A stretch of 64,000 nt of DNA, from positions 124,001 through 188,000 of the forward strand of contig NZ_FQUC01000001.1 in NCBI RefSeq assembly GCF_900128985.1. Direction: 5' to 3'. The position numbers and the translations under genes are program-made. Origin of the DNA: Indolivaga macrotermitis. Lineage in GTDB: Bacteria; Bacteroidota; Bacteroidia; Bacteroidales; Dysgonomonadaceae. Every line of letters begins with the position of its first letter. Position 1 is the stretch's first letter. Positions 1-64,000 of the stretch are shown here, piece by piece. The notes beneath the pieces were generated by a model that was given only the letters and a program-made list of their open reading frames with translations, was not told where the DNA came from and searched no databases.

Positions 1-638
1 GGGGCAAATATTATAATGAAGGAGATAAAATTTTGTTACCGTTTTCGGTTCAGGTTCATCATGCGTTGGCAGACGGTATTCATGTGGGACAGTACATTGA
101 GAGGTTACAAAGTTATTTAGATAATATAGGAATGTCTCAATCAGTTAATGATCGCGGGAATATGGTCGTCCGTCCAATTGAAGAAAGAGATAATAAAACT
201 ATAGCGGCATTGATACGTAAAGTCTTTGATGAGTTTAACGCCCCTAAAAAAGACACAGTGTACGATGATCCTCAGACCGATATGTTGTTTCAGGCTTTTA
301 CGGATTCCCGCGCAGAATATTGGGTGGTTGAATCGGATAATAAAATATTGGGCGGATGCGGTTTTTATCCCACAAAAGGGTTACCCGAATTGTGTGCCGA
401 AATTGTAAAGTTTTATCTTTCGGATGAATCAAGAGGGAAGGGTACAGGTTCTTATCTTCTCAATATGATTCAAGACAGAGCAGCCAAAGCCGGATATACT
501 CATCTATATATAGAATCTTTCGATGAATTTAAACATGCAGTCGCTTTATACGAAAAAAATGGATTCCGTCATTTGAATAACCGTTTAGGGGATTCGGGAC
601 ATTATGCGACCACAATCCATATGCTGAAAGAGTTATAA
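1..638 (+). CDS. Chloramphenicol-acetyltransferase-like (CatA) / GNAT acetyltransferase fusion, 5' end missing
   Basis: The reading frame is open from base 3, so the gene starts upstream of the window. The first 30 or so visible residues match the C-terminal end of type A chloramphenicol acetyltransferases: a QVHHALADG segment holds the catalytic HxxxDG motif (His codon at 60-62) and is followed by the usual HVGQYIERLQ helix. After a linker of about 11 residues the chain continues without a stop into a complete GNAT domain (from VVRPIEERD), with an acetyl-CoA loop of the form RGKGTG and a C-terminal LYEKNGFRH segment. Two unrelated acetyl-CoA enzyme folds therefore share one chain. The CAT half may acetylate chloramphenicol or a related hydroxyl compound; the GNAT substrate is unknown. 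The TTG at 33 is not a credible start, because CAT homology continues upstream of it. Confidence 0.85.
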   Translation, partial: GKYYNEGDKILLPFSVQVHHALADGIHVGQYIERLQSYLDNIGMSQSVNDRGNMVVRPIEERDNKTIAALIRKVFDEFNAPKKDTVYDDPQTDMLFQAFTDSRAEYWVVESDNKILGGCGFYPTKGLPELCAEIVKFYLSDESRGKGTGSYLLNMIQDRAAKAGYTHLYIESFDEFKHAVALYEKNGFRHLNNRLGDSGHYATTIHMLKEL

Positions 639-664
639 GAATATATTGGGGTCAGTCGTTTTTT

Positions 665-1192
665 TCAGATTGTTATCTTATATAAAACATGCTCCTTAAG
701 GGGGTGTCCGTCGGGTACCGAGGGGTGAGGAAAAGATTTAACCTTTTCCATCCCGATTTTTTGCATTATTCTTTCCGATCTTTTATTAGGCAGTGAAGTA
801 AAAGACCATATTGTTTTGAAGGGCAGGTTTTCCTTTGCATACAAAAGGCAGGCTTTTGCAGCTTCGGTTACATATCCCTTATTCCAGTCCTCTTGTTGTA
901 TGCGCCATCCTATTTCAATACCCGGGGCAAAATCAACATTAAAGGTAATATTATGGAAGCCCGTAAACCCGATAAAAGCGCCATCTTCTTTCTTCTCGAT
1001 TGCATATAAACCATATCCGTACATGGAGAATTCGTCCTGAATCCTGTTATAAAGATCCAGAGATTCTTTATCTGTTAGCGGTTTCAGGAAATATTCCATG
1101 ACAAGTTGATCATGATTGATCTTTGCAAATACTTCAATATCTTCTTCTTTCCAGCTGCGTAACAATAAACGAGGGGTCTCAAAATATATCAT
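665..1192 (-). CDS. GNAT family N-acetyltransferase (RimJ/RimL type)
   Basis: A protein of 175 residues beginning with the typical IYFETPRLLLRSW strand of RimJ/RimL-like acetyltransferases. It has the PGIEIGWRIQQEDWNKGYVT segment that forms the acetyl-CoA region, and ends with a RSERIMQKIGM motif. The family acetylates ribosomal protein N-termini, amino acids or drugs; the sequence does not reveal the substrate. It is convergent with the CAT-GNAT gene and divergent from the next GNAT gene. A -7 box on the minus strand (1221-1228) supports this start. Confidence 0.9.
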   Translation of the reverse strand: MIYFETPRLLLRSWKEEDIEVFAKINHDQLVMEYFLKPLTDKESLDLYNRIQDEFSMYGYGLYAIEKKEDGAFIGFTGFHNITFNVDFAPGIEIGWRIQQEDWNKGYVTEAAKACLLYAKENLPFKTIWSFTSLPNKRSERIMQKIGMEKVKSFPHPSVPDGHPLKEHVLYKITI

Positions 1193-1220
1193 AGGAGGTA
1201 TAGTATCAATTAATTGTACA

Positions 1221-1228
1221 CAAAATTA
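1221..1228 (-). promoter_or_regulatory. Bacteroidetes -7 box for the leftward GNAT gene
   Basis: The plus strand reads CAAAATTA, which is TAATTTTG on the minus strand (consensus TAnnTTTG). It predicts a transcript start about 20 bases ahead of the ATG at 1192. Confidence 0.5.
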
Positions 1229-1293
1229 CAACAAACAGTCTGATTATTTATAATATTAGCAATATCGGACAATTGCGCTTAGCTTGTATTATC

Positions 1294-1301
1294 TAAATTT
1301 G
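1294..1301 (+). promoter_or_regulatory. Bacteroidetes -7 box for the rightward GNAT gene
   Basis: TAAATTTG fits TAnnTTTG. It lies inside the longest open frame, which could start at 1284, so the true start must be downstream; this supports the ATG at 1329. Confidence 0.5.
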
Positions 1302-1328
1302 TATTTTGTTTTCCTGAAGAATGTATTT

Positions 1329-1865
1329 ATGGAATATTTTTTGAAATCGGAACGATTGGGATTTACCTATTGGAATGACGAGTTCCTCCATTATGCGATT
1401 GATCTTTGGGGAAATCCTCAGGTCTCCCGATTCGTTGTATCTGAAGGCGTTTTCTCTGAAGCTGATATTAAGGAACGCCTCCTTTTAGAGATCAAGAATA
1501 AACGACTCTATGGTATACAATATTATCCCGTCTTTCTTCTCGAAGGAGATATATTTGTGGGATGTTGCGGTTTAAGACCGTATGATACCGGAAAGTCTGT
1601 TTGTGAATTTGGATTTTACTTCAAACCCGAATATTGGGGTAAAGGGTTTGCACAGGAAGCAGGAATGAAAGTTATAGAATATGCATTAGATACCTTAAAC
1701 ATTTCTAATATTTATGCGGGTCACAATCCAAATAATAAAGCATCCGAAAGGGCTCTGAAAAAACTGGGTTTTGAATATATAGAAGATACGTTTTATGAGC
1801 CAACAGGTCTCTATCACCCTCTTTATATGTTAAAACAGAAGAAAATATTCGATAAAGAACTATAG
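1329..1865 (+). CDS. GNAT family N-acetyltransferase
   Basis: A protein of 178 residues starting MEYFLKSERLGFTYW. It belongs to the RimJ/RimL-like GNAT group: FGFYFKPEYWGKGFAQEA is the acetyl-CoA binding segment and NKASERALKKLGF the C-terminal signature. I chose the ATG at 1329 over the TTG at 1284 because a -7 box occupies 1294-1301 and family homology starts at MEYF. The next gene begins 4 bases after the stop, so the two are probably co-transcribed. The substrate is unknown. Confidence 0.88.
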   Translation: MEYFLKSERLGFTYWNDEFLHYAIDLWGNPQVSRFVVSEGVFSEADIKERLLLEIKNKRLYGIQYYPVFLLEGDIFVGCCGLRPYDTGKSVCEFGFYFKPEYWGKGFAQEAGMKVIEYALDTLNISNIYAGHNPNNKASERALKKLGFEYIEDTFYEPTGLYHPLYMLKQKKIFDKEL

Positions 1866-1869
1866 TTTT

Positions 1870-2079
1870 ATGATAAAAGAGATTGTAAAGAAAGATGCCG
1901 AAGCAATTTATCTGTTACTTACAAAAAGAAACACGCTGACAATAGGAGAGCTAAGAGAGATTACTGAATATCAGGAGTTATATCTATCTTTAGTTCTTGG
2001 TTGGCTGGCAAAGGAAGGTCGGGTTTATTTGGATATAGAGGATGAACTTAGTGTGGCTCCCGTTCAGAAAGCAGTTTAG
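1870..2079 (+). CDS. Small winged-helix domain protein (DUF2582-like)
   Basis: A 69-residue protein with the pattern of the small Bacteroidetes winged-helix family (PF10771-like): an N-terminal helix (IVKKDAEAIYLLL), a helix-turn-helix core (TIGELREITEYQELYLSLVLGWLAKEG) and a short beta wing (RVYLDIEDELSVAP). It is probably a DNA- or protein-binding adaptor; no target is visible. It lies 4 bases behind the GNAT gene and is likely in the same transcript. Confidence 0.75.
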   Translation: MIKEIVKKDAEAIYLLLTKRNTLTIGELREITEYQELYLSLVLGWLAKEGRVYLDIEDELSVAPVQKAV

Positions 2080-2164
2080 AAAGATTTGTAGATGATATAC
2101 GGAGGTATATTTTTATGCGAATGAAAACAACACTCACGGTATAAACATAATATAAGTAAGTAAT

Positions 2165-2566
2165 ATGGAAAATAAAAAAAGTGTTCTTATAACCGGTATG
2201 AATGTCATAATAGATTGTTCTGATGCAAATATTATGGCCGGTTTTTACAGCAAATTAATGGGTTGGGAATGGACTCATCCCCGGTCTGATGAAGGTTGGG
2301 CGGCAATATCCTCTCCAACAGGAATGTTCTTTATATTTCAGGAAGTAGAAGGGTATCAACCTCCTGTGTGGCCATGGCAAGAGGGAAAACAAGCCCAGAT
2401 GCTGCATCTCGATTTATTTGTCAACAACCTCGAAGAAGGGGTGGCACATGCTATCGAATGTGGCGCGAGAATAGCCGATGAGCAATACTTCAAAACATCA
2501 AGAACAATGATCGATCCTGCAGGTCATCCATTCTGCCTTGGTACATATACTCTCGAACCCGAATAA
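2165..2566 (+). CDS. VOC (glyoxalase/bleomycin-resistance fold) family protein, copy 1
   Basis: A 133-residue single-domain VOC protein of the glyoxalase-like 6 kind, with the paired beta-alpha-beta-beta-beta modules: NVIIDCSDANIMAGFYSKL opens the first, and QMLHLDLFVNNLEEGVAHA opens the second with its metal-type HLD. It ends TMIDPAGHPFCL, typical of the family. It is closely related to the gene at 7900-8283; the final DEQYFKTSRTMIDPAGHPFC stretch is identical. Function may be drug or aldehyde detoxification; the substrate is unknown. Confidence 0.85.
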   Translation: MENKKSVLITGMNVIIDCSDANIMAGFYSKLMGWEWTHPRSDEGWAAISSPTGMFFIFQEVEGYQPPVWPWQEGKQAQMLHLDLFVNNLEEGVAHAIECGARIADEQYFKTSRTMIDPAGHPFCLGTYTLEPE

Positions 2567-2570
2567 TAAA

Positions 2571-2592
2571 AACCGGATCATTTGATCCGGTT
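2571..2592. terminator. Inverted repeat after VOC gene, likely terminator
   Basis: AACCGGATCA and TGATCCGGTT form a perfect 10-bp stem with a 2-base loop just after the VOC stop. The A-run before it would give a T-tract on the minus strand; the plus-strand tail is only AT-rich. Confidence 0.5.
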
Positions 2593-2723
2593 AATAATAT
2601 ATCTGCTTATATTAATCTGAGAATAGCCCATTCGAGTTCGAAAGATCACTTTACCAATAATCGGGTTCGTCATAAATATCATTACTCTTGGTTGATCAAT
2701 GGACTTTACTCATCTTGCTAAAT

Positions 2724-2731
2724 TACTTTTG
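2724..2731 (+). promoter_or_regulatory. Orphan -7 box
   Basis: TACTTTTG fits TAnnTTTG. It is followed about 13 bases later by the hairpin at 2744-2773 and no gene, so any transcript from here would be very short. Confidence 0.4.
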
Positions 2732-2743
2732 TATATACATTTT

Positions 2744-2773
2744 TAGAGCCAATGTTTAAACAACTTGGCTCTA
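2744..2773 (+). terminator. Hairpin after orphan -7 box
   Basis: TAGAGCCAA and TTGGCTCTA form a 9-bp stem with a 12-base loop, followed by a T-rich stretch (ATTTGTTATTTTT). It could be an intrinsic terminator. Confidence 0.45.
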
Positions 2774-2794
2774 ATTTGTTATTTTTGCCAACGA

Positions 2795-2880
2795 ATGAAG
2801 ACTACTACACATATACAGGTGTCCGGCCTGAAATAATCTGTAAAGGAACTTTTGCAGATTATCTCTCTTCTATCAGGTAA
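2795..2880 (+). pseudogene. Possible remnant of a heavy-metal-associated (HMA/CopZ-like) domain gene
   Basis: An ATG 8 bases after a -7 box (2780-2787) begins a 13-residue peptide, MKTTTHIQVSGLK, then a stop. This resembles the first strand of small HMA metal-chaperone domains, which normally continue with a metal-binding Cys pair. Two bases out of frame, from 2839, the sequence reads CKGTFADYLSSIR before another stop, which could be the following helix. A frameshifted, decayed gene is the best reading, but it rests on very few residues. Confidence 0.3.
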
Positions 2881-3035
2881 AACTTACCTGAGCTAATCTC
2901 TGTTATCGAAATATTTAGATAATTATTTTTAATTCAGTAGATATTGATATATCTATAACAGGCTGTTCTCTGAGGGGTAAATCTCCGAAAATTAACGGCT
3001 TAAGTGCGAACCGACTGATAATTATTGTCTTTGAA

Positions 3036-3055
3036 TATAGAAAGCGAAAGAGTAT
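3036..3055 (+). repeat. 20-bp dispersed repeat, copy 1
   Basis: The bases TATAGAAAGCGAAAGAGTAT recur exactly at 6355-6374. Both copies lie about 100-125 bases ahead of an AraC-family gene. Confidence 0.6.
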
Positions 3056-3160
3056 TATGACTTGCTGTAGAAGTAAAAGAGAAATAGAAATGAGTATTTA
3101 CTAGAATCGGAGCAATAAAATATTAGCAAGATAAAACAACACTCCGGTTTCGCAGACTTT

Positions 3161-3168
3161 TATATTTG
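3161..3168 (+). promoter_or_regulatory. -7 box for AraC/GyrI-like regulator gene
   Basis: TATATTTG lies 10 bases ahead of the ATG at 3179, implying a 5' leader of only a few bases. Confidence 0.5.
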
Positions 3169-3178
3169 TAAATAAGTT

Positions 3179-4132
3179 ATGGAAACAACCAAAGAAAGAA
3201 GCAAACAGGAATATATATATCGTATAAATAAAGTGATGGATTATATCGAGAAACACATCGACCAACCATTGACTCTTAATGAATTGGCAGATGTAGCGTG
3301 TTTCTCATCATTTCATTTTCACAGGATATTTACCTACCTGACAGGAGAAACACCGATTGCTTTTACCCAACGGTTGCGAATAGAGAAAGCAGCGCAGCTA
3401 TTACGTAATAATCAGGCGCTATCCGTATCAGAGATAGCTTTTATGTGCGGATTCAGTAGCCTTTCCTTGTTTAGCCGGACGTTCCGGAAAACTTTCGGCG
3501 TGACTTCCCGCGAATTTAGGAAAGAAGACAGAATCGTGTTGGCAAAAAATGGTGTATATTTTAGCAAGCAGGGTAAACTGGTAAGCAAGAATGGTAAAAA
3601 TAATCCGGCGATTATGTCTGAACTTTGTCCCGTAGAATTTAAACAATTATTTTTTATGGAAACAAAAATCGAAGTAAAGCAGTTACCGGACATGCGTGTT
3701 ATTTATTGCCGCCATACCGGTCCGTTCCACGAAATCGGAAAAGCTTATCAGAAGTTGGCACGCTGGGCTGCTCCCCGTGATCTGTATGAAGAGGGGAAAA
3801 CCAAAAGTATGACAGTTACCCATGATGACCCGGCAGTAACAGATATAAGCAAAGTTCGCCAGAGCGCATGTCTATTAATAGACAAGGACGTTGAGCCGGA
3901 AGGAGAATTTGGTAAAATGACTGTTTCGGGAGGGAAATTTGTAGTCGGTCGGTTCGAACTTGGGGTTTCGGACTTTGAACAGGCGTGGAATACTATGTGC
4001 GATTGGTTTACCGAAAGCGGATATAAACAGGCTGAAGGTAGCACTTTTGAACTTTATCACAATGATATCAAGCCTGAGAAAACCGGAGCACAGTTTGTTG
4101 TTGATATTTGTATTCCGGTAACCCCATTGTGA
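3179..4132 (+). CDS. AraC-family regulator with GyrI-like ligand-binding domain
   Basis: This 317-residue regulator has its DNA-binding domain first: YIEKHIDQPLTLNELADVA is the first helix-turn-helix of AraC/XylS proteins and IAFMCGFSSLSLFSRTFRKT the second (residues about 15-115). The C-terminal part, from about 160 (IEVKQLPDMRVIYCRHTGPF), is a GyrI-like/SOUL-type domain as in Rob and BmrR, which binds small hydrophobic drugs. It is probably a drug-sensing activator. No operon partner follows directly, and a terminator hairpin sits after the stop. The surrounding detoxification genes are plausible targets. Confidence 0.92.
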   Translation: METTKERSKQEYIYRINKVMDYIEKHIDQPLTLNELADVACFSSFHFHRIFTYLTGETPIAFTQRLRIEKAAQLLRNNQALSVSEIAFMCGFSSLSLFSRTFRKTFGVTSREFRKEDRIVLAKNGVYFSKQGKLVSKNGKNNPAIMSELCPVEFKQLFFMETKIEVKQLPDMRVIYCRHTGPFHEIGKAYQKLARWAAPRDLYEEGKTKSMTVTHDDPAVTDISKVRQSACLLIDKDVEPEGEFGKMTVSGGKFVVGRFELGVSDFEQAWNTMCDWFTESGYKQAEGSTFELYHNDIKPEKTGAQFVVDICIPVTPL

Positions 4133-4143
4133 AAAATCACAAT

Positions 4144-4180
4144 AAAATCCCCTTCGGATAAGTTTCCGGAGGGGATTTTT
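4144..4180 (+). terminator. Rho-independent terminator
   Basis: AAAATCCCCT pairs with AGGGGATTTT around an inner TCGGA/TCCGG region and is followed by a T-run. It follows the AraC stop at 4132. Confidence 0.8.
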
Positions 4181-4352
4181 ATATAAAAGCGCAAAACCGG
4201 ATAATCGCTATTCTGAGTGCAACCGATACCTTTACAAGCAAAAGATATTTATTCAAACTAAAAGAAAAATAAATGAATAGAGAAAGAAAACCACAATAAC
4301 CGACTCTTACCTGAATAATTGCTTGAAGCCTGTTTCTTTTATTTGATTTTTA

Positions 4353-4360
4353 TAACTTTG
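4353..4360 (+). promoter_or_regulatory. -7 box immediately at AraC start (leaderless candidate)
   Basis: TAACTTTG ends only 4 bases before the ATG at 4365. The expected transcription start, about 7 bases after the box, would fall at or inside the start codon. Confidence 0.5.
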
Positions 4361-4364
4361 AAGT

Positions 4365-5261
4365 ATGAAGCATACCGAAAGTTTACAGGATTTTTATAAA
4401 ATGTCGGAAAATAAACATTTACTTTCCGGAGAGAATAAAATTATCAGGCACTTCAATATCTTTCCCCGCTGGAGATGTTCTGCTGCGAAAACTTATATTC
4501 GCCGCGATTTCTATAGGATTGTTTTAACTAAAGGGAGTGGAATTCTAAGCTTCCTGAACCATAAAGTCAGAATTGACGCACCCTCTATTTTTATAGCCAA
4601 TAAGATAATCCCTTATTCATGGGAACCTCTATCAGAGAATCAGGATGGTTGGGTATGTTTGTTCTCGAGTGAATTTTTGAATACAACCAATCCGGAGGTA
4701 TATCCGGTTCTTAATCTGGAAACTATACCGATTTATAATCTGGATAATATTTTACAGGAAGAATTTTCTGCTTTTTTCGAAAAGATCGAAGAAGATTTTA
4801 AGTCAGATTATATATATAAATATGCTTTGTTGCAGAACTACCTTAATTTACTTCTACACCGGATACAAATGTTAGGAGATCAGGTGTTCTCAACCAGTCA
4901 AATGATGGATGCCGCTCATCGTACGGTTTTTCGTTTCCTTGAACTATTGGAACAGCAATTTCCGGTACAATCTCCCGAAATGCCCTTGGATCTAAAAAGC
5001 CCTCAGGACTATGCACGGAAACTTAATATGCACGTCAATCATCTAAATAGTTCAGTAAAGAAGGTTACCGGGAATACTTCTTCCGGATTGATTACCGAAA
5101 GAATAGTAACAGAAGCCAGGAGCTTATTGCAGAATACAGATTGGAATATATCGGAAATATCGGATGCTTTGGGTTTTGAATATCCCTCCTATTTTACCAA
5201 TTTCTTAAAGAAGCATGCCGGAGCTTCGCCCAAAGAATTAAGATTGAGTTATATTCTTTGA
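4365..5261 (+). CDS. AraC-family transcriptional regulator
   Basis: A 298-residue protein with an N-terminal cupin-like sensor region (about 20-170, including GSGILSFLNHKVRIDAPSIF) and a C-terminal AraC DNA-binding domain: SPQDYARKLNMHVNHLNSSV is the first helix-turn-helix and ISEIADALGF-like sequence (as ISEISDALGFEYPSYFTNFL) the second. It lies 88 bases ahead of the aldo/keto reductase in the same direction and probably controls it. The start may be the ATG at 4365 on a leaderless message, or Met13 at 4401, because a -7 box ends at 4360. Confidence 0.9.
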   Translation: MKHTESLQDFYKMSENKHLLSGENKIIRHFNIFPRWRCSAAKTYIRRDFYRIVLTKGSGILSFLNHKVRIDAPSIFIANKIIPYSWEPLSENQDGWVCLFSSEFLNTTNPEVYPVLNLETIPIYNLDNILQEEFSAFFEKIEEDFKSDYIYKYALLQNYLNLLLHRIQMLGDQVFSTSQMMDAAHRTVFRFLELLEQQFPVQSPEMPLDLKSPQDYARKLNMHVNHLNSSVKKVTGNTSSGLITERIVTEARSLLQNTDWNISEISDALGFEYPSYFTNFLKKHAGASPKELRLSYIL

Positions 5262-5312
5262 ATTCTATAAGTATTGATTTGAATTGTATAGCTTGCTTCT
5301 TGCTATCTACTC

Positions 5313-5320
5313 TACTTTTG
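5313..5320 (+). promoter_or_regulatory. -7 box for aldo/keto reductase gene
   Basis: TACTTTTG lies 29 bases ahead of the ATG at 5350, with TTG triplets upstream. Confidence 0.5.
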
Positions 5321-5349
5321 TATCATAACTTCTAATAATTATAAGAGAT

Positions 5350-6333
5350 ATGAAATACAGAAAATTAGGTAACACCAACGAAGAATTATCGGCGATAGGA
5401 TTGGGTTGTATGGGAATGTCGCATGCCTATTCGGGGCAAGATGACAAAGAAAGTATAGCTACATTGCATAGAGCACTCGAATTAGGAGTGAATTTTTGGG
5501 ATACAGCTGATTTTTATGGAGGAGGCGAAAACGAGAAATTATTATCTAACGTACTTAAAAGTAAGCGAGATAAGGTATTTCTGGCTACTAAGTTCGGATT
5601 ACGTTACGAGCAAAGTAATTTATTGGCATCGGAAGTTGACGGCTCACCTGAATGGATGAGAAAAGCTGTTGATCTGAGTTTACAACGTTTGGGAGTTGAT
5701 TACATAGACCTCTACTATTTACATCGTGTAGATACTAAAGTGCCCATTGAAGAAACAGTAGGAGCTATGTCTGAACTGGTGAAAGAGGGAAAAGTCCGCT
5801 ATCTGGGACTTTCAGAGGCTTCGGCCGAATCAATAGAAAGAGCGGTCAAAGTACATCCGATAGCAGCTTTACAGAGTGAGTACTCGTTATTGAGCAGGGG
5901 CGTAGAGGATAAAATATATCCGCTGATCAGTAAATTAGGCATTTCTCTAGTGCCATATTCACCATTGGGTAGAGGGATGTTTACAGAGAATTTTGATATA
6001 GACTTGGAGGAAAATGACGCACGAAGGTCTTTGCCTCGTTTTCAGGGAGATCACTTTGTGAATAATAAACGAATGATGGCTGAATTAACTGAATTTGCAC
6101 ACAGTAAAAATATCAATACGGCTCAACTTGCATTAGCATGGCTTTTAGGAAAAGGTTCTGATATAATTCCTATTCCGGGTACGAAAAAACGGAAATACCT
6201 CGAATTAAATGTAAAAGCAGTAGATGCCCAACTTACAGAGAGTGATATTAAGGAGGTAGAAAATATTATAGCCAAATATCCGAATACAGGAGAGCGTTAT
6301 CCCGAATCGGCAATGAAGCTTGTTAATAAATAA
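5350..6333 (+). CDS. Aldo/keto reductase
   Basis: A 327-residue NADPH-dependent oxidoreductase of the AKR superfamily, similar to the YajO/Tas and AKR11-13 group. The active-site residues are visible: Asp and Tyr in [14 protein letters not shown] (about 49-62), Lys in VFLATKFG and His in LYYLHRVD. The C-terminal cofactor region has [15 protein letters not shown]. Such enzymes reduce aldehydes and ketones; the substrate is unknown. The AraC gene upstream is the likely regulator, an arrangement common for stress-induced AKRs. A strong terminator follows. Confidence 0.93.
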
Positions 6334-6354
6334 ATCATTGATTTATGTGAAGCC

Positions 6355-6374
6355 TATAGAAAGCGAAAGAGTAT
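6355..6374 (+). repeat. 20-bp dispersed repeat, copy 2
   Basis: Identical to 3036-3055. It lies between the aldo/keto reductase stop and the terminator hairpin, about 100 bases ahead of an AraC gene. Confidence 0.6.
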
Positions 6375-6378
6375 ATGG

Positions 6379-6427
6379 AAAGTTCCGGTCTTGTAAAATT
6401 GTCCTTTTTTTACAAGACCGGAACTTT
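6379..6427 (+). terminator. Long-stem rho-independent terminator
   Basis: AAAGTTCCGGTCTTGTAAAA pairs along its full 20 bases with the arm at 6408-6427, and a T-run follows. It closes the aldo/keto reductase unit and lies directly before the next AraC promoter. Confidence 0.85.
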
Positions 6428-6436
6428 TTAATGTGA

Positions 6437-6444
6437 TAACTTTG
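6437..6444 (+). promoter_or_regulatory. -7 box for AraC gene at 6473
   Basis: TAACTTTG lies 28 bases before the ATG; any -33 element would overlap the 3' arm of the preceding terminator. Confidence 0.5.
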
Positions 6445-6472
6445 TCGATCATTAAGTTATATTCTCTTCTGA

Positions 6473-7267
6473 ATGGAAAATTTCCAGATTATAAAACCAT
6501 CGCCAATGCTTGCTCCATATGTTAAGCATTATTGGTTTTTAAAAGCAAATATTACACATTCATCCCGGACGCGTATAGTGCCAACGGGTCATGTCTGTAT
6601 GATGTTTCATAGAGGAGAGCGTATATTCTCGGAGTCCGATAATCAATTCCAGCCACAGGCATTTATAAGTGGCCAGGAAAAGTCATTCACAGACTTATTA
6701 TACACTTCGGATCTGGATATGATCTGCATTGTTTTTCATCCGATTGGAGCCAGAGTCTTCTTCAAGATGCCGATGAGCGAAATTAATGGGCTTAGAACTG
6801 ATATTTATGATTTGGAAGACAGAGAATTAATAGACCTTCGTAAGGTCTTAGAAGAGACGCAATCAAATATACAGTGCGCTTTGCTGATCGAACAGTTTTT
6901 GTTTAAACGAATCCGTAATTTGGCAGACTATAATTTGAAGCGGATAAATACTGCAATAGAACTGATTAATAACCGGCAAACGGATATTAAAACACTTGCC
7001 GGAGCCTCTTGCCTGAGTCCAAAGCAATTTAAGAGGATATTTACAGAGATGGTAGGAGCTAATCCTAAAGAATATCAGCGTGTAATTCGTTTTCAAAGAG
7101 CATTATTTGTTTTACAAACACAATCGGATATCAATATGGCACAGCTCGCGTTTGAATGTGGCTATTATGATCAACCTCATTTGATAAAGGAATTTAAAGT
7201 ATTTTCGGGTTATACCCCATTGGAGTATCTCGCGATGTGCACCCCTTATTCCGACTATTTTTCATAG
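6473..7267 (+). CDS. AraC-family regulator with DUF6597-type sensor
   Basis: A 264-residue regulator. The N-terminal half (IIKPSPMLAPYVKHYWFLKA, then VPTGHVCMMFHRG) matches the sensor domain seen in Bacteroidetes AraC proteins of the DUF6597 type. The C-terminal half has an AraC helix-turn-helix pair: ASCLSPKQFKRIFTEMVGAN and MAQLAFECGYYDQPHLIKEF. A VOC gene begins 82 bases downstream with its own -7 box. The target is unknown, but the neighbours suggest regulation of detoxification genes. Confidence 0.9.
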   Translation: MENFQIIKPSPMLAPYVKHYWFLKANITHSSRTRIVPTGHVCMMFHRGERIFSESDNQFQPQAFISGQEKSFTDLLYTSDLDMICIVFHPIGARVFFKMPMSEINGLRTDIYDLEDRELIDLRKVLEETQSNIQCALLIEQFLFKRIRNLADYNLKRINTAIELINNRQTDIKTLAGASCLSPKQFKRIFTEMVGANPKEYQRVIRFQRALFVLQTQSDINMAQLAFECGYYDQPHLIKEFKVFSGYTPLEYLAMCTPYSDYFS

Positions 7268-7313
7268 GCCGGAGAATGTCCGTTTTCTACAATACCGGCT
7301 ACCGGCCTGCCTT

Positions 7314-7321
7314 TATCTTTG
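7314..7321 (+). promoter_or_regulatory. -7 box for VOC gene at 7350
   Basis: TATCTTTG lies 28 bases ahead of the ATG. Confidence 0.5.
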
Positions 7322-7349
7322 CAGTGTCAAATAATAAAAATACAAGAAG

Positions 7350-7724
7350 ATGAAAAAGAAAAGGTTAGTAGCATTTTTTGAAATTCCAGCAGCTGATTTT
7401 TCCAGAGCGGTGAAGTTTTACGAAACAGTACTTAATTTGGAACTATCTGTGATGGAATGCGACGCTGAGAAGATGGCGTTCTTTCCGGAAGAAGACGGAA
7501 AATATCCCGGAGCAATTTCTTTTGCCTCAGGATTTAATCCCTCTTTTAATGGGATTTTGATCAGCTTGGCTGTTGACTGTATGGATGAGGTACTCACCCG
7601 TATTACTTCAGCCGGAGGTAAAATAGTCAAAGAAAAGACAAAGATAGAAGCTGATAATTTAGGTTATTTTTCCATGTTTACAGATTCGGAAGGGAATATT
7701 ATCGGATTGTATTCTGATAATTAA
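7350..7724 (+). CDS. VOC family protein
   Basis: A 124-residue single-domain VOC protein (FFEIPAADFSRAVKFYETVL as first module; NGILISLAVDCMDEVLTRI as second) ending in the typical FTDSEGNIIGLYSDN segment. It belongs to the YdeO/glyoxalase-like group and is distinct from the two paralogues at 2165 and 7900. No substrate can be assigned. A strong hairpin terminator follows, so it is probably monocistronic. Confidence 0.88.
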   Translation: MKKKRLVAFFEIPAADFSRAVKFYETVLNLELSVMECDAEKMAFFPEEDGKYPGAISFASGFNPSFNGILISLAVDCMDEVLTRITSAGGKIVKEKTKIEADNLGYFSMFTDSEGNIIGLYSDN

Positions 7725-7737
7725 GCCAATGTAGAGA

Positions 7738-7775
7738 AACCGGTAAGGAGAAGATAGCTCTTCTCCTTACCGGTT
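7738..7775 (+). terminator. Rho-independent terminator
   Basis: A 16-bp perfect stem (AACCGGTAAGGAGAAG with its complement) and a 6-base loop, followed by ATTTATTT. Confidence 0.8.
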
Positions 7776-7838
7776 ATTTATTTATGGAACAGCGGATAAT
7801 TTAGCAAGATAGGGAAACTTTCTCATCGTGATTGGGAT

Positions 7839-7846
7839 TATATTTG
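7839..7846 (+). promoter_or_regulatory. -7 box for VOC gene copy 2
   Basis: TATATTTG lies 53 bases ahead of the ATG at 7900. Confidence 0.45.
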
Positions 7847-7899
7847 TATCCTGCAATGAATAATAAGCAAGGTATTATAACTATTAATAAATAAACAGA

Positions 7900-8283
7900 A
7901 TGGAGAAAATTAATATCTATAAGATCAATGTTGTTATCGATTGTAAAGATGCCGGAATCCTTGCCGGCTTCTACAGCCAATTGCTAGGATGGGAATGGAC
8001 ACATCCGCAGGCTAACGGATGGGCTGCAATTACTTCTCCTACAGGTATGGTAATCGCCTTTCAGGAGGTCGAAGAATATCAACCGCCTGTATGGCCATCG
8101 GTAAAAGAAAAACAAGGACAGATGTTGCATCTGGATTTTTATGTTGAGAATCTCGAAGAAGCGGTAGCTTATGCAATCCGATTGGGAGCTAAAGTTGCCG
8201 ATGAACAATATTTTAAGACATCGCGGACAATGATTGATCCCGCCGGGCATCCTTTCTGTCTCGATACGGATGAACCGGAATAA
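7900..8283 (+). CDS. VOC family protein, copy 2
   Basis: A 127-residue glyoxalase-fold protein closely related to the one at 2165-2566; shared stretches include GWEWTHP, SPTGM, YQPPVWP and the identical DEQYFKTSRTMIDPAGHPFC. Key module starts are NVVIDCKDAGILAGFYSQL and MLHLDFYVENLEEAVAYA. It is an old local duplication, since the two copies have diverged at many positions. The substrate is unknown. It lies ahead of the MATE pump with a 218-base gap. Confidence 0.86.
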   Translation: MEKINIYKINVVIDCKDAGILAGFYSQLLGWEWTHPQANGWAAITSPTGMVIAFQEVEEYQPPVWPSVKEKQGQMLHLDFYVENLEEAVAYAIRLGAKVADEQYFKTSRTMIDPAGHPFCLDTDEPE

Positions 8284-8291
8284 AAGTTATA

Positions 8292-8299
8292 TATCTTTG
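8292..8299 (+). promoter_or_regulatory. -7 box, probably for the MATE gene with a long leader
   Basis: TATCTTTG lies 9 bases after the VOC stop and about 200 bases ahead of the MATE start. The leader would carry a 7-residue open frame (8331-8354). No closer -7 box was seen. Confidence 0.4.
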
Positions 8300-8501
8300 T
8301 ATTTATAAACCAACCTACTGTCTGATTAATGAAGTGCCAACTCTGTATATAGCTATCCTGCTTCGGGTGTGTCGGGGAATATCTCTCCGGCATTAAGTTG
8401 TTATACCCGTTCCTTTCACAGAGTTTAATCAATAAAATAATATTAATGATTGTCTGTAACGCTTTTGAAGTGTTGCATAGGCATCGCATTTCATACAACA
8501 G

Positions 8502-9821
8502 ATGAATTATACATACAAAAAAATCTGGCTTATCAATTTACCCATAATGATAAGCCTGCTCATGGAACAGTTGATTAATATAACCGATTCTATATTTCTG
8601 GGGCATGTTAGCCCTATATATCTCGGGGCGTCAGCTTTGGCTTCTATCTATTTTATCGCAATTTTTATGCTGGGCTTCGGTTTTAGCCTTGGTGCGCAGG
8701 TAGTTATTGCAAGACGAAACGGAGAAGGGAAATATGCAGATGCCGGTAAGGTATTCTTTCAAAGTTTGATTTCTTTATCCGTTTTTGCGATTGTTGTTTT
8801 TGTATTGTCCAAACTATTTTCACCGGTATTGCTCCGAGCGATTATTTCTTCGGATAGTGTATATCAGGCTACAATACAATATATCGAATGGCGTGATTAC
8901 AGTTATCTGTTTGCTTTTCCTTTATTGGCAATCCGGGCGTTCTTCATAGGTACTACCCATACCAAAATACTTACAGCCAATTCTGTAGTGATGGTGCTCA
9001 GTAATGTTCTGTTTAACTATCTGTTGATTTTCGGAAAAGCAGGATTCCCTCAGTTAGGAATCAGCGGTGCCGGTATCGGGTCATCCTTAGCCGAACTTGT
9101 CGGATTATTGTTTTTAGCTGTTTATATGTGGCGAAATGCAGATAAAGAAAAGTATGGATTACGCGCTGTATTTGACTTGGGGTTGTCCCTTCATCTTTTC
9201 AGGATATCTTTTTGGACTATGATCCGCTCTTTCTTTTGTATTGCTCCCTGGTTCTTATTCTTTGTAGCGATTGAACATTTGGGAGAATATGAACTTGCGG
9301 CAGCAAATGTAGTAAGGAGTATCTCTATGCTCTTTTTTGTCATTATCAATTCATTTGCCACGACTACTATTTCCCTTGTAAGTAATCTTATAGGAGCAAA
9401 TCAGGCAGATAAGGTGATTCCGGTTTGCCGCCGTATTATCGTACTGAATTATGCGATAGGTATTCCGCTAATGTTATTGGCCTTTGCCTTCTCCGAACCT
9501 CTTTTGGGGTCATTCACCGATGATCAGGTCGTCGTTCATACGGCGTTCTATCCATTTTATGTAATGTTGTCCACGTTTATTATCTCAGTGCCTGCGTACG
9601 TTTATTGTAATACGGTAATTGGCACCGGAAATACTAAGACCGCTTTTATATTTCAGATAATAAATATGTTTGTCTATTTGTCTTATCTATTTTTATTATC
9701 CCGTTTACCGGATATTCCGCTTGCGATGTATTGGACGTCCGAGCAATTATATGTAATAGTGTTGCTACTATTATCCTTAGTATACCTTAGGAGAGGTAAA
9801 TGGCTAAACAAAACAGTATAG
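8502..9821 (+). CDS. MATE family efflux transporter
   Basis: A 439-residue polytopic inner-membrane protein with about 12 hydrophobic segments and the two-fold MATE pattern: LPIMISLLMEQLINITDSIFLGHV at the start of the first half and a matching segment midway (about 235-330). MATE proteins expel cationic drugs or metabolites in exchange for Na+ or H+. The neighbouring acetyltransferases, VOC proteins and drug-sensing AraC regulators fit a role in xenobiotic resistance. A terminator hairpin follows. Confidence 0.92.
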   Translation: MNYTYKKIWLINLPIMISLLMEQLINITDSIFLGHVSPIYLGASALASIYFIAIFMLGFGFSLGAQVVIARRNGEGKYADAGKVFFQSLISLSVFAIVVFVLSKLFSPVLLRAIISSDSVYQATIQYIEWRDYSYLFAFPLLAIRAFFIGTTHTKILTANSVVMVLSNVLFNYLLIFGKAGFPQLGISGAGIGSSLAELVGLLFLAVYMWRNADKEKYGLRAVFDLGLSLHLFRISFWTMIRSFFCIAPWFLFFVAIEHLGEYELAAANVVRSISMLFFVIINSFATTTISLVSNLIGANQADKVIPVCRRIIVLNYAIGIPLMLLAFAFSEPLLGSFTDDQVVVHTAFYPFYVMLSTFIISVPAYVYCNTVIGTGNTKTAFIFQIINMFVYLSYLFLLSRLPDIPLAMYWTSEQLYVIVLLLLSLVYLRRGKWLNKTV

Positions 9822-9850
9822 TTCTGTTAGTAATGCGAATCAGTAGCAAA

Positions 9851-9887
9851 AGCAAAAAAGACCCTTACGCTTACGTAAGGTTTTGCT
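9851..9887 (+). terminator. Terminator after MATE gene
   Basis: CCTTACG/CGTAAGG inner stem with a 4-base loop and an outer AGCAAAA/TTTTGCT stem. Confidence 0.6.
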
Positions 9888-10050
9888 TACACCCGTCAAC
9901 TAAAAGTACGTTTTAGCAAATAAACAATGATCAAAGGACTTCTCTCGATTATAAATTCCTTTTATTTTTATCTATTACCAAAGAGACCTTTGATATATTG
10001 GAACAGAGCAAACTGAAAGTAGAAAATTTAAAAAAAATAAATTCAAAAAA

Positions 10051-10177
10051 GGTGTCACTTTTGTCACCTTTGTCACCTTTTTAAGAGTATTTGCTTGATG
10101 TATAACGAAATAGCAAGATGGCAAAAGTGACACCCGGGTAACAGCCGAATGTCACCTCTGTTTAGTTATTGTCACCT
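10051..10177. repeat. GTGAC/GTCAC-rich element, copy A
   Basis: GGTGTCAC, then two TTTGTCACC-type units, about 45 unrelated bases, then GTGACACC, GGTAACA and two more GTCACC words. Read on the minus strand it has the same order as 38444-38580: mixed GTNAC words, CTGTTACC, a 45-50 base spacer, then tandem GTGACAAAAGTGACA. No protein or RNA family was recognised. Confidence 0.55.
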
Positions 10178-10257
10178 TTCTATAAAGATCATTACAGAAA
10201 AAGACAGAACGTCTTCAACTACTGATTTGCATTAGTAATAGATTGTATTGGTTTATC

Positions 10258-10280
10258 GGGAAGCAGATTTTCTGCTTCCC
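10258..10280. terminator. Hairpin at end of pectate lyase gene
   Basis: GGGAAGCAGA/TCTGCTTCCC forms a 10-bp stem with a 3-base loop, followed by a T-run on the plus strand. It lies in the convergent gap and may act in both directions. Confidence 0.65.
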
Positions 10281-10296
10281 GGTTTTTTGGGCTTCT

Positions 10297-11772
10297 TTAT
10301 TTTTGATTTTTAGTGATAGGCTCAACTAAACTGTTCAGATATACTTCCAGATATGTATAACCTTCTTTGGTAAGATCAGTTGCATTCTTTCCCGGATAGT
10401 TCGCTTCGAGCCAACCGTCGGGAATACCATCCTGATTACTGTCAGTGGCGAAGGTACTGCTTCTTAAATCCGGCCACGCAGACCAATTTTTATTCTGAGG
10501 GTCAGGATTAAGGTCTGATTGAGAATCAATAATTCCTTTCCGTGGATAGTTCAGGCTTTTCCATACTCCGCCCTGACCATTGTACTTACTCTTCCCCGAG
10601 AATGGAGCAGTACCGTTAGTTGTTTCGTCGATTATACGTGTGTCTATATTATCACGAACCTTCGAACATCCGGCATACATCAAAACTTTTTCGTAAGCGG
10701 TATGAGCGGTATGTGTATAAACTTCTTTTACATTCAGAGGATTAGCTAATTTCAGTTCATTTTTGTCCTTATTATCGGCAGCACTTACTCCTAACCAGTT
10801 ATCGCCGGTTACTTCTTTGTTATGGGGCATCACATTTCCGGCTATGTAGAATTTTCCCCATACATCTTTTATACGCTCAAAACCTCCGGTTCCTTTATTG
10901 GTACTTATCGCTGTTATCCGGCTCGCGACTCTGTCACTTGTAGCAGGACCAGCTTTATAATAGTTATTCACGAGGTTTACGTGCATTGCTTCACCTCCGT
11001 AACAACCTTCGCCATTCCAGTTGTAAAAGACGTTGTTACGTACATCTGTAATGTCGTTTCCGGCATGTTTTGTTCCCGGGCCGAGGCGGGGAGTACGGCT
11101 ATCGTGGTGTGCGAGCAGGTTGTGGTGGAATGTTGCATTAACTCCTCCCCAGATAGCACCGTATCCGTGCGGTCCTTTTGAATGCCCTGACAAACGCAAA
11201 CTTTCCGAGATGATACACCATTGCATCGTGAAGTCTTCATTGTCATAGAACGAAGAGCATTCGTCAGTACTCCAGCTTATAGAACAATGGTCAATAATAA
11301 CATCCTTATTTTTCCTTCCGCTAAACGCATCAGCTCCGTCGGCTTTTTCCGGGGTAAGTTTAAGGTCTCCCATACGAAAACGCATATATCTGATTATGAC
11401 ATTATCTGCGGAGACAACAACCGGATAGTCTGCGATACATATTCCATCGCCCGGTGCCGATTGTCCTGCCACAGTTACATTGCCGCTCGCAATATGTAGA
11501 GGAGCGTTCAGCCTGATAGTTCCACTTGTCTTGAATAGGATAGTCCTTTTGCCGTCTTGATTTATACACCAGCGGAGCGAACCTTCATTTGTAGAAGCGT
11601 CTCCCGTATCATTGTCCTCGAGTGTATTTACATAGAATACCTTACCACCACGGCCTCCGGTAGTAAACATTCCTCCACCTTCTGCTCCCGGAAATGCAGG
11701 CGTTTGTGACATGCTTTTTTCAGATAGCAAGATTCCTGATAAAACTAATATTACAGCAATAATGTCTTTCAT
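10297..11772 (-). CDS. Secreted pectate lyase (PL1-like)
   Basis: A 491-residue protein with an N-terminal signal peptide (about 1-22) followed by AFPGAEGGG, the usual mature start of Bacteroidetes pectate-lyase-like proteins. A right-handed parallel beta-helix with pectate-lyase features follows: VIIRYMRFRMGD, VIIDHCSISWSTDE and the HDSRTPRLG region with an Arg expected in catalysis. The C-terminal DGIPDGWLEANYP tail is typical of these enzymes. It would cleave pectic polygalacturonate outside the cytoplasm. It stands alone, without SusC/SusD neighbours. Confidence 0.9.
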   Translation of the reverse strand: MKDIIAVILVLSGILLSEKSMSQTPAFPGAEGGGMFTTGGRGGKVFYVNTLEDNDTGDASTNEGSLRWCINQDGKRTILFKTSGTIRLNAPLHIASGNVTVAGQSAPGDGICIADYPVVVSADNVIIRYMRFRMGDLKLTPEKADGADAFSGRKNKDVIIDHCSISWSTDECSSFYDNEDFTMQWCIISESLRLSGHSKGPHGYGAIWGGVNATFHHNLLAHHDSRTPRLGPGTKHAGNDITDVRNNVFYNWNGEGCYGGEAMHVNLVNNYYKAGPATSDRVASRITAISTNKGTGGFERIKDVWGKFYIAGNVMPHNKEVTGDNWLGVSAADNKDKNELKLANPLNVKEVYTHTAHTAYEKVLMYAGCSKVRDNIDTRIIDETTNGTAPFSGKSKYNGQGGVWKSLNYPRKGIIDSQSDLNPDPQNKNWSAWPDLRSSTFATDSNQDGIPDGWLEANYPGKNATDLTKEGYTYLEVYLNSLVEPITKNQK

Positions 11773-11982
11773 GTTAGGTAGTATTTAATTAGTTAAATGT
11801 AAAATTAGAAAAAACGGGACTGATTGTACAGTGGTATTTTAGCGTTTTTAGGGGGATAAATTGAATATATATATACTTTTTGGAAATGAGCCGGATGTAT
11901 CACTTCTCTTTGTAGACAAGTGATATAAAAGAATTTCGATAAAAATATATTGCTACGGATATTAAATAAAAAATCATAATCG

Positions 11983-11990
11983 TAAATTTG
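11983..11990 (+). promoter_or_regulatory. -7 box for carbonic anhydrase gene
   Basis: TAAATTTG lies 42 bases ahead of the ATG at 12033. Confidence 0.5.
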
Positions 11991-12032
11991 CGGCGATTTT
12001 AATTATCATACTTAAAAATAGTTCTCACTTTT

Positions 12033-12764
12033 ATGAAAAAAACATTATTAAAGACAGTATTCATTGTTATGGGAGTATTGTTGATCGGTGGAACTTCTTC
12101 GTGTACTTCAAAGTCGGAAAATGCAAGTACTCAAAATGCGTTATCTTCTCAGCAGAATGAAGCTGATATAATTGATGAAAATCCTTTGACGAACCTAATC
12201 AAGGGAAATGAAAGGTTTGTTTCGGGTAAACTGGTACATATTCATCAGGATTCTTTACGGGTAAAAGAGTTGACCGAAGGTCAGCATCCGCGTGTAGTCG
12301 TTATATGCTGTTCGGACTCGAGAGTTACTCCCGAAATTGTTTTTGACCAGGGTTTAGGTGATATATTTACGATTCGTACAGCCGGAAATGTAATGAGCGA
12401 TTACGAAGAAGGGAGTATCGAATATGCAGTAGAACATACCGGGGCAAAACTTGTGGTGGTGTTGGGACATACTAGTTGTGGTGCCATAAAAGCGATGCTG
12501 GATACAAAAGAAGGGGAAACCGTTCCCGGACATATCGCTTCTATTGTTGATGCGTTAAAAGCAGAAACAGAAGAGAAGGAAGCGCTCGAAAAAGGAGGGG
12601 AAGCACTTCCGTATAATGCAGTTAAAGCAAACGTAGAACACGGGGTAAAACAATTGTGTAACTCAAAACCTATCCTGAGTGAAATGCACGAAGAAGGCAA
12701 AATCAAGATAGTTGGAGCTATATACCATATAGAAGACGGTAAAGTAGAATTTCTGGATATATAA
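12033..12764 (+). CDS. Exported beta-carbonic anhydrase (probable lipoprotein)
   Basis: A 243-residue protein. The N-terminus is a hydrophobic signal ending in GGTSSC, so Cys24 is a probable lipid anchor. The beta-class core carries the zinc and Asp-Arg dyad motif CCSDSR (Cys93, Asp95, Arg97) and the second ligand pair in GHTSCGA (His146, Cys149). It interconverts CO2 and bicarbonate. Most beta-class enzymes are cytoplasmic; this one should act in the periplasm or at the outer membrane. It is monocistronic, with its own -7 box and a downstream hairpin. Confidence 0.92.
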   Translation: MKKTLLKTVFIVMGVLLIGGTSSCTSKSENASTQNALSSQQNEADIIDENPLTNLIKGNERFVSGKLVHIHQDSLRVKELTEGQHPRVVVICCSDSRVTPEIVFDQGLGDIFTIRTAGNVMSDYEEGSIEYAVEHTGAKLVVVLGHTSCGAIKAMLDTKEGETVPGHIASIVDALKAETEEKEALEKGGEALPYNAVKANVEHGVKQLCNSKPILSEMHEEGKIKIVGAIYHIEDGKVEFLDI

Positions 12765-12785
12765 AAATCTTTTCGGATCAGATTT

Positions 12786-12820
12786 AAATAAGGCTACACA
12801 AATTTGTGTGGCTTTATTTC
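12786..12820 (+). terminator. Terminator after carbonic anhydrase gene
   Basis: AATAAGGCTACACAAA pairs (with G-U pairs) with TTTGTGTGGCTTTATT, followed by T-rich sequence. Confidence 0.65.
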
Positions 12821-12976
12821 TTTTGGAAGAGATTTTCTCATCGGTAAAGTTGATGGTAAGCGATACTTTTTTGCTCTAGGGTGAGCTTTACAGCAAAATG
12901 GTTTGAACCTATGAGCAATAATTATGATAAAAATATTAATTAGTTTTACAAATCGGTTAATATATAAAAGAACAAG

Positions 12977-13546
12977 ATGGAAAATGAAGTAACAGATATT
13001 TTTGAAAGATTGAGAAATGGTGAAACAATTGCCCCTGATGATTCACAAGCCTATAAGATGCGCGAAGCCTCTTATACCACCAAGAAACTATTGGTACAAA
13101 TGAATAATTCAGATGATCCGGTAGAGATCAGAAAAATATTAGGGCTTGTTACAGGGAGCGAAATTGATGAGAGTGTAGCTGTATTTACACCCCTATATAT
13201 CAATTATGGGAAACACACTAAAATAGGAAAAAATGTGTTTGTTAATTTTGATTGTACTTTTCTTGATTTAGGAGGAATTACTATAGACGATAATGTCTTG
13301 ATAGGGCCAAAGGTCAGTTTATTGTCAGAAGGTCATCCGATTTCTCCTCAAAAAAGACATTCTCTTGCCGTAGGGCATATTCATATCAAAAAGAATGCAT
13401 GGATTGGTGCTAATGTCACTATCCTTTCAGGGGTTACCATTGGCGAAAATGCTATTGTAGCAGCAGGCGCAGTTGTATCGAAAGATGTTCCTGATAATAC
13501 GATTGTAGGCGGTATACCTGCAAAGGTGATTAAAAATATAGAATGA
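12977..13546 (+). CDS. Sugar O-acetyltransferase (hexapeptide-repeat, maltose/galactoside type)
   Basis: A 189-residue left-handed beta-helix acetyltransferase of the LacA/Maa/NodL group. The N-terminal helical cap (about 1-60) is followed by hexapeptide turns such as IGKNVFVNFDCTFLDLGGI and IGPKVSLLSEGHPIS, with the catalytic His in EGHP, and later IGANVTILSGVTIGENAIV. It transfers acetyl from acetyl-CoA to sugar hydroxyls. Its stop codon abuts that of the convergent amidohydrolase gene with no gap. The substrate is unknown. Confidence 0.9.
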   Translation: MENEVTDIFERLRNGETIAPDDSQAYKMREASYTTKKLLVQMNNSDDPVEIRKILGLVTGSEIDESVAVFTPLYINYGKHTKIGKNVFVNFDCTFLDLGGITIDDNVLIGPKVSLLSEGHPISPQKRHSLAVGHIHIKKNAWIGANVTILSGVTIGENAIVAAGAVVSKDVPDNTIVGGIPAKVIKNIE

Positions 13547-14737
13547 TTATATGCAATACCGCATGGCTAGATATGCCATTGTGCCGACAGATGTCCGTAA
13601 TGCATCTTCATCGATAAGAAAAGTCGACGTATGTAATCCTGTACATAGTTGATCTCCTTTGATACCGTATCGGTAAAAAGTAGACGGATATTGTTGCGAA
13701 AAGAAACCGAAATCTTCCGAAGTCATTCTCTTGGGGAGACCCAGAACCTTTTCTTTACCCAGATATTCAGTGGCAAATGATTTGGCTTGTATTGTTACTG
13801 TTTCATCATTGTATGTGCATGGATAGCCGTCATATACATCTATCTCGCACTCGCATCCATATGCGGAAGCTGTGTGAATAGCAATATCTCTGATGATGGG
13901 TCTCAGTTTGCTGCGTTCTTCCTCGTCCATGCAGCGTAACGATCCGGCTAAAGTTACAGTATCGGGTATAACATTGGTTGCCCCGTCTGCTATAAACTTA
14001 CCGAATGATAAGACACAAGGCTTAAATGGATTTGAACGCCGGCTCACAATCTGTTGCATGGATACTATAACTTGCGATGCGGCAAGTACTGTGTCATTTA
14101 CTTCGTGAGGGATGGCCCCGTGCCCCCCCTTTCCTTTAATCCGGATATGTACTTCGTCCGCCGATGCCATAACCACACCGCTCTCGAAGCCAACAGTTCC
14201 TACAGCATAGTCTACATAAGCGTGCTGACCGATAATTAGATCAGGCTTATATGTATCGAAAATACCGTCTTTTAACATTAAGCTGGCTCCACCGGGATGT
14301 TTCTCTTCTCCGGGTTGGAATATAAATAGTATAGTTCCTTCAAAATGTTCGCGGAGCTCATTGATAATTCTGGCAACTCCTAATAGACTGGCTGTGTGGG
14401 TATCATGCCCGCAGGCATGCATTATCCCTTCATTCTGAGACTTAAAATCGATATTATTCTGTTCCGTAATGGGCAGAGCATCCATATCTGCCCTAAGAGC
14501 AATAGTTCTCGATTCGGGATTTCTCCCTTTAATACAGGCTAATATTCCATAGCCTCCTATACGGCTTCTGTGCTCGATACCCCACTGGTTTAGATGCTGT
14601 TCTACATATTCGGAGGTATTCTTTTCTTCAAAGGAAAGTTCGGGGTGCCGGTGCAGAAACTTGTAATACGATACTGTATCGTTATGATATAAACTGACTT
14701 TTTGATTTATCAGGGATATTAATTCGTTCTTTTCCAT
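13547..14737 (-). CDS. M20D family amidohydrolase (N-acyl-amino-acid/hippurate hydrolase type)
   Basis: A 396-residue metal-dependent peptidase-fold enzyme. The metal-binding motifs are intact: ALRADMDALPI, HACGHDTHTA and FQPGEEKHPGG with the catalytic Glu pair, plus SEDFGFFSQ near the C-terminus. The lid domain (about 180-295) starts VHIRIKGKGGHGAIPHE. Members remove acyl groups from amino acids or related conjugates; the substrate cannot be told. A -7 box at 14756-14763 on the minus strand gives a leader of about 12 bases. It is divergent from engB. Confidence 0.92.
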   Translation of the reverse strand: MEKNELISLINQKVSLYHNDTVSYYKFLHRHPELSFEEKNTSEYVEQHLNQWGIEHRSRIGGYGILACIKGRNPESRTIALRADMDALPITEQNNIDFKSQNEGIMHACGHDTHTASLLGVARIINELREHFEGTILFIFQPGEEKHPGGASLMLKDGIFDTYKPDLIIGQHAYVDYAVGTVGFESGVVMASADEVHIRIKGKGGHGAIPHEVNDTVLAASQVIVSMQQIVSRRSNPFKPCVLSFGKFIADGATNVIPDTVTLAGSLRCMDEEERSKLRPIIRDIAIHTASAYGCECEIDVYDGYPCTYNDETVTIQAKSFATEYLGKEKVLGLPKRMTSEDFGFFSQQYPSTFYRYGIKGDQLCTGLHTSTFLIDEDALRTSVGTMAYLAMRYCI

Positions 14738-14755
14738 CTTTTTACTCTATTGTTA

Positions 14756-14763
14756 CAAATGTA
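14756..14763 (-). promoter_or_regulatory. -7 box for amidohydrolase gene
   Basis: CAAATGTA on the plus strand is TACATTTG on the minus strand, 18 bases ahead of the ATG at 14737. Confidence 0.5.
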
Positions 14764-14824
14764 AATTCGGAGCATTAAAAGTACTAATAAGAATTAAGAA
14801 TCTTGTTTTCTGGGGCTAAAGTTG

Positions 14825-14832
14825 TACTTTTG
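14825..14832 (+). promoter_or_regulatory. -7 box for engB
   Basis: TACTTTTG lies 31 bases ahead of the ATG at 14864 and inside a longer open frame, so it supports the shorter protein. Confidence 0.5.
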
Positions 14833-14863
14833 TAGTCGATTTATAAGTAAAATATTTTACCGG

Positions 14864-15466
14864 ATGATAATAAAAGACGCTCAGTTTGTAATAAGTAATA
14901 CCGATTACCGGAAATGCCCGCAAGATGGAAAACCCGAATATGCTTTTATCGGGCGTTCTAATGTAGGAAAATCTTCTCTTATTAATATGCTGACTAACAG
15001 GAAGGGATTGGCAATGACTTCGTCTAAGCCGGGGAAAACCCAACTCATAAATCATTTTATTATAAACAACGAATGGTATCTTGTCGATCTTCCGGGGTAT
15101 GGCTATGCTCAGCGCGGTCGTGAGGGTAGGGAACGTATCAAAACAATTATCGAAGATTATATATTGGAGCGTGAGGCTCTTACAAACTTATTTCTTCTGT
15201 TGGACTGCCGTCACGAACCTCAGAAAATAGATCTCGAATTTATAGAATGGCTGGGCGAGAACGCAATTCCGTTTTCCATTATTTTCACAAAAATAGATAA
15301 GGTGAGCAAGGCTCATTTGAAAGAAAATCTGACAGTATATTTAGATAAACTTAAAGAAACATGGGACGAGTTACCTCCTGTATTTCAGACTTCATCTGAG
15401 CATAGGATAGGAGGAGAGGATGTGCTTGACTATATAGAGCAGATCAATGAAAATCTAAAGAATTGA
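14864..15466 (+). CDS. engB: Ribosome biogenesis GTP-binding protein EngB (YihA/YsxC)
   Basis: A 200-residue TRAFAC GTPase with all G motifs: [10 protein letters not shown] (P-loop), the TSSKPGKTQ switch I segment, DLPGYGYAQ (G3), TKIDK (G4) and a final SSEHRIG (G5). EngB acts in assembly of the large ribosomal subunit. I chose the ATG at 14864 (MIIKDAQFV) because the longer frame begins upstream of the -7 box. A nucleoside deaminase gene starts 5 bases after the stop, so the two form an operon. Confidence 0.95.
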
Positions 15467-15471
15467 ATATT

Positions 15472-15936
15472 ATGAAAGAAGAATACATGAAGAGAGCTAT
15501 AGAGCTTTCGATAAAAAGCGTAGAAAATGGGGGAGGCCCTTTTGGTGCAGTGGTTGTGAAAGACGGAAAAATTGTAGCCGAAGGTTCAAATTGTGTCACA
15601 TTGAATAATGACCCTACAGCCCATGCGGAAGTGACTACAATACGTAAAGCTTGCAGTACTCTCAATACTTTCGATCTGAGTGGCTGCGAGATATACACAT
15701 CATGTGAACCGTGTCCGATGTGTTTGTCTGCAATATATTGGGCTCGGATTGAGCGTATTTATTTCGGATGTGATAAAACAGATGCAAAGAACATTGGTTT
15801 TGATGATTCTTTTATATACGAACAGATCGAATTGAAACCCGAACAAAGAAGCATCGCTTCGTCGCAGGTATTGCATAATGAGGCATTGAAGGCATTCAGA
15901 ATGTGGACTGAAAAAGAAGATAAAATAGAATATTAA
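15472..15936 (+). CDS. Nucleoside/guanine deaminase (CDA family)
   Basis: A 154-residue zinc deaminase. The zinc site is seen as TAHAEVTTI (His and catalytic Glu) and CEPCPMC (two Cys ligands); GGGPFGAVVVKDG is the typical N-terminal strand. The shape and the C-terminal FIYEQIELKPEQRSI region fit guanine-deaminase-like (GuaD) proteins rather than tRNA adenosine deaminase. It probably turns guanine into xanthine. The ATG at 15472 is preferred over the upstream TTG, which overlaps the engB stop. Confidence 0.88.
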   Translation: MKEEYMKRAIELSIKSVENGGGPFGAVVVKDGKIVAEGSNCVTLNNDPTAHAEVTTIRKACSTLNTFDLSGCEIYTSCEPCPMCLSAIYWARIERIYFGCDKTDAKNIGFDDSFIYEQIELKPEQRSIASSQVLHNEALKAFRMWTEKEDKIEY

Positions 15937-15960
15937 TAGTTTATCCGGAAGGAAAATTCT

Positions 15961-16002
15961 AAACCTGATACAGTAAAATTATACTTTTATTGTGTCAGGT
16001 TT
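15961..16002 (+). terminator. Terminator after engB-deaminase operon
   Basis: AAACCTGATACA pairs with TGTGTCAGGTTT, followed by TCTTTATT. Confidence 0.7.
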
Positions 16003-16119
16003 TCTTTATTCTACTACCATGAGGTGGATAAATGGAAGTCATTAGTGACATAAAGCCATAAAATGCGCTAAAATAAAATCGCATTTCATATTATTGCTGC
16101 TATTATCAAATATATTTAC

Positions 16120-16127
16120 TAATTTTG
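16120..16127 (+). promoter_or_regulatory. -7 box for serC-serA
   Basis: TAATTTTG lies 46 bases ahead of the ATG at 16174. Confidence 0.5.
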
Positions 16128-16173
16128 ACAGATGTCTAATCTATAAGAAAGAACGATTCTAATTATTGCAAAT

Positions 16174-17247
16174 ATGAAAAAAATCAATTTTAGTGCAGGT
16201 CCGTCAATTTTACCCGAACAGACAATAGAGGAAACAGCAAAAGCTATTTTAGATTTCAATGGTTCTACGTTGTCCCTAATGGAAGTTAGTCACCGAGGGA
16301 AGGATTTCATCGCAGTAATGGATGAAACGGTCGCTTTGTTCAAAGAACTATTAAACATACCAGAAGGATATTCGGTTATTTTACTTGGAGGAGGGGCGAG
16401 TCTGCAATTTTGCATGATTCCGTTTAATCTTCTAGAGAAAAAAGCTGCTTACCTCAATACAGGGACATGGGCAAGCAAGGCAGAAAAGGAAGCAAAATTA
16501 TTTGGTGAGGTAGTAGAAGTAGCTTCTTCTAAACCAGATAACTTTACTTATATTCCGAAAGATTATACTATACCTGCTGATGCAGATTATTTCCATATAA
16601 CTACCAATAATACAATTTTCGGTACAGAAATACTTACCGATCTGGATTCTCCTGTTCCGTTGGTAGCGGATATGTCTTCAGATATATTCTCCCGTGTGAT
16701 AGATGTATCTAAATATGCACTTATCTATGGTGGTGCCCAAAAGAACTTAGCACCTGCGGGAGTGACATTCGTAATCATTAAAGATGAGATACTTGGAAAA
16801 GTATCGCGTCAGATACCTACAATGTTGGATTATCGTGTACATATCGAAAACGGATCTATGTTCAATACTCCTCCTGTAGTTCCGGTATATGCCGCTATGC
16901 AGACATTACGCTGGCTGAAAGCCAACGGAGGTGTGCCTGCAATGGAAAAAGTAAATAAAGAAAAAGCAGAATTACTTTATACAGAGATAGACCGCAACCC
17001 ATTATTTGTGGGTACTGCAGCTAAAGAAGACCGCTCTCGCATGAATGTTTGTTTTGTGATGGCTGAAGGCTATAAAGAGTTGGAAGCTGACTTCTTGAAA
17101 TTTGCTTCAGGCAAAGGTCTTGATGGATTGAAAGGACACCGTTCGGTAGGAGGTTTCAGAGCTTCTATTTACAATGCGATGCCACTTTCGGGAGTTCAGG
17201 CATTGGTTGATGCTATGAAGGAATTCGAAAAAAATAATGCAAAATAA
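16174..17247 (+). CDS. serC: Phosphoserine aminotransferase
   Basis: A 357-residue PLP enzyme, the second step of serine synthesis (3-phosphohydroxypyruvate plus glutamate to phosphoserine) and also used in pyridoxal phosphate synthesis. The N-terminus [12 protein letters not shown], the PLP-phosphate site LGGGASLQF, the Schiff-base Lys in [13 protein letters not shown] and the [21 protein letters not shown]-terminal signature are all present. Length is normal. The gene for the preceding pathway step follows 24 bases downstream. Confidence 0.96.
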
Positions 17248-17271
17248 ACGATTCGGATAAAAAGGGAAAAC

Positions 17272-18198
17272 ATGAGTAAAAGAGTATTAATAGCCACTGA
17301 TAAACCCTTTGCTGCTGAGGCTGTAAAAGGAATCAGGAACGTAATAGAAAAAGCAGGTTACGAATTAGTTCTGCTTGAAAAATATACTGAAAAGCAACAA
17401 TTACTCGATGCGGTAGCTGATGTAGATGCAGCAATCATCCGTAGCGATATTTTTGATAAAGATGTATTTGCAGCTGGAAAACAACTGAAAATAGTTGTAC
17501 GTGCAGGTGCAGGTTACGACAATATTGATCTGGATGCTGCAACTTCTCATGGAGTTTGTGCGATGAATACACCCGGACAAAATGCGAATGCTGTAGCCGA
17601 ACTTGTTTTTGGACTGGCTGTATACGCAATCCGCAATTTCTATAACGGTACATCCGGAACCGAACTTTTAGGTAAAAAGTTGGGAATTCATGCCTATGGT
17701 AATGTAGGGCGTAATGTAGCCCGTATTGCTAAAGGATTTGGTATGGATGTGTATGCATTCGATCCATTCTTGTCAGCTGAGGCTATCGAGAAAGAGGGAG
17801 TAAAAGCAGTTAAGACAGTAGAAGAACTGTATACAACCTGTCAGTATGTATCATTACATATTCCGGCAACAGCCGAAACTAAAAACTCAATCAATTACGA
17901 CCTGTTAAGTAAACTTCCAAAGAAAGCTTTATTGCTGAATACTGCCCGTAAAGAAGTAATAAATGAAGTAGAAATTGTGAAGTTTATGGAAGAGCGTACC
18001 GATTTCAAATATGTAACTGATATCAAACCCGGTAACCATGATGAGTTGGTAGCTAAGTTTGCCGACAGATACTTTTCTACACCGAAAAAGATGGGTGCAC
18101 AGACAAGTGAAGCCAATACAAATGCCGGTATAGCAGCTGCTAATCAGATCGTGGATTTCTTCGAAAACGGAAATGAGCGTTTTAAAGTAAATAAATAA
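17272..18198 (+). CDS. serA: D-3-phosphoglycerate dehydrogenase, short Lys-type
   Basis: A 308-residue NAD-dependent 2-hydroxyacid dehydrogenase, the first serine pathway enzyme, paired with serC. It has no ACT or other regulatory domain. The Rossmann motif (about 138-148, YGNVGRNVA) and the substrate Arg (Arg226 in NTARKEV) are present. The usual catalytic Glu and His are not: where most family members have a D-V-F-x-x-E stretch this one reads DIKPGN, and where they have TPHxG it reads TPKKMG. From memory, Bacteroidales and Entamoeba enzymes form a Lys-for-His type (type IIIK), so this is a lineage feature rather than decay. Confidence 0.93.
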   Translation: MSKRVLIATDKPFAAEAVKGIRNVIEKAGYELVLLEKYTEKQQLLDAVADVDAAIIRSDIFDKDVFAAGKQLKIVVRAGAGYDNIDLDAATSHGVCAMNTPGQNANAVAELVFGLAVYAIRNFYNGTSGTELLGKKLGIHAYGNVGRNVARIAKGFGMDVYAFDPFLSAEAIEKEGVKAVKTVEELYTTCQYVSLHIPATAETKNSINYDLLSKLPKKALLLNTARKEVINEVEIVKFMEERTDFKYVTDIKPGNHDELVAKFADRYFSTPKKMGAQTSEANTNAGIAAANQIVDFFENGNERFKVNK

Positions 18199-18220
18199 AA
18201 CTCATATAGTATTTGCTGAA

Positions 18221-18253
18221 AGCCGGAATTGATAATGATCTATTCCGGTTTTT
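18221..18253 (+). terminator. Terminator after serA
   Basis: CCGGAAT/ATTCCGG stem with a 12-base loop, followed by TTTTTCTTT. Confidence 0.75.
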
Positions 18254-18261
18254 CTTTGAAA

Positions 18262-18292
18262 AAAAGATGTATTCTTAGGGAAGAATACACCT
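18262..18292 (-). terminator. Terminator of the leftward GH3 operon
   Basis: GTATTCTT/AAGAATAC stem with a 4-base loop; on the minus strand it is followed by a long T-run. Confidence 0.75.
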
Positions 18293-18328
18293 TTTTTAAA
18301 AAAACACAAATATATAGAAAAGTGCTGC

Positions 18329-20782
18329 TTAGGGTCGTAAATCAATGAATTTAATGTCTGGACTCATCACGTTGTTAACTTTTTCAACAATTCTTTTTGC
18401 TGATAAGTCGAAAGAGGCTTTCTGACTAATATTTCGTGATGAACTTCCGATCAGAATACTATAGGTTCCCTTGTCTGCAACCCATGCCGAAACATTCTCG
18501 TTGAATGATGCCAAGTCTTTAGGGTTCAGTTTAAAGAAAAGGGTTTGGCTTTCTCCGGGATTTAACGGACGTGTTTTAGCAAAAGCTTTAAGTTCTTTTT
18601 CCGGTTTGTCAATACCTGTTTTAGGAGCGGACATATATAGCTGCACAACTTCTTTTCCGGCTATACTACCCGTATTTTTTATATCTACAGTTACGAATAT
18701 TTCATTGCCGAATTCTTTGTCACTTACTTTTATATTTGAGTACTCAAATGTTGTATATGACAATCCATAACCGAAAGGATAAGCAGGTTCGATCTTTTTA
18801 GTATCGAAATAGCGATATCCGATATATATGCCTTCGCTGTATGTAACATCGGTAGGTTTTTCGATAGGTAATCCCTGAAAATTATCGGCTGTAGAAAGGT
18901 CTTCATACTTTGCAGGAATAGTCATAGCCAGCTTTCCTGAAGGGTTTACCTTCCCGGATAATACATCTGCCACAGAATTTCCGGCTTCCTGTCCGGGTAG
19001 CCAAGCGAGCAGAATTGCATCAACTTTGTCTTTCCAGCTTGACATTTCAATCACTGCACCTACATTAATAACTACTACCACTTTTTTGCCTTGTACATGG
19101 AATGCTGCCGATACCTGATCGAGTAAAGCCAATTCTTCTTTAGTCAGATAAAAGTCACCGTCAAGAGGGCGATCGTCTAATTCACCCGAACTACGTCCGA
19201 TAGTGATCACTGCCAGATCGTTATTCTTGGCACTTTCTGCAATTAATGATTCTTTCAGTACAGGTTGAGGGAATAAGGGTAATAAGGTGAGCCCGTTGTC
19301 AATTGCTTTTTGCTTGGCTTCCTCTTTTGCGACAAAAGGAACGTATACATCGTTCACTTTTTTATCCAATGTATATCCGGCTTTTGTTAAACCTTCGATC
19401 AGCGAAACAGTATATGCTTTATTTACGTGTCCGCTACCTGTACCTCCCGAGATAAACTTGTAAGAAAGGCTACCGAATACAGCCAGCTTATTAATATCGG
19501 TTGTAAAGGGGAGTGCTTTATTTTTGTTTTCGAGTAATACCATACCTTCCGAAGCAGCCTTACGGGTAAGTTCGGCATGAGCTTTCAGGTCTGGTTTATC
19601 CGAATATTTATAGTCTTTCATCTTATGGGAATCGAAAACCATATCCAATACACGTCTGACACAGATATCTATTTCTTGTTCAGTGATCTTTCCGGATTTC
19701 AAATCATCTTTCAGGTTTTGTAACTGCGGGCGTATACCGGGCATTAACAGGTCATTTCCGGCTTTTATTTGCTCGGAAGTATAATTCTTTGCAAAGTCTT
19801 CGCCACTTAAAGTGCTGTTGAATAGGTTGGATACATCGGAATAACCTCCAAACCAGTCTGTCATAACCAGCCCTTTAAATCCCCATTCGTCACGTAAGAT
19901 AGTAGTCAACAGGTCATAATCAGCAGAAGTATATTTCCCGTTAATCATGTTATAAGATGACATTATTGTCTTAGGATCCGATTCTTTAACAGCTATTTCA
20001 AATCCGCGTAAATATATCTCGCGTAATGTACGAGGCGATACATGTACATTGATACCCATCCGGTTACGTTCACTATTATTGGCTGCATAATGTTTTAAAG
20101 AAACACCTACATCATTGCTTTGAATACCGAGAGTCATTGCAGCGGCTATTTTTCCGGATACAACGGGGTCTTCTGAATAGTATTCGTAGTTACGTCCGCA
20201 CAAAGGGTTACGCATTATGTTGAGCGCAGGTCCTAATTGTATATCCGAGCCATACTCACGCGTCTCATTTCCCAGTGCGTTACCTACTGCCTCTACAAGG
20301 GCAACATCCCATGTAGAAGCTATTGATGAGCCGGCAGGAAAACCTGTTGCAAAAAATGTATCGCTTGTATTCTGGCGATTAGGGTTAATACGAACTCCGG
20401 CAGGGCCGTCGGTCATGATTACAGCAGGTAATCCGTATTTGAGTAACGGCATAGTCGATCCTGCGGCGCCCGGTACCATAAAGTCTTTAGCTTCCACTAT
20501 AGGATTTATGGCATCGAACCCTTTAAGCATATCAAAACCGATCATACCTATACCCAGAACAAGGTTTAACTTGTCATCAATAGTCAGACGTTTCATTAAA
20601 TCAGATACTCGCTGATTATTGGGTAATCGGGTATCTTCGTAAGGCTCCAGTTTTCCGTTTTTATTCAGGTCGGCAAACGACATATTGTCGACTGTGATTT
20701 TAGCCGGAGCCTGTGCGCTTACATTAATCGTTGCTGATAGTGCAAGAATAGAGGTTATCTTAAGTTTGTTTAGGAATTTCAT
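18329..20782 (-). CDS. Exported GH3 beta-glycosidase with C-terminal Fn3-like domain
   Basis: An 817-residue glycoside hydrolase family 3 enzyme. The signal peptide covers about 1-23 (ends NVSAQA). A DLNKNGKLEPYED loop, resembling an EF-hand calcium loop, precedes the catalytic barrel. The nucleophile Asp309 lies in GLVMTDWFGG, with substrate-binding KHYAANN and NYEYYSEDP. The alpha/beta sandwich and a fibronectin-III-like domain (about 690-790) follow. It would remove beta-linked sugars, probably glucose, in the periplasm. The Met at 20782 is chosen because it starts a signal peptide; the open frame extends 20 residues further. It is last in the six-gene leftward operon. Confidence 0.92.
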   Translation of the reverse strand: MKFLNKLKITSILALSATINVSAQAPAKITVDNMSFADLNKNGKLEPYEDTRLPNNQRVSDLMKRLTIDDKLNLVLGIGMIGFDMLKGFDAINPIVEAKDFMVPGAAGSTMPLLKYGLPAVIMTDGPAGVRINPNRQNTSDTFFATGFPAGSSIASTWDVALVEAVGNALGNETREYGSDIQLGPALNIMRNPLCGRNYEYYSEDPVVSGKIAAAMTLGIQSNDVGVSLKHYAANNSERNRMGINVHVSPRTLREIYLRGFEIAVKESDPKTIMSSYNMINGKYTSADYDLLTTILRDEWGFKGLVMTDWFGGYSDVSNLFNSTLSGEDFAKNYTSEQIKAGNDLLMPGIRPQLQNLKDDLKSGKITEQEIDICVRRVLDMVFDSHKMKDYKYSDKPDLKAHAELTRKAASEGMVLLENKNKALPFTTDINKLAVFGSLSYKFISGGTGSGHVNKAYTVSLIEGLTKAGYTLDKKVNDVYVPFVAKEEAKQKAIDNGLTLLPLFPQPVLKESLIAESAKNNDLAVITIGRSSGELDDRPLDGDFYLTKEELALLDQVSAAFHVQGKKVVVVINVGAVIEMSSWKDKVDAILLAWLPGQEAGNSVADVLSGKVNPSGKLAMTIPAKYEDLSTADNFQGLPIEKPTDVTYSEGIYIGYRYFDTKKIEPAYPFGYGLSYTTFEYSNIKVSDKEFGNEIFVTVDIKNTGSIAGKEVVQLYMSAPKTGIDKPEKELKAFAKTRPLNPGESQTLFFKLNPKDLASFNENVSAWVADKGTYSILIGSSSRNISQKASFDLSAKRIVEKVNNVMSPDIKFIDLRP

Positions 20783-20851
20783 AAGTTTGTTTGAGTAAAA
20801 AGGTACCCTAAAACCGGGTTTAGGAGTACCTCTTAGGTGCATACTATTATG

Positions 20852-21649
20852 TTACTTACCTGATAATTTTTTACCTTTTTCTACATAGCTCATATCTCCG
20901 AAAGATTCAAGAGAAAATTTTCCGTCTTTGTAAATCACTTTACATACGGCAGCATTGCCCATATGTCCAGCATCAGGCTTTTTGCCGGAGCTGTCTATGT
21001 CAGATAAGAATATGCCGATAGACATACCATGTCCTACAACAAGGATGTTCCCACCTCCATTTGCAGCTTCTTTTTCGGCAATTTCGCGAAGAGCTTTTTG
21101 CCCTCTGGCTTTTACCTGATTATAGTCTTCTCCTATGCCAAGCGTTTCCAATGCCTTGAAAGTATCCACCATATCTTTTAATAATCCGGGATCTTTTTCC
21201 ATAGCAGCCATCATCTCTTTGTACGATTTATAATGCAGATATAAAGCAGCATCATTCCACATTTTAGGATTGAACTCGCCTTCGTAGCTACCAAAGTTCG
21301 TTTCGCGAATTTGCGGAACTTCAGTAATAGTCATATTAGTCTGTCCTTTTGCATCTAAAACGATACGGGCTGTCTGACGGGCACGCCCCAAATCACTCGA
21401 ATATGCCGCTTTGAAAGGCACATCCTGTAATCCTACTCCCAGAAATTCCGCAACTTCCACTCCCGGAGGGGTTAGGGGCGCATCAGCCCATCCCTGTACA
21501 CGGTCCATTGTATTAAGTATAGTTTTTCCGTGACGGGCAATGTACATTACCACTGTATTATCTTTTGTGTCTGTGCTTTTTTTCTGTGCAAAAGCACTTG
21601 GTACAAGGGCTAATAAGGTAGCTACTAGTAGTATTTGTATTTTTTTCAT
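20852..21649 (-). CDS. Exported histidine phosphatase (copy 2)
   Basis: A 265-residue branch-1 histidine phosphatase with a signal peptide (about 1-21). The catalytic RHG motif lies in ARHGKTILNT, followed by DRVQGWADAPLTPPG, and the second catalytic His in VVGHGMSIG. The fold is that of phosphoglycerate mutase/phosphatase, but export argues against glycolysis and for dephosphorylation of an imported or surface substrate. It is a tandem paralogue of the gene 17 bases upstream in the same operon. Confidence 0.9.
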   Translation of the reverse strand: MKKIQILLVATLLALVPSAFAQKKSTDTKDNTVVMYIARHGKTILNTMDRVQGWADAPLTPPGVEVAEFLGVGLQDVPFKAAYSSDLGRARQTARIVLDAKGQTNMTITEVPQIRETNFGSYEGEFNPKMWNDAALYLHYKSYKEMMAAMEKDPGLLKDMVDTFKALETLGIGEDYNQVKARGQKALREIAEKEAANGGGNILVVGHGMSIGIFLSDIDSSGKKPDAGHMGNAAVCKVIYKDGKFSLESFGDMSYVEKGKKLSGK

Positions 21650-21665
21650 AATCTTGGTGTTTTTG

Positions 21666-22445
21666 TTATTGTCTCAAAGATTTTCCTTTTTCTACATATT
21701 CCATATCATTGAATGATACTACAGAATATTTTCCATCTTTATAAATTACTTTGGTTACACTGGCGTTGTGTAATCCGGGTTTTGCCTGTGCCGAATCTAA
21801 TATCTGTACTATAGAAGATATAGTCAGTCCATGGCAAACGACAAGCACATTACCTCCACCTTTAGCGGCAGATTCGGTAGCTATTTTATCTATAGCCCTT
21901 TTCACACGGGTTTCTATAGCTTGCCAGTCTTCGGCCTGTTTTTCAGGATCGGATGCGGCAATATTATCAGCCATTTCGGGTATGGTCAATTCCTCCATGG
22001 GTTTATTGGATGCTTTAACCGAAGCTGCTATGGCTACTTTATTAAAATCTCCTTCGAACGAACCGAAATACCACTCTCTTAAATCCTTAGTTTCGCTACG
22101 TGGAACATCCGCATTGTGTTTGTTAAAGCTCATTACAATATCTGCTGTCTCACGGGCACGTCCACTATCACTGGTATATATTGCCACGAATGTTGTGTCT
22201 TGTAATCCTCGCCCAAGATCTTCTGCAACTTCTACTCCGGCAGGTGTTAGAGGGCTGTCTGCCCATCCCTGTACACGATCCATTGTATTGAATATCGTTT
22301 TACCATGGCGTGTAATATACATCACTACTTCACCGTTTTTGGATTCGTCGTTTTTGGCAGAATCCTTATTTGCATTACCGTTGCAAGAGAAACTTGTTCC
22401 CGCAATAGCTATTGCAGCTAAAAGATAAAAGAAAGTCTTTTTCAT
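21666..22445 (-). CDS. Exported histidine phosphatase lipoprotein (copy 1)
   Basis: A 259-residue histidine phosphatase. The N-terminal hydrophobic stretch ends in TSFSC, so Cys21 is a likely lipid anchor. The catalytic elements are ITRHGKTIFNTMDRVQGWAD and VVCHGLTIS. It is closely similar to the next gene in the operon, which lacks an obvious lipobox; one copy may be membrane-bound and the other soluble. It follows the EEP-family gene by 6 bases. Confidence 0.9.
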   Translation of the reverse strand: MKKTFFYLLAAIAIAGTSFSCNGNANKDSAKNDESKNGEVVMYITRHGKTIFNTMDRVQGWADSPLTPAGVEVAEDLGRGLQDTTFVAIYTSDSGRARETADIVMSFNKHNADVPRSETKDLREWYFGSFEGDFNKVAIAASVKASNKPMEELTIPEMADNIAASDPEKQAEDWQAIETRVKRAIDKIATESAAKGGGNVLVVCHGLTISSIVQILDSAQAKPGLHNASVTKVIYKDGKYSVVSFNDMEYVEKGKSLRQ

Positions 22446-22451
22446 AGTCCC

Positions 22452-23378
22452 TTATTTTTTGAAGATTAATAATACCGGATAATGATCAGAATAGTAGTCA
22501 GTGAAATCGTCTTTCATTATTTCACATTTTACTATGTCGTTCTTCATATTAGAGCTTACATACAGATAATCGTATCGTAACGGAAATTTAGACTGGTCAT
22601 AAAATAATTTAGTAGGAGCAGATGCGATGAACTGAGGGTGAGTTACTTTTAGTGCATCAACAAAACCAAAGTCTAGAATTTTTTGCTGTATTGTATAATC
22701 CAGCTCATCATCTTTTCCTAGATTCTTGTTATGAGGCCTTTTCTTTCTGTCTTCACGGATAAAGTCGCGAAGCTTATTATCGTCATATGCACTTTTATCA
22801 AGGGGAGATACCGAATTGAGGTCACCCATGAATAACCATTTCTCTCCGGCAGGTTTCGATTTTATAGTTGCCAGTATCTGGTCGATTTCGTATCCTCTTT
22901 TTTCTGATGAAAACGGATGGAAATGTGTTACTACAAAATGCATTCCTTCTATTTCGGCAGTAAGGAAACCATGTGAAGCATTATCAACAACACGGGTAAC
23001 GTTCACTATTGGATATTTAGAGGTGATAGCAACAGGGAAACTGATAGAACCATCGGGAGCAGGTTCTCTAACTATAAAAACGTAGGGATGCCCATAACTC
23101 TCTGCAAATTTCTGGAGGTTATTAGGATTAGCTCCTTTGGGTGCAAATTCGGGATTCTGTTGTGTAAAGCCATTCATTTCCTGTAAAGCAACGATATCCG
23201 GGTCTTGCGCTTTGATCCAGGCTGCAAATTTCGACTTGTTTTCAGTAGAGTCTTTTTGCATACCCCAGTATACATTGTAACTGATCAATTTCCATTCTTT
23301 TTTCTGGGCATATGATTGAAGAGAAATGATACTGCAAAAGATTAGTAATAATACTGATTTTAGGTATTTTGTTTTCAT
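22452..23378 (-). CDS. Exported endonuclease/exonuclease/phosphatase (EEP) family protein
   Basis: A 308-residue EEP-fold hydrolase with a signal peptide (about 1-22, ending QSYAQ). The metal and catalytic motifs are SYNVYWG, the Glu in ALQEMNGF, VVTHFHPF, FMGDLNSVSP and the final Asp-His in YSDHYPV. The fold covers DNases, sphingomyelinases and inositol-phosphate phosphatases. Export and the company of two phosphatases and two GH3 enzymes favour a phosphodiesterase or phosphatase acting on a phosphorylated glycan or lipid; that is an inference. Met at 23378 starts the signal peptide. Confidence 0.88.
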   Translation of the reverse strand: MKTKYLKSVLLLIFCSIISLQSYAQKKEWKLISYNVYWGMQKDSTENKSKFAAWIKAQDPDIVALQEMNGFTQQNPEFAPKGANPNNLQKFAESYGHPYVFIVREPAPDGSISFPVAITSKYPIVNVTRVVDNASHGFLTAEIEGMHFVVTHFHPFSSEKRGYEIDQILATIKSKPAGEKWLFMGDLNSVSPLDKSAYDDNKLRDFIREDRKKRPHNKNLGKDDELDYTIQQKILDFGFVDALKVTHPQFIASAPTKLFYDQSKFPLRYDYLYVSSNMKNDIVKCEIMKDDFTDYYSDHYPVLLIFKK

Positions 23379-23452
23379 AGAATTCGCTTTTTTGAGGTTA
23401 AGTAAACTGCCCAAGCTCAAACTGATACTTGGGGCAGTTCAACTAACAATAT

Positions 23453-25828
23453 TTAGAATCTGATTCTTGTTTTAAATTCAAGAGTGAATGGACGGATATA
23501 TGTTCCTGTCAATGGTTTGTCATACAATAGTTTTGCACCTTCGGCAGTAGTAGTATTAGTTCCTGTGATAGAGCCCTGAGCTCCGCTTTGTCTCAATAAG
23601 TTTACTGCACTGATGCTGAAATCTACGTTCTTATCATACTTGTAGTTGAATCCGGCAAAAGTTTCCCAACGTCCTGCAAAGATCAAAGTATTAGGATAGT
23701 TTGCGTATTCTTTGCTGAAATAGCGTGCGCTGGCCCATACTCTGAATTTACCTCCTGCTCCCCATGTATAGCTAGGGTCAATCTCTATCAGCGTTTTAGA
23801 TACACTACGCGCTACATTTCCGCTGTTGTCTACAGTTTCGCTGTATGTAGATGTTCCTCCATTCTGGCTTTGAGCTTCGTAGTTGATAGTCATTGCATAA
23901 TTTTCGTATTTAGGATTTTGCAATGTCAGTAACAAGTGCAGGTTAAATCCTTTGAATGGAGTGAATAGCACGTCTGTTGTCCAGCCTACAGTACTTACAT
24001 CATAACTACTGGTTTGCTTAGTTGTAGCTGAGAATGTTTCGCCCGGATAGTTAGTATCTGTCCAAGTAGCGTTGAATGTTGAGTTGTTCTTGAAGTTAGT
24101 ACGTTTGATCTTAGTTACTTTAGAAACCAAGCTGATCATTGGGTGATTGAAGTAAACTCCGGCAGAAAATCCGGGGATTTCACATTTTTCGATTGCAGGA
24201 TCATCAGCTCCGGCGTATGCGCTAAGTTTACCAGCCTGTTGGATATAATATACATCAGCAAGAAATCCAAAATTCTGGAATGCTTTGTATGTGGCGCTGG
24301 CTGTAGCACTAACGTTCCACCAGTCTTTTTTGATATCGGTAGTTTCGCCCGAAATCCAGTTTGTTCCGGCAGCTTTTCTGTCTTCGGCATTATACCAGTC
24401 ACCATCAATACGTTGCCATTCGATACGTGTACCCACGTCTACGGTTAATTTATCACTTGGTGTCCATTTTTCAGTTCCTACCAACGCCATTTTATTGTCT
24501 ATACCATTGTAGTACTGCATTGCACCGTTGTACGAACTGTTTCCGTAAGCATCGCCTTGGTTTACCCATCCATATCCGCCACCAGAAAGGGCAGCCCATT
24601 TCTCTTGAATGAGTTTTTTAGGATTGGGAGCCACTTCGAACTGATAGTTGTAAGTTGCAGTTATAGCTTTATCTGTATTGTAATACCAGTTATGGAATCC
24701 AACCATCCAATGATGCTTTTTTGATTTTTTGCTTAATTCAACACGTGCCATTACTGTATTCTTTACAGTACTAGGGTTGAAAAGCATTAATCCTTTTTGT
24801 ACAAGACCGTTATAAACCGAAGTAGGATCGTCAGCGTATACATAACGGGAATCACCTACACCAGGAGTCGCATCCGTGCCAATACCCTGAGTGATGCTTG
24901 TTATGTATGGATTGTACATACCCGATTTTGCATAATGGTAGCGAAGTGTATAATCCAGTTTCATTCCGTTGTCGAAGTTATGGTCTCCCATCAGGTCGAT
25001 AACATGCGACGTACTTGCTGCATCTCCCATTGCATCCCATGTTACAGCTTTACCTGTAAGCGGGTCGATTGCATTGATGATACCCGATTGCTCCAGATAC
25101 GAATCGCGGCCGATTCTGAATCCCGGAAGTTTGTCAACGGTTCCATCCTTACGATATATGTAAGGACTTTGTTTTGTCGAAATAGATTCGCTATAAGCGT
25201 ATTTGTATTGTAAACCTATCTGTCCTTTAGCATATCTTTTGTTTATAACTCCTTTATATATTTGTGTTTTATCAAGGAATTGAGAAATGTTGGAACTGAA
25301 TGTCCCGGGGTCCATATTCACGAATGCAGTCAATGAGTAATAGAATCCGTTTTTCATAGGGCCGCTCACGCTTACATCACCCCGTAATAGTCCGTACGAG
25401 TTTGTAGTGAATGATGCACTTCCTTTGAATTTATCGGTTCCACGGTTTGTCCATGTACTTACAGAGACACCGACATCACTGGCAAAAAGAGCTGTTTCGG
25501 CAACATTTAATACTCCAAATTTCGCGATTCCTGCATCATTACGCCATACGGCTGTAGGGAACTGTCCCATATAGTCATAAACTACAGGCAATCCGTTTTC
25601 TAATACTACTGTTCCTCCTACACTGGCGGGTAATCCGATGTTTACGGCACGGGGACCATTGTCAGCCGAAGCATTTAACATCACATTCGAAGTTTTTCCT
25701 GCTTTGGTTGTAGCGGCACTAACTGTATCAGTTTTTGCTTTTGCAGGTTCTTGAGCGTAGACTCCCGCGACGCTACTAATCGACATAAGGGCGATTAAGC
25801 TGGTTTGACTTAAGATTTTCTTTTTCAT
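23453..25828 (-). CDS. Outer-membrane beta-barrel, TonB-dependent-receptor-like
   Basis: A 791-residue protein with a signal peptide ending VAGVYAQ (about 1-25). A short plug-like region follows (NIGLPASVGGTVVLENGLP, about 60-80), then a long chain of alternating aromatic and polar beta strands, such as LQYKYAYSES and KLDYTLRYHYAKSG. It ends in an aromatic residue (RIRF), the usual outer-membrane assembly signal. It lacks the N-terminal carboxypeptidase-like domain of SusC proteins, and no SusD partner is present. It probably brings the operon's substrate across the outer membrane. The Met at 25828 is chosen because it begins the signal peptide. Confidence 0.8.
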   Translation of the reverse strand: MKKKILSQTSLIALMSISSVAGVYAQEPAKAKTDTVSAATTKAGKTSNVMLNASADNGPRAVNIGLPASVGGTVVLENGLPVVYDYMGQFPTAVWRNDAGIAKFGVLNVAETALFASDVGVSVSTWTNRGTDKFKGSASFTTNSYGLLRGDVSVSGPMKNGFYYSLTAFVNMDPGTFSSNISQFLDKTQIYKGVINKRYAKGQIGLQYKYAYSESISTKQSPYIYRKDGTVDKLPGFRIGRDSYLEQSGIINAIDPLTGKAVTWDAMGDAASTSHVIDLMGDHNFDNGMKLDYTLRYHYAKSGMYNPYITSITQGIGTDATPGVGDSRYVYADDPTSVYNGLVQKGLMLFNPSTVKNTVMARVELSKKSKKHHWMVGFHNWYYNTDKAITATYNYQFEVAPNPKKLIQEKWAALSGGGYGWVNQGDAYGNSSYNGAMQYYNGIDNKMALVGTEKWTPSDKLTVDVGTRIEWQRIDGDWYNAEDRKAAGTNWISGETTDIKKDWWNVSATASATYKAFQNFGFLADVYYIQQAGKLSAYAGADDPAIEKCEIPGFSAGVYFNHPMISLVSKVTKIKRTNFKNNSTFNATWTDTNYPGETFSATTKQTSSYDVSTVGWTTDVLFTPFKGFNLHLLLTLQNPKYENYAMTINYEAQSQNGGTSTYSETVDNSGNVARSVSKTLIEIDPSYTWGAGGKFRVWASARYFSKEYANYPNTLIFAGRWETFAGFNYKYDKNVDFSISAVNLLRQSGAQGSITGTNTTTAEGAKLLYDKPLTGTYIRPFTLEFKTRIRF

Positions 25829-25898
25829 GGTTCTTTTAATTGATGAGATTAATAGTTTCAATATGAATAGATTGATTGTTTGAGTGTTTTTCAGGGGT

Positions 25899-28211
25899 TC
25901 ATTTCGTACTATACTTTTGAGTCCGGGCATCTTTTATCTCTCCTTTCCAGTTGAGCCCGAATCCAAAATCATAAATATTTCCTTCTGTATCTTTATGACA
26001 TTCCATATCGAACGGAACATCTTCGAATTGTTTTTCAACAGTAGCCATGTTTGACGGCATTTGCACAGGAAGCAATCCTGATGGTTCATATTTTCCCGAA
26101 ACAATGTCCATAACAGCTTGTTCTGATACTCCAAAGCGGACGATAATTCCATTTACTTTGTTTTCGAATTCATTGAATACCATCGGACGGGTTGCATTAA
26201 CAACGACTACCACCGGCTTGTCTTTCATCATATCGCAGGTTGTGAGGATGGTATTCAGATCCATTGTATTGTTTACGGTTGTAGTTTTTCCTTTATATGA
26301 TCTGTCGGTTATTGTCGGATCTATTACCGGGTCTCCTGCTGCAATACTGTGTTCGCGGGCTTCGGTTGCTGTATATGTTCCGTATTGAAGAGAGATAGGT
26401 ACATATCCGTTTCCTCCGGCTTTGCGGTCATTGATGCTATAACCTCCGCCGTCAGCATTATAATGAGGCCCGTTTACGAAAACAAGGGCAAAATCAGCTT
26501 TTGAAGCATCGTTGGTTACATTGTAATATTTTTTGATGATGTTCATATTTACAGGATAATCCAAAGTCGGCTCTGTCCACAATCCCCACCAATTAGAGGT
26601 CGCAGGTGTATAAGTCTTAGGAATATAAACTGTCTTTTTATCTTTCACGGGTAATACATTGCTTTTGTTTTTCAGCATTACAATTGACTTCAACTGAGCG
26701 TTGTAACCGGCTTGCATGAATTCGGGGCAGCCTACTGTTTCCGCACTTTCTTTTACATTTAAATAAGGATTCTCGAATAAACCTAAATGAAAGATATTCT
26801 TCAGAAGGCGAACGGCTGATTGCTCAAATCTTTTTCTCATAAAGGCTTTCCCGTGTTCCTTTACTCCCATCTGATATGCAGCCATTACGGGTGCCACTTG
26901 GTTATTACCTCCGAATTGGTCAACTCCGGCCATTAAAGCTATATAGTGTCTTTCGTCTTCGGTCATTTTTTCCACACCCCATGGTTTACCCATAAATTGA
27001 TCCGGAGTTTGCCCTTCATTATGAGTAACCATCCAGTCTGTACAAACCACGCCGTCATATCCGTATTTTTCTCTTAGCAGGTCGGTGATAATGTATTTAC
27101 TGAAACCATTGGCGTAATTTGTTCCGTCTTTAGATTGGTTATATGAGATTGTGTAATAAGGCATAACTGCAGATGCTGCCCCTGTTTTTCCATCTAGTTT
27201 AAATGCTCCTTCAGTAAAAGGTTTCAAGTGGGTTTCGAAGTTATTTCCGGGATATACGGCAAATTTACCAAATGCCCAATGCCCGTCGCGACCACCTTCT
27301 TCCGGTCCGCCGCTAGGCCAGTGTTTTACCATCGCATTAACGCTCTGGTATCCCCATCCGTCTTTGATCTCGTCACTGCCTGTAGAAGTCTGGAAACCAT
27401 CAATGTATGCTCTTGCCATATCTGTGGTTAACTCAGGACTTTCTCCGTAAGTCATTCCTATGCGGAACCAACGGGGTTCGGTTCCTAAGTCAATTTGAGG
27501 AGATAAGGCTGTTCCGATTCCGAGTGCACGGTATTCTTTAGATGCTATTTCGCCGAACTGTTTCATTACAGCCGTATCGAATGTTGCTGCCATCCCTAAT
27601 CCGTCGGGCCAGATAGAGATATCTCCATTACCTCCTGCGTTGAATTCAGCTTTTACTCCGTCCGAAGCATGGCGGGGGTCAGAACTGGTATTTCCGGGTA
27701 TACCTAAACCAATACCTTCGGCATAGGCTTGCATAGAGTTATTCCAACGGGCGGCAATCTCCGGAGATTGGAGGCTCATAACCAGTATATGACGCAGGTT
27801 ATCTGTTTTTAAGATTTTTTTCTGTTCATCTGACAGATCCCAAGGATTAGCTCCGCTTTCGGAAAAAGGTTTACTGTTATAAGTGGCAGCTCCGAAACCT
27901 GAAGATGGAGATGGTATCATCTGATGGCTGCTGTATAGCATCAGTCCGGCTATTTCTTCGGCAGTCATCCGTTTGGCTAAGTCCTGGGCTCTTACTTCAG
28001 CAGGTAGTCGCCAGTCTTCATACGTGTCCAGCTTACCATTCTTATTCAGATCTTTAAATTTTAGTCCGTCTTTAGTAATGATTTTTACTCCTGAGTTTGG
28101 AGAATAGCCGAGTGTTGCTCCGTTTGTATTCTCTACTATGGTAAAGTCTTGAGAGAAAGAGGCTGCAGGAATAGCAAGAACAGACAATATTATAAGTGTC
28201 TTTTTCATCAT
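25899..28211 (-). CDS. Exported GH3 family glycoside hydrolase
   Basis: A 770-residue GH3 enzyme, first gene of the leftward operon. The signal peptide is about 1-20 (ends AASFSQ). A DLNKNGKLDTYED loop like that in the other GH3 of the operon precedes the catalytic domain; the nucleophile is expected at Asp392 in GVVCTDWMVTHNEG, with WPSGGPEEGG and EPRWFRIG nearby. Unlike the 18329-20782 enzyme it has no Fn3-like tail. The two GH3s are clearly different subfamilies and probably cut different linkages. A -7 box (28252-28259) lies 41 bases upstream. Confidence 0.92.
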   Translation of the reverse strand: MMKKTLIILSVLAIPAASFSQDFTIVENTNGATLGYSPNSGVKIITKDGLKFKDLNKNGKLDTYEDWRLPAEVRAQDLAKRMTAEEIAGLMLYSSHQMIPSPSSGFGAATYNSKPFSESGANPWDLSDEQKKILKTDNLRHILVMSLQSPEIAARWNNSMQAYAEGIGLGIPGNTSSDPRHASDGVKAEFNAGGNGDISIWPDGLGMAATFDTAVMKQFGEIASKEYRALGIGTALSPQIDLGTEPRWFRIGMTYGESPELTTDMARAYIDGFQTSTGSDEIKDGWGYQSVNAMVKHWPSGGPEEGGRDGHWAFGKFAVYPGNNFETHLKPFTEGAFKLDGKTGAASAVMPYYTISYNQSKDGTNYANGFSKYIITDLLREKYGYDGVVCTDWMVTHNEGQTPDQFMGKPWGVEKMTEDERHYIALMAGVDQFGGNNQVAPVMAAYQMGVKEHGKAFMRKRFEQSAVRLLKNIFHLGLFENPYLNVKESAETVGCPEFMQAGYNAQLKSIVMLKNKSNVLPVKDKKTVYIPKTYTPATSNWWGLWTEPTLDYPVNMNIIKKYYNVTNDASKADFALVFVNGPHYNADGGGYSINDRKAGGNGYVPISLQYGTYTATEAREHSIAAGDPVIDPTITDRSYKGKTTTVNNTMDLNTILTTCDMMKDKPVVVVVNATRPMVFNEFENKVNGIIVRFGVSEQAVMDIVSGKYEPSGLLPVQMPSNMATVEKQFEDVPFDMECHKDTEGNIYDFGFGLNWKGEIKDARTQKYSTK

Positions 28212-28251
28212 GTTAAGGTGTTTTACGAATTGATTAGAATGTTATCTGAGG

Positions 28252-28259
28252 CAAATATA
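28252..28259 (-). promoter_or_regulatory. -7 box of the GH3-barrel-phosphatase operon
   Basis: CAAATATA on the plus strand is TATATTTG on the minus strand. The predicted start is near 28245, giving a leader of about 34 bases. Confidence 0.6.
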
Positions 28260-28289
28260 TTTTAATATTTGTAAAAAAATACAATAAGA

Positions 28290-28306
28290 TGCGTTAAAAT
28301 GACGCA
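28290..28306. promoter_or_regulatory. Operator palindrome 1 (TGCGT-N7-ACGCA)
   Basis: TGCGTTAAAATGACGCA: the outer five bases are perfectly inverted around a 7-base centre. The same arrangement recurs 38 bases away. It sits just upstream of the operon's expected -33 region, with its centre about 53 bases before the predicted transcript start. Confidence 0.75.
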
Positions 28307-28327
28307 GATATGTTTTAAAGCATAAAG

Positions 28328-28344
28328 TGCGTGAAAACGACGCA
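28328..28344. promoter_or_regulatory. Operator palindrome 2 (TGCGT-N7-ACGCA)
   Basis: TGCGTGAAAACGACGCA, with the same arms and spacing as 28290-28306. It lies just upstream of the rightward regulator's -33 region. Confidence 0.75.
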
Positions 28345-28379
28345 CGAAAATAGATTGTTATATATTGCGATGAAATCAT

Positions 28380-28387
28380 TATTTTTG
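28380..28387 (+). promoter_or_regulatory. -7 box for Nudix-like regulator gene
   Basis: TATTTTTG lies 44 bases ahead of the ATG at 28432, with a TTG triplet 22 bases further upstream. Confidence 0.55.
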
Positions 28388-28431
28388 TATGTAGAGATTA
28401 CACAAATAAAAAGACTTATAATAGAATAGAA

Positions 28432-29211
28432 ATGAAGAAGAATGCGCTTCACCCATATTCATCGGAGAATACCCATCCGGGATTCTCTTTGAATTGTGCT
28501 GTTTTTACCTTGCACGAGGGGAAAATAAAGGTACTGCTGGGTAAACCTGAATTTATGATAGATGATTACTGGATGCTACCCGGAGGATTTATGTTCAAGG
28601 AAGAAAGTGCGGATGAAGCAGCCTGGCGCGAGCTCGAAGGTTTCTCGGGGCTTTCCAATATATATATGAAGCAATTTTACTTATTCAGTGACCCGAAAAG
28701 GACTATTATTGAACAAAACGCAGGTATCCTGAAAAAAAATGAAATGCCGGAAGAAGCCGAAAATAAATGGTTTTTGCAGCGTTTCCTTAGTCTGGGATAT
28801 TATGGGCTGGTAAGGTACAACGAAGCTCAAAAGGCTTTGAGACCGGCTAAAGATATGAAGCTGAAGTGGTACAATGTAAAGGAACTGCCTCCTTTGTATA
28901 CCGATCACGAGAATATTGTAAAAACAGCATTAGATACAATAAGGGCGTTACTGCCTGTTATTCCCTTATGCTATGAATTGCTTCCGGAAAAGTTTACGAT
29001 GTACGAACTCCGTAAGATATATGAAAATATACTCGACAGAAGCTTCGACAGGAGAAACTTCCAACGTAAGATATTACTGGAAGGGAATATCGTACAGTTA
29101 GACGAACGTAAGAAAGGCAATGCATATAATGCGCCTATACTGTACACATTCGAAAAGACAGCAAATAAAAATATTACTTCTATCTGGGGCGAGGGTACAA
29201 AGGTTGAATAA
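28432..29211 (+). CDS. Nudix-related transcriptional regulator (NrtR/AraR-like)
   Basis: A 259-residue protein with an N-terminal Nudix-fold domain (about 15-155) and a C-terminal winged helix (about 185-255, FTMYELRKIYENILDRSFDR then NFQRKILLEGNIVQL). The Nudix box is present in outline (GGFMFKEES...WREL) but the catalytic Glu pair that should follow REL is replaced by Gly-Phe, so hydrolase activity should be lost and the domain should serve as a ligand sensor. In Bacteroidetes this family controls sugar-use operons, for example AraR-type regulators. It is divergent from the GH3 operon, and two palindromes lie between the promoters. Confidence 0.9.
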   Translation: MKKNALHPYSSENTHPGFSLNCAVFTLHEGKIKVLLGKPEFMIDDYWMLPGGFMFKEESADEAAWRELEGFSGLSNIYMKQFYLFSDPKRTIIEQNAGILKKNEMPEEAENKWFLQRFLSLGYYGLVRYNEAQKALRPAKDMKLKWYNVKELPPLYTDHENIVKTALDTIRALLPVIPLCYELLPEKFTMYELRKIYENILDRSFDRRNFQRKILLEGNIVQLDERKKGNAYNAPILYTFEKTANKNITSIWGEGTKVE

Positions 29212-29213
29212 TG

Positions 29214-30071
29214 TTAATACAATAAATTAGAACAAAATTCGGATACAGTCCGGCTTTTAAACGTAAATCTTGAGTCATTCAGTACTTTAGGCTCTACTGA
29301 TTGCCCTTCAGTCAGAAACGTTGCCATTTCACCCATCATAAACTGTAAAAGGCATGCCGGTACTCTTAATGGAAGTATTCCTCGGTAATGCTTTGATACA
29401 CAACGTATAAATTCTTCGTGACTGATTATTTTGGGGGAAACAAGGTTTACAGTTCCTGTAATCTCATTATTATAAACAATATATTCGATAGAACGTGCCA
29501 GATCTGCTATGTCTATCCATGGAAATGGTTGTTTCCCTGACCCAAAAACAGCCCTCAGGCCTACCTTGGCCGGAAATGCCAATTTCTTGAAAGCTCCACC
29601 TTCTGAAGCCAGTACAACTCCAAACCGCGTAATACAAAGCCTCACTTCGGGAGAAACTTTCTTTGCTTCGGTTTCCCAATACTCGCATAGATCGGATAAA
29701 AATCCGTTACCTTTTGTAAACTCATATTCGTTATGCAACCCTTCAGAATGATAATATCCTACAGCCGAAGCCGAAATGAGTAGCCGGGGTTTATGAGACG
29801 ATTTATTTATTGCGTCCACTATTTTTTGAGTAGTTTTAATGCGACTGCTGTACAATTCCTGTTTATATGCTTCAGTCCATTTCTTGTTGATCGATGCGCC
29901 GGCAAGATTAACGACCATATCTGCCTGTTCTAAGATACCTGACAATAAAGATTCGTGTCCGTCGGAAAGCTCCCTACGTCCGATGGGAATGATGGTATGC
30001 CCACGGCTTTCGAAATAGTTAGAAAGATAAGTCCCGATAAAACCGGTAGATCCGCTTATAGCTATTTTCAT
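29214..30071 (-). CDS. TIGR01777-type NAD-dependent epimerase/dehydratase (YfcH-like)
   Basis: A 285-residue extended-SDR protein. The dinucleotide motif is ISGSTGFIGTYL, followed by ADMVVNLAGASINKKWT and SASAVGYYHSEG, which are signatures of the YfcH/SULA (cell division inhibitor-like) family; FPWIDIADLARSIEYI lies in the substrate domain. Function in bacteria is unsettled. The start is set at 30071 (MKIAISG), overlapping the stop of the upstream glycosylase by 4 bases, so the two genes are translationally coupled. Confidence 0.9.
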   Translation of the reverse strand: MKIAISGSTGFIGTYLSNYFESRGHTIIPIGRRELSDGHESLLSGILEQADMVVNLAGASINKKWTEAYKQELYSSRIKTTQKIVDAINKSSHKPRLLISASAVGYYHSEGLHNEYEFTKGNGFLSDLCEYWETEAKKVSPEVRLCITRFGVVLASEGGAFKKLAFPAKVGLRAVFGSGKQPFPWIDIADLARSIEYIVYNNEITGTVNLVSPKIISHEEFIRCVSKHYRGILPLRVPACLLQFMMGEMATFLTEGQSVEPKVLNDSRFTFKSRTVSEFCSNLLY

Positions 30072-30502
30072 ATAATTACCTCCCATTCTTCTATTTCACC
30101 CTCATGGATACTGAATATAGGATGAGGCTGTATTGTATCTACTAATGGGATCATTCTCTTTAGATATTCGGGGTTTCGTTTTTCAAGTTTTCTTTTCAGA
30201 TGCATCATTTCATATCTGATTTGTCCTTCTGTTACAGAAAGTAGAGGAAGGTTATGTGTTAGTTTAATTTTATCCGAGTTGTATGAATATCCCCGCTTTG
30301 AAGCTTCAAGATAGATTTCGGTCAGGAAGGCATTGATGTATGATATAGGGTCAGCCGATTGTTTGAAGCGTTGTAACTGGGGATGGCTAGTATAGCCTTT
30401 TGTTTTGCCTTCGAGCACATGTTTGGCCAGCAAGCCTTCGCGCCAACAGGCATTTAACCCTGCTGAATCTAAGTACATGGGATGGACAGACCAAAGTCTC
30501 AT
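30068..30502 (-). CDS. Pyrimidine-dimer DNA glycosylase (PF03013, DenV-like)
   Basis: A 144-residue protein starting MRLWSVHPMYLDSAGLNACW, matching the small pyrimidine-dimer glycosylase/endonuclease V family, whose N-terminal region provides the catalytic amine. Basic stretches such as LKRKLEKRNPEYLKRM fit DNA binding. It would excise UV-induced cyclobutane dimers in the cytoplasm. It is coupled to the downstream epimerase by an ATGA-type overlap, and the glutathione peroxidase gene lies 11 bases upstream, so the three probably form a stress operon. Confidence 0.85.
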   Translation of the reverse strand: MRLWSVHPMYLDSAGLNACWREGLLAKHVLEGKTKGYTSHPQLQRFKQSADPISYINAFLTEIYLEASKRGYSYNSDKIKLTHNLPLLSVTEGQIRYEMMHLKRKLEKRNPEYLKRMIPLVDTIQPHPIFSIHEGEIEEWEVII

Positions 30503-30513
30503 GGGGAGATATA

Positions 30514-30993
30514 TTATTTATCCAGAAGATTTTTGATTTCGCTTTCGATTTTAAGAGGGCGTGTCACAGGTGCATATCGTTCTACGACATTACCATCTTT
30601 ATCTACTAGAAATTTGGTGAAATTCCATTTTATGGCATCCCCCAGAAACCCTTTGCCTTGCTGTTTCAGATAGACGTATAAGGGATCGGCATTCTCGCCG
30701 TTAACATTTATCTTGGCAAAAGTACGGAAGGTTGTTTTGTATTTCATTTCACAAAAACTCGCTATTTCCTCGTTACTGCCGGGGGCTTGTTTTCCAAACT
30801 GATTACATGGAAAATCGAGAATTTCGAATCCCGAATCTTTGTATTTTAAATACAGGTCTTGTAACTCTTTATATTGAGGAGTAAATCCGCAGGCTGTGGC
30901 TGTATTTACTATCAATAAAACTTTGCCTTTGTATTCGCCGAGAGAAACGTCGTTGCCTTTTGTATCCTTTACCGTAAAATCATATACGCCCAT
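30514..30993 (-). CDS. Glutathione peroxidase family protein (Cys type)
   Basis: A 159-residue thiol peroxidase. The peroxidatic Cys lies in [12 protein letters not shown]; the [11 protein letters not shown] and [11 protein letters not shown] motifs supply the Gln and Trp/Asn of the catalytic site. Bacterial Cys-type members usually run on thioredoxin. It has no signal peptide, so it is cytoplasmic. It is probably the first gene of the unit with the DNA glycosylase and epimerase. Confidence 0.93.
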
Positions 30994-31101
30994 AATGTTG
31001 CATTTACTATATACAACAAACTGAAACTGTTTTTGATCGTTTGAAAGTTAAATTTTTTCGGAGAAAGAACGGTGGCACGATTATCTTATCTTCTGTTTGT
31101 G

Positions 31102-31755
31102 TTATAATATATGGTATATCGCAACAATATGGCAAATACTACCGCCAAGGACAAAGAAATGAAACACTGTATGCATGTATGGTTTCTTTGCCCACGAATA
31201 GAATAATGCACCGATTATATAAGAAATGCCTCCGGCTATGAGCCAGTATAGGGAATCTATTTCTCCATCCGAACTCAGAATCGTGATCAGGGGTTTAAAT
31301 GCTACCAGAATACTACAACCCATAACTACATAGCAGGCGGTTTCGATATAGCTATGTTTTCCGGATTTCCGGAAGCTGACAATGACCCCGACTAATGCCG
31401 CCAGCCATATGAAGGTCGACAATCCCCATCCCCAATATCCCTGATCACGTAATACAATCAGGGTAAAAGGGGTATATGTACCTGCTATATGCAGATAGAT
31501 AGAGGCATGATCAAACTTCTGCAGAATATTCTTTCGTACACCTACAGCACAAGCATGGTAGCTTGTAGAAATAACATAGCACGATAACATCCCGAACAGG
31601 TATATACAAACACTGCCCGTAGCCCATTTACTTCCACTATCCAGGGTTGCCGATAGTAAGATAAACGCAGCAACAATACCGAGTAGGATACCGGCAGCAT
31701 GCGACAAGCTGTTTGCTAATTCTTCGTTTTTACTGTAAACTCTGCTTCGTGCCAT
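31102..31755 (-). CDS. Hemolysin III (PAQR) family membrane protein
   Basis: A 217-residue protein with seven hydrophobic segments. The family motifs are SNxxTH-like NSLSHAAG near the N-terminus, STSYHA and FDHASIYLHIAGTYTPF in the middle, and MHTVFHFFVLGGSICH at the end; the His and Ser residues form the metal site of PAQR proteins. The cellular role is unclear, with the hemolysin name being historical. It is co-oriented with the ATPase gene 34 bases upstream. Confidence 0.9.
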   Translation of the reverse strand: MARSRVYSKNEELANSLSHAAGILLGIVAAFILLSATLDSGSKWATGSVCIYLFGMLSCYVISTSYHACAVGVRKNILQKFDHASIYLHIAGTYTPFTLIVLRDQGYWGWGLSTFIWLAALVGVIVSFRKSGKHSYIETACYVVMGCSILVAFKPLITILSSDGEIDSLYWLIAGGISYIIGALFYSWAKKPYMHTVFHFFVLGGSICHIVAIYHIL

Positions 31756-31789
31756 CTTCTTTTTTTTTTGTAAAAGTATCTATAAATTA

Positions 31790-32335
31790 TCAAACCATCT
31801 TAAGGTGTCTGAGAATAAAGTCGGCTCTTTCTTCAACCGGGATACAGGGCAGCTCTATTAATCTGTAGCCAGAGGATCTGTATGTAGCACGCATAACATG
31901 AAAGGTTTCAACAGCTATCGCAAAGTCTTGTTTTCGCTCGCTGTCTGTTTCATATATCTCTTTCCACGGAGGAAGAATAAATGCTACCGGGTTATACCGG
32001 AAATCCTTTAAGACAAAATCCAGATGGGAATTGTAAGGGAGATTCATCAGTTGTTCGTAACCAAATGTGTCTGGAATTCCACGATCGAAAAAAATAGTTT
32101 CTTCTAAGTCGATATTTGTCTGATAGTCAATAATGGATTGGTCGAGCATTAGCTTAGAATATTCTTTTATGTCTGCCCAAGGCAATGCTCTACCTTTTAT
32201 CTGGACTTGTTGGCGGATAATTTCGCGGGCTGCTTCTCTGATACATTTAAAGCCTTTGGTTTGTAATTCATTTATCAATGAAATCTTACCTGCACCGGGG
32301 CCTCCGGTGATAATATAATAGTTATCTTTTTGCAT
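31790..32335 (-). CDS. AAA_28-type P-loop ATPase/kinase-like protein
   Basis: A 181-residue P-loop protein with ITGGPGAGKIS near the N-terminus and IREAAREIIRQQ and FFDRGIPDTFGY further on, the pattern of the AAA_28 family related to the NadR kinase domain. The residue after the Walker A Lys is Ile instead of Ser or Thr, an unusual loss of the magnesium-coordinating hydroxyl; the codon reads ATT. Function is unknown; small nucleotide-kinase-like activity is possible if the adjacent Ser can substitute. Confidence 0.8.
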   Translation of the reverse strand: MQKDNYYIITGGPGAGKISLINELQTKGFKCIREAAREIIRQQVQIKGRALPWADIKEYSKLMLDQSIIDYQTNIDLEETIFFDRGIPDTFGYEQLMNLPYNSHLDFVLKDFRYNPVAFILPPWKEIYETDSERKQDFAIAVETFHVMRATYRSSGYRLIELPCIPVEERADFILRHLKMV

Positions 32336-32506
32336 AATAAATTGTTATTGATTATTATAAATAATAAAAATCCCGACATTCTGCCGTATGCCGGAAACGG
32401 TTGGAGGATGAATATTGTACCCGAACCGGTACTAAGTGAAAGAAAAAAGGAGTAAAGTATTGTGCTATTTAATCGATATATAAAAGTAATGGATAATAAT
32501 GAAATA

Positions 32507-33379
32507 TCAGCGATCCCGGTATTCGAGAGGGGTCATTCCTGTATATTGTCGAAAATACCGACCGAAAAAAGAGGGGTTGGAGAAGTTTAACTCTTCTGAA
32601 ATTTGCATGACTGTAAGGTCTGTAGTTTTGAGTTTTGTTTTAGCCTCAATAATTACTGCTTCATTAATCCAATCGAGGGCAGTTCTGTCTGTTACTTTTT
32701 TCAGAGTGCTCGATAAATACTTGGGTGTTACAAATAGCTGGTCGGCATAAAAAGAGACATTACGGACTTGCTTGCGGTTTTGCATCAATAATTTAAGGAA
32801 ATTTTTTATCAGCCTTTCTTTATGGGGAGATTTTATTTCTAAATCAGATTCTGTATCTGTGTAGATAGAACATGCTTGTATTACGGCAGAATATAATAGT
32901 CCGCGGACTATTTCCTTCCGGTATACCTGAGTATCCCTTTGATGAAGATTCTTGATCATGTTATAGTATGTCTGAAGCTCCTGCATTATTCCGGTAGGAA
33001 CTTTTATGCTCGGTTGCTTTCCTATTTTGAAAGCGACATTCAGGTCAAAAGGAAAGGATATACCGGATAAAATATCCAGAGGAAAGAATAAATATTGTAT
33101 GTGTAAAAATTCGCTCCGCGATATAGGCTCAAATATTTGATTGGGAAATATAATGAGTAGCATATCCTTTTCTATACTATACTCCCTTAGGTCTATTTTG
33201 AATCTGGCCTTGCCTGCGGAGCAGAATGCTAAAAGAAAGCCTTCGAATATATGAGGAAAGTCGAGTAAAGTACTTTTAGGTATACGCGTAAGTTCGGAAA
33301 ATACAACATCCTCGACAACATAAGCGTCCGAATTTTTATCCAAAATATCTTTTCCCGAAATACGTCCTATTTTTCTCAT
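32507..33379 (-). CDS. AraC-family transcriptional regulator
   Basis: A 290-residue protein with an N-terminal cupin-like sensor (about 25-110) and a C-terminal double helix-turn-helix: VSFYADQLFVTPKYLSSTLK and VMQISEELNFSNPSFFGRYF, ending TPLEYRDR. It is divergent from the thioredoxin-like/LpxC unit and may regulate it or itself; no operator was identified. It is transcribed toward the ATPase gene after a 171-base gap. Confidence 0.9.
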   Translation of the reverse strand: MRKIGRISGKDILDKNSDAYVVEDVVFSELTRIPKSTLLDFPHIFEGFLLAFCSAGKARFKIDLREYSIEKDMLLIIFPNQIFEPISRSEFLHIQYLFFPLDILSGISFPFDLNVAFKIGKQPSIKVPTGIMQELQTYYNMIKNLHQRDTQVYRKEIVRGLLYSAVIQACSIYTDTESDLEIKSPHKERLIKNFLKLLMQNRKQVRNVSFYADQLFVTPKYLSSTLKKVTDRTALDWINEAVIIEAKTKLKTTDLTVMQISEELNFSNPSFFGRYFRQYTGMTPLEYRDR

Positions 33380-33526
33380 AGTGGACCAAATGGCTTGGGT
33401 AAATATTAAACAACTCTATTGAGAAGGTAAAGATAAGAGAAAAAGAGAAAAATAGGACATATTTGACGAAGTTCAGGCAATACAATTTTAGTAGAAAAAA
33501 AAGAACTTTGTCAACGTAAATCAGAT

Positions 33527-33970
33527 ATGATTATGAAACGGGTTTTTCGAATTAATTCATTACACTGCCTTGTGGCGCTCATTTTATTGTTCGGTATAAT
33601 GTATATAGTCGAGAAGGTTACGCCAAGAGCCAGTGTTGAATCTATTAGTCAGACACGGTTAATGGAAGTGGATTTTCGGATGTTGAAGGATCGGACGCAT
33701 AATGGCATTTCGTATGTATTATTCTACGAAGAAGATTCGGACCGGTGTGTAAGGATGGCTGATAATCTGGATCGATTTTCGGAAGAACAAAAGGATACCC
33801 ATTTTTATTGTGTTAATATAGCAAAACACAGGCAAGAAAAGTTCCATTTAAGATCGCAAGTGCCTTATGTCGTGATATACAAAGATGGAAAGCCAATTCA
33901 GGAGGTAATGGGGATTGTCCCTGTCTCAAATTTAGAAATCATTCATAAAAGAGTAAACAGAAACAATTGA
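33527..33970 (+). CDS. Membrane-anchored thioredoxin-like protein without CxxC
   Basis: A 147-residue protein with one N-terminal hydrophobic segment (about 10-30) and a thioredoxin-like fold: YVLFYEEDSDRC as the first strand and active-site position, VNIAKHRQEKFHLRSQVPYVVIY with the conserved cis-Pro, then GKPIQEVMGIV. At the CxxC position it has SDRC, so only the second Cys is kept and disulfide exchange of the usual kind is not expected. It is 5 bases ahead of lpxC and probably co-transcribed with it. Confidence 0.75.
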   Translation: MIMKRVFRINSLHCLVALILLFGIMYIVEKVTPRASVESISQTRLMEVDFRMLKDRTHNGISYVLFYEEDSDRCVRMADNLDRFSEEQKDTHFYCVNIAKHRQEKFHLRSQVPYVVIYKDGKPIQEVMGIVPVSNLEIIHKRVNRNN

Positions 33971-33975
33971 ATTAT

Positions 33976-34965
33976 ATGACTACACTAATTAAGCAACAAA
34001 CATTAAAGAGTAGTTTTTCGCTCGAAGGTAAGGGATTGCATTCCGGTGTTCATACAAAAATAACATTCAGTCCGGCACCCGAAAATCACGGATATAAGAT
34101 TATGCGTACCGATTTGAAGGACACTCCGGTTATAGATGCTTTAGCAGAGAATGTAATAGATACCGAGAGGTGTACCGTTTTGGGTAGTAACGGAGTGCAG
34201 GTTGCTACTGTTGAGCATGCAATGGCGGCCTTATATGCCTGCGAAATTGATAATTGTCTGATCGAGATCGACTCGCCTGAATTTCCTATATTGGATGGAA
34301 GTGCGATTCAGTATATCAAACAGCTAAAAGAAGTTGGAACCCAGATACAAGATGCAGAAAGGATATACCTTGATTTTCCAAGAAAGAAATTTAAGATATC
34401 CGATCCTCAAACCGGAGCAAGTATGCAATTGATCCCATCTCAGGATTCGTATACCATCCAATGCGAGATTTCCTTTAATTCTCCATTGTTGAGGAAGCAG
34501 AGTGCCAGCCTCGAGAATCTACGGGAATTTGCCCGTGAAATAGCATCTGCCCGCACATTCGTATTTGTCAGGGAGATACAATATCTGCTTCAGAATGATC
34601 TGATCAAAGGAGGAGATCTGGATAATTCAATTGTGATTTATGATTCGGTCTTATCACAGGAAGAATATAACAAAATAGCCGATATTGTCGGAGTAGGTTA
34701 TCGTGATGCAGGTAAATTAGGCTATATAATGAACCGTCCCTTGTTATTCAGTAATGAACCGGCTCGACATAAGCTTCTGGATATAATGGGAGATCTGGCT
34801 TTAGCCGGAGGTTTTATTAAAGGACGTGTAGTAGCTAACCGTCCCGGACATAAAATCAATAACCAGCTAGCTCGTGCCATACGCGAATACTATATCGAAA
34901 GTATTAAAGACAAAGAGATGAAGAAACGGGATAAAAAGTATGCCATGACAGCATCTCCTGCTTGA
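33976..34965 (+). CDS. lpxC: UDP-3-O-acyl-N-acetylglucosamine deacetylase, stand-alone LpxC
   Basis: A 329-residue zinc deacetylase, the committed step of lipid A synthesis. The zinc and catalytic residues are visible: VEHAMAAL (Glu80, His81), ARHKLLDIMGDLAL (His265, Asp269) and PGHKIN (His292). It ends soon after the LpxC fold, while the main Bacteroidetes enzyme is an LpxC-FabZ fusion. This is therefore probably an additional, single-domain copy or a lineage variant. The ATG at 33976 follows the upstream stop by 5 bases. Confidence 0.9.
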   Translation: MTTLIKQQTLKSSFSLEGKGLHSGVHTKITFSPAPENHGYKIMRTDLKDTPVIDALAENVIDTERCTVLGSNGVQVATVEHAMAALYACEIDNCLIEIDSPEFPILDGSAIQYIKQLKEVGTQIQDAERIYLDFPRKKFKISDPQTGASMQLIPSQDSYTIQCEISFNSPLLRKQSASLENLREFAREIASARTFVFVREIQYLLQNDLIKGGDLDNSIVIYDSVLSQEEYNKIADIVGVGYRDAGKLGYIMNRPLLFSNEPARHKLLDIMGDLALAGGFIKGRVVANRPGHKINNQLARAIREYYIESIKDKEMKKRDKKYAMTASPA

Positions 34966-35014
34966 ATGCTATAGAGTTAATGAAATTGGAAGATATAGAG
35001 AAATATCAGGTATA

Positions 35015-35221
35015 ATGAAAAAACTACTTTTATTTTTACACATAAATTCAAAAATCCTAACAGGCTTTATTGTAGGCGGTTTCTTAGGATATCTACACTG
35101 GTTTTATTTTGGATGTTATTGGGGTAATTATCTCCTCTCAGCCGAGTGCTGGGTCAATTGTGCCGTAGGTGCAATCTTTGGAGGCTTTGTTGCCAGCTTG
35201 TTCAATATAGATAGCATCTGA
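35015..35221 (+). CDS. Small two-helix membrane protein (DUF6132-like)
   Basis: A 68-residue protein with two hydrophobic helices (about 14-32 and 45-62) linked by a Cys-containing loop (FGCYWGNYLLSAEC). The arrangement, glycine-rich first helix then a short loop with Cys and a second helix ending in a short tail, resembles the DUF6132 family. Function is unknown. It is followed by a clear terminator. Confidence 0.65.
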   Translation: MKKLLLFLHINSKILTGFIVGGFLGYLHWFYFGCYWGNYLLSAECWVNCAVGAIFGGFVASLFNIDSI

Positions 35222-35255
35222 CCGGTTTATTTATGCTAAGATACCGTAATAGAAG

Positions 35256-35286
35256 ATAGCCAGCTGTGAAGCTGGCTATTTTTTTA
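35256..35286 (+). terminator. Terminator between small membrane protein and flxA
   Basis: ATAGCCAGC/GCTGGCTAT forms a 9-bp stem with a 6-base loop, followed by a T-run. It lies in a convergent gap and may also end the leftward flx-hdr transcript. Confidence 0.8.
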
Positions 35287-35288
35287 TA

Positions 35289-36125
35289 TCAATATTCGGC
35301 AGGTAATGCTTCCAACTGGACTCTCGAGAATACCGGCCCGTCTTTACATACATACTGGCTGCCTACATTGCATCGGCCACACTTGCCGACGCCACATTTC
35401 ATCCGGTTTTCTAGTGTAGTGTATATGTTTTCGGGTTGAAAACCAAGCTTATCCAAAACAGGAAAAGTGAATTTGATCATCACCGGAGGTCCGCAAACTA
35501 TTGCAATTGTATTTTTGGGCGAAGGATTCATTTTTTCTAGAACACTCGGTACAAAGCCTATTTCCCCCTTCCAGTCAGGAGTTTCGCCTCCCGGATCGAC
35601 TGTGGTGACAAGGTTTACATCCGAACGCTCTTCCCACTCCTTTAGTTCGTGTTTATATACTAAGTCTGCAACTGATTTAGCTCCATAAAGGATGCTGATA
35701 TTGTTGAAATTTTCCCGCGTGTCCAATACATTCCATATAACGCACCGCATTGGTGGAAGCGCTATACCTCCTGCAATGAAAACAAGGTTCTTGCCTTTCC
35801 ACTCATCCAAAGGAAATGTATTGCCGAATGGTCCCCTGAAACCCATGGTCTGACCCTCTTCTAATTTGGCGAGAGCCGAAGTAACCTTCCCAGCTTCCCG
35901 GAAAGTACATTCGATATATCCTTTGCGGGTAGGAGAGGAGGCGATACAGAAAGTACATTCTCCTTCACCAAATGCCGAATACTCGCCGAACTGTCCGGCT
36001 TTGAATTCGAAGTTTTTAGCTGTTTCTTCGTCCTTGAATTTTAGGCGGAATGTTTTCACTCCCGGAGCTTCCTGAGTGATCTTTTCGATCGTTACCAGAT
36101 GAGGTAAATATATATTGTCATTCAT
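35289..36125 (-). CDS. FlxA-type FAD/NAD(P)-binding electron-input subunit
   Basis: A 278-residue ferredoxin-reductase-like protein: an FAD-binding barrel (about 5-100, with GQFGEYSAFG), an NAD(P)-binding domain (from NLVFIAGGIALPPMRC) and a C-terminal iron-sulfur site of four Cys (244, 249, 252, 260) as in dihydroorotate dehydrogenase electron-transfer subunits. In FlxABCD-HdrABC systems FlxA takes electrons from NAD(P)H. It is last in the leftward cluster, 16 bases after the dicluster subunit. Assignment rests on domain type and on the full hdr/flx neighbourhood. Confidence 0.85.
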   Translation of the reverse strand: MNDNIYLPHLVTIEKITQEAPGVKTFRLKFKDEETAKNFEFKAGQFGEYSAFGEGECTFCIASSPTRKGYIECTFREAGKVTSALAKLEEGQTMGFRGPFGNTFPLDEWKGKNLVFIAGGIALPPMRCVIWNVLDTRENFNNISILYGAKSVADLVYKHELKEWEERSDVNLVTTVDPGGETPDWKGEIGFVPSVLEKMNPSPKNTIAIVCGPPVMIKFTFPVLDKLGFQPENIYTTLENRMKCGVGKCGRCNVGSQYVCKDGPVFSRVQLEALPAEY

Positions 36126-36141
36126 CGTTTTATCTTTTTAA

Positions 36142-37149
36142 TTATAACTCAGCTATTCCCGTAAGGTGTTCCGACAGGTTCATGTCTACCGGACAGGCTC
36201 TCGAACAGCGTCCACAACCCGTACACCCTCTGACCGACAATCGTTCGGGCATATACGAGAATTTATGCAGAAGGCGCTGGCGCCAGCGTTGACTCTGGAT
36301 TTCGCGTGGATTGTGTCCCGAAGTATGTATTGTGAAAAGAGAGAATCCGCACGAATCCCAACAACGCAGGCGGTTGCCCGAATTACCTTTTGTATCTTCC
36401 TGTATGTCGAAACAGGCACAGGTGGGGCATACAAATGCGCAGGCTCCACAACCGATACAACGCTCCGATTGTTGTTTCCATACTTCACTCTCGAACATAT
36501 GGGATATTTTGGTATTAAGTTCTTCCAGATTGAATTTAACCGGAAGCTTAGCCAAAAAGTCATCTTTATTGATATTGGGGTCTGCTCCGAACAGATCAAT
36601 ATATTTATCTACAAGGTTTTTACCTTTTTCGGTGACAATCTCTACAAGGTAACCATCCGTAATTGGAGTCAGCAGTATATCGCTGCCTTCGGTATTACCG
36701 GGACTACCATTTACTGAGGTGCAGAAACAGTAGTCGTCGCATTGAGTACAACTCATCGAAATGAGAGTAGTACGGTCTATATGCGCATTGAAAGGCTTGT
36801 CTTTTGTATCCCAGTTGAATATTCCCGACAGAGGGCGGAATCCTGCAGCGTCGCATGGATGGATACCGAACACAACGGTATAAGGAACACTTTCTGCGTC
36901 GAAATCTGTAAGTTGTACATCTCCCTTGTTTTTCTCGAATGAGAATAGTTTCTCGGTGCGGGGAAATGCAACAGCCTTAGCCGATTGAGTCGTTTGTATA
37001 TGGTCGAGGCTGATCTCGTCAGCAGAAGTAATATATTTAAAATCGGTTTTATCGCCTTTGGAAACGGGAGCGAAAATTCTTTGTCCATCGTTACCCATTT
37101 TATTTAACCAGACTTTCAGAGAGTCTTGCGATATATGTTTTTTTTCCAT
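36142..37149 (-). CDS. 4Fe-4S dicluster subunit (FlxB/FlxC or sulfhydrogenase-beta-like)
   Basis: A 335-residue protein. The N-terminal 200 residues resemble the beta subunit of sulfhydrogenases and AsrA, with FGIHPCDAAG and a Cys group CTQCDDYCFC (134-143). Two ferredoxin-type 4Fe-4S motifs follow: Cys231-234-237-241 and Cys309-312-315-319. It would pass electrons from the FAD subunit toward the Hdr core in the cytoplasm. It is 5 bases after the next ferredoxin-like gene. Which of FlxB and FlxC it represents cannot be fixed here. Confidence 0.82.
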   Translation of the reverse strand: MEKKHISQDSLKVWLNKMGNDGQRIFAPVSKGDKTDFKYITSADEISLDHIQTTQSAKAVAFPRTEKLFSFEKNKGDVQLTDFDAESVPYTVVFGIHPCDAAGFRPLSGIFNWDTKDKPFNAHIDRTTLISMSCTQCDDYCFCTSVNGSPGNTEGSDILLTPITDGYLVEIVTEKGKNLVDKYIDLFGADPNINKDDFLAKLPVKFNLEELNTKISHMFESEVWKQQSERCIGCGACAFVCPTCACFDIQEDTKGNSGNRLRCWDSCGFSLFTIHTSGHNPREIQSQRWRQRLLHKFSYMPERLSVRGCTGCGRCSRACPVDMNLSEHLTGIAEL

Positions 37150-37154
37150 AAGGC

Positions 37155-37943
37155 TTACAATATAAAGGATTCTTGGTCTTCGGGTTTGAATGTAGACAAC
37201 ACATTGCCACGCTCGTCATCTCCTCCGAAATTTGCTAAAACAGATTCTTTCATCTTATGGGTAAGCAGGTGGATAGGTATTCCCAACGGACATGCTGTAC
37301 CACACGATCCGCAGTCGGAACAACGTCCTGCCATATGCATCACCCGGTTTATTTGCCATTCCATGTTGCCCAATGTACTAGCCCATGGCTGTATCCATTG
37401 GGGACGGTTTACTTCCACTATACATTTGGTACAGTAACACATAGGGCATGCAGCCCGGCAGGCATAGCATTTGAAGCATTTAGAAAGCTCATCTGTCCAA
37501 AACTCCCAGCGTTCGGCAGGAGACATTGCGTTGATCTTACTGACCAGCTCGTCATCTTCCGGTTTAGCCGGAGGAGGAGTCTCCTTCAGATATGCTTTTA
37601 TTTGTTCCTGACCTTCAAATACAGAAAGGTTACCGTCTGAGCCAATCCCGATGATTGTCAGAAGGTCTTTATTCAGTTGGTTTTCGTTGAACAGTTGCGA
37701 TATACTTTTCAGGGCATAATATGAAGCCGATATTCCGACACGCTTACCTCTTACCAAATCTTTGCGGGTAAGGTAAACAGCGAGATTTCCCTGACATCTG
37801 TCGTCAAATACCAGCTTGGTGGCATCTGTTGCATTTTTGGCAAAGAACGGACGCGGACGGCGCGAACCTTCTTCATAACCGATGAACAGGTCGATAGCCT
37901 CTTTGTCGAAAAGCTCTTTTACTTTGTTTATAAGTTCACTCAT
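37155..37943 (-). CDS. 4Fe-4S ferredoxin-like subunit (FlxC/FlxB type)
   Basis: A 262-residue protein. The N-terminal region (about 1-140) is related to F420-hydrogenase-beta-like domains. Two iron-sulfur motifs follow: a Cys-rich CFKCYACRAACPMCYC (156-171) and Cys208-211-214-218 ending CPLGIP. It is a likely electron relay in the Flx module. Its start overlaps the FlxD stop by 4 bases, indicating translational coupling and equal synthesis. Confidence 0.82.
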   Translation of the reverse strand: MSELINKVKELFDKEAIDLFIGYEEGSRRPRPFFAKNATDATKLVFDDRCQGNLAVYLTRKDLVRGKRVGISASYYALKSISQLFNENQLNKDLLTIIGIGSDGNLSVFEGQEQIKAYLKETPPPAKPEDDELVSKINAMSPAERWEFWTDELSKCFKCYACRAACPMCYCTKCIVEVNRPQWIQPWASTLGNMEWQINRVMHMAGRCSDCGSCGTACPLGIPIHLLTHKMKESVLANFGGDDERGNVLSTFKPEDQESFIL

Positions 37944-38416
37944 TGCGGCACCTCCATTTCTTTGGCTAGTTCGACTTCGTTCTCTGCTAAAAAGCTGGCG
38001 GCTTTGCGGTATTCGGTATAAGGACCCATTTCCCGGATAGTGCTAACAGTGTCATTTACTATGTCCGCCCATTTAGCCCCTTCAGCAGCAGATACCCATG
38101 CAAACCGGATACGGTTGACATCTATTCCCATAAAGTCGAGCAGACTGCGGAAGAGAATCCAACGGCGGCGGGCATGAAAGTTACCCGATGTATAATGACA
38201 ATCGTTCGGATGGCAACCCGATACGATAATACCATCGGAGCCATTGGCAAAAGCTTTCAACAGCAGCATAAAATCAATCCGTCCCGTACAAGGAAACCGA
38301 ACAATCTTCACATTCGAAGCATATTTGATACGGCTCGTGCCTGTGAGGTCTGCTCCGGCGTAAGTACACCAATTGCAGACAAAAGCGACTATTTTAGGTT
38401 CAAATTCGTTATTCAT
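37940..38416 (-). CDS. MvhD/FlxD-type [2Fe-2S] subunit
   Basis: A 158-residue protein with the MvhD/FlxD signature: CNWCTYAGAD (Cys14, Cys17), RFPCTGRID (Cys43) and SGCHPNDCHY (Cys68, Cys73), then FHARRRWILFRSLLDFMGI. MvhD docks on HdrA and passes electrons into the bifurcating flavin. It is separated from hdrA by 398 bases but is tightly packed with the following flx genes, which share its direction. Confidence 0.93.
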   Translation of the reverse strand: MNNEFEPKIVAFVCNWCTYAGADLTGTSRIKYASNVKIVRFPCTGRIDFMLLLKAFANGSDGIIVSGCHPNDCHYTSGNFHARRRWILFRSLLDFMGIDVNRIRFAWVSAAEGAKWADIVNDTVSTIREMGPYTEYRKAASFLAENEVELAKEMEVPQ

Positions 38417-38814
38417 AGAATTTTAGTTTTTCTTCATAATAAAGGTGACACTGGGTTACAAAAAAGTAACAAACGTTACAAATAAGGTGTCACGAAAGTG
38501 ACACTGTTACCTCTTTTGTTACCTTGTCAATTAATTGATTATAAATGTATAATGCTCTGTAAAGTGACAAAAGTGACAAGTTTTATACTATTTTATTTTC
38601 TGATTTAATTTGCCTTGTATTAATCAAGTACTATTAAACCGTGTTTTCAGGTACGCTATGTAGGAGCAGATAAGTTTTTCTGATTAAAGTAGGTGAAAAT
38701 CTGCCCCTACATAAAATACCCTATCATATCAATTAAAATAAAACTTCGAAAAATAAAAAAGATCTCTTTCGGGAAACACATCCCATATATAGATAAATTA
38801 CGGACAGTAAGTTT
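38417..38814. other. 398-bp structured spacer inside the hdr-flx cluster
   Basis: This is the gap between the hdrA stop and the flxD start. It contains a GTGAC-rich element (38444-38580) and a 15-bp near-perfect inverted repeat at 38657-38671/38699-38713 (TATGTAGGAGCAGAT and its complement, one mismatch). No credible gene was found. Confidence 0.7.
38444..38580. repeat. GTGAC/GTTAC-rich element, copy B
   Basis: A run of GTGACA, GTTACA and GTAACA words in both orientations, including two perfect mini-hairpins: GTAAC-AAAC-GTTAC (38466-38479) and GTGTCAC-GAAA-GTGACAC (38487-38504, GNRA-type loop). It ends in tandem GTGACAAAAGTGACA. Its overall order matches the minus strand of 10051-10177. Confidence 0.6.
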
Positions 38815-40815
38815 TTAGTCGGCAAGTACTGCCATAACTTCGGCGTACATCTGTTCGTTAGAAAATCCTTGTATATCGATTGATTTCGAACGGCAGAATG
38901 AAACACAGGTTCCGCAACCCTGACAAAGTCCGGGATTGACACGGGCAACTGTTTTGATAACTTCACCCTGACGGTTTTTGATCTCTTCGTGTTCAATAGC
39001 CTGATAAGGGCAAGCAGTTTCGCACATGAAACACCCTACGCAGGTCGACACATCATGAGAAGGAATACGATTTACAACCGCTATGATAGGTTCACGGGTC
39101 AGCTCGTCATTCGAGAATAAACCGATAACCTTAGCTGCTGCTCCCGAAGCTGTACTTACCGTATCGGGAATGTCTTTGGGAGCCTGACAAGCACCACACA
39201 GGTATATTCCGGCAGTATTAGTTTCAACGGGTTTTAGTTTAGGATGAGCTTCGGCAAAGAACTTATAAGGGTCGTATGATACGTGCATTTTTTGCGCCAG
39301 TTCTTCTGCTCCGCAATTAGATACTCCGGCTGATGCCAGCACTACCATATCTGCTTCAATCTCTACGGGTTTAGCTCCCATGAGGGTATCAACGCCGCGT
39401 ACAATCAGTTTGCCGTCTTTTTCGTAAACACGGGCAACACGTCCGCGTATATAATTTGCTCCGTCGTCTTCGATGGCGCGGCGTACAAACTCTTCGTAGT
39501 TTTTACCACCGGCACGGATGTCCATGTAAAATACGTACGATTCGCCTTCGTGTACCTTATGCTGATAGAGCATAGCATGCTTAGCAGTGTACATACAGCA
39601 TATTTTAGAGCAGTAAGGAATTCCTTTTGCCGGATCACGTGAACCTGCACAGGCAATAAATACTACTTTCTGCGGAATCTTACCATCCGACGGGCGGCGT
39701 ATCTCGCCCAGAGTAGGGCCCGATGCCGATGCCAGACGCTCGAACTGCAATCCGGTAATCACATCAGGGTATTTACCGTAACCGTATTCAGGGAAGAAAT
39801 CGGGTTTCAGTACATCGAAACCTGTTGCCAGAACAATAGCCCCTATATCTTCGGTGATCAGTTCATCGGGTTTATCGAATGCGATGGCTCCTGTAGGACA
39901 TACTTTTTCGCAAACCTTACACTTACCATTCAGGTAATAGTTACAATTCGCCTTGTCTATGACCGGCTTATTGGGTACAGCCTGAGGGAATGGTGTATAT
40001 ATAGCAGTACGCATGCCTAATCCGGCATTGAATTCGCTCGGAATTTTTTTCTTCGGACACTTACTCCAGCAGATACCGCAACCTGTACAGGTCTTGGGGT
40101 CTACACTTTTTGCTTTCAGGCGGATAGTGGCTTTGAAATTTCCGATAGAACCGTCCAGACTTTCCAGTTCGGCATAATTATATAAGGTGATGTTGGGATG
40201 CTGAGCTACTTCCACCATTCGAGGTGTAAGGATACATTGCGAGCAGTCGAGGGTAGGGAAGGTCTCCGACAATTGAGACATATGCCCTCCGATAGACGGT
40301 TCACGTTCTATCAGTATTACCTGTTTCCCTGCATTGGCAATATCCAGACTGGCTTGTATACCGGCAATCCCTCCGCCTATAACCAGTGCTTTTTTGGTGA
40401 TGGGCACTTTAATCGCATTAAGAGGCTTGTCGAGTTTGGTTTTGGCAACAAGCATCTTAACGAGGTCGATAGCCTTTTCGGTTGTAGTATCGCTCTTGTC
40501 ATGTACCCACGAACAGTGTTCGCGCAGATTCGACATTTCGCACATATAAGGGTTCAGTCCGGCTTCGGCACACGCCTTACGGAAAGTAGGTTCGTGCATC
40601 CGCGGAGAACAGGCACCGATAACAACACCTGTAAGTCCTTTTTCTTTGATGGCCTCTTTGATCATCGTTTGTCCCGGATCGGAACACATATATTTGTAGT
40701 CGGTGGCAAATTCTACCCCTTCTATGTTAGCAGCTTCTTGTGCGACTTTTTTGCAGTCGACTGTTGCGCTGATATTTTCGCCGCAATGGCAAATAAAAAC
40801 TCCTATTTTTGACAT
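38815..40815 (-). CDS. hdrA: HdrA-type flavin-binding, electron-bifurcating subunit
   Basis: A 666-residue protein with the full HdrA layout: an N-terminal domain (1-135), an FAD motif at 147-152 (GGGIAG), a conserved LDCSQCILTPRM (Cys190, Cys193), two ferredoxin motifs (Cys243-246-249-253 and Cys291-299-302-306), thioredoxin-reductase-like segments, and two more 4Fe-4S motifs at the C-terminus (Cys592-595-598-602 and Cys631-634-637-641). HdrA splits electron pairs between a high-potential acceptor (HdrBC side) and a low-potential one (ferredoxin). It is cytoplasmic and 19 bases after hdrB. Confidence 0.95.
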   Translation of the reverse strand: MSKIGVFICHCGENISATVDCKKVAQEAANIEGVEFATDYKYMCSDPGQTMIKEAIKEKGLTGVVIGACSPRMHEPTFRKACAEAGLNPYMCEMSNLREHCSWVHDKSDTTTEKAIDLVKMLVAKTKLDKPLNAIKVPITKKALVIGGGIAGIQASLDIANAGKQVILIEREPSIGGHMSQLSETFPTLDCSQCILTPRMVEVAQHPNITLYNYAELESLDGSIGNFKATIRLKAKSVDPKTCTGCGICWSKCPKKKIPSEFNAGLGMRTAIYTPFPQAVPNKPVIDKANCNYYLNGKCKVCEKVCPTGAIAFDKPDELITEDIGAIVLATGFDVLKPDFFPEYGYGKYPDVITGLQFERLASASGPTLGEIRRPSDGKIPQKVVFIACAGSRDPAKGIPYCSKICCMYTAKHAMLYQHKVHEGESYVFYMDIRAGGKNYEEFVRRAIEDDGANYIRGRVARVYEKDGKLIVRGVDTLMGAKPVEIEADMVVLASAGVSNCGAEELAQKMHVSYDPYKFFAEAHPKLKPVETNTAGIYLCGACQAPKDIPDTVSTASGAAAKVIGLFSNDELTREPIIAVVNRIPSHDVSTCVGCFMCETACPYQAIEHEEIKNRQGEVIKTVARVNPGLCQGCGTCVSFCRSKSIDIQGFSNEQMYAEVMAVLAD

Positions 40816-40834
40816 AATCTAAGTCTTTTATAGC

Positions 40835-41680
40835 TTATGCAAAGCTGGGTGCGACAAATAGTTTCTTAAGTCCCAATGTATCCCTGTCTAATCCGACAGC
40901 CAGTCCGATAGCCTGAGTAATATACAATACAGGCGTTTCGATTTTAGTTTGCAGGTAGCTGTTGATGTGTGGGCGGCGCATATCCAGATTTGATTGGCAC
41001 ATAGGGCAGGCTACAATGATAGCTTCTGCTCCCCGGTCGCTCGCATCCTTTACTATCCGTCCCGAAAGTTTGGCTACGATATCGGTTCGTGATACAGAGA
41101 ATCCGGCTCCGCAACATTCGGTTTTATATCCCCAATCCATAGAAGTAGCACCTATTTTGCGCATCAGGTCGTCCATTGATTGAGGGTCTTCCAGACGGTC
41201 GAATTGCAGGATGTCATGAGGGCGAACCAACAGGCATCCGTAGTAACACACTACTTTATGCTCGAATGGTTTGGTTACTTTGTCGGTTATCTTATCCGAA
41301 ATGTATTTCAAGATAAACTGCATTACATTCAGTATTTGTACTTTGCCTTCGATAGGCATTTGCAGTATTTCCGCAACACGGGCTTTCAGTTCCGGGTTTT
41401 TATTTATCTCATGTTGAGCTACCGTCAGGCGGTTGTAGCAGGCGGCGCAAGGCACTACTATTTCAGTAAGTCCTTGTTTTTCGGCTAAAGCCAGTATACG
41501 GGCAGGCAATGCTGTTGCCAGTTCATGATTGATATTATGGGCTGCTGTGGCTCCGCAGCAATTCCAGTCTTCGATTTCAACCAGATTTATATCGAAAGCT
41601 TTAGCTAGTGCCAGTGTCGATTGTGCATATTCAGAAGAAGTACCTTTCAGGGAACATCCCGGATAGAATCCTATTTCCAT
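40835..41680 (-). CDS. hdrB: HdrB-type noncubane iron-sulfur catalytic subunit
   Basis: A 281-residue protein with two CCG domains: Cys9, Cys41-Cys42, Cys78-Cys81, and Cys145, Cys149, Cys189-Cys190, Cys225-Cys228. These bind the noncubane 4Fe-4S clusters that reduce a disulfide in heterodisulfide reductases. The complete set of Cys argues for an active disulfide or related two-electron site. In bacteria the natural substrate of this subunit is often unknown. It lies between hdrC and hdrA. Confidence 0.94.
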   Translation of the reverse strand: MEIGFYPGCSLKGTSSEYAQSTLALAKAFDINLVEIEDWNCCGATAAHNINHELATALPARILALAEKQGLTEIVVPCAACYNRLTVAQHEINKNPELKARVAEILQMPIEGKVQILNVMQFILKYISDKITDKVTKPFEHKVVCYYGCLLVRPHDILQFDRLEDPQSMDDLMRKIGATSMDWGYKTECCGAGFSVSRTDIVAKLSGRIVKDASDRGAEAIIVACPMCQSNLDMRRPHINSYLQTKIETPVLYITQAIGLAVGLDRDTLGLKKLFVAPSFA

Positions 41681-41766
41681 AATTTTTACAAGTTGATCGT
41701 TTCTGCAATGAGCAGTTATATGTTTTTAAGTACAGATATCATTTACAGATAATCCGCAGGGCATAT

Positions 41767-42324
41767 TTATTTCGGACCGGAATGAACTTCGCCGGTCTTT
41801 GAAAAAATGTTCGATATTTGTTTTTTGTCTTTTACGACTTCGGGTAATATGGGCAATTTGCCTTTCATAAACATTCCGGGCGCTACATTCATATCCTGAA
41901 GAAGTTTCAGGCTGCGGACTTTATATCCTGCTACAAGCCCTATCTCGTAGAGCCGTCCGGTATATCGTACCGAGTCGAGAAATGCACGGTGGAAAGAGAG
42001 TATGTTTTTCGATTTTTTATTGACACTATTCTGTTCAAGGGATTTTTCGCGCATATAGTCCATCAGTGAAGGAATATCTATTTGCATCGGACAACGGGTC
42101 AGGCAGTTCTGACAGGATACACATAACCAGATAGATTCGGATTTCAATACCGATTGGTAATTGTCTTCATCATTGGTCTGCAACATGCGCATTACCATAC
42201 TGGGAGGATAGTCCATATCTTCGGCTACAGCGCATCCGGCTGAGCATTTACCACATTGGTAACACCGGTTGACATTTACTCCGGTTTTTCCCTTGATAGT
42301 TGTTATATAGCCTTGTTTTTCCAT
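41767..42324 (-). CDS. hdrC: HdrC-type 4Fe-4S subunit
   Basis: A 185-residue protein with two cubane 4Fe-4S motifs: Cys21-24-27-31 and Cys68-71-74-78 (CVSCQNCLTRCPMQIDIP). It links HdrA to HdrB. There is no membrane segment of the kind found in HdrE-dependent systems, so the complex should be soluble. It is the first gene of the leftward cluster; a perfect palindrome lies 24 bases upstream of its start. Confidence 0.93.
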   Translation of the reverse strand: MEKQGYITTIKGKTGVNVNRCYQCGKCSAGCAVAEDMDYPPSMVMRMLQTNDEDNYQSVLKSESIWLCVSCQNCLTRCPMQIDIPSLMDYMREKSLEQNSVNKKSKNILSFHRAFLDSVRYTGRLYEIGLVAGYKVRSLKLLQDMNVAPGMFMKGKLPILPEVVKDKKQISNIFSKTGEVHSGPK

Positions 42325-42626
42325 GACAATAGTTAGATCTTCTTCATTTAAGGTAACCTTAATATATCAAGAAATGTAAATCTTGAATTTCAAAATATAT
42401 CTATTTTGTCATGTAAAAGTAGCAAAATGAATATTTATAAATGTAAATAATAAGCTAAAAAAGCCTATATGAGCTTATATTTATAATGATTCTAAATAAA
42501 ATAGCATATATCTATCTCTATATAAATGGAATATATCAAGCAATAGCAAGTATTTAATAATGTATTTTCATGGTATAACTAACTATTGTTGTTTTACTTA
42601 CCAAAGTAATAAATAGGTCTGAGACC
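42325..42626. other. 302-bp AT-rich region upstream of hdrC
   Basis: No gene was found. It contains a TTAAGGT-A-ACCTTAA palindrome at 42348-42362 and a TCAAG-N10-CTTGA repeat at 42367-42386. No exact -7 consensus was found for hdrC. Confidence 0.6.
42348..42362. promoter_or_regulatory. Palindrome upstream of hdrC, possible operator
   Basis: TTAAGGTAACCTTAA is perfectly symmetric around one central base and lies 24 bases from the hdrC start codon, in a position to block or restrict transcription or translation. Confidence 0.4.
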
Positions 42627-43739
42627 TCAGTTGGTTTTTTTATAGCTCAAGATAGCCCAGATGTTACATACAATAGCGAAACCGATGGTTGCAAATAGCT
42701 GAGGCAGAATGTCGAACAGTCCGCTACCTTTGATAAATATGAGCCGAATAACTTCGATAAAATAACGGATAGGATTAATAAGTGTCAGCATTTGTGCCCA
42801 TTGCGGCATACTGCTGATAGGTGTGAGCATTCCGCTCAATAGTACAAATATCAGCATGAAGAAGAAGGCGATCAGCATCGCTTGCTGCTGTGTTTCGGAA
42901 TAATTGGAGATAATCAGCCCGATACCGCTGAATGCCAGCAGATAGAAAAATGAGAAGAAATAGATAATAAGAATATTTCCCGCGGGGATCAACCCGTACA
43001 TCAGCCACGAAGCAATCAATCCGATGGTGAGCATCACATATCCGATTATCCAGAAAGGTATCAGTTTACTCAGAATAAATGTAGCTTTGCCGATAGGTGT
43101 TACGTTAATTTGTTCCATTGTACCTTTCTCTTTCTCGCGGACTATATTTAAGGCAGATAGCATTCCCCCGATAATGGTTATAAGCAGTACTAATATGGCA
43201 GGTACCATAAATATCCGGTAATTCATTTCGGGATTATAACGAAAATAGGTAGATACCTCAATATTATTGGTCAGGCTCGAACTTTGCCCTGTACTGCTGA
43301 TAATATCCCGGTTAAAGTCGGTAATAATTTGTGAAATATAATTGCTGCCCAACGAAGCCTTCTGTCCGTTAATCGCATTTACGGATAGCATCAGTCCAGA
43401 GGATTGTTCCTTTATCAGGTCATTTTCAAAATTCCGGGGTATTTCCAGAATCAGGTCGGCTGTATTTTGTTCTATGGAGATCATTGCCTCCTCGTACGAA
43501 TCAGAATAATCAGTAAGTTTGAAATATCCGCTCGATATGGCTTTTTCGATCAGTTGTTTTGATAGGGTACTCTTGTCATTATCAATAACACTAAGCGAAA
43601 TATTGCGTTGCTCGAACGTGGCTGCCCACGGAAATATCAATAGTTGTATAAGCGGCATCATCAGGATAATACGCAGCATGGTTTTATCCCTGAATATTTG
43701 GAGAAACTCTTTTTGGAGTAAGAATTTTAATGTTCTCAT
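42627..43739 (-). CDS. ABC-2 type transporter permease (YbhS/YbhR-like), last gene
   Basis: A 370-residue permease: one N-terminal membrane helix (about 20-40), a large periplasmic domain (about 45-170) and five C-terminal helices including the ABC-2 signature IVREKEKGTMEQINVTPIG. Paired with the similar 43741-44844 permease it would form the heteromeric channel of a YbhGFSR-type exporter. It is the last gene of the leftward operon; the two permease genes are one base apart. Confidence 0.92.
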   Translation of the reverse strand: MRTLKFLLQKEFLQIFRDKTMLRIILMMPLIQLLIFPWAATFEQRNISLSVIDNDKSTLSKQLIEKAISSGYFKLTDYSDSYEEAMISIEQNTADLILEIPRNFENDLIKEQSSGLMLSVNAINGQKASLGSNYISQIITDFNRDIISSTGQSSSLTNNIEVSTYFRYNPEMNYRIFMVPAILVLLITIIGGMLSALNIVREKEKGTMEQINVTPIGKATFILSKLIPFWIIGYVMLTIGLIASWLMYGLIPAGNILIIYFFSFFYLLAFSGIGLIISNYSETQQQAMLIAFFFMLIFVLLSGMLTPISSMPQWAQMLTLINPIRYFIEVIRLIFIKGSGLFDILPQLFATIGFAIVCNIWAILSYKKTN

Positions 43740-43740
43740 T

Positions 43741-44844
43741 TTACAATCGGTTTTTGAATTGTTTGATACTGATTGTTAATAATACGACAGCCATCAGAAT
43801 AAGTATTCCGCATTCGAATGCAATCGCTTCGAATCCCATTCCTTTGAGCATAACATCTTTCACTGCCGATATAAACCATTTAGCCGGAATAATATTAGAG
43901 ATAGCCCGCAATAGCCACGGCATATTTTCGATAGGATATATTAAGCCTGATAGTAAAAGTGTAGGCACCAGTAGCCCCACGGCACTTATAATCATAGCTA
44001 CCCGCTGTGTATCTACTATAGAGGATATCAGTAAACCTAATGACAGGGCTGATATGATGAATAGTATGCCTAAAAAGAGTATCAGAAATATATTGCCGAC
44101 AATAGGAACATCCATCAGAAAATGAGAAATAAACAGAATACTTAATATATTAACGAAGGCGATTGCCAGATAGGGAACAGCCTTAGCCAGTACAATATAT
44201 ACAGGCTTGATAGGAGAGACCAGCAGTACTTCCATAGTGCCTTCTTCTTTCTCGCGGACAATAGAGATGGATGTCATAATCGCACAGATAAGCATCAACA
44301 CGAGTCCTATAATTCCCGGGACGAAGTTGTATGAACTGATCAGCTGCGGGTTGTATAACATCTTCTGTTCGATGTGTATCCGGTAAGGTATCGTCTCGTT
44401 TTTACTGAGATCCTGCTGGAAATCGGAAATAATTAATTGTCCGTATCCTGCTACAATAGACGCTTCACTGGCGTCAGAGGCATCGGCAAGTAATTGTACT
44501 CTAGCTGTACCCGTATGTTGCAATTCGTTTGCAAAATCGGATGGGATAACAATTACCAGTTTGGTTTTTCCTTTATGAAATTCACGTTCTATATCGTCGT
44601 AAGAGTGCAGGTCACTATAGTGTATGAAATATTTGTTGCCTGCGAACTTCTCTACAAGTTGCCTCGAAGCTGTACTTCCAGACTCATCGAGAACCGAAAA
44701 CCGCACATCTTTAATATCAGAGGTAATGGCATACCCGAATAACAGCAATTGTATAATGGGCATTGCCAACAGGATAAATAAGGTACGTTTGTCCCTTGTT
44801 ATATGGTATACCTCTTTTTTTACAAAATTGAAAAATTGTCTCAT
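43741..44844 (-). CDS. ABC-2 type transporter permease (YbhR/YbhS-like)
   Basis: A 367-residue permease with the same layout as its neighbour: an N-terminal helix, a periplasmic domain, and IVREKEEGTMEVLLVSPIK before the membrane bundle. It partners with the 42627-43739 permease. Its ATG overlaps the stop of the second ATPase by one base (TGATG), so translation is coupled. Confidence 0.92.
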   Translation of the reverse strand: MRQFFNFVKKEVYHITRDKRTLFILLAMPIIQLLLFGYAITSDIKDVRFSVLDESGSTASRQLVEKFAGNKYFIHYSDLHSYDDIEREFHKGKTKLVIVIPSDFANELQHTGTARVQLLADASDASEASIVAGYGQLIISDFQQDLSKNETIPYRIHIEQKMLYNPQLISSYNFVPGIIGLVLMLICAIMTSISIVREKEEGTMEVLLVSPIKPVYIVLAKAVPYLAIAFVNILSILFISHFLMDVPIVGNIFLILFLGILFIISALSLGLLISSIVDTQRVAMIISAVGLLVPTLLLSGLIYPIENMPWLLRAISNIIPAKWFISAVKDVMLKGMGFEAIAFECGILILMAVVLLTISIKQFKNRL

Positions 44845-45581
44845 CAGTCGTCCCCCCTTTTTGCTTTTCTTGCCAACGTGTAGAATACTTCTTCCAGATT
44901 GTCGGCACCAAATTGTTTACGTAAATTCGATGGAGTATCTAATGCTTCTATTTTACCATCTACCATAATGGATATCCGGTTGCAATATTCGGCTTCGTCC
45001 ATATAATGCGTGGTAACGAATGCAGTAATTCCCCTGTCGGCAGCCTCATAAATCATTTCCCAGAATATCCGTCTGGCAATAGGGTCGACACCGCCTGTCG
45101 GTTCATCCAAAAAGACTATTTTGGGTGTATGAAAGGTGGATACTGCAAACGAAACCTTCTGCTTGATGCCTAACGGTAAAGACTCAACCAGAGCATTTTG
45201 CTCGTTCTGTAAGCTCAAGTCTTGTATTACCTGCTCGCCTTTCATCTTTATTTCCTTATCGGACATACCGTAGATTCCCCCGAAGAGACGCATGTTTTCT
45301 TTGATGGTCAGGTCTTCATATAACGAAAACTTCTGGCTCATATAACCGATATTTTGTTTTACCAGGTCGCGCTGTTTATATATGTCGTATCCGGCAACTG
45401 TGCCCTGTCCGGATGTCGGTTCGAGTAATCCGCAAAGCATCCGCATAGCGGTAGTTTTTCCTGCACCGTTCGCCCCGAGAAAGCCGAATATTTCGCCTTG
45501 TCCTACTTCGAATGATATGTGGTCTACTGCCGTGAAGCTTCCGAACTTCTTGGTAAGGTCTTTAATTATTATTGCTTCCAT
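44844..45581 (-). CDS. ABC transporter ATP-binding protein, second NBD (YbhF C-half-like)
   Basis: A 245-residue ATPase. Walker A is GANGAGKTT, the Q-loop region is MSQKFSLYEDLT, Walker B is IVFLDEPTGGVDP and the H-loop His lies in TTHYMDEA. The signature motif is degenerate: LPLGIKQ instead of LSGGxxQ. In Escherichia coli the equivalent half is fused in YbhF; here the two halves are separate genes overlapping by 20 bases. It powers the drug or metabolite exporter. Confidence 0.93.
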   Translation of the reverse strand: MEAIIIKDLTKKFGSFTAVDHISFEVGQGEIFGFLGANGAGKTTAMRMLCGLLEPTSGQGTVAGYDIYKQRDLVKQNIGYMSQKFSLYEDLTIKENMRLFGGIYGMSDKEIKMKGEQVIQDLSLQNEQNALVESLPLGIKQKVSFAVSTFHTPKIVFLDEPTGGVDPIARRIFWEMIYEAADRGITAFVTTHYMDEAEYCNRISIMVDGKIEALDTPSNLRKQFGADNLEEVFYTLARKAKRGDD

Positions 45582-46461
45582 TATCCATCAATTCAATAAA
45601 ACAATCTTCTATACCGGGTTTAATCTCCATCATTTCAGTACCATGTATTTCTATAGGCCTGTTGTCCTGGAATGTTATATGCAGGTATTCGCCGAAAATA
45701 TAGCAACTTCTTATTTCACTATTATCTTTTAGTTTTTGCAGTAAATGGTAATTATTGTTTGACTTAATAGCGAACAAGCGATAAGGAAATTGATCCAGAA
45801 TACCCGATGGGGTATTTATCGACATTATTTGTCCGTTCTGTATCAGGGCTATGCGGTCACACATATTCGCCTCGTCCATATACGGTGTCGATACTAAAGT
45901 TGTAATGTTCTGATTACGCAGGGTACGGAGCATTTCCCAGAATTCTTTACGTGATACGGGATCTACACCTGTAGTAGGTTCGTCGAGCAAAAGGATACTA
46001 GGCTTATGTATCAGGGAGCAGCAAAGTGCTAGCTTTTGTTTCATTCCTCCTGACAATTGTCCTGCACGACGGTTTTTGAACGGCTCTATCTGTACATATA
46101 TATCTTTGATAAATTCATAATTAGCATCGAGGGTAGTGCCAAATAATCCGGCGAAAAACTCAAGATTCTCTTTGATTGTTAAATCTTGATATAAAGAAAA
46201 TTTACCCGGCATATAGCTGAGAATGTTGCGTATTTCACGGTAGTGATTCACAACGTCCAAATTTTCGATAGATGCACTGCCTTTGTCTGGTAAAAGGAGG
46301 GTTGCCAGAATCCGGAATAAGGAAGTTTTTCCTGCACCATCAGGACCTATCAATCCGAACAGTTCACCGTGATTGACTTCAAAATTAATATTTTGCAAGG
46401 CTTTTACCGGAGATTCTCCTCCGTACATTTTTGTAATATTATTAATAGATATGGCTGCCAT
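45562..46461 (-). CDS. ABC transporter ATP-binding protein, first NBD (YbhF N-half-like)
   Basis: A 299-residue ATPase. Walker A is GPDGAGKTS, the signature QLSGGMKQK is canonical and Walker B is ILLLDEPTTGVDP, but the H-loop position reads STPYMDEA, with Pro replacing the His. It complements the second NBD, which has the His but a weak signature, so the pair should form one full and one degenerate ATP site. The Met at 46461 is chosen; the longer frame adds 15 residues without family similarity. Confidence 0.92.
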   Translation of the reverse strand: MAAISINNITKMYGGESPVKALQNINFEVNHGELFGLIGPDGAGKTSLFRILATLLLPDKGSASIENLDVVNHYREIRNILSYMPGKFSLYQDLTIKENLEFFAGLFGTTLDANYEFIKDIYVQIEPFKNRRAGQLSGGMKQKLALCCSLIHKPSILLLDEPTTGVDPVSRKEFWEMLRTLRNQNITTLVSTPYMDEANMCDRIALIQNGQIMSINTPSGILDQFPYRLFAIKSNNNYHLLQKLKDNSEIRSCYIFGEYLHITFQDNRPIEIHGTEMMEIKPGIEDCFIELMDNGSNNN

Positions 46462-46565
46462 ATACCCTTTTTGTGCGTGATTTATATTTAAATAGAGACA
46501 AAACACCCCTCCGCCTATTCAAAAATCTTGTTGGCGGTTGTTCTATATGCTTTAAAAAGTCAAAG

Positions 46566-47606
46566 TTATTTTGCTATATAGGAATCTATTGTTTTACAAA
46601 TTCTGTTATAAAGCGACTTCCGTTTACTTGTTCGATAAAATATCCATTGTCCAAATCCGCTGTAAAACAACAAAGCCAGATTGCGTATTTTGCGTATACG
46701 CAGGATTATCCTTTGGTTTACTTCTTTGAACTCTTTATCGACCAGAATAGAGGTAGCTGCATTTTCTCCGGTTTTCATCGCATAGAAAAGCCCTTCGCTG
46801 GTAACCGAATCTGTGTAGCTGCCTGCATCGCCTATAAGGATGATGTTTTTACGGAACTCGTAGTCGATATTGTCCATTGTAGGTATGTATGCACCCCTTA
46901 TTTTTCCTTCTTTTGATAAATCATAATGTTCGAGCATATCATCAAACTCATTCAGTGATGGCGTACCTGCATGTCCGTATCCCACTACATATCCGTTCTC
47001 GTTCGGGAAAAGATACCCATAACCCATTTTGTAACGTTTGTCGAAAAATATCTTGATATTCTTTTCTGATTTGTCCGCTACGCTCTTTTCCATCCATACC
47101 AATCCTTTACTGTGATTGGGGTCTATATATTTTCGGACAATACTGTTGGCTCCGTCAGCACCGATAAGGTAATCGCACGAAACTACCGATTTGTCTCCTA
47201 AAGTAAGATATATTCTATTTTCTTTCTCTTCGATAGAAGCAGCTTTTGCATGGAGTACTTCGCCTCCAATTTCTTTGTAACGACTTAAAAGTACATTATC
47301 GAAATCTTTGCGTATGACGGTACGTATACCTTCCGACATCCGGAAATTAGCCAACAATTGCTTGCGAGAGTATATTTCCATCTGGTATACAGTCTGATAA
47401 TCATACTTCAGATCAGTATATATTCTTTCGAGCAGGCGAACCGATTTAGGGGTCAGGCCTCCGCCACAGGTCTTATCACGAGGAAACTCTTTCCGTTCTA
47501 TAATCAGGCATTCCTGTTTGTTTTTGGCAAGAATATACCCACAGACACTGCCCGCAGGTCCTGCACCTACGATAATGGTCTTTATATGCCTGATAGTTGT
47601 ATTCAT
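46566..47606 (-). CDS. Geranylgeranyl-reductase-family flavoprotein, copy 2
   Basis: A 346-residue FAD-dependent oxidoreductase. The FAD motif IIVGAGPAGSVCGYIL is followed by the family hallmark PRDKTCGGGLTP (about 40-51) and the second FAD motif LIGDAGSYTDSVTSEGLFYA (about 256-275). The family saturates isoprenoid chains (archaeal lipids, chlorophyll, menaquinone side chains) or hydroxylates and halogenates secondary metabolites. It is a tandem paralogue of the gene 43 bases upstream, placed between the HlyD and ABC genes of an exporter operon. Confidence 0.88.
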   Translation of the reverse strand: MNTTIRHIKTIIVGAGPAGSVCGYILAKNKQECLIIERKEFPRDKTCGGGLTPKSVRLLERIYTDLKYDYQTVYQMEIYSRKQLLANFRMSEGIRTVIRKDFDNVLLSRYKEIGGEVLHAKAASIEEKENRIYLTLGDKSVVSCDYLIGADGANSIVRKYIDPNHSKGLVWMEKSVADKSEKNIKIFFDKRYKMGYGYLFPNENGYVVGYGHAGTPSLNEFDDMLEHYDLSKEGKIRGAYIPTMDNIDYEFRKNIILIGDAGSYTDSVTSEGLFYAMKTGENAATSILVDKEFKEVNQRIILRIRKIRNLALLFYSGFGQWIFYRTSKRKSLYNRICKTIDSYIAK

Positions 47607-47649
47607 TGTTTACTTTTTGGGATAAATTCTTTTCTAATGCGAAGATACT

Positions 47650-48687
47650 TTACCTCGCCAGATACTCATCAATCTTTCGGCGTATGCGGTCATACATAAA
47701 GTCCGTTGTACAGAAATACACTACAGGTACATGTACCAGTTTATTGTAAAAATACTCCGACAACATATTTATTTTCCGTATACGGTTGGTAATGCCTATA
47801 CATAGATCTTTATAGGATTTGCCTTCCGAGACAGACTGGGCGGCAAATGCTCCTGTCTGGATAGCATAAAAGATACCTTCACCCGAAATGGAATCGACAA
47901 ATCCCCCGGCGTCTCCTATAAGTATAATCTGATCGTGCATACGATATTCGATATTGTCGAATATAGGGAGATATGCCCCTTTCTGCTTTTCGGTATTGGG
48001 GAGATGGGAGGTTGTTATCCTCCTGCTGAATTCTTCCCTGTTGGTTTCCGTATCTCCGTATCCGATAACACAACCTTCGGGATTAGGGAACATATACATG
48101 TAGCCTTTATCCAGATGGTAATCGAAAAACAACTTTATGTGGTCAAAGCTCTTATCTGTAATGGTCTTTTCGAGCAAAAGCATTTTGCGGTTGTTTTTCG
48201 GTTGAAGATACTTTCGTACTATGCTGTTTGCACCATCGGCCCCGATCAGTTTGTTGCACGAAAGGCGGCTTCCGTCGGCTAGCGTTACAAATATTTTACC
48301 GTCTTGCTCCTCTATTCCGGTTGCCCTGCCGTGTAGTATTTGGCCTCCTGCTCTTTTGTATGCATCCAGCAGAGTGTTGTCAAAGTCTTTGCGGCAAACC
48401 ACTCGTATTTCGTCCGAAAGAGGAAATTTGCGGCTTCTTTTCTTTCCGAGATTCACTTCGAGAGTTTTAACCGGCTTATAGTCGTAAGTCAAGTTGTCGA
48501 AAATTTTGTCTATTAATCTATAACATTTGGGGGTAAGTCCTCCTCCGCAGACTTTGTCTCTGGGGAAAGTACTCCTTTCGATGATTAAACATTCGTTTCC
48601 TTTTTGTGTCAGCATGTATCCGCAGGTAGTACCGGCCGGGCCTCCGCCAATAATGATTGTTTCGAAGTGTTTGGTTTCAGTGTTCAT
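47650..48687 (-). CDS. Geranylgeranyl-reductase-family flavoprotein, copy 1
   Basis: A 345-residue flavoprotein with IIGGGPAGTTCGYMLTQKG, PRDKVCGGGLTPKC and LIGDAGGFVDSISGEGIFYA, the same hallmarks as copy 2. A basic C-terminal tail (FMYDRIRRKIDEYLAR) is shared in shape by both copies. Its start overlaps the HlyD stop by 4 bases, so its synthesis is tied to the export machinery. The substrate is probably a hydrophobic, unsaturated molecule that the pump then exports; this is an inference from context. Confidence 0.88.
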   Translation of the reverse strand: MNTETKHFETIIIGGGPAGTTCGYMLTQKGNECLIIERSTFPRDKVCGGGLTPKCYRLIDKIFDNLTYDYKPVKTLEVNLGKKRSRKFPLSDEIRVVCRKDFDNTLLDAYKRAGGQILHGRATGIEEQDGKIFVTLADGSRLSCNKLIGADGANSIVRKYLQPKNNRKMLLLEKTITDKSFDHIKLFFDYHLDKGYMYMFPNPEGCVIGYGDTETNREEFSRRITTSHLPNTEKQKGAYLPIFDNIEYRMHDQIILIGDAGGFVDSISGEGIFYAIQTGAFAAQSVSEGKSYKDLCIGITNRIRKINMLSEYFYNKLVHVPVVYFCTTDFMYDRIRRKIDEYLAR

Positions 48688-49601
48688 TTGTCTTTCTCTT
48701 TAAAGTCAACATCCCCGTACATTCCGATCTTTATAGCACCGTCAGTATTGGTCACAGCCACTTTGATGGCGTATACCAGATTTTGTCTTTCGTCTTTGGT
48801 CTGAATGGTTTTTGGGGTAAATTCAGCCTTGTCCGAGATCCAGGTGACACGTCCCGCATAAGACTTTTGTCCGCCTTCCGATCCCGACTCGTTGATAAAG
48901 ATAGTAACATTTTGTCCGATTTTCACTTTTTCGAGTTGATTAGAAACAATATATGCTCTTAAATATAAATTCTGCGTATCGGCGATTTTAAACAGTGGTT
49001 TTCCGGGAGAGACAACTTCGCCCTCCTCACTGTATTTGTTCAGGATAGTACCGTCGATCGGGCTGTTGATCTTACATTTTGTAAGCATATCTTCCACCTG
49101 AGCTATTTGTATGTCGACGGACGAGGCTTGCTCGTTCAGGCTGTTTACAGATGTGCCGATCGAGTTGGTTTGTGCTTCCAGTGTTTTTTGTAATACTTTC
49201 AGTTGGCTGTTGGCATCGTCAACCTGCTTTTGAGTAGCTGCATTAGCTGCAAAAAGATTATCTACACGTCTTTTTTCAATTTCGGCTTTGGCTATTTGTT
49301 CCTTAGTTGCAGCTATCTGGAGGCTGAGGTCGGGGCGGCTTACTATTACCGATTTATGTGAAGCCAGTAACTGAAGCTTTTTCAGATAGGTCTGTGTACT
49401 GTCTATATAACCTGCATACTGACCTTTGGTAAGTACGTCGCCTTCCGTGATACTGAAGCTTTCGATTCTTCCCGAAGCTTCTGCCGATACAATAACTTCG
49501 GTAGCCTCGAAAGTACCCGAAGCGTCGTGTTCGAATTTGTTATTATTGCAAGCCCATAAACCTGCGAGTACGAATATATATGCGATGTATTGCGTTTTCA
49601 T
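48684..49601 (-). CDS. HlyD-family membrane fusion lipoprotein (YbhG-like)
   Basis: A 305-residue periplasmic adaptor. Its N-terminal signal ends in AGLWAC, so Cys18 is a probable lipid anchor. It has a biotinyl-lipoyl half (VSAEASGRIESFSITEGDVL), a long coiled coil (about 75-165) and the matching half INSPIDGTILNKYSEEGEVV. The AEFTPKTIQTKDERQNLVYA segment is typical of YbhG. It connects the ABC permeases with the TolC-type channel, whose gene lies 2 bases upstream. Confidence 0.93.
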   Translation of the reverse strand: MKTQYIAYIFVLAGLWACNNNKFEHDASGTFEATEVIVSAEASGRIESFSITEGDVLTKGQYAGYIDSTQTYLKKLQLLASHKSVIVSRPDLSLQIAATKEQIAKAEIEKRRVDNLFAANAATQKQVDDANSQLKVLQKTLEAQTNSIGTSVNSLNEQASSVDIQIAQVEDMLTKCKINSPIDGTILNKYSEEGEVVSPGKPLFKIADTQNLYLRAYIVSNQLEKVKIGQNVTIFINESGSEGGQKSYAGRVTWISDKAEFTPKTIQTKDERQNLVYAIKVAVTNTDGAIKIGMYGDVDFKEKDK

Positions 49602-49603
49602 AA

Positions 49604-50872
49604 TCAGTAACCTTTGATGTTGTTATAATTGTATATGCTGTATAAATATTGTATCTCGTGCAGAGCCATGGTTTGTCGTGCCTGATTTTCGGCATTAATA
49701 TCTTTTATCAGGTCGTTTATGGTATATATTCCGTTGCGGTATTTGCTGTCGCTGGCGTTTTTCACTCTTTCCCGTAGAGCGATTATCTGCGTGTCTTTTT
49801 CTAATAAGTTCTTATACTTCTGTATTTCGTTCGATGTCTGCGAAGATTCCATTGTATTATTGAATAAGAATGTTTCTTCCTGAATGTTTACAAGTTGCCG
49901 TTGTGTTTCTATCAGCCTCTGCTCATTCTTTTTTGTGTATAGGTTTCCGAATTTCCAGGTGAGTTTCACACCACCGATAGCGAATAACTTAAATTGGTCT
50001 TCGAGCATATTTAATCCTGGACGTCCGTATCCTCCTTGAGTGAACAGCCCTATGTTAGGCATATTCTTGGCAGAGATAGCTGTTTCCTGTTTGTTGAGCA
50101 GTTCTAATTGCTTGTTGTAATAGAAAAGCTCGGGACGGTTATTTTGTTCGGCAACTATGGCTGAATTGGGAGTTGTCAATTGGTGTTCCGGCGTAATCTC
50201 TTGTTTGATAAAAACAGATAACATATCAGTATAAGATTTCCGCGAAGCTTTTAATTCGGTCGTTTGTTGCTCAATATTGAGGATCTCAACCTGAATGGCA
50301 TCTATATCTGATTGCATGGCAGTTCCGTTTCGAAACGAGGCATTCACGAAGTCGAGAGTTGTATTCAGGCTTTCGGTATTTAGTTTAAGAATCGCGATCT
50401 GCTTATCTATAGAAAGGATACCGAAATATAGCTGGTTTACCCGGTCCCGTATCTGGTACAAATTTACCTCCAGGCTTTGCTGTTCTACTGCGGTGTTTGC
50501 TTTAATAATTCCCTGTTGAGCCGAGGTTTGTCCTCCATCCCATATGACCTGATTGATATCGATTGTCGCTTTGTACTGATCTTTGCTCATGGACGGAATA
50601 TCCATTCCGAATTGAGATATATCGATAGGTAGTTTAGTCACATCCGACTGGTATGTAGCCTGTGCATTGAGGGTTACTTGCGGGAGGTAACTTTTTCCTG
50701 CGTTTTCGAGGTTAAATTTTTCCGACCGGCTGATAAGCCCATATTGTTTGATGAGCGGGTAATTGTCACGGGCTTTCGACTGACATTCATCTAAAGTCAA
50801 TTGTATAGTCTGTGCAGGTAAACTGCTTATTACTATCAGTGAAACAACAATATATGATAAGAGCTTTTTCAT
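49604..50872 (-). CDS. TolC-family outer-membrane efflux protein
   Basis: A 422-residue outer-membrane factor with a signal peptide (about 1-20, ends SLPAQ) and the two-fold coiled-coil and strand repeat of TolC proteins: LTLDECQSKARDNYPLIKQ begins repeat one, and a matching KYRNGIYTINDLIKDINAE segment lies near the end. It forms the exit duct of the tripartite pump. Its start overlaps the TetR gene stop by 4 bases. Confidence 0.92.
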   Translation of the reverse strand: MKKLLSYIVVSLIVISSLPAQTIQLTLDECQSKARDNYPLIKQYGLISRSEKFNLENAGKSYLPQVTLNAQATYQSDVTKLPIDISQFGMDIPSMSKDQYKATIDINQVIWDGGQTSAQQGIIKANTAVEQQSLEVNLYQIRDRVNQLYFGILSIDKQIAILKLNTESLNTTLDFVNASFRNGTAMQSDIDAIQVEILNIEQQTTELKASRKSYTDMLSVFIKQEITPEHQLTTPNSAIVAEQNNRPELFYYNKQLELLNKQETAISAKNMPNIGLFTQGGYGRPGLNMLEDQFKLFAIGGVKLTWKFGNLYTKKNEQRLIETQRQLVNIQEETFLFNNTMESSQTSNEIQKYKNLLEKDTQIIALRERVKNASDSKYRNGIYTINDLIKDINAENQARQTMALHEIQYLYSIYNYNNIKGY

Positions 50873-51486
50873 ATTTCCATTTTTAAGAATGTCTTGATCT
50901 CTTTGGGTATTAATTTTCGTCTCTCGCTTATAAATTGCCAGTATGACTCTTCATCTAATCCAAATATGCTTAACAGCAAAGGCTTACCTATAAACGGAAA
51001 GATTGTCATCGAAACTACATTTATTATTATATGTGTAGGGCTTACCTCCTTCAATCCGGAATCTTCGATCTGCTTTTCTAACAATCTCTGTAGTCGGCTT
51101 GTTTTTACAATGTTCAAAGGAAAACCTGATTTTTCGATAAATTTTCCGGGATCAGCCTGTATTTGCCCTAATACGAATAACGGAAGATTTGGATTCTCGA
51201 TCAGAAGGTCTATATATTTCTCTACTATCCGGTCTATCATTTCGGGAAGGCTGAGTTTTTCATTATTCATTATGCCACTCAGGAATGCGATCAAATTATG
51301 AAGGCTTTCACCCATGATTAGCTCGAAAAGCTTCTCTTTACTTCTGAAATAGTAATTGAGCAGAGCAAGATTTATTCCCGCTTCTTCTGCTATGTCCCTC
51401 GACTTAGTCATTCCATAACCCTTTTGCTGGAATAGTCGGCGAGCAGCTTCCTTTATTCTTTCTTCTGTTGTTATGTCTTTTTCCAT
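50869..51486 (-). CDS. TetR-family regulator of the exporter operon (CecR-like)
   Basis: A 205-residue repressor. The N-terminal helix-turn-helix is IKEAARRLFQQKGYGMT, then SRDIAEEAGINLALLNYYF. The C-terminal ligand domain is similar in size to CecR/YbiH, which controls YbhGFSR pumps. It is the first gene of the operon and probably autoregulates it. A TTAAAT-N5-ATTTAA palindrome lies at 51520-51536, between it and the divergent DUF438 gene. Confidence 0.92.
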   Translation of the reverse strand: MEKDITTEERIKEAARRLFQQKGYGMTKSRDIAEEAGINLALLNYYFRSKEKLFELIMGESLHNLIAFLSGIMNNEKLSLPEMIDRIVEKYIDLLIENPNLPLFVLGQIQADPGKFIEKSGFPLNIVKTSRLQRLLEKQIEDSGLKEVSPTHIIINVVSMTIFPFIGKPLLLSIFGLDEESYWQFISERRKLIPKEIKTFLKMEI

Positions 51487-51519
51487 TCCTTTTCCTCTAT
51501 TTAATGTTACAAAAGAAGA

Positions 51520-51536
51520 TTAAATTTTTGATTTAA
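51520..51536. promoter_or_regulatory. Possible TetR operator
   Basis: TTAAAT, a 5-base centre, then ATTTAA; a perfect AT-rich inverted repeat 34 bases ahead of the TetR start. AT-rich palindromes arise easily by chance, so support is modest. Confidence 0.35.
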
Positions 51537-51625
51537 ACAAATGATTAAAACAAGAATTTAATTATTTGTTGGAAATTTTATTGCTACTGTAACAAATGAT
51601 ACAAATTTGAGGTATCCGGAGTATC

Positions 51626-51633
51626 TATTTTTG
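51626..51633 (+). promoter_or_regulatory. -7 box for DUF438 gene
   Basis: TATTTTTG lies 30 bases ahead of the ATG at 51664 and inside the longer open frame, which supports the shorter protein. Confidence 0.5.
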
Positions 51634-51663
51634 TTATATACAAAATATAATACCTTATCACTT

Positions 51664-52896
51664 ATGAGTGAACTAATTAATAATTCAGCAAAACGGAAAG
51701 AACTTCTCAAACATCTTATCTTACAGCTACATTCGGGCGAAGCTCCTGATGTAGTAAGAAAGAGATTGGAAGAGTATCTAAGAACCGTACCTTATAATGA
51801 AGTAGTAGAAGTAGAACAAGAACTTATATCCGAAGGTTTACCTGAGGAGGAAGTGTTACGCTTTTGTGATATTCACACAGCAGTTTTAGACGGGCGTATC
51901 GAGCAAACTCACGCAAAACCTGTACCTGCAGGGCATCCTGTGGATACATTCAAAAAAGAGAATAGAGAGCTGGAAAAAGTGATTACACAAGTACGGGCTC
52001 TGTTTGAAAAAGTACCGGGCTTAGAGGCTTCCGAGGTTAAAGGTTTTCTGTTGAAACTAAAAGCTTTGTATAATGCCCTCTCGGATGTGGACAAGCATTA
52101 CCGCCGAAAAGAATACCTGTTATTCCCATTTCTGGAGAAACACGGGATAACAGGCCCTCCCAAAGTAATGTGGGGAAAACATGACGAAACAAGGGAGTTG
52201 TTGAAAGCCGCACATGAAGTACTCGATATACAAGAGGAAATTTCCGTTCAGGATTTATGTACGGTTATCGTATATACACTAGAGCCTGTACTGGCTTCGC
52301 TGGAAGGTATGATAATGAAAGAAGAAGAAATTCTTTTACCTATGTGCATGGATACACTGACCGATATAGAGTGGTACCAGATATACCAACAGACACTCGA
52401 ATTTGGTTTTTGCCTTTATGATCCGCAGTACAAGTGGCAGCCCGAAGATATTCAAGTTGGTGAGGTTTCGTATTCCGGAAACGGAAATGTACAACTGCCC
52501 ACCGGTAGTTTTTCGATAGACGAATTGACAGCCTTTTTCAACCTTTTACCAATGGATATTACATTTGTAGACAAGGATGATAGAGTGAAGTTCTTCTCTT
52601 TGGGGCCACACCGGATATTTGACCGTAACAGGGCTATTATTGGTCGCAGTGTTCAGCTGTGCCATCCTCCCGGAAGCGTACATGTTGTAGAACAGATATT
52701 GAATGACTTTAAAAGTGGAAAGGAATCGAGAGCTGCATTCTGGATCAATTTCAAAGGACAGTTTATATATATCGAGTATATTGCTATGAGAGGAGAGAAC
52801 GGCGAATATCTGGGAGTTGTAGAATGTACCCAGGATCTGACTGCTTTACGAAAACTGGAAGGCGAACAGCGTTTACTCTCATATTCGTCACACTGA
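51664..52896 (+). CDS. DUF438 / hemerythrin / PAS protein
   Basis: A 410-residue protein in three parts: an N-terminal DUF438 domain (about 8-75, KELLKHLILQLHSGEAPDVV), a hemerythrin-like helical domain with the di-iron ligand pattern HYRRKEYLLFPFLEKHG, WGKHDETRELL and EEEILLPMC (about 120-225), and a C-terminal PAS domain (about 285-400, ITFVDKDDRVKFFSLGPHRI). Such proteins are thought to sense or handle oxygen, NO or iron in anaerobes. The DUF1858 gene starts 1 base after the stop, and a cupin gene follows. Confidence 0.9.
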   Translation: MSELINNSAKRKELLKHLILQLHSGEAPDVVRKRLEEYLRTVPYNEVVEVEQELISEGLPEEEVLRFCDIHTAVLDGRIEQTHAKPVPAGHPVDTFKKENRELEKVITQVRALFEKVPGLEASEVKGFLLKLKALYNALSDVDKHYRRKEYLLFPFLEKHGITGPPKVMWGKHDETRELLKAAHEVLDIQEEISVQDLCTVIVYTLEPVLASLEGMIMKEEEILLPMCMDTLTDIEWYQIYQQTLEFGFCLYDPQYKWQPEDIQVGEVSYSGNGNVQLPTGSFSIDELTAFFNLLPMDITFVDKDDRVKFFSLGPHRIFDRNRAIIGRSVQLCHPPGSVHVVEQILNDFKSGKESRAAFWINFKGQFIYIEYIAMRGENGEYLGVVECTQDLTALRKLEGEQRLLSYSSH

Positions 52897-52897
52897 T

Positions 52898-53416
52898 ATG
52901 GAAAAGCCGGATATAACACTGCAAACTAAGGTTGGAGAGATTCTGCAATACTATCCCGAACTCGAAGATGTACTGTTGAGTATGTCTCCTGCTTTTGCCA
53001 AGTTGAAAAATCCGATCCTCAGGAGGACAGTGGCTAAAGTAGCGTCTTTAAAACAAGTCGCTGAAGTAGGTGGTATTGATGCAGGATTCCTGATTTCTAC
53101 TTTACGTAAGGCTGCAAACCTTATGCCTGCTACCACGGATACAGATGGCGCAGATTTGCTTACTCAGCCAGAACCGGACTGGATAAATATTCAGGGAGTA
53201 ACAGATGTTATGGATGTATGTTCTGTAATAGAGCAGGGAAGAAGCCCTATGAACCAGATATTATCCCGGGCGGCACAGTTAGAAAATCAACAGGTGCTGA
53301 AACTGATAACACCGTTTGTCCCGGTTCCGATCATAGATATACTGAAAAACAAAGGTTATAAATGCTGGAGTAAACAGAATGAACTTTTAGTCGAAACATA
53401 TATATTAAGGTCTTAG
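52898..53416 (+). CDS. DUF1858/DUF2249-type protein
   Basis: A 172-residue protein. Residues 8-75 (TKVGEILQYYPELEDVLLSM, then ASLKQVAEVGGIDAGFLISTL) match DUF1858, the small helical domain found at the N-terminus of ScdA/RIC iron-sulfur repair proteins. The C-terminal half (DVCSVIEQGRSPMNQILSRA, then LKLITPFVPVPIIDILKNKG) matches DUF2249. It is in an operon with the hemerythrin-PAS gene and fits a role in redox or nitrosative stress. Confidence 0.86.
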   Translation: MEKPDITLQTKVGEILQYYPELEDVLLSMSPAFAKLKNPILRRTVAKVASLKQVAEVGGIDAGFLISTLRKAANLMPATTDTDGADLLTQPEPDWINIQGVTDVMDVCSVIEQGRSPMNQILSRAAQLENQQVLKLITPFVPVPIIDILKNKGYKCWSKQNELLVETYILRS

Positions 53417-53442
53417 ACCTACTAACTGAAATAACTGGAAAA

Positions 53443-53739
53443 ATGACAATTAAAATTATAAAAAAAGAATTGGAATCGGCAAAACGCCCTGTTCCACGTG
53501 TCTTAAAAAGTGGTGATAAATTTAAGCTAATACTTATTGGGTTTAAAGATAAGATGGTGTTGGATGACCACAAAACAGATATTCCCGCACGCCTCGTGGT
53601 TCTCGAAGGGAAGGTAATTTATAAAGAAGGAGATAAAACTGTAATGCTTACTCAATACGACGAAGTGGGTATTCCGGTAAATGTAATCCATTCGGTAACT
53701 GCATTAGCAGATAGCTTATGTATGGTTGTAAAAGGGTGA
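53443..53739 (+). CDS. Small cupin-domain protein
   Basis: A 98-residue single cupin: RLVVLEGKVIYKEGDKTVML forms the first strands and EVGIPVNVIHSVTALADSLC the second motif, with one conserved His. Metal ligands are fewer than in enzymatic cupins, so a binding role is likely. It lies 26 bases after the DUF1858 gene and is the last gene of that operon. A terminator follows. Confidence 0.82.
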   Translation: MTIKIIKKELESAKRPVPRVLKSGDKFKLILIGFKDKMVLDDHKTDIPARLVVLEGKVIYKEGDKTVMLTQYDEVGIPVNVIHSVTALADSLCMVVKG

Positions 53740-53760
53740 ATTACTACATAATTTAAAAGG

Positions 53761-53797
53761 TTGAGGTTGTACTTGCCATAGTGCAACCTCAATTTTT
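53761..53797. terminator. Bidirectional terminator
   Basis: TTGAGGTTGTAC pairs with GTGCAACCTCAA, followed by a T-run on the plus strand. It overlaps the stop codon of the convergent lipoprotein gene. Confidence 0.7.
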
Positions 53798-54634
53798 AGG
53801 TTCCGCAATAACAAAATGACTATGCCATTCATTCCACTCATCATATACCTCGAGTAAGACAATTCTGGATGTATTGGTTTCCCAGATATATTTTGGAAGA
53901 AGATTTTTATCCCCTTTTTTAAACGTGTTTTTATACATATCTGTAATAGCTTCCCTATCCTTATCGTAACTTAGTTTCGGTATATCGTATAGTCCGGTGA
54001 TATAATCATAGATTATTTTCTCTTGTTCCTGTTCATAGAATCTTTTTTGCTCATCATGAGGGATTGTCGCTGTACTTTCCAATTGAAAATATATTTCCAA
54101 TGCAGGCGATTCGTTTTCGTATAATTTTCTTGTGTAAATACTATACCGGGAATCAAGGATGTTTGTTGTACCATAAATAGCGCTTTGGCTCTCAGTTATA
54201 TCTTTCCAGTTGTAGCCCAGTATTTCACGTCCATTTTTAATATTAACGATTATGGTATCGGCTAATACCATTTTTTTGTCTTTGAATCCTTGCAGTATTG
54301 TGTGGTATTTGCCTTCGGACGAAAAACTATGTCCCCATGAGAATGTAAATTCAGAAGTCCTCATTATTTCGAAAAGCCCGTCTAGTTCAGGAATAATCCA
54401 AATCAGAGAATCGTATGACTCCCTTACTTCCAGCATAGTACAATCTCTGTCTGGATATAAGGTAAATTGGACATTCTCGAAAATATTAGCATCTTTGGCT
54501 GATGTGTTTATTCCAAGGCGAACAAAACCGGAATCTTCCGGATGGTTTCCTCCTCTATTAGAATCCGATGGCTCATCGTTGGAACAAGACACTAAGAGAA
54601 ATAGAAAGGAAAATATCAATAATATGTTTTTCAT
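53789..54634 (-). CDS. Lipoprotein of unknown function
   Basis: A 281-residue protein with a lipobox (LFLLVSCSND, Cys17) followed by an acidic, Ser-rich linker, which in Bacteroidetes often directs lipoproteins to the surface. The first part (about 35-130) has a beta-rich, PKD-like pattern: FENVQFTLYPDRDCTMLEV and HSFSSEGKYHTILQGF. The rest is mixed helix and strand. I do not recognise a family. It is monocistronic, with a -7 box at 54660-54667. Confidence 0.8.
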   Translation of the reverse strand: MKNILLIFSFLFLLVSCSNDEPSDSNRGGNHPEDSGFVRLGINTSAKDANIFENVQFTLYPDRDCTMLEVRESYDSLIWIIPELDGLFEIMRTSEFTFSWGHSFSSEGKYHTILQGFKDKKMVLADTIIVNIKNGREILGYNWKDITESQSAIYGTTNILDSRYSIYTRKLYENESPALEIYFQLESTATIPHDEQKRFYEQEQEKIIYDYITGLYDIPKLSYDKDREAITDMYKNTFKKGDKNLLPKYIWETNTSRIVLLEVYDEWNEWHSHFVIAEPKN

Positions 54635-54659
54635 TAATATGTAGTGTTAGTTATAAACA

Positions 54660-54667
54660 CAAAAATA
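54660..54667 (-). promoter_or_regulatory. -7 box for lipoprotein gene
   Basis: CAAAAATA on the plus strand is TATTTTTG on the minus strand, 25 bases ahead of the ATG at 54634. Confidence 0.45.
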
Positions 54668-54818
54668 ACGAATTCGCAGAACAAATACCCACTTAGAATA
54701 AAAATAAGAGGATTTATCCTATCTTATCATGTTGAGATGCATCTATTGGTTGTAATGATGTTGTTGTTTTAACAGAATGGTTTATCTTTAAGCAATTTAA
54801 TCTTAAATTTAAGCACAC

Positions 54819-56177
54819 ATGAACACTCATCTCAAATTTTTTCTCATTTTCTTTCTTATTCCGTTATGTATACTTGCACAGGATAGAATAGTAGTAAAAG
54901 ACTTTATGACCGGTGAGACTTTAGCAGGGGTAGGGGTATCGCTCAAAAATACAGACAGACAGGTAATGACCGACAATAATGGAGCTTTCAGCCTGAAAAG
55001 GTTTAAAAATATTTCGGATAAAGATATCCTGTTATTTACTATAGTCGGTTATGCTCCCTTGGAAATAGCTGTTGATCAGATAAAGAAGGCAAATAACGAG
55101 GTTCTGCTGAAAGAAAAGGCCGAGACATTAGGGCAGGTGACCGTTACAGCCGATGCACAGCCCGATTTGCTGGCACTTTTAAAATTTAAAGAACTGTCAT
55201 CTATGCCCGACGAGCTGTCTTATTTTGGCGTAACACTAGCCGAAGGTAAAATATATATAATGGGCGGAGACCAGTCGATAAACGCCCGGACAGCCGAAAG
55301 CTCCTTTCTCGATGATAACTACCGGGGAGAGAGTATGAAAGGAATGGTCGGAGGTGATATTGCTATAGAGTTATACAGGCATAGCGACAAGATATATGTT
55401 TATGATATATTGGCTGATTCGTGGAGCTTATCGCCTCATAAATTGTCGAAAAGAGCTTTTCATAATGTCCACTACAACAATGGAAAAATATATGTACTCG
55501 GAGGAAAACAATTATCAAAGAATATAAAACTCGAGCGGTTGAACGATAAAGTTGAAGTATATACTATTGCGCAGGATACGGTGCTTACAGCTGAGGCAAA
55601 TCCGCATCAGGCAGTTAACTTTGCATCGGTACTGGTCGATAACAATATTATAGTATTAGGAGGATCGGTAAAGTATAGGGAACTGACTAATCAGATAGTA
55701 AAGGAATATACCAATAAAGTACATCTTCTCGACCTGAGTACCGGTCTCTGGTATGAGATGCCCGACCTGCCCAAAGAACATGGAGAGGAAACCAAAGGTA
55801 TTATAGCCGGAAATAAAATTTATCTGGTAGGAGGTTATCGCGAACGGGCTTTGTCTTCCATATCTACCTACGATATCACTACCGGGCAGTTTAACGTGGT
55901 AGATAAATTACCTTATGTAATAGAACGTCCGGCTTTAGCCTACAACGGTAATGGTACTGTTTATATATATGATAGCGGAAAGTTATTTACATATGATATA
56001 CACAATCGGGAACTGATAGGGTATCATGTCGATATTGAGGTGTCAAATGCCGAAATGCTATTTGATAATGGTTCTTTATATATACTCGGCGGATTAAAGG
56101 AAAATGTACCTGCATCTAAGATGTATTGTATAAATGTAGCTGATATGGAAAAAACAAAACCACATCGTTTTGACTAA
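54819..56177 (+). CDS. Kelch-repeat protein with CarboxypepD-regulatory-like N-domain
   Basis: A 452-residue exported protein. The signal peptide is about 1-20 (ends CILAQ). Residues 22-105 form a carboxypeptidase-regulatory-like beta domain (DFMTGETLAGVGVSLKNTD, ending in a NEVLLKEK strand) as on TonB receptors. A beta-propeller with Kelch repeats follows, visible as KIYIMGGDQ, KIYVLGGKQ, NIIVLGGSV, KIYLVGGYR and SLYILGGLK. Function is unknown; propellers bind glycans or proteins. It is upstream of the ECF sigma operon but separated from it by 105 bases. Confidence 0.87.
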   Translation: MNTHLKFFLIFFLIPLCILAQDRIVVKDFMTGETLAGVGVSLKNTDRQVMTDNNGAFSLKRFKNISDKDILLFTIVGYAPLEIAVDQIKKANNEVLLKEKAETLGQVTVTADAQPDLLALLKFKELSSMPDELSYFGVTLAEGKIYIMGGDQSINARTAESSFLDDNYRGESMKGMVGGDIAIELYRHSDKIYVYDILADSWSLSPHKLSKRAFHNVHYNNGKIYVLGGKQLSKNIKLERLNDKVEVYTIAQDTVLTAEANPHQAVNFASVLVDNNIIVLGGSVKYRELTNQIVKEYTNKVHLLDLSTGLWYEMPDLPKEHGEETKGIIAGNKIYLVGGYRERALSSISTYDITTGQFNVVDKLPYVIERPALAYNGNGTVYIYDSGKLFTYDIHNRELIGYHVDIEVSNAEMLFDNGSLYILGGLKENVPASKMYCINVADMEKTKPHRFD

Positions 56178-56214
56178 ATTGGAGGGGTTTATAACAAAAA
56201 TAATCCGAAAAAAT

Positions 56215-56243
56215 GTAACCTAAAAAGAATACCCCCGGTCATA
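56215..56243 (+). promoter_or_regulatory. ECF-type promoter 1 (GTAACC-N17-GTCATA)
   Basis: GTAACC at 56215-56220 and GTCATA at 56238-56243, separated by 17 bases, ahead of the first DUF6249 gene. The same pair with the same spacing precedes the second DUF6249 gene. The AAC core of the -35 part is typical of ECF sigma promoters. Confidence 0.65.
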
Positions 56244-56282
56244 TTCATGAAAACAAATTATTAATTAAAAAAATAAAATATC

Positions 56283-56675
56283 ATGGATAGCGGAGATTGG
56301 GTACCTGTAATTGCAATATTATCGTCAGTAGCATTACCTGTTGGATTCGGTTTGTTCTTAGGTTTAACGGGGATGCGTAATAAACATGCCGAAAGTATGG
56401 AATTGATAAAGCAAGGAGTGATTCCGGATGAAGTGAGTAAACCTATCCCTAATAAACTAAGGTCTTTGCGAAATGGATTTGTATGTGTTGCCGTTGCCGT
56501 CGGGATTATTTTAGGAATGGTGTTGCAGGATCTTACTGATTTCGGAAGGAGCAATGAGTTTTTTGTGCTCGCTGCTTGTATTCTTCTATTTTTAGGATTG
56601 GCTTACATTGCCTTTTATTGGGTTACATTTTCAATAAAAGATGAGTTTTCTCAAAATAATAGCAAAAAAGTGTAA
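56283..56675 (+). CDS. DUF6249 membrane protein, copy 1
   Basis: A 130-residue protein with three hydrophobic helices: about 6-28, 63-83 and 95-115. The motif GLFLGLTGMRNKHAESMELI followed by NKLRSLRNGF marks the DUF6249 family, which often lies next to ECF sigma factors. Function is unknown; it may modulate the sigma factor or respond to envelope stress. Its stop codon lies within the second GTAACC element. Confidence 0.85.
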   Translation: MDSGDWVPVIAILSSVALPVGFGLFLGLTGMRNKHAESMELIKQGVIPDEVSKPIPNKLRSLRNGFVCVAVAVGIILGMVLQDLTDFGRSNEFFVLAACILLFLGLAYIAFYWVTFSIKDEFSQNNSKKV

Positions 56676-56700
56676 CCTGAATTATCTTTGTCTGGTCATA
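56672..56700 (+). promoter_or_regulatory. ECF-type promoter 2 (GTAACC-N17-GTCATA)
   Basis: GTAACC at 56672-56677 and GTCATA at 56695-56700, with the same 17-base spacing as at 56215-56243. The flanking bases TTnATGAAAnCAAAT are also shared. Confidence 0.65.
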
Positions 56701-56726
56701 TTAATGAAATCAAATATATAATAATT

Positions 56727-57098
56727 ATGGAAATAATAGATGAACTGGTTCCCATTATAGCTATACTGTCTACAGTAGCTTTACCCATTGGGTTCGGGAT
56801 GTTTCTGGGGTTATCTTCGATGCGTAGCAAGCACCGGGAAAATATGGAGCTGATAAAACAAGGCATTGTTCCTCCATCGCAAGGTAAACCAACCCCCAAT
56901 AAATACAGATCGTTACGCAACGGCTTTCTTTGTGCCGGTATTGCTATCGGGCTCATTTTAGGAGTAATATTGCAAAATGTGACTAACATGAGCGAAGAGT
57001 CCGGATTTTTTATTCTGGCAGCCTGTGTCCTTCTGTTTCTGGGATTGGCATACGTCTTGTTCTACTTAGTGATCAAAGATAAAGACCTGGACGAGTAA
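56727..57098 (+). CDS. DUF6249 membrane protein, copy 2
   Basis: A 123-residue paralogue of the preceding gene, sharing IAILSTVALPIGFGMFLGLS, NMELIKQG, the NKYRSLRNGF segment and the last helix. The ATG at 56727 is chosen because it matches the start of copy 1 and lies 27 bases behind the promoter-like element. The ECF sigma gene begins 4 bases after its stop. Confidence 0.85.
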   Translation: MEIIDELVPIIAILSTVALPIGFGMFLGLSSMRSKHRENMELIKQGIVPPSQGKPTPNKYRSLRNGFLCAGIAIGLILGVILQNVTNMSEESGFFILAACVLLFLGLAYVLFYLVIKDKDLDE

Positions 57099-57101
57099 AA
57101 G

Positions 57102-57659
57102 ATGGATGAGAAGCAACTGATACGAAAAGTGCTAAAGGGGGATACGTCCGCCTTTGCCCATTTTGTGGATACCTATCAGGATATGGCGGTAACTATCGCC
57201 TATCGTATCTGTGAAAACAGGCAGGATGCAGAGGATATCGTACAGAATGCTTTTGTGAAGGCTTATCATAACCTGCATACCTTTAGGTTGGACAGTAAAT
57301 TCTCGACATGGTTTTATCGTATTGTTTATAATACAGCATTGACCCATATAAGCGCGACAGGTTTTAATACCGAGTTTGTCGATTACAAGCATATAGATGA
57401 CGACAACCATTCGGAAGATTGGAATCCATTGGCACAGATCGAAGAACAAGAGCGAAAAGAAGTAATAAACCGTACATTGGGCATGTTGCCCAAAGATGAG
57501 GCACTGATACTGACTCTCTTTTATCTAGAAGAAAATTCGGTGAAAGATGTATCACAGATAATGGCGCTTAGCGAATCCAATGTCAAAGTAAAGTTGCATC
57601 GAGCCAGAAAACGTTTTGCTGAAACATTAGGCAGGGTAATGCAAAAAGAACAATTTTGA
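57102..57659 (+). CDS. ECF-family RNA polymerase sigma factor
   Basis: A 185-residue sigma factor with regions 2 and 4 only. Region 2 is YRICENRQDAEDIVQNAFVK then FSTWFYRIVYNTALTHI; region 4 is MLPKDEALILTLFYLEENSV then ALSESNVKVKLHRARKRF. It follows two DUF6249 membrane genes and precedes a small membrane protein that could be its anti-sigma partner. The two matching promoter-like elements upstream suggest that it drives its own operon. Confidence 0.94.
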   Translation: MDEKQLIRKVLKGDTSAFAHFVDTYQDMAVTIAYRICENRQDAEDIVQNAFVKAYHNLHTFRLDSKFSTWFYRIVYNTALTHISATGFNTEFVDYKHIDDDNHSEDWNPLAQIEEQERKEVINRTLGMLPKDEALILTLFYLEENSVKDVSQIMALSESNVKVKLHRARKRFAETLGRVMQKEQF

Positions 57660-57681
57660 ATTTTAATAGAAGAAATAAGTT

Positions 57682-58029
57682 ATGAGTAAAGAAAATGAAG
57701 ATAAATTGCGCCACTTGTTTTCGGGTACAGGAGAAAAGGCCGGAGACAATCTGCGATACAGAATAATGAGGCAGATCGAGACCGAATCGGCATTAGTACG
57801 TAAAAAAGCGAAAGACTCCGGATCATTATTTACCACTATCTTTCCGGTACTAGGGGTTATGTATACAATTGTAGGAGCTATTGTACTGGCTGTGTATATG
57901 ACTTATGGCAGCGAAGCTTTGTTGTCGACTCCGGTTTTTCTGCCGATCATATTTGTGACATCGGTTTGCAGTGTTTATCTGCTGATCTCGGCTTTTGACG
58001 AACGAAGACGAAAGCATACAAAAAAATGA
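57682..58029 (+). CDS. Small membrane protein, possible anti-sigma partner
   Basis: A 115-residue protein with a soluble N-terminal part (about 1-48, including NLRYRIMRQIETESALVRKK) and two membrane helices (about 50-72 and 80-98) ending in a basic tail. The size, position directly after an ECF sigma gene, and cytoplasmic helical N-terminus fit an anti-sigma or sigma-associated protein, but it lacks the usual zinc anti-sigma Cys motif. The assignment is positional. Confidence 0.7.
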   Translation: MSKENEDKLRHLFSGTGEKAGDNLRYRIMRQIETESALVRKKAKDSGSLFTTIFPVLGVMYTIVGAIVLAVYMTYGSEALLSTPVFLPIIFVTSVCSVYLLISAFDERRRKHTKK

Positions 58030-58090
58030 AAGAATAAAAAGAGAAACCTGAAAATAGGCTTTCCTTTTTATTCTTTATGATTTCAGATAT

Positions 58091-58834
58091 TTATTGATTC
58101 CAGATTTCCCAAGCTGCCATGGCTTGTAGTTCCAGCATTTCAGCACCGTTCTTTATTTTGGCGCCCCGCCTTTCTCCCAGATCCAGAAACTTAGTCAACG
58201 GAGGATTGTATACCAGGTCGAAGAGAAGATGGTCTTTACCTATATATTCATAAGGGATATTCGGGCATTCATCTACATTCGGAAAAGTTCCTACAGGAGA
58301 CGCATTCACTATCACCTTATATTCATCCATTACATCCTTAGTCAGTTCATCGTATGTGAGGACTCCGTCCCTCTTTGTGCGGGATACATACTGGGTACTT
58401 AATCCCAGATGCTTGAGCCCATATTCGACTGCTTTAGATCCACCCCCTGTTCCCAGAATCAAGGCTTTCAGGTGAATTGCCGGATCGAGAAGAGGTGATA
58501 TAGATCGCTGGAAGCCGATAAGATCAGAGTTATAACCTTTCAGATGCACTTTTCCTTCCCTACGGGTTATTTTTATCACATTTACAGCTCCGATAGCCGC
58601 TGCTGTAGTATCCATCTCATCCAGAAGAGGTATGACCTGTTCTTTGTAAGGGATGGTAACGTTCAACCCCTGTAATTTAGAGTATTCGTTTACAATATCG
58701 CTAAGCATACCGATATTGGCTATTTCGAAATTAAGGTATTGGGCATCAATCTCTTCTTTTTTAAACTTCTCACCGAAAAACCGGTAAGAAAAAGAATGCT
58801 TAAGAGGAAAACCAATAAGACCAAATGTTTTCAT
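58091..58834 (-). CDS. aroE: Shikimate dehydrogenase
   Basis: A 247-residue NADP-dependent enzyme of the shikimate pathway. GFPLKHSFSYRFF is the substrate-binding start, the catalytic Lys is in NVTIPYKEQV, and GYNSDLIGFQ and LGTGGGSKAV (dinucleotide loop) follow; the C-terminus has MLELQAMAAWEIW. It is slightly shorter than the usual 270 residues but complete. It follows the fucosyltransferase gene by 12 bases. Confidence 0.93.
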   Translation of the reverse strand: MKTFGLIGFPLKHSFSYRFFGEKFKKEEIDAQYLNFEIANIGMLSDIVNEYSKLQGLNVTIPYKEQVIPLLDEMDTTAAAIGAVNVIKITRREGKVHLKGYNSDLIGFQRSISPLLDPAIHLKALILGTGGGSKAVEYGLKHLGLSTQYVSRTKRDGVLTYDELTKDVMDEYKVIVNASPVGTFPNVDECPNIPYEYIGKDHLLFDLVYNPPLTKFLDLGERRGAKIKNGAEMLELQAMAAWEIWNQ

Positions 58835-58846
58835 TTGCGTTTGTTT

Positions 58847-59728
58847 TTAAATTTCAATTACAGACCAGCTTTCAGGAATAAAGTCATGGATATTAGTTGT
58901 AGAGTTATTCCACTTGGATGGAGCGAAGGTAAGCCCCTCGTCGTCAGCGAGCCATGCTCCCCACCAGCTGAAAGAGCTGTTAGCTACAATATGATGTTTA
59001 CAAGCCTGCATAAGGCACATATCTTTCCATGAGTCGGCTCCTGTATTATGTTCGATGAGATTATATGGTTTAAGAAAGCCAAAGTTTTCTTTAATATATA
59101 ACGGATCATCCGAAAATATATAAAAAGACAATGGATTTGTATCCGAATGGCAGCCTATTAATTTTTCTATAGCTTTCTTATAATATTCAAGAGGTAACAC
59201 ATTATGCTCCTTACTGATGGATGCTTTCAGGTAATCTCCCCTGCGAATATGGATACTGACCGAAACCTCTTGGCTCATTTTCTCTCTAAGTGACTCGTTT
59301 AAGGAATCTAATTGAGGAAAAGTAAAGTCCCGTAAAATATCCTGTCTGATATTTTTAAAGTACACCTCCGACTGAAAATAGCCATCCATATATACATATT
59401 TCTTTCTTGATATATGAATTGTTTGCCTGTTTGCAGTTTGCCTGATAACATCCGGCCTGCTATTCGTAAGAAAACGCCTGATCCGGTTTTTGAATCCGTA
59501 AGAGAATAATTGTATATATAGATCATCAGACAGATAGCTGGCTCGCAGATTATTGAATATACTCAATTCAAAGTGACGGGCGGTAAATGTATCTGATGAA
59601 ATATGATTTTTTTTCAAAAAGTTTAAATCGAAGAAGACATTTTTATAAGAGTCTGTTTCTAGCTGTCTTGCGGCAGCATATTGGAACATCTGGTTTCCTA
59701 ATCCTCCTTGTAATCTTGTTATTATCAT
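58847..59728 (-). CDS. Alpha-1,2-fucosyltransferase (GT11)
   Basis: A 293-residue GT11 enzyme. The N-terminal LQGGLGNQMFQYAAARQL, the GDP-fucose motif SIHIRRGDYL (about 172-181) and the C-terminal VANSSFSWWGAWL are all present. It would add alpha-1,2-linked fucose to a surface glycan in the cytoplasm. It stands outside any visible capsule or O-antigen cluster. It shares a transcript with aroE by spacing, and a -7 box lies at 59749-59756. Confidence 0.93.
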   Translation of the reverse strand: MIITRLQGGLGNQMFQYAAARQLETDSYKNVFFDLNFLKKNHISSDTFTARHFELSIFNNLRASYLSDDLYIQLFSYGFKNRIRRFLTNSRPDVIRQTANRQTIHISRKKYVYMDGYFQSEVYFKNIRQDILRDFTFPQLDSLNESLREKMSQEVSVSIHIRRGDYLKASISKEHNVLPLEYYKKAIEKLIGCHSDTNPLSFYIFSDDPLYIKENFGFLKPYNLIEHNTGADSWKDMCLMQACKHHIVANSSFSWWGAWLADDEGLTFAPSKWNNSTTNIHDFIPESWSVIEI

Positions 59729-59748
59729 GAATTAATAAGTGCAGCGTT

Positions 59749-59756
59749 CAAAAATA
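59749..59756 (-). promoter_or_regulatory. -7 box for fucosyltransferase-aroE
   Basis: CAAAAATA on the plus strand is TATTTTTG on the minus strand, 20 bases ahead of the ATG at 59728. Confidence 0.45.
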
Positions 59757-59835
59757 AAAGAAAGCGAATTAGATGCCAAAGATATAAAAAAACGGTAAAT
59801 ATCAGGAGTTTGGCAAGTCAGGCTGTAATCGGATA

Positions 59836-60036
59836 TCATTTCTTATGGTAGTTCTTAAAGAACAGAAAATAAAAAAGATAAACAAGCAGAACGGTGACAC
59901 ATAGCACCCCGATAGTAGCACCCGACTTCCAGACAATAGTCCACGATATAGGTTGTATTCCCCAAAGGGCCAGCACGGTTAATGTAGATCCGGTCAAAAC
60001 TATTATTGTAATTAAAACTCCAAGCAGTGCTCTCAT
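59836..60036 (-). CDS. Small two-helix membrane protein
   Basis: A 66-residue protein with two hydrophobic helices (about 3-24 and 36-57) and a basic C-terminus (KNYHKK). I do not recognise a family. The hydrophobic pattern and isolated position between divergent genes support it as real; an overlapping frame of similar length on the same strand has no such pattern. Confidence 0.6.
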   Translation of the reverse strand: MRALLGVLITIIVLTGSTLTVLALWGIQPISWTIVWKSGATIGVLCVTVLLVYLFYFLFFKNYHKK

Positions 60037-60255
60037 ACAAAATGTTTTTAAATTAATATTTACCTGAACAAAATCGTAATACCTAAAACTTTATCCGTAA
60101 AAATAAAGAAAAAAATATCACTTTCATATTTTCGCTCTCTATATCGCAGATTATTTAAGGGAAATTTGCAAAAAAAGCATTTACTTTGCTGATTCGAAAA
60201 GAAATAGTAAAAAATAGGGGCTTTTATGCCCCGGAATGTAGACTTAAAAGACAAT

Positions 60256-61797
60256 ATGGCACAAGAAGACGTTTTCAAGAAAATTGTTTCGCACTGTAAA
60301 GAGTATGGTTTCGTATTTCCATCGAGCGAAATTTATGATGGATTGGGAGCTGTTTACGATTACGGTCAAAACGGAGTCGAACTGAAAAACAATCTCAAAA
60401 AATATTGGTGGGATAGTATGGTATTACTCAACGAAAACGTTGTGGGCATTGACTCGGCTATATTTATGCACCCGACTATCTGGAAGGCGTCAGGTCACGT
60501 TGATGCATTTAACGACCCTTTGATTGATAATAAAGATAGTAAAAAACGATATCGTGCCGATGTACTTGTTGAAGACTATCTGGCTAAGATCGATGAAAAG
60601 ATCGAAAAGGAAGTAGAAAAAGCAGCAAAAAAATTCGGTAATAGTTTCGATGCGGCAATGTTCCGCGAAACAAACGCTCGGGTTAAAGAGTATCAGGCAA
60701 AAAGGGACGAGGTACATGCCCGCTTTGCGAAAGCCCTTAATGACTCGAATCTTGAAGAGCTTCGTAATATCATAATAGACTGCGAAATAGTATGTCCTAT
60801 AAGTGGAACACGCAATTGGACTGAAGTACGCCAGTTTAACCTGATGTTTGCGACGGAAATGGGTTCTACGTCAGACGGTGCGATGAAAGTATATTTGCGT
60901 CCTGAGACGGCACAGGGTATTTTTGTAAATTTTCTGAATGTGCAAAAGACAGGCCGTATGAAGATTCCTTTCGGTATCGCTCAGATAGGAAAGGCTTTCC
61001 GTAACGAGATTGTAGCCCGTCAGTTTATATTCCGTATGCGCGAGTTCGAACAGATGGAAATGCAATTTTTCGTACGTCCGGGCGAAGAACTTGATTGGTT
61101 CCGTAAATGGAAAGACGTCCGTATGAAATGGCATAAAGCTTTAGGTTATGGCGATGCTAAATACCGTTACCACGACCATGATAAATTGGCACACTATGCG
61201 AATGCTGCTACTGATATAGAGTTCGAAATGCCATTCGGTTTTAAAGAGGTAGAAGGAATCCATTCGCGTACCGATTTTGACTTGAGCAGCCACGAAAAGT
61301 TCTCGGGTAAAAAATTACAATATTTCGATCCGGAGTTGAATAAATCATATACTCCGTATGTTGTTGAAACATCGATAGGGGTAGATCGTTTGTTCCTTTC
61401 CACTATCGCAGCGTCTTATTTCGAAGAAAAACTGGAAAACGGTGAAGACCGTGTGGTCTTGAGGCTTCCGGCAGCACTTGCTCCGATTAAGCTGGGCATT
61501 CTTCCTCTGGTTAAAAAAGACGGATTACCCGAAAAAGCACGCGAAATAATGGATGTTTTAAAATTCGATTTCAAATGCCAGTATGATGAAAAAGACAGTG
61601 TCGGAAAACGTTACCGCCGTCACGATGCTATCGGTACACCTTTCTGTGTAACAGTCGATCATCAGACATTAGAAGACAATACAGTTACTATCCGTTACCG
61701 CGATACTATGACTCAGGAGCGTGTCGCTATAGATCAATTGTCGAATATTATATCGGAACAGGTTAGTATGAAGAGCTTGTTGAAAAAGCTTATCTGA
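60256..61797 (+). CDS. glyS: Glycine--tRNA ligase (alpha2 type)
   Basis: A 513-residue class II synthetase of the eukaryote-like dimeric type. The N-terminal motif 1 region is EYGFVFPSSEIYDGLGAVYDYG; motif 2 is FGIAQIGKAFRNEI followed by RQFIFRMREFEQMEMQFF; motif 3 is ETSIGVDRLFL. The C-terminal anticodon domain (from about 415) starts APIKLGILPLVKK. It charges tRNA-Gly. The start at 60256 (MAQEDVFKKIV) matches the family; the open frame extends 10 residues further. Confidence 0.96.
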   Translation: MAQEDVFKKIVSHCKEYGFVFPSSEIYDGLGAVYDYGQNGVELKNNLKKYWWDSMVLLNENVVGIDSAIFMHPTIWKASGHVDAFNDPLIDNKDSKKRYRADVLVEDYLAKIDEKIEKEVEKAAKKFGNSFDAAMFRETNARVKEYQAKRDEVHARFAKALNDSNLEELRNIIIDCEIVCPISGTRNWTEVRQFNLMFATEMGSTSDGAMKVYLRPETAQGIFVNFLNVQKTGRMKIPFGIAQIGKAFRNEIVARQFIFRMREFEQMEMQFFVRPGEELDWFRKWKDVRMKWHKALGYGDAKYRYHDHDKLAHYANAATDIEFEMPFGFKEVEGIHSRTDFDLSSHEKFSGKKLQYFDPELNKSYTPYVVETSIGVDRLFLSTIAASYFEEKLENGEDRVVLRLPAALAPIKLGILPLVKKDGLPEKAREIMDVLKFDFKCQYDEKDSVGKRYRRHDAIGTPFCVTVDHQTLEDNTVTIRYRDTMTQERVAIDQLSNIISEQVSMKSLLKKLI

Positions 61798-61821
61798 TAA
61801 TTTTTTTAGGATTTATTATAT

Positions 61822-61857
61822 AAGAAGGAGGGCTGTAATTCGGCTCTTCTTCTTTTA
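61822..61857 (+). terminator. Terminator after glyS
   Basis: An AAGAAG...CTTCTT stem with an inner GGC/GCC-type pairing, followed by TTTTATTT. Confidence 0.55.
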
Positions 61858-61894
61858 TTTACATTTTTTATAAGAGACTTCACTCAAAATGTCC

Positions 61895-61902
61895 TATTTT
61901 TG
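61895..61902 (+). promoter_or_regulatory. -7 box for FKBP gene
   Basis: TATTTTTG lies 30 bases ahead of the ATG at 61933. Confidence 0.5.
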
Positions 61903-61932
61903 CGACAAATAATCATTGATTAATATTTTCAA

Positions 61933-62598
61933 ATGAAGAAGAAAACATACTCGATATTTTTCGTACTATTTGCATTCAGCCTATTTTTTGCTACATCTTG
62001 CTTGAATAACGATGATGATGAGGTGGAAATCGACGAAGAATGGAAAGCCTTGAATGATACCCGTTTTAATCAGGCTGCTGCAGATGCGTCCTTAACTGGA
62101 TTGGAATCTCAAACAGGCGGAGGAAAAGTATATTGGAAAAAATCGACTGTGATTACAGATTCGGATAATCCTTCAGCCTCAATCCGTGTGACTGTAACAG
62201 GTAAGCCCGAATTTACAGATACTGTAGGTGTCAGGTATGAAGGCTGGTATTTTAACAAGGATGGAGATAAAGTTATTTTCGATTCAACTGAAAACGAATC
62301 CTTGACCAGTACAATAAACGGAACCGGAAATCCTAATAAAGAAACCCGTTATCTTGCGGTGAACCCGGCTACAACCAGTTCTTCTTCCAATAACTATATC
62401 GGAGGTATGATCGAGGGTTGGTCTACTCTTATACAGGATATGGTAACAGGCGAAGAACGTGACGTTTGTATCCCTTACGTGTTGGCATATGGTGGTACAG
62501 CCCGTACATCATCCAATTATGTTGTTATCCCGGCATATACAACACTTTGGTTCAGAATAAAGTTGATTAAAATATACCCGATGAAAGGTTTGTCTTAA
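61933..62598 (+). CDS. FKBP-type peptidyl-prolyl isomerase lipoprotein
   Basis: A 221-residue lipoprotein (lipobox FFATSC, Cys23, followed by the acidic NNDDDEVEIDEE). The C-terminal half is an FKBP domain: DTVGVRYEGWYFNKDGDKVIFD, then IEGWSTLIQDMVTGEERDVCI, which correspond to the drug-binding strands and the loop before YG; the tail WFRIKLIKI is typical. Such proteins help periplasmic or surface protein folding. It is monocistronic and convergent with the PBP gene. Confidence 0.88.
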   Translation: MKKKTYSIFFVLFAFSLFFATSCLNNDDDEVEIDEEWKALNDTRFNQAAADASLTGLESQTGGGKVYWKKSTVITDSDNPSASIRVTVTGKPEFTDTVGVRYEGWYFNKDGDKVIFDSTENESLTSTINGTGNPNKETRYLAVNPATTSSSSNNYIGGMIEGWSTLIQDMVTGEERDVCIPYVLAYGGTARTSSNYVVIPAYTTLWFRIKLIKIYPMKGLS

Positions 62599-62616
62599 AG
62601 AAAACGACTTACACTT

Positions 62617-64000
62617 TCAAAAAGTATTTAATAACAAAGTTTCAATAGCCTTCACAGTTTGTCTGCGGGGGCTATTGTAATTATTTACCATAACCGAAAA
62701 GGCATATTTCTTATTACCATCGATGTAGTAACCTGCAAAACACTGCACATTCGCTATACTTCCGCTTTTCATCACTACTTTGCCCTCCAAGCGTGTACCT
62801 TTCAGAACATTGCGTACCGTACCTTCTTTTCCGGCTTTAGGTAATGACTCGTAAAAAGATTCACTGTATTTGCTCTGAGTCTTCATATATACCAGTATAT
62901 CACACAACATCTGTGCACTTATGGCATTGGATGGAGCAAGTCCGCATCCGTCATAGATGTGCATAGAGTTTGTGTCTATACCTTTACTCTGCCAGAATAA
63001 TCCGGTTTGCGTAATGCCTTCAGGCAAGGGGTTTGTGTATGAGTCTTTATTGCCTAGGGTACGCCCGATTGTACGCATCAGGTGTTCGGTATAATGATTA
63101 TTGCTTTTTTCATTGATAACCCTGATGATTAGTTTTAAATCGGGAGAAAGGTGTGTGTAGAATAGATTCTCGTTATTATAGGCCAACCTGAAAGTATTAT
63201 ACATTTGTTCAAAATATTGGGTACGTGCTGTACTTATATTTCCAATAGTGTATCCTTCTTCACTAAGTCTCTGCGAGAGGATATTGCCAAGCATTAATCC
63301 CGGATCGGGAATATCGCCTTTTATCGAAAATGATTTGCGGTTTGCCGGGATATCTCCTACTAAAGTCCTGTAGTTGCTGAATGGTTGTCCGTTGATATAT
63401 CCGTTGTCTTGGCTACTACTATTGGTTTTTAATGTATTAAGAAAAATCAGTTCAGGCATATCGGGCTGTGTCTTTACAATACGTGGAGCTTCGTCAAAAG
63501 ACTCTGTGTTGAAGTACAACCGGTAAAGATTGTCGTATATACTGATGCCGTATGTTCCGGCAGCAAAGTAATTACCAAGGTCTTCTTGTAGCCATTTGGA
63601 GGAAACTCCTGTATAACCGAAATAGCTGTCGTCAATGTATATGTCGATAGGCAGATCCGATCCGGTTTTTTTCTTTATCTGTATAATCCAGTCATTTAAC
63701 CAATCGTTGGCACCCCGTCCGATGTGTTCGCTTCCCAGTGTGGGATCGCCATATCCATGGATAATAAGCCGCTGAGGATTGCCGGCATCTAAGCTCAGGG
63801 TAGTAGGGAAACTATAGTTATCGCCCAAAACTTCTAAGGCTGTTGCGGTTGTTACTATCTTGAGGGTTGAGGCAGGAGTCAGGGCGGCATCTTTATTATA
63901 AGAAGCGACTTCTTTGCCGTTCAGGTCTTTGACGCAGAATCCGAGTAATGCGTTCTCAAATCCCTGAGTGTTTACGAAAGTATTTATTGCTGCTGTATTC
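62617..64000 (-). CDS. dacB: D-alanyl-D-alanine carboxypeptidase/endopeptidase (PBP4/DacB type), 5' end missing
   Basis: The frame is open through the right edge, so the N-terminal signal is outside the window. The three penicillin-binding motifs are visible in order: the SxxK serine in PASTLKIVTT (codons at 63859-63870), SxN as SNN in INEKSNNHYTEHLMRTIG, and KTG as KSG in KVVMKSGSIANVQCF. The DGCGLAPSNAISAQ segment is the PBP4-family region. It trims peptide stems or crosslinks of peptidoglycan in the periplasm. The leucine codon at 63828 is internal, not a start. Confidence 0.92.
   Translation of the reverse strand, partial: NTAAINTFVNTQGFENALLGFCVKDLNGKEVASYNKDAALTPASTLKIVTTATALEVLGDNYSFPTTLSLDAGNPQRLIIHGYGDPTLGSEHIGRGANDWLNDWIIQIKKKTGSDLPIDIYIDDSYFGYTGVSSKWLQEDLGNYFAAGTYGISIYDNLYRLYFNTESFDEAPRIVKTQPDMPELIFLNTLKTNSSSQDNGYINGQPFSNYRTLVGDIPANRKSFSIKGDIPDPGLMLGNILSQRLSEEGYTIGNISTARTQYFEQMYNTFRLAYNNENLFYTHLSPDLKLIIRVINEKSNNHYTEHLMRTIGRTLGNKDSYTNPLPEGITQTGLFWQSKGIDTNSMHIYDGCGLAPSNAISAQMLCDILVYMKTQSKYSESFYESLPKAGKEGTVRNVLKGTRLEGKVVMKSGSIANVQCFAGYYIDGNKKYAFSVMVNNYNSPRRQTVKAIETLLLNTF

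Follow-up and report, generated by a model that had tools for sequence, protein, structure and literature searches.

An FlxABCD-HdrABC-type gene cluster of Dysgonomonas and its distribution in Bacteroidales

The closest described systems are the FlxABCD-HdrABC (Hdr-Flox) complexes of Desulfovibrio vulgaris and Bilophila. For Bilophila wadsworthia the cluster is printed as hdrCBA-flxDCBA in an excerpt of PMC12125255, and for D. vulgaris a passage of PMC10920352 lists FlxCD as one protein of 54.1 kDa. The cluster considered here, in a window of 64 kb (the whole stretch of DNA analysed) from a Dysgonomonas genome, hence from a Bacteroidales host as the preliminary description had supposed, has the same subunit set. 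Unlike the Desulfovibrio/Bilophila type, it has separate FlxC and FlxD proteins, no adh gene among the neighbours scanned and no dsrC in the genome.

The methanogen complexes HdrABC-MvhAGD and Fdh- or Elp-HdrABC (5odc, 7bkb, 8rvu) have in common with this cluster the HdrABC core, an MvhD homologue and an FdhB-like subunit, whereas the input module here is of the NAD(P)H type and not a hydrogenase or a formate dehydrogenase; precisely, the MvhAG [NiFe] hydrogenase of the HdrABC-MvhAGD type is absent from the seven cluster genes and the 28 window neighbours scanned. CoM-S-S-CoB is not to be expected in this host. FlxB and FlxA are homologues of the beta and gamma subunits of sulfhydrogenase I (9nez), which we take to be from Pyrococcus, but the module comes here without hydrogenase subunits and is apparently coupled to Hdr instead. 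The plasmid pILYOP01 of Ilyobacter polytropus carries the same gene set with hdr before flx (hdrB-C-A-flxD-C-B-A; hdrC, flxB and flxA were assigned by product names and position), with hdrB and hdrC swapped and a FlxC only 27.5% identical. This kind of complex is already known, and the Bacteroidales cluster adds a member.

Gene layout and subunit identity

Seven intact ORFs, all with an ATG start and no internal stop, lie on the minus strand at 42324-35289 in the order hdrC-hdrB-hdrA-flxD-flxC-flxB-flxA (Table 1). Since the same gene order is found in other genomes, the cluster is not an assembly artefact. The intergenic spacing is 86 bp (hdrC-hdrB), 19 bp (hdrB-hdrA), 398 bp (hdrA-flxD), -4 bp (flxD-flxC), 5 bp (flxC-flxB) and 16 bp (flxB-flxA).

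Table 1. Positions in the window of the cluster genes and associated features.
Feature	Position	Strand	Description
hdrC	41767..42324	-	185 aa; two CX2CX2CX3C [4Fe-4S] motifs; bridge HdrA-HdrB
hdrB	40835..41680	-	281 aa; two CCG domains; presumed non-cubane [4Fe-4S] active-site subunit
hdrA	38815..40815	-	666 aa; FAD protein, inserted and C-terminal ferredoxin domains; presumed bifurcating flavin
hdrA-flxD gap	38417..38814		398 bp within cluster; hairpins; GTAACN4GTTAC palindrome at 38466-38479
flxD / mvhD	37940..38416	-	158 aa; [2Fe-2S] link into HdrA
flxC	37155..37943	-	262 aa; FdhB-like presumed docking subunit; two [4Fe-4S] motifs
flxB	36142..37149	-	335 aa; sulfhydrogenase-beta-like Fe-S subunit
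flxA	35289..36125	-	278 aa; FAD/NAD(P) ferredoxin-reductase-like; C-terminal [2Fe-2S]
Terminator-like hairpin after flxA	35256..35279	-	10-bp stem; consensus match only

The gap between hdrA and flxD, whose length differs from species to species, contains in the window a terminator-like hairpin, and together they could uncouple the expression of hdr and flx; as a class, terminator-like sites were only in mild excess (11 found versus 7.4 ± 2.8 by chance). An Rfam scan of 34000-43500 gave no hits, and a sigma-70 scan, which does not cover Bacteroidota promoters, gave 18 sites versus 18.7 expected.

By profile, sequence and fold, the cluster is that of an FlxABCD-HdrABC NAD(P)H-linked heterodisulfide-reductase-type complex, presumably bifurcating, in agreement with the preliminary description: all seven subunits are encoded together, with complete cofactor ligands. 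HdrA reaches 754.6 bits against the HdrA2 profile and matches 5odc_A over residues 3-663 (E = 7e-203); its flavin and ferredoxin domains are complete, and C389, C402, C406, C407 and the ferredoxin cysteines are kept in 49-50 of 50 homologues (conservation was counted over homologues with an alignment coverage of 85% or more). HdrB has two CCG stretches by profile, matches 8rvv_B (E = 1.4e-35) and retains 11 of 11 cysteines in all 48 homologues, while its AF2 model (pLDDT 81.8) matches the fold of 8rvy_B (E = 2e-19, TM 0.87). For HdrC, with its two [4Fe-4S] motifs, the matches were 9sfi_E (1.9e-10) and 5odc_C (2.1e-10), and 8 of 8 cysteines are conserved in 47 of 47 homologues.

On the Flx side, FlxD is an MvhD-type protein with the [2Fe-2S] cysteines (FlpD PF02662, 163.5 bits; 7bkb_F, E = 1.6e-47; 5 of 5 cysteines conserved in 42 of 42 homologues). 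The Fe-S subunit FlxC matches 7bkb_E by sequence (E = 1.4e-17) and has 11 of its 12 cysteines conserved in 43 of 43 homologues. Its best fold matches, 8rvu_E (8.2e-8) and 7bkb_E (1.3e-7), with an rmsd of about 11 Å over both domains and a model weak at residues 169-191 (pLDDT < 50), belong to two Hdr complexes of known structure, Elp-Hdr and Fdh-Hdr (there as FdhB) respectively, so FlxC is expected to be the adaptor of the FlxAB module to FlxD/HdrA. FlxB, also an Fe-S subunit, has a Fer4_22 domain and matches 9nez_B (E = 5.6e-48), and FlxA combines NAD_binding_1, FAD_binding_6 and DHODB_Fe-S domains, matches 9nez_C (E = 4.7e-68) and keeps its [2Fe-2S] cysteines 244, 249, 252 and 260 in 38-39 of 39 homologues. 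NADH as the donor of FlxA is not assured, because some of its nearest named relatives are NADPH-dependent.

Distribution and neighbourhood in Bacteroidales

The survey for the cluster that had been suggested covered 393 Bacteroidales genomes and found HdrA at E ≤ 1e-140 in 49 of them, in 44 with an identity of at least 57%. For this order the word unusual is too strong, although class-wide the gene is rare (4 of 395 in the sample). All seven genes are present in 37 of the 52 loci, and the gene order is preserved in the 50 that have two or more of them. It is indeed the exact reverse of the name flxABCD-hdrABC, but it is not distinctive, as hdr comes before flx also in Bilophila (in the printed order), in Ilyobacter and throughout the Bacteroidales loci, and we rejected it as an oddity. 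In two reduced genomes, of 1.0 and 1.2 Mb, six or more of the cluster genes are still together, flxA having moved elsewhere in one of them; this retention suggests genes worth keeping under strong gene loss. The plasmid search returned one record.

As for the neighbourhood, a Pfam scan of 28 other window proteins gave no DsrC, alcohol dehydrogenase or hydrogenase, as had been noticed at first. A Pectate_lyase_4 match (E = 6.7e-6) does exist at 10297-11772, but it is 23.5 kb from flxA and hence only loosely "next to" the cluster. Among the seven Dysgonomonadaceae loci compared (L013-L017, L020, L021) the window's neighbours recur only in that of D. capnocytophagoides (L013), and the proposed link to polysaccharide degradation was therefore rejected. 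Recurrent neighbours across loci were exbB/exbD/tonB-like genes (up to 8 loci), a dihydroorotate-dehydrogenase-family gene (5 loci) and nuo (6 loci), with no obvious disulfide-acceptor gene among those conserved.

Of the 43 loci whose flanks are long enough, 6 have a co-oriented complex-I operon lacking NuoEFG directly downstream of hdr(-flx). In L074, L086, L096 and L097 the hdr-flx cluster is 5′ of nuo; hdrCBA alone, with no flx between, is directly 5′ of nuoABCDHIJKLM in L089 and of nuoA, B and D in L101. These six loci do not form one clade on the HdrA tree, which comprises the 52 Bacteroidales rows of the set, two more rows from the order and Ilyobacter; of its 52 inner branches 19 are open, and its long branches are flagged. 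In Dysgonomonas, hdr-flx and the headless complex I are unlinked. New here are the HdrA counts in Bacteroidales, the retention in reduced genomes, this linkage and the DsrC result given below.

Electron flow, acceptor and alternative readings

We consider it likely that the seven proteins form one complex in which the oxidation of NAD(P)H is bifurcated to ferredoxin and a disulfide, ferredoxin then feeding Rnf and/or the headless complex I; the scheme that we favour starts from NADH. The nucleotide would be oxidised at the FAD of FlxA, and electrons would travel from the FlxA [2Fe-2S] cluster via those of FlxB and FlxC, and then via the FlxD [2Fe-2S] cluster, to the HdrA FAD. Bifurcation would occur at this flavin, one stream reaching ferredoxin via the HdrA ferredoxin domains and the other going through HdrC to HdrB, whose CCG clusters would reduce the disulfide. 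Reduced ferredoxin would drive Rnf and/or complex I without NuoEFG; genes for both RnfC and a headless complex I are present in the window's genome. Our literature search found no biochemistry for any Bacteroidales member.

The acceptor proposed in Desulfovibrio, DsrC, was found in none of 11 carriers, including the window's genome (one carrier is 70% complete), with a search that was positive in E. coli, so the high-potential acceptor of HdrB, left open in the preliminary description, should be another protein or a small-molecule disulfide. Syntrophomonas BUT1 is also said to be without DsrC, which is thus not defining for the wider family, and the gap as to the HdrB substrate was already stated there (PMC6687939). 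In Deferribacterota a sulfite reductase is predicted as acceptor partner (PMC12887300). What HdrB reduces when DsrC is absent is testable in culturable gut-type anaerobes.

It seems rather unlikely to us that the complex works predominantly in the opposite direction (confurcation), with reduced ferredoxin and a dithiol reducing NAD+ and so balancing fermentation. In favour of this reading, a passage of PMC10920352 proposes reversibility in fermenting D. vulgaris. Sugar fermentation yields reduced ferredoxin, and no [FeFe] hydrogenase was found as a sink for it in the window's genome. Against it, RnfC, part of a complex that uses reduced ferredoxin to make NADH and conserves energy in doing so, is over the cut-off in 8 of 11 carriers, and a source of dithiol reductant would also be needed. 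Nitrogenase was not adopted as a general ferredoxin sink, NifH being over the cut-off in 3 of 11 carriers (G004, G230, G334) and not in the window's genome.

Complex I without NuoEFG is reported in Prevotella (PMC6560451), and for that of Melioribacter reduced ferredoxin was suggested as donor (PMC3534657); what feeds it in Bacteroidota is likewise testable in gut-type anaerobes. A bolder reading, unlikely in our opinion, would make the Bacteroidales Flx-Hdr the electron supplier, directly or via ferredoxin, of the 11-subunit complex I, with NADH oxidation split between this proton pump and a DsrC-independent disulfide; in the lineages with hdrCBA right next to nuoA and no flx there, the missing NADH-dehydrogenase head would be replaced by HdrABC itself. 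Quite improbable is that HdrABC serves as electron-input or partner module of the headless complex I with menaquinone as final acceptor, in which case HdrB would not have to reduce any free disulfide: the six nuo-linked loci, dispersed on the tree and two of them without flx in between, speak for it, but the linkage is confined to these and lacking in Dysgonomonas, adjacency may mean shared regulation only, and HdrB retains all CCG ligands, which suggests catalysis. That FlxABC and HdrABC are separate enzymes merely sharing an operon is very improbable: in 5 of the 52 loci (L064, L083, L087, L089, L101) the hdr genes have no flx next to them, so that the two halves are separable, and the long gap in the window would fit, but FlxD and FlxC are similar in sequence and fold to components of Hdr complexes of known structure, and the order is otherwise kept.

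Two observations concern hydrogenases. In another locus of the same order, Bacteroidales (G048/L025), [NiFe] hydrogenase genes are 3′ of hdrCBA-mvhD, and transcription of an uptake hydrogenase has been reported for one Dysgonomonas of cockroaches (PMC10266427).

Completeness and subunit composition of the cluster

Seven uninterrupted ORFs, each with an ATG start, encode HdrC, HdrB, HdrA, FlxD, FlxC, FlxB and FlxA in 5′ to 3′ order. In this cluster a 4-bp overlap joins flxD to flxC, flxC-flxB and flxB-flxA are spaced by 5 and 16 bp, respectively, and the stretch 3′ of flxA holds a terminator-like hairpin whose stem is 10 bp (11 such sites were found in 8 kb, 7.4 ± 2.8 being expected). The G + C content in 2-kb windows is 0.42-0.45 in the cluster and 0.36-0.435 elsewhere; the contig is C20 of an assembly of 4.66 Mb.

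HdrA residues 3-663 align with methanogen HdrA (5odc) with an E-value of 7e-203, and C389, C402, C406 and C407, together with the ferredoxin-domain cysteines, are kept in 49-50 of 50 homologues. All 11 HdrB cysteines are kept in 48/48 homologues, and the AlphaFold model of HdrB (pLDDT 81.8) resembles the HdrB of solved Hdr complexes with a TM of about 0.87. HdrC and FlxD are both complete, and the nearest solved structures for FlxA and FlxB are the gamma and the beta subunit of sulfhydrogenase 1 (9nez), respectively. With seven intact ORFs and with ligands kept in homologues, the completeness claimed in the preliminary description holds, and we consider the cluster real, intact and conserved, a representative of a known and presumably electron-bifurcating complex.

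The relatives of FlxC found by name were mostly from Dysgonomonas, which is the genus assigned to the host. FlxC gave only weak Pfam matches; its C-terminal part resembles FdhB by sequence (7bkb_E, 1.4e-17). The FlxC model has a mean pLDDT of 71.8, with the first 140 residues mostly at 80-97 and residues 169-191 under 50. Its best fold matches were 8rvu_E (8.2e-8, TM on query 0.56) and 7bkb_E (1.3e-7, TM on query 0.61), both subunits of solved Hdr complexes, the second from the methanogen Fdh-Hdr complex. The rmsd is about 11 Å across the whole alignment, hence FlxC shares parts of the fold with these E subunits and the arrangement of the parts is not reproduced. FlxC is best read as an adaptor that would dock the NAD(P)H module onto FlxD and HdrA.

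Distribution and gene order

In the family of the window, HdrA was found at 87-100% identity in 7 of the 37 genomes searched; a looser tally of 45/61 at E ≤ 0.001 takes in many weak partial matches. Five of the six genomes of the genus have HdrA, the sole miss being a 62% complete genome. In the survey of the order, HdrA at E ≤ 1e-140 was present in 49/393 genomes and 38/206 genera, with 44 of these genomes at ≥57% identity and five at 44-47%. The two of these five that were examined differ from the cluster in build: G050 has an HdrA-type protein of 801 aa, and in G048 hdrCBA-mvhD is followed by genes for [NiFe]-hydrogenase small and large subunits, an arrangement that pairs a comparable Hdr core with another input module. 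The survey of the class gave HdrA in 4/395 genomes, the window's genome included. In the HdrA tree, the eight loci labelled Dysgonomonadaceae group together, with L083 also inside.

We compared the window with 51 related loci. The order was kept in all the 50 loci with at least two cluster genes, a 24%-identical FlxA-like paralogue in L083 being left out of this count. All seven genes were present in 37 of the 52 loci, and many of the assemblies behind them are fragmented; hdr lacked adjacent flx in 5/52. The order had been described as the exact reverse of flxABCD-hdrABC, but it is not distinctive: this name lists subunits, and hdr also precedes flx in Bilophila, Ilyobacter and Bacteroidales loci. 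The order printed for Bilophila in PMC12125255 is hdrCBA-flxDCBA (WCP94_001527-1532), and the table of PMC10920352, in which the strand is not visible, lists D. vulgaris tags from flxA (DVU2399) to hdrC (DVU2404) and adh1 (DVU2405). The Ilyobacter order (some genes assigned by position) is hdrB-hdrC-hdrA-flxD-flxC-flxB-flxA, and so differs from the window only in hdrB preceding hdrC.

In a single genus, two genomes of reduced size, G334 (1.2 Mb) and G759 (1.0 Mb), still have hdrCBA-flxDCB in one piece (L034, L080 and L099), and G334 carries an intact flxA about 120 kb from it. This retention is one of three aspects worth following up.

Among the measured loci the hdrA-flxD gap spans 41 bp (L014) to 522 bp (D. 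capnocytophagoides), with 50 bp in L017 and 398 bp in the window. A hairpin-bearing gap could split the expression of the hdr half from that of the flx half; like the loci with hdr but no adjacent flx, this speaks against reading the cluster as one bifurcating complex. The palindrome GTAACN4GTTAC occurs once in the gap of the window (0.04 expected) and twice in that of D. capnocytophagoides; small ORFs lie inside the gap of L020 and L021.

Features of the window and of the compared loci (L numbers)
Feature	Locus	Coordinates	Detail
hdrCBA-flxDCBA	window	42324-35289	minus strand
hdrA-flxD gap	window	38417-38814	
hdrA-flxD gap	L013 (D. capnocytophagoides)	9007-9528	
hdrCBA-mvhD and hydrogenase genes	L025 (G048)	11210-17613	
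Gene between hdrB and hdrA	L016	2174-3532	RmuC family (Pfam)
ORF before lone hdrA	L083	4279-5631	size similar to RmuC gene of L016, judged by eye
Incomplete, contig end (7/15)	L063, L076, L079, L081, L084, L092, L098		
Incomplete	L097		flxD not called; flxA in two pieces
Incomplete	L034 (G334), L099 (G759)		flxA not in place
Incomplete	L064, L083		hdrA alone
Incomplete	L087, L089, L101		hdrCBA without flx
exbB/exbD/exbD/tonB-like upstream genes	L069, L070, L071, L075, L076, L077, L078, L090		
Free-standing LpxC	window	33967-34965	332 aa
DUF438/hemerythrin/PAS protein, then DUF1858/DUF2249 protein	window	51607-53416	

Linkage to headless complex I

Two sets of complex-I genes are present in the genome of the window: the set on contig C5 (L117) includes NuoF, and the set on contig C44 (L116) is headless, i.e. 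lacks NuoEFG, and consists of nuoA, B, CD, H, I, J, K, L, M and a nuoN-like gene. Since NuoD was matched in 18/18 genomes searched, having complex I is by itself uninformative. NuoF at E ≤ 1e-20 was found in 14 of the 18 and was absent from G018, G230, G334 and G759; the examined nuo regions of the last two gave no NuoF match, and within the examined nuo stretch of G334 no nuoL-N ORF was called.

Clustering of the flanking ORFs placed nuoA as the first co-directional gene past flxA in L074, L086 and L097; it is the second in L096, with one gene between, and the first past hdrA in L089 and L101. Ten proteins identified in L089 give nuoA-B-C-D-H-I-J-K-L-M, nuoE, nuoF and nuoG being absent, and in the four flxA-linked loci nuo starts as A-B-C-D-H-I-J with nothing between D and H (nuoH of L097 is in two pieces). 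The linkage was thus seen in 6 of the 43 loci having at least 700 bp downstream. On the HdrA tree these six are not one clade and need 3 changes, of which starred branches force at least 2; shuffles gave a mean of 5.4 changes, with 6/500 as low as 3. Either, therefore, an old linkage has been lost in places, or the linkage has more than one origin. This adjacency points, short of proof, to a low-potential Hdr product feeding headless complex I, and is a second aspect worth following up. In Dysgonomonas the cluster is not linked to complex-I genes.

Acceptor, ferredoxin sinks and neighbours

By the title of Ferreira et al. 2023, DsrC is said to interact directly with FlxABCD-HdrABC in D. vulgaris. 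As the preliminary description had proposed, we searched for DsrC (PF04358), which was found in 0/11 carriers, the genomes with the cluster used for partner-gene searches; the E. coli control was positive. The DsrC-free acceptor is the third aspect worth following up. Against the bifurcation reading, the complex may run in the reverse direction. RnfC above the cut-off was present in 8/11 carriers, including the window's genome, and absent in G334, G042 and G053; [FeFe] hydrogenase was present in G042 and G053 (2/11) and not in the window's genome, and NifH above the cut-off in 3/11.

The passages of open-access literature surveyed yielded no description of the Dysgonomonas cluster or of a link to headless complex I, and no biochemistry of a Bacteroidales member. 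According to its title, Ramos et al. 2015 already described the complex as widespread among anaerobic bacteria, and the Bacteroidales occurrence may therefore be in print.

The earlier emphasis on gene order and neighbours was not supported. A 344-345-aa gene adjoins the cluster in L065, L068, L069, L081 and L096, the copy in L065 matching the dihydroorotate dehydrogenase family. In 7-8 loci the upstream flank carries, on the strand of the cluster, genes like exbB, exbD, exbD and tonB, together with a TPR-like and a PstS-like protein; these names were given by eye and not by profile. LpxC in Bacteroidota is usually fused to FabZ, so the free-standing LpxC of the window may be a second copy.
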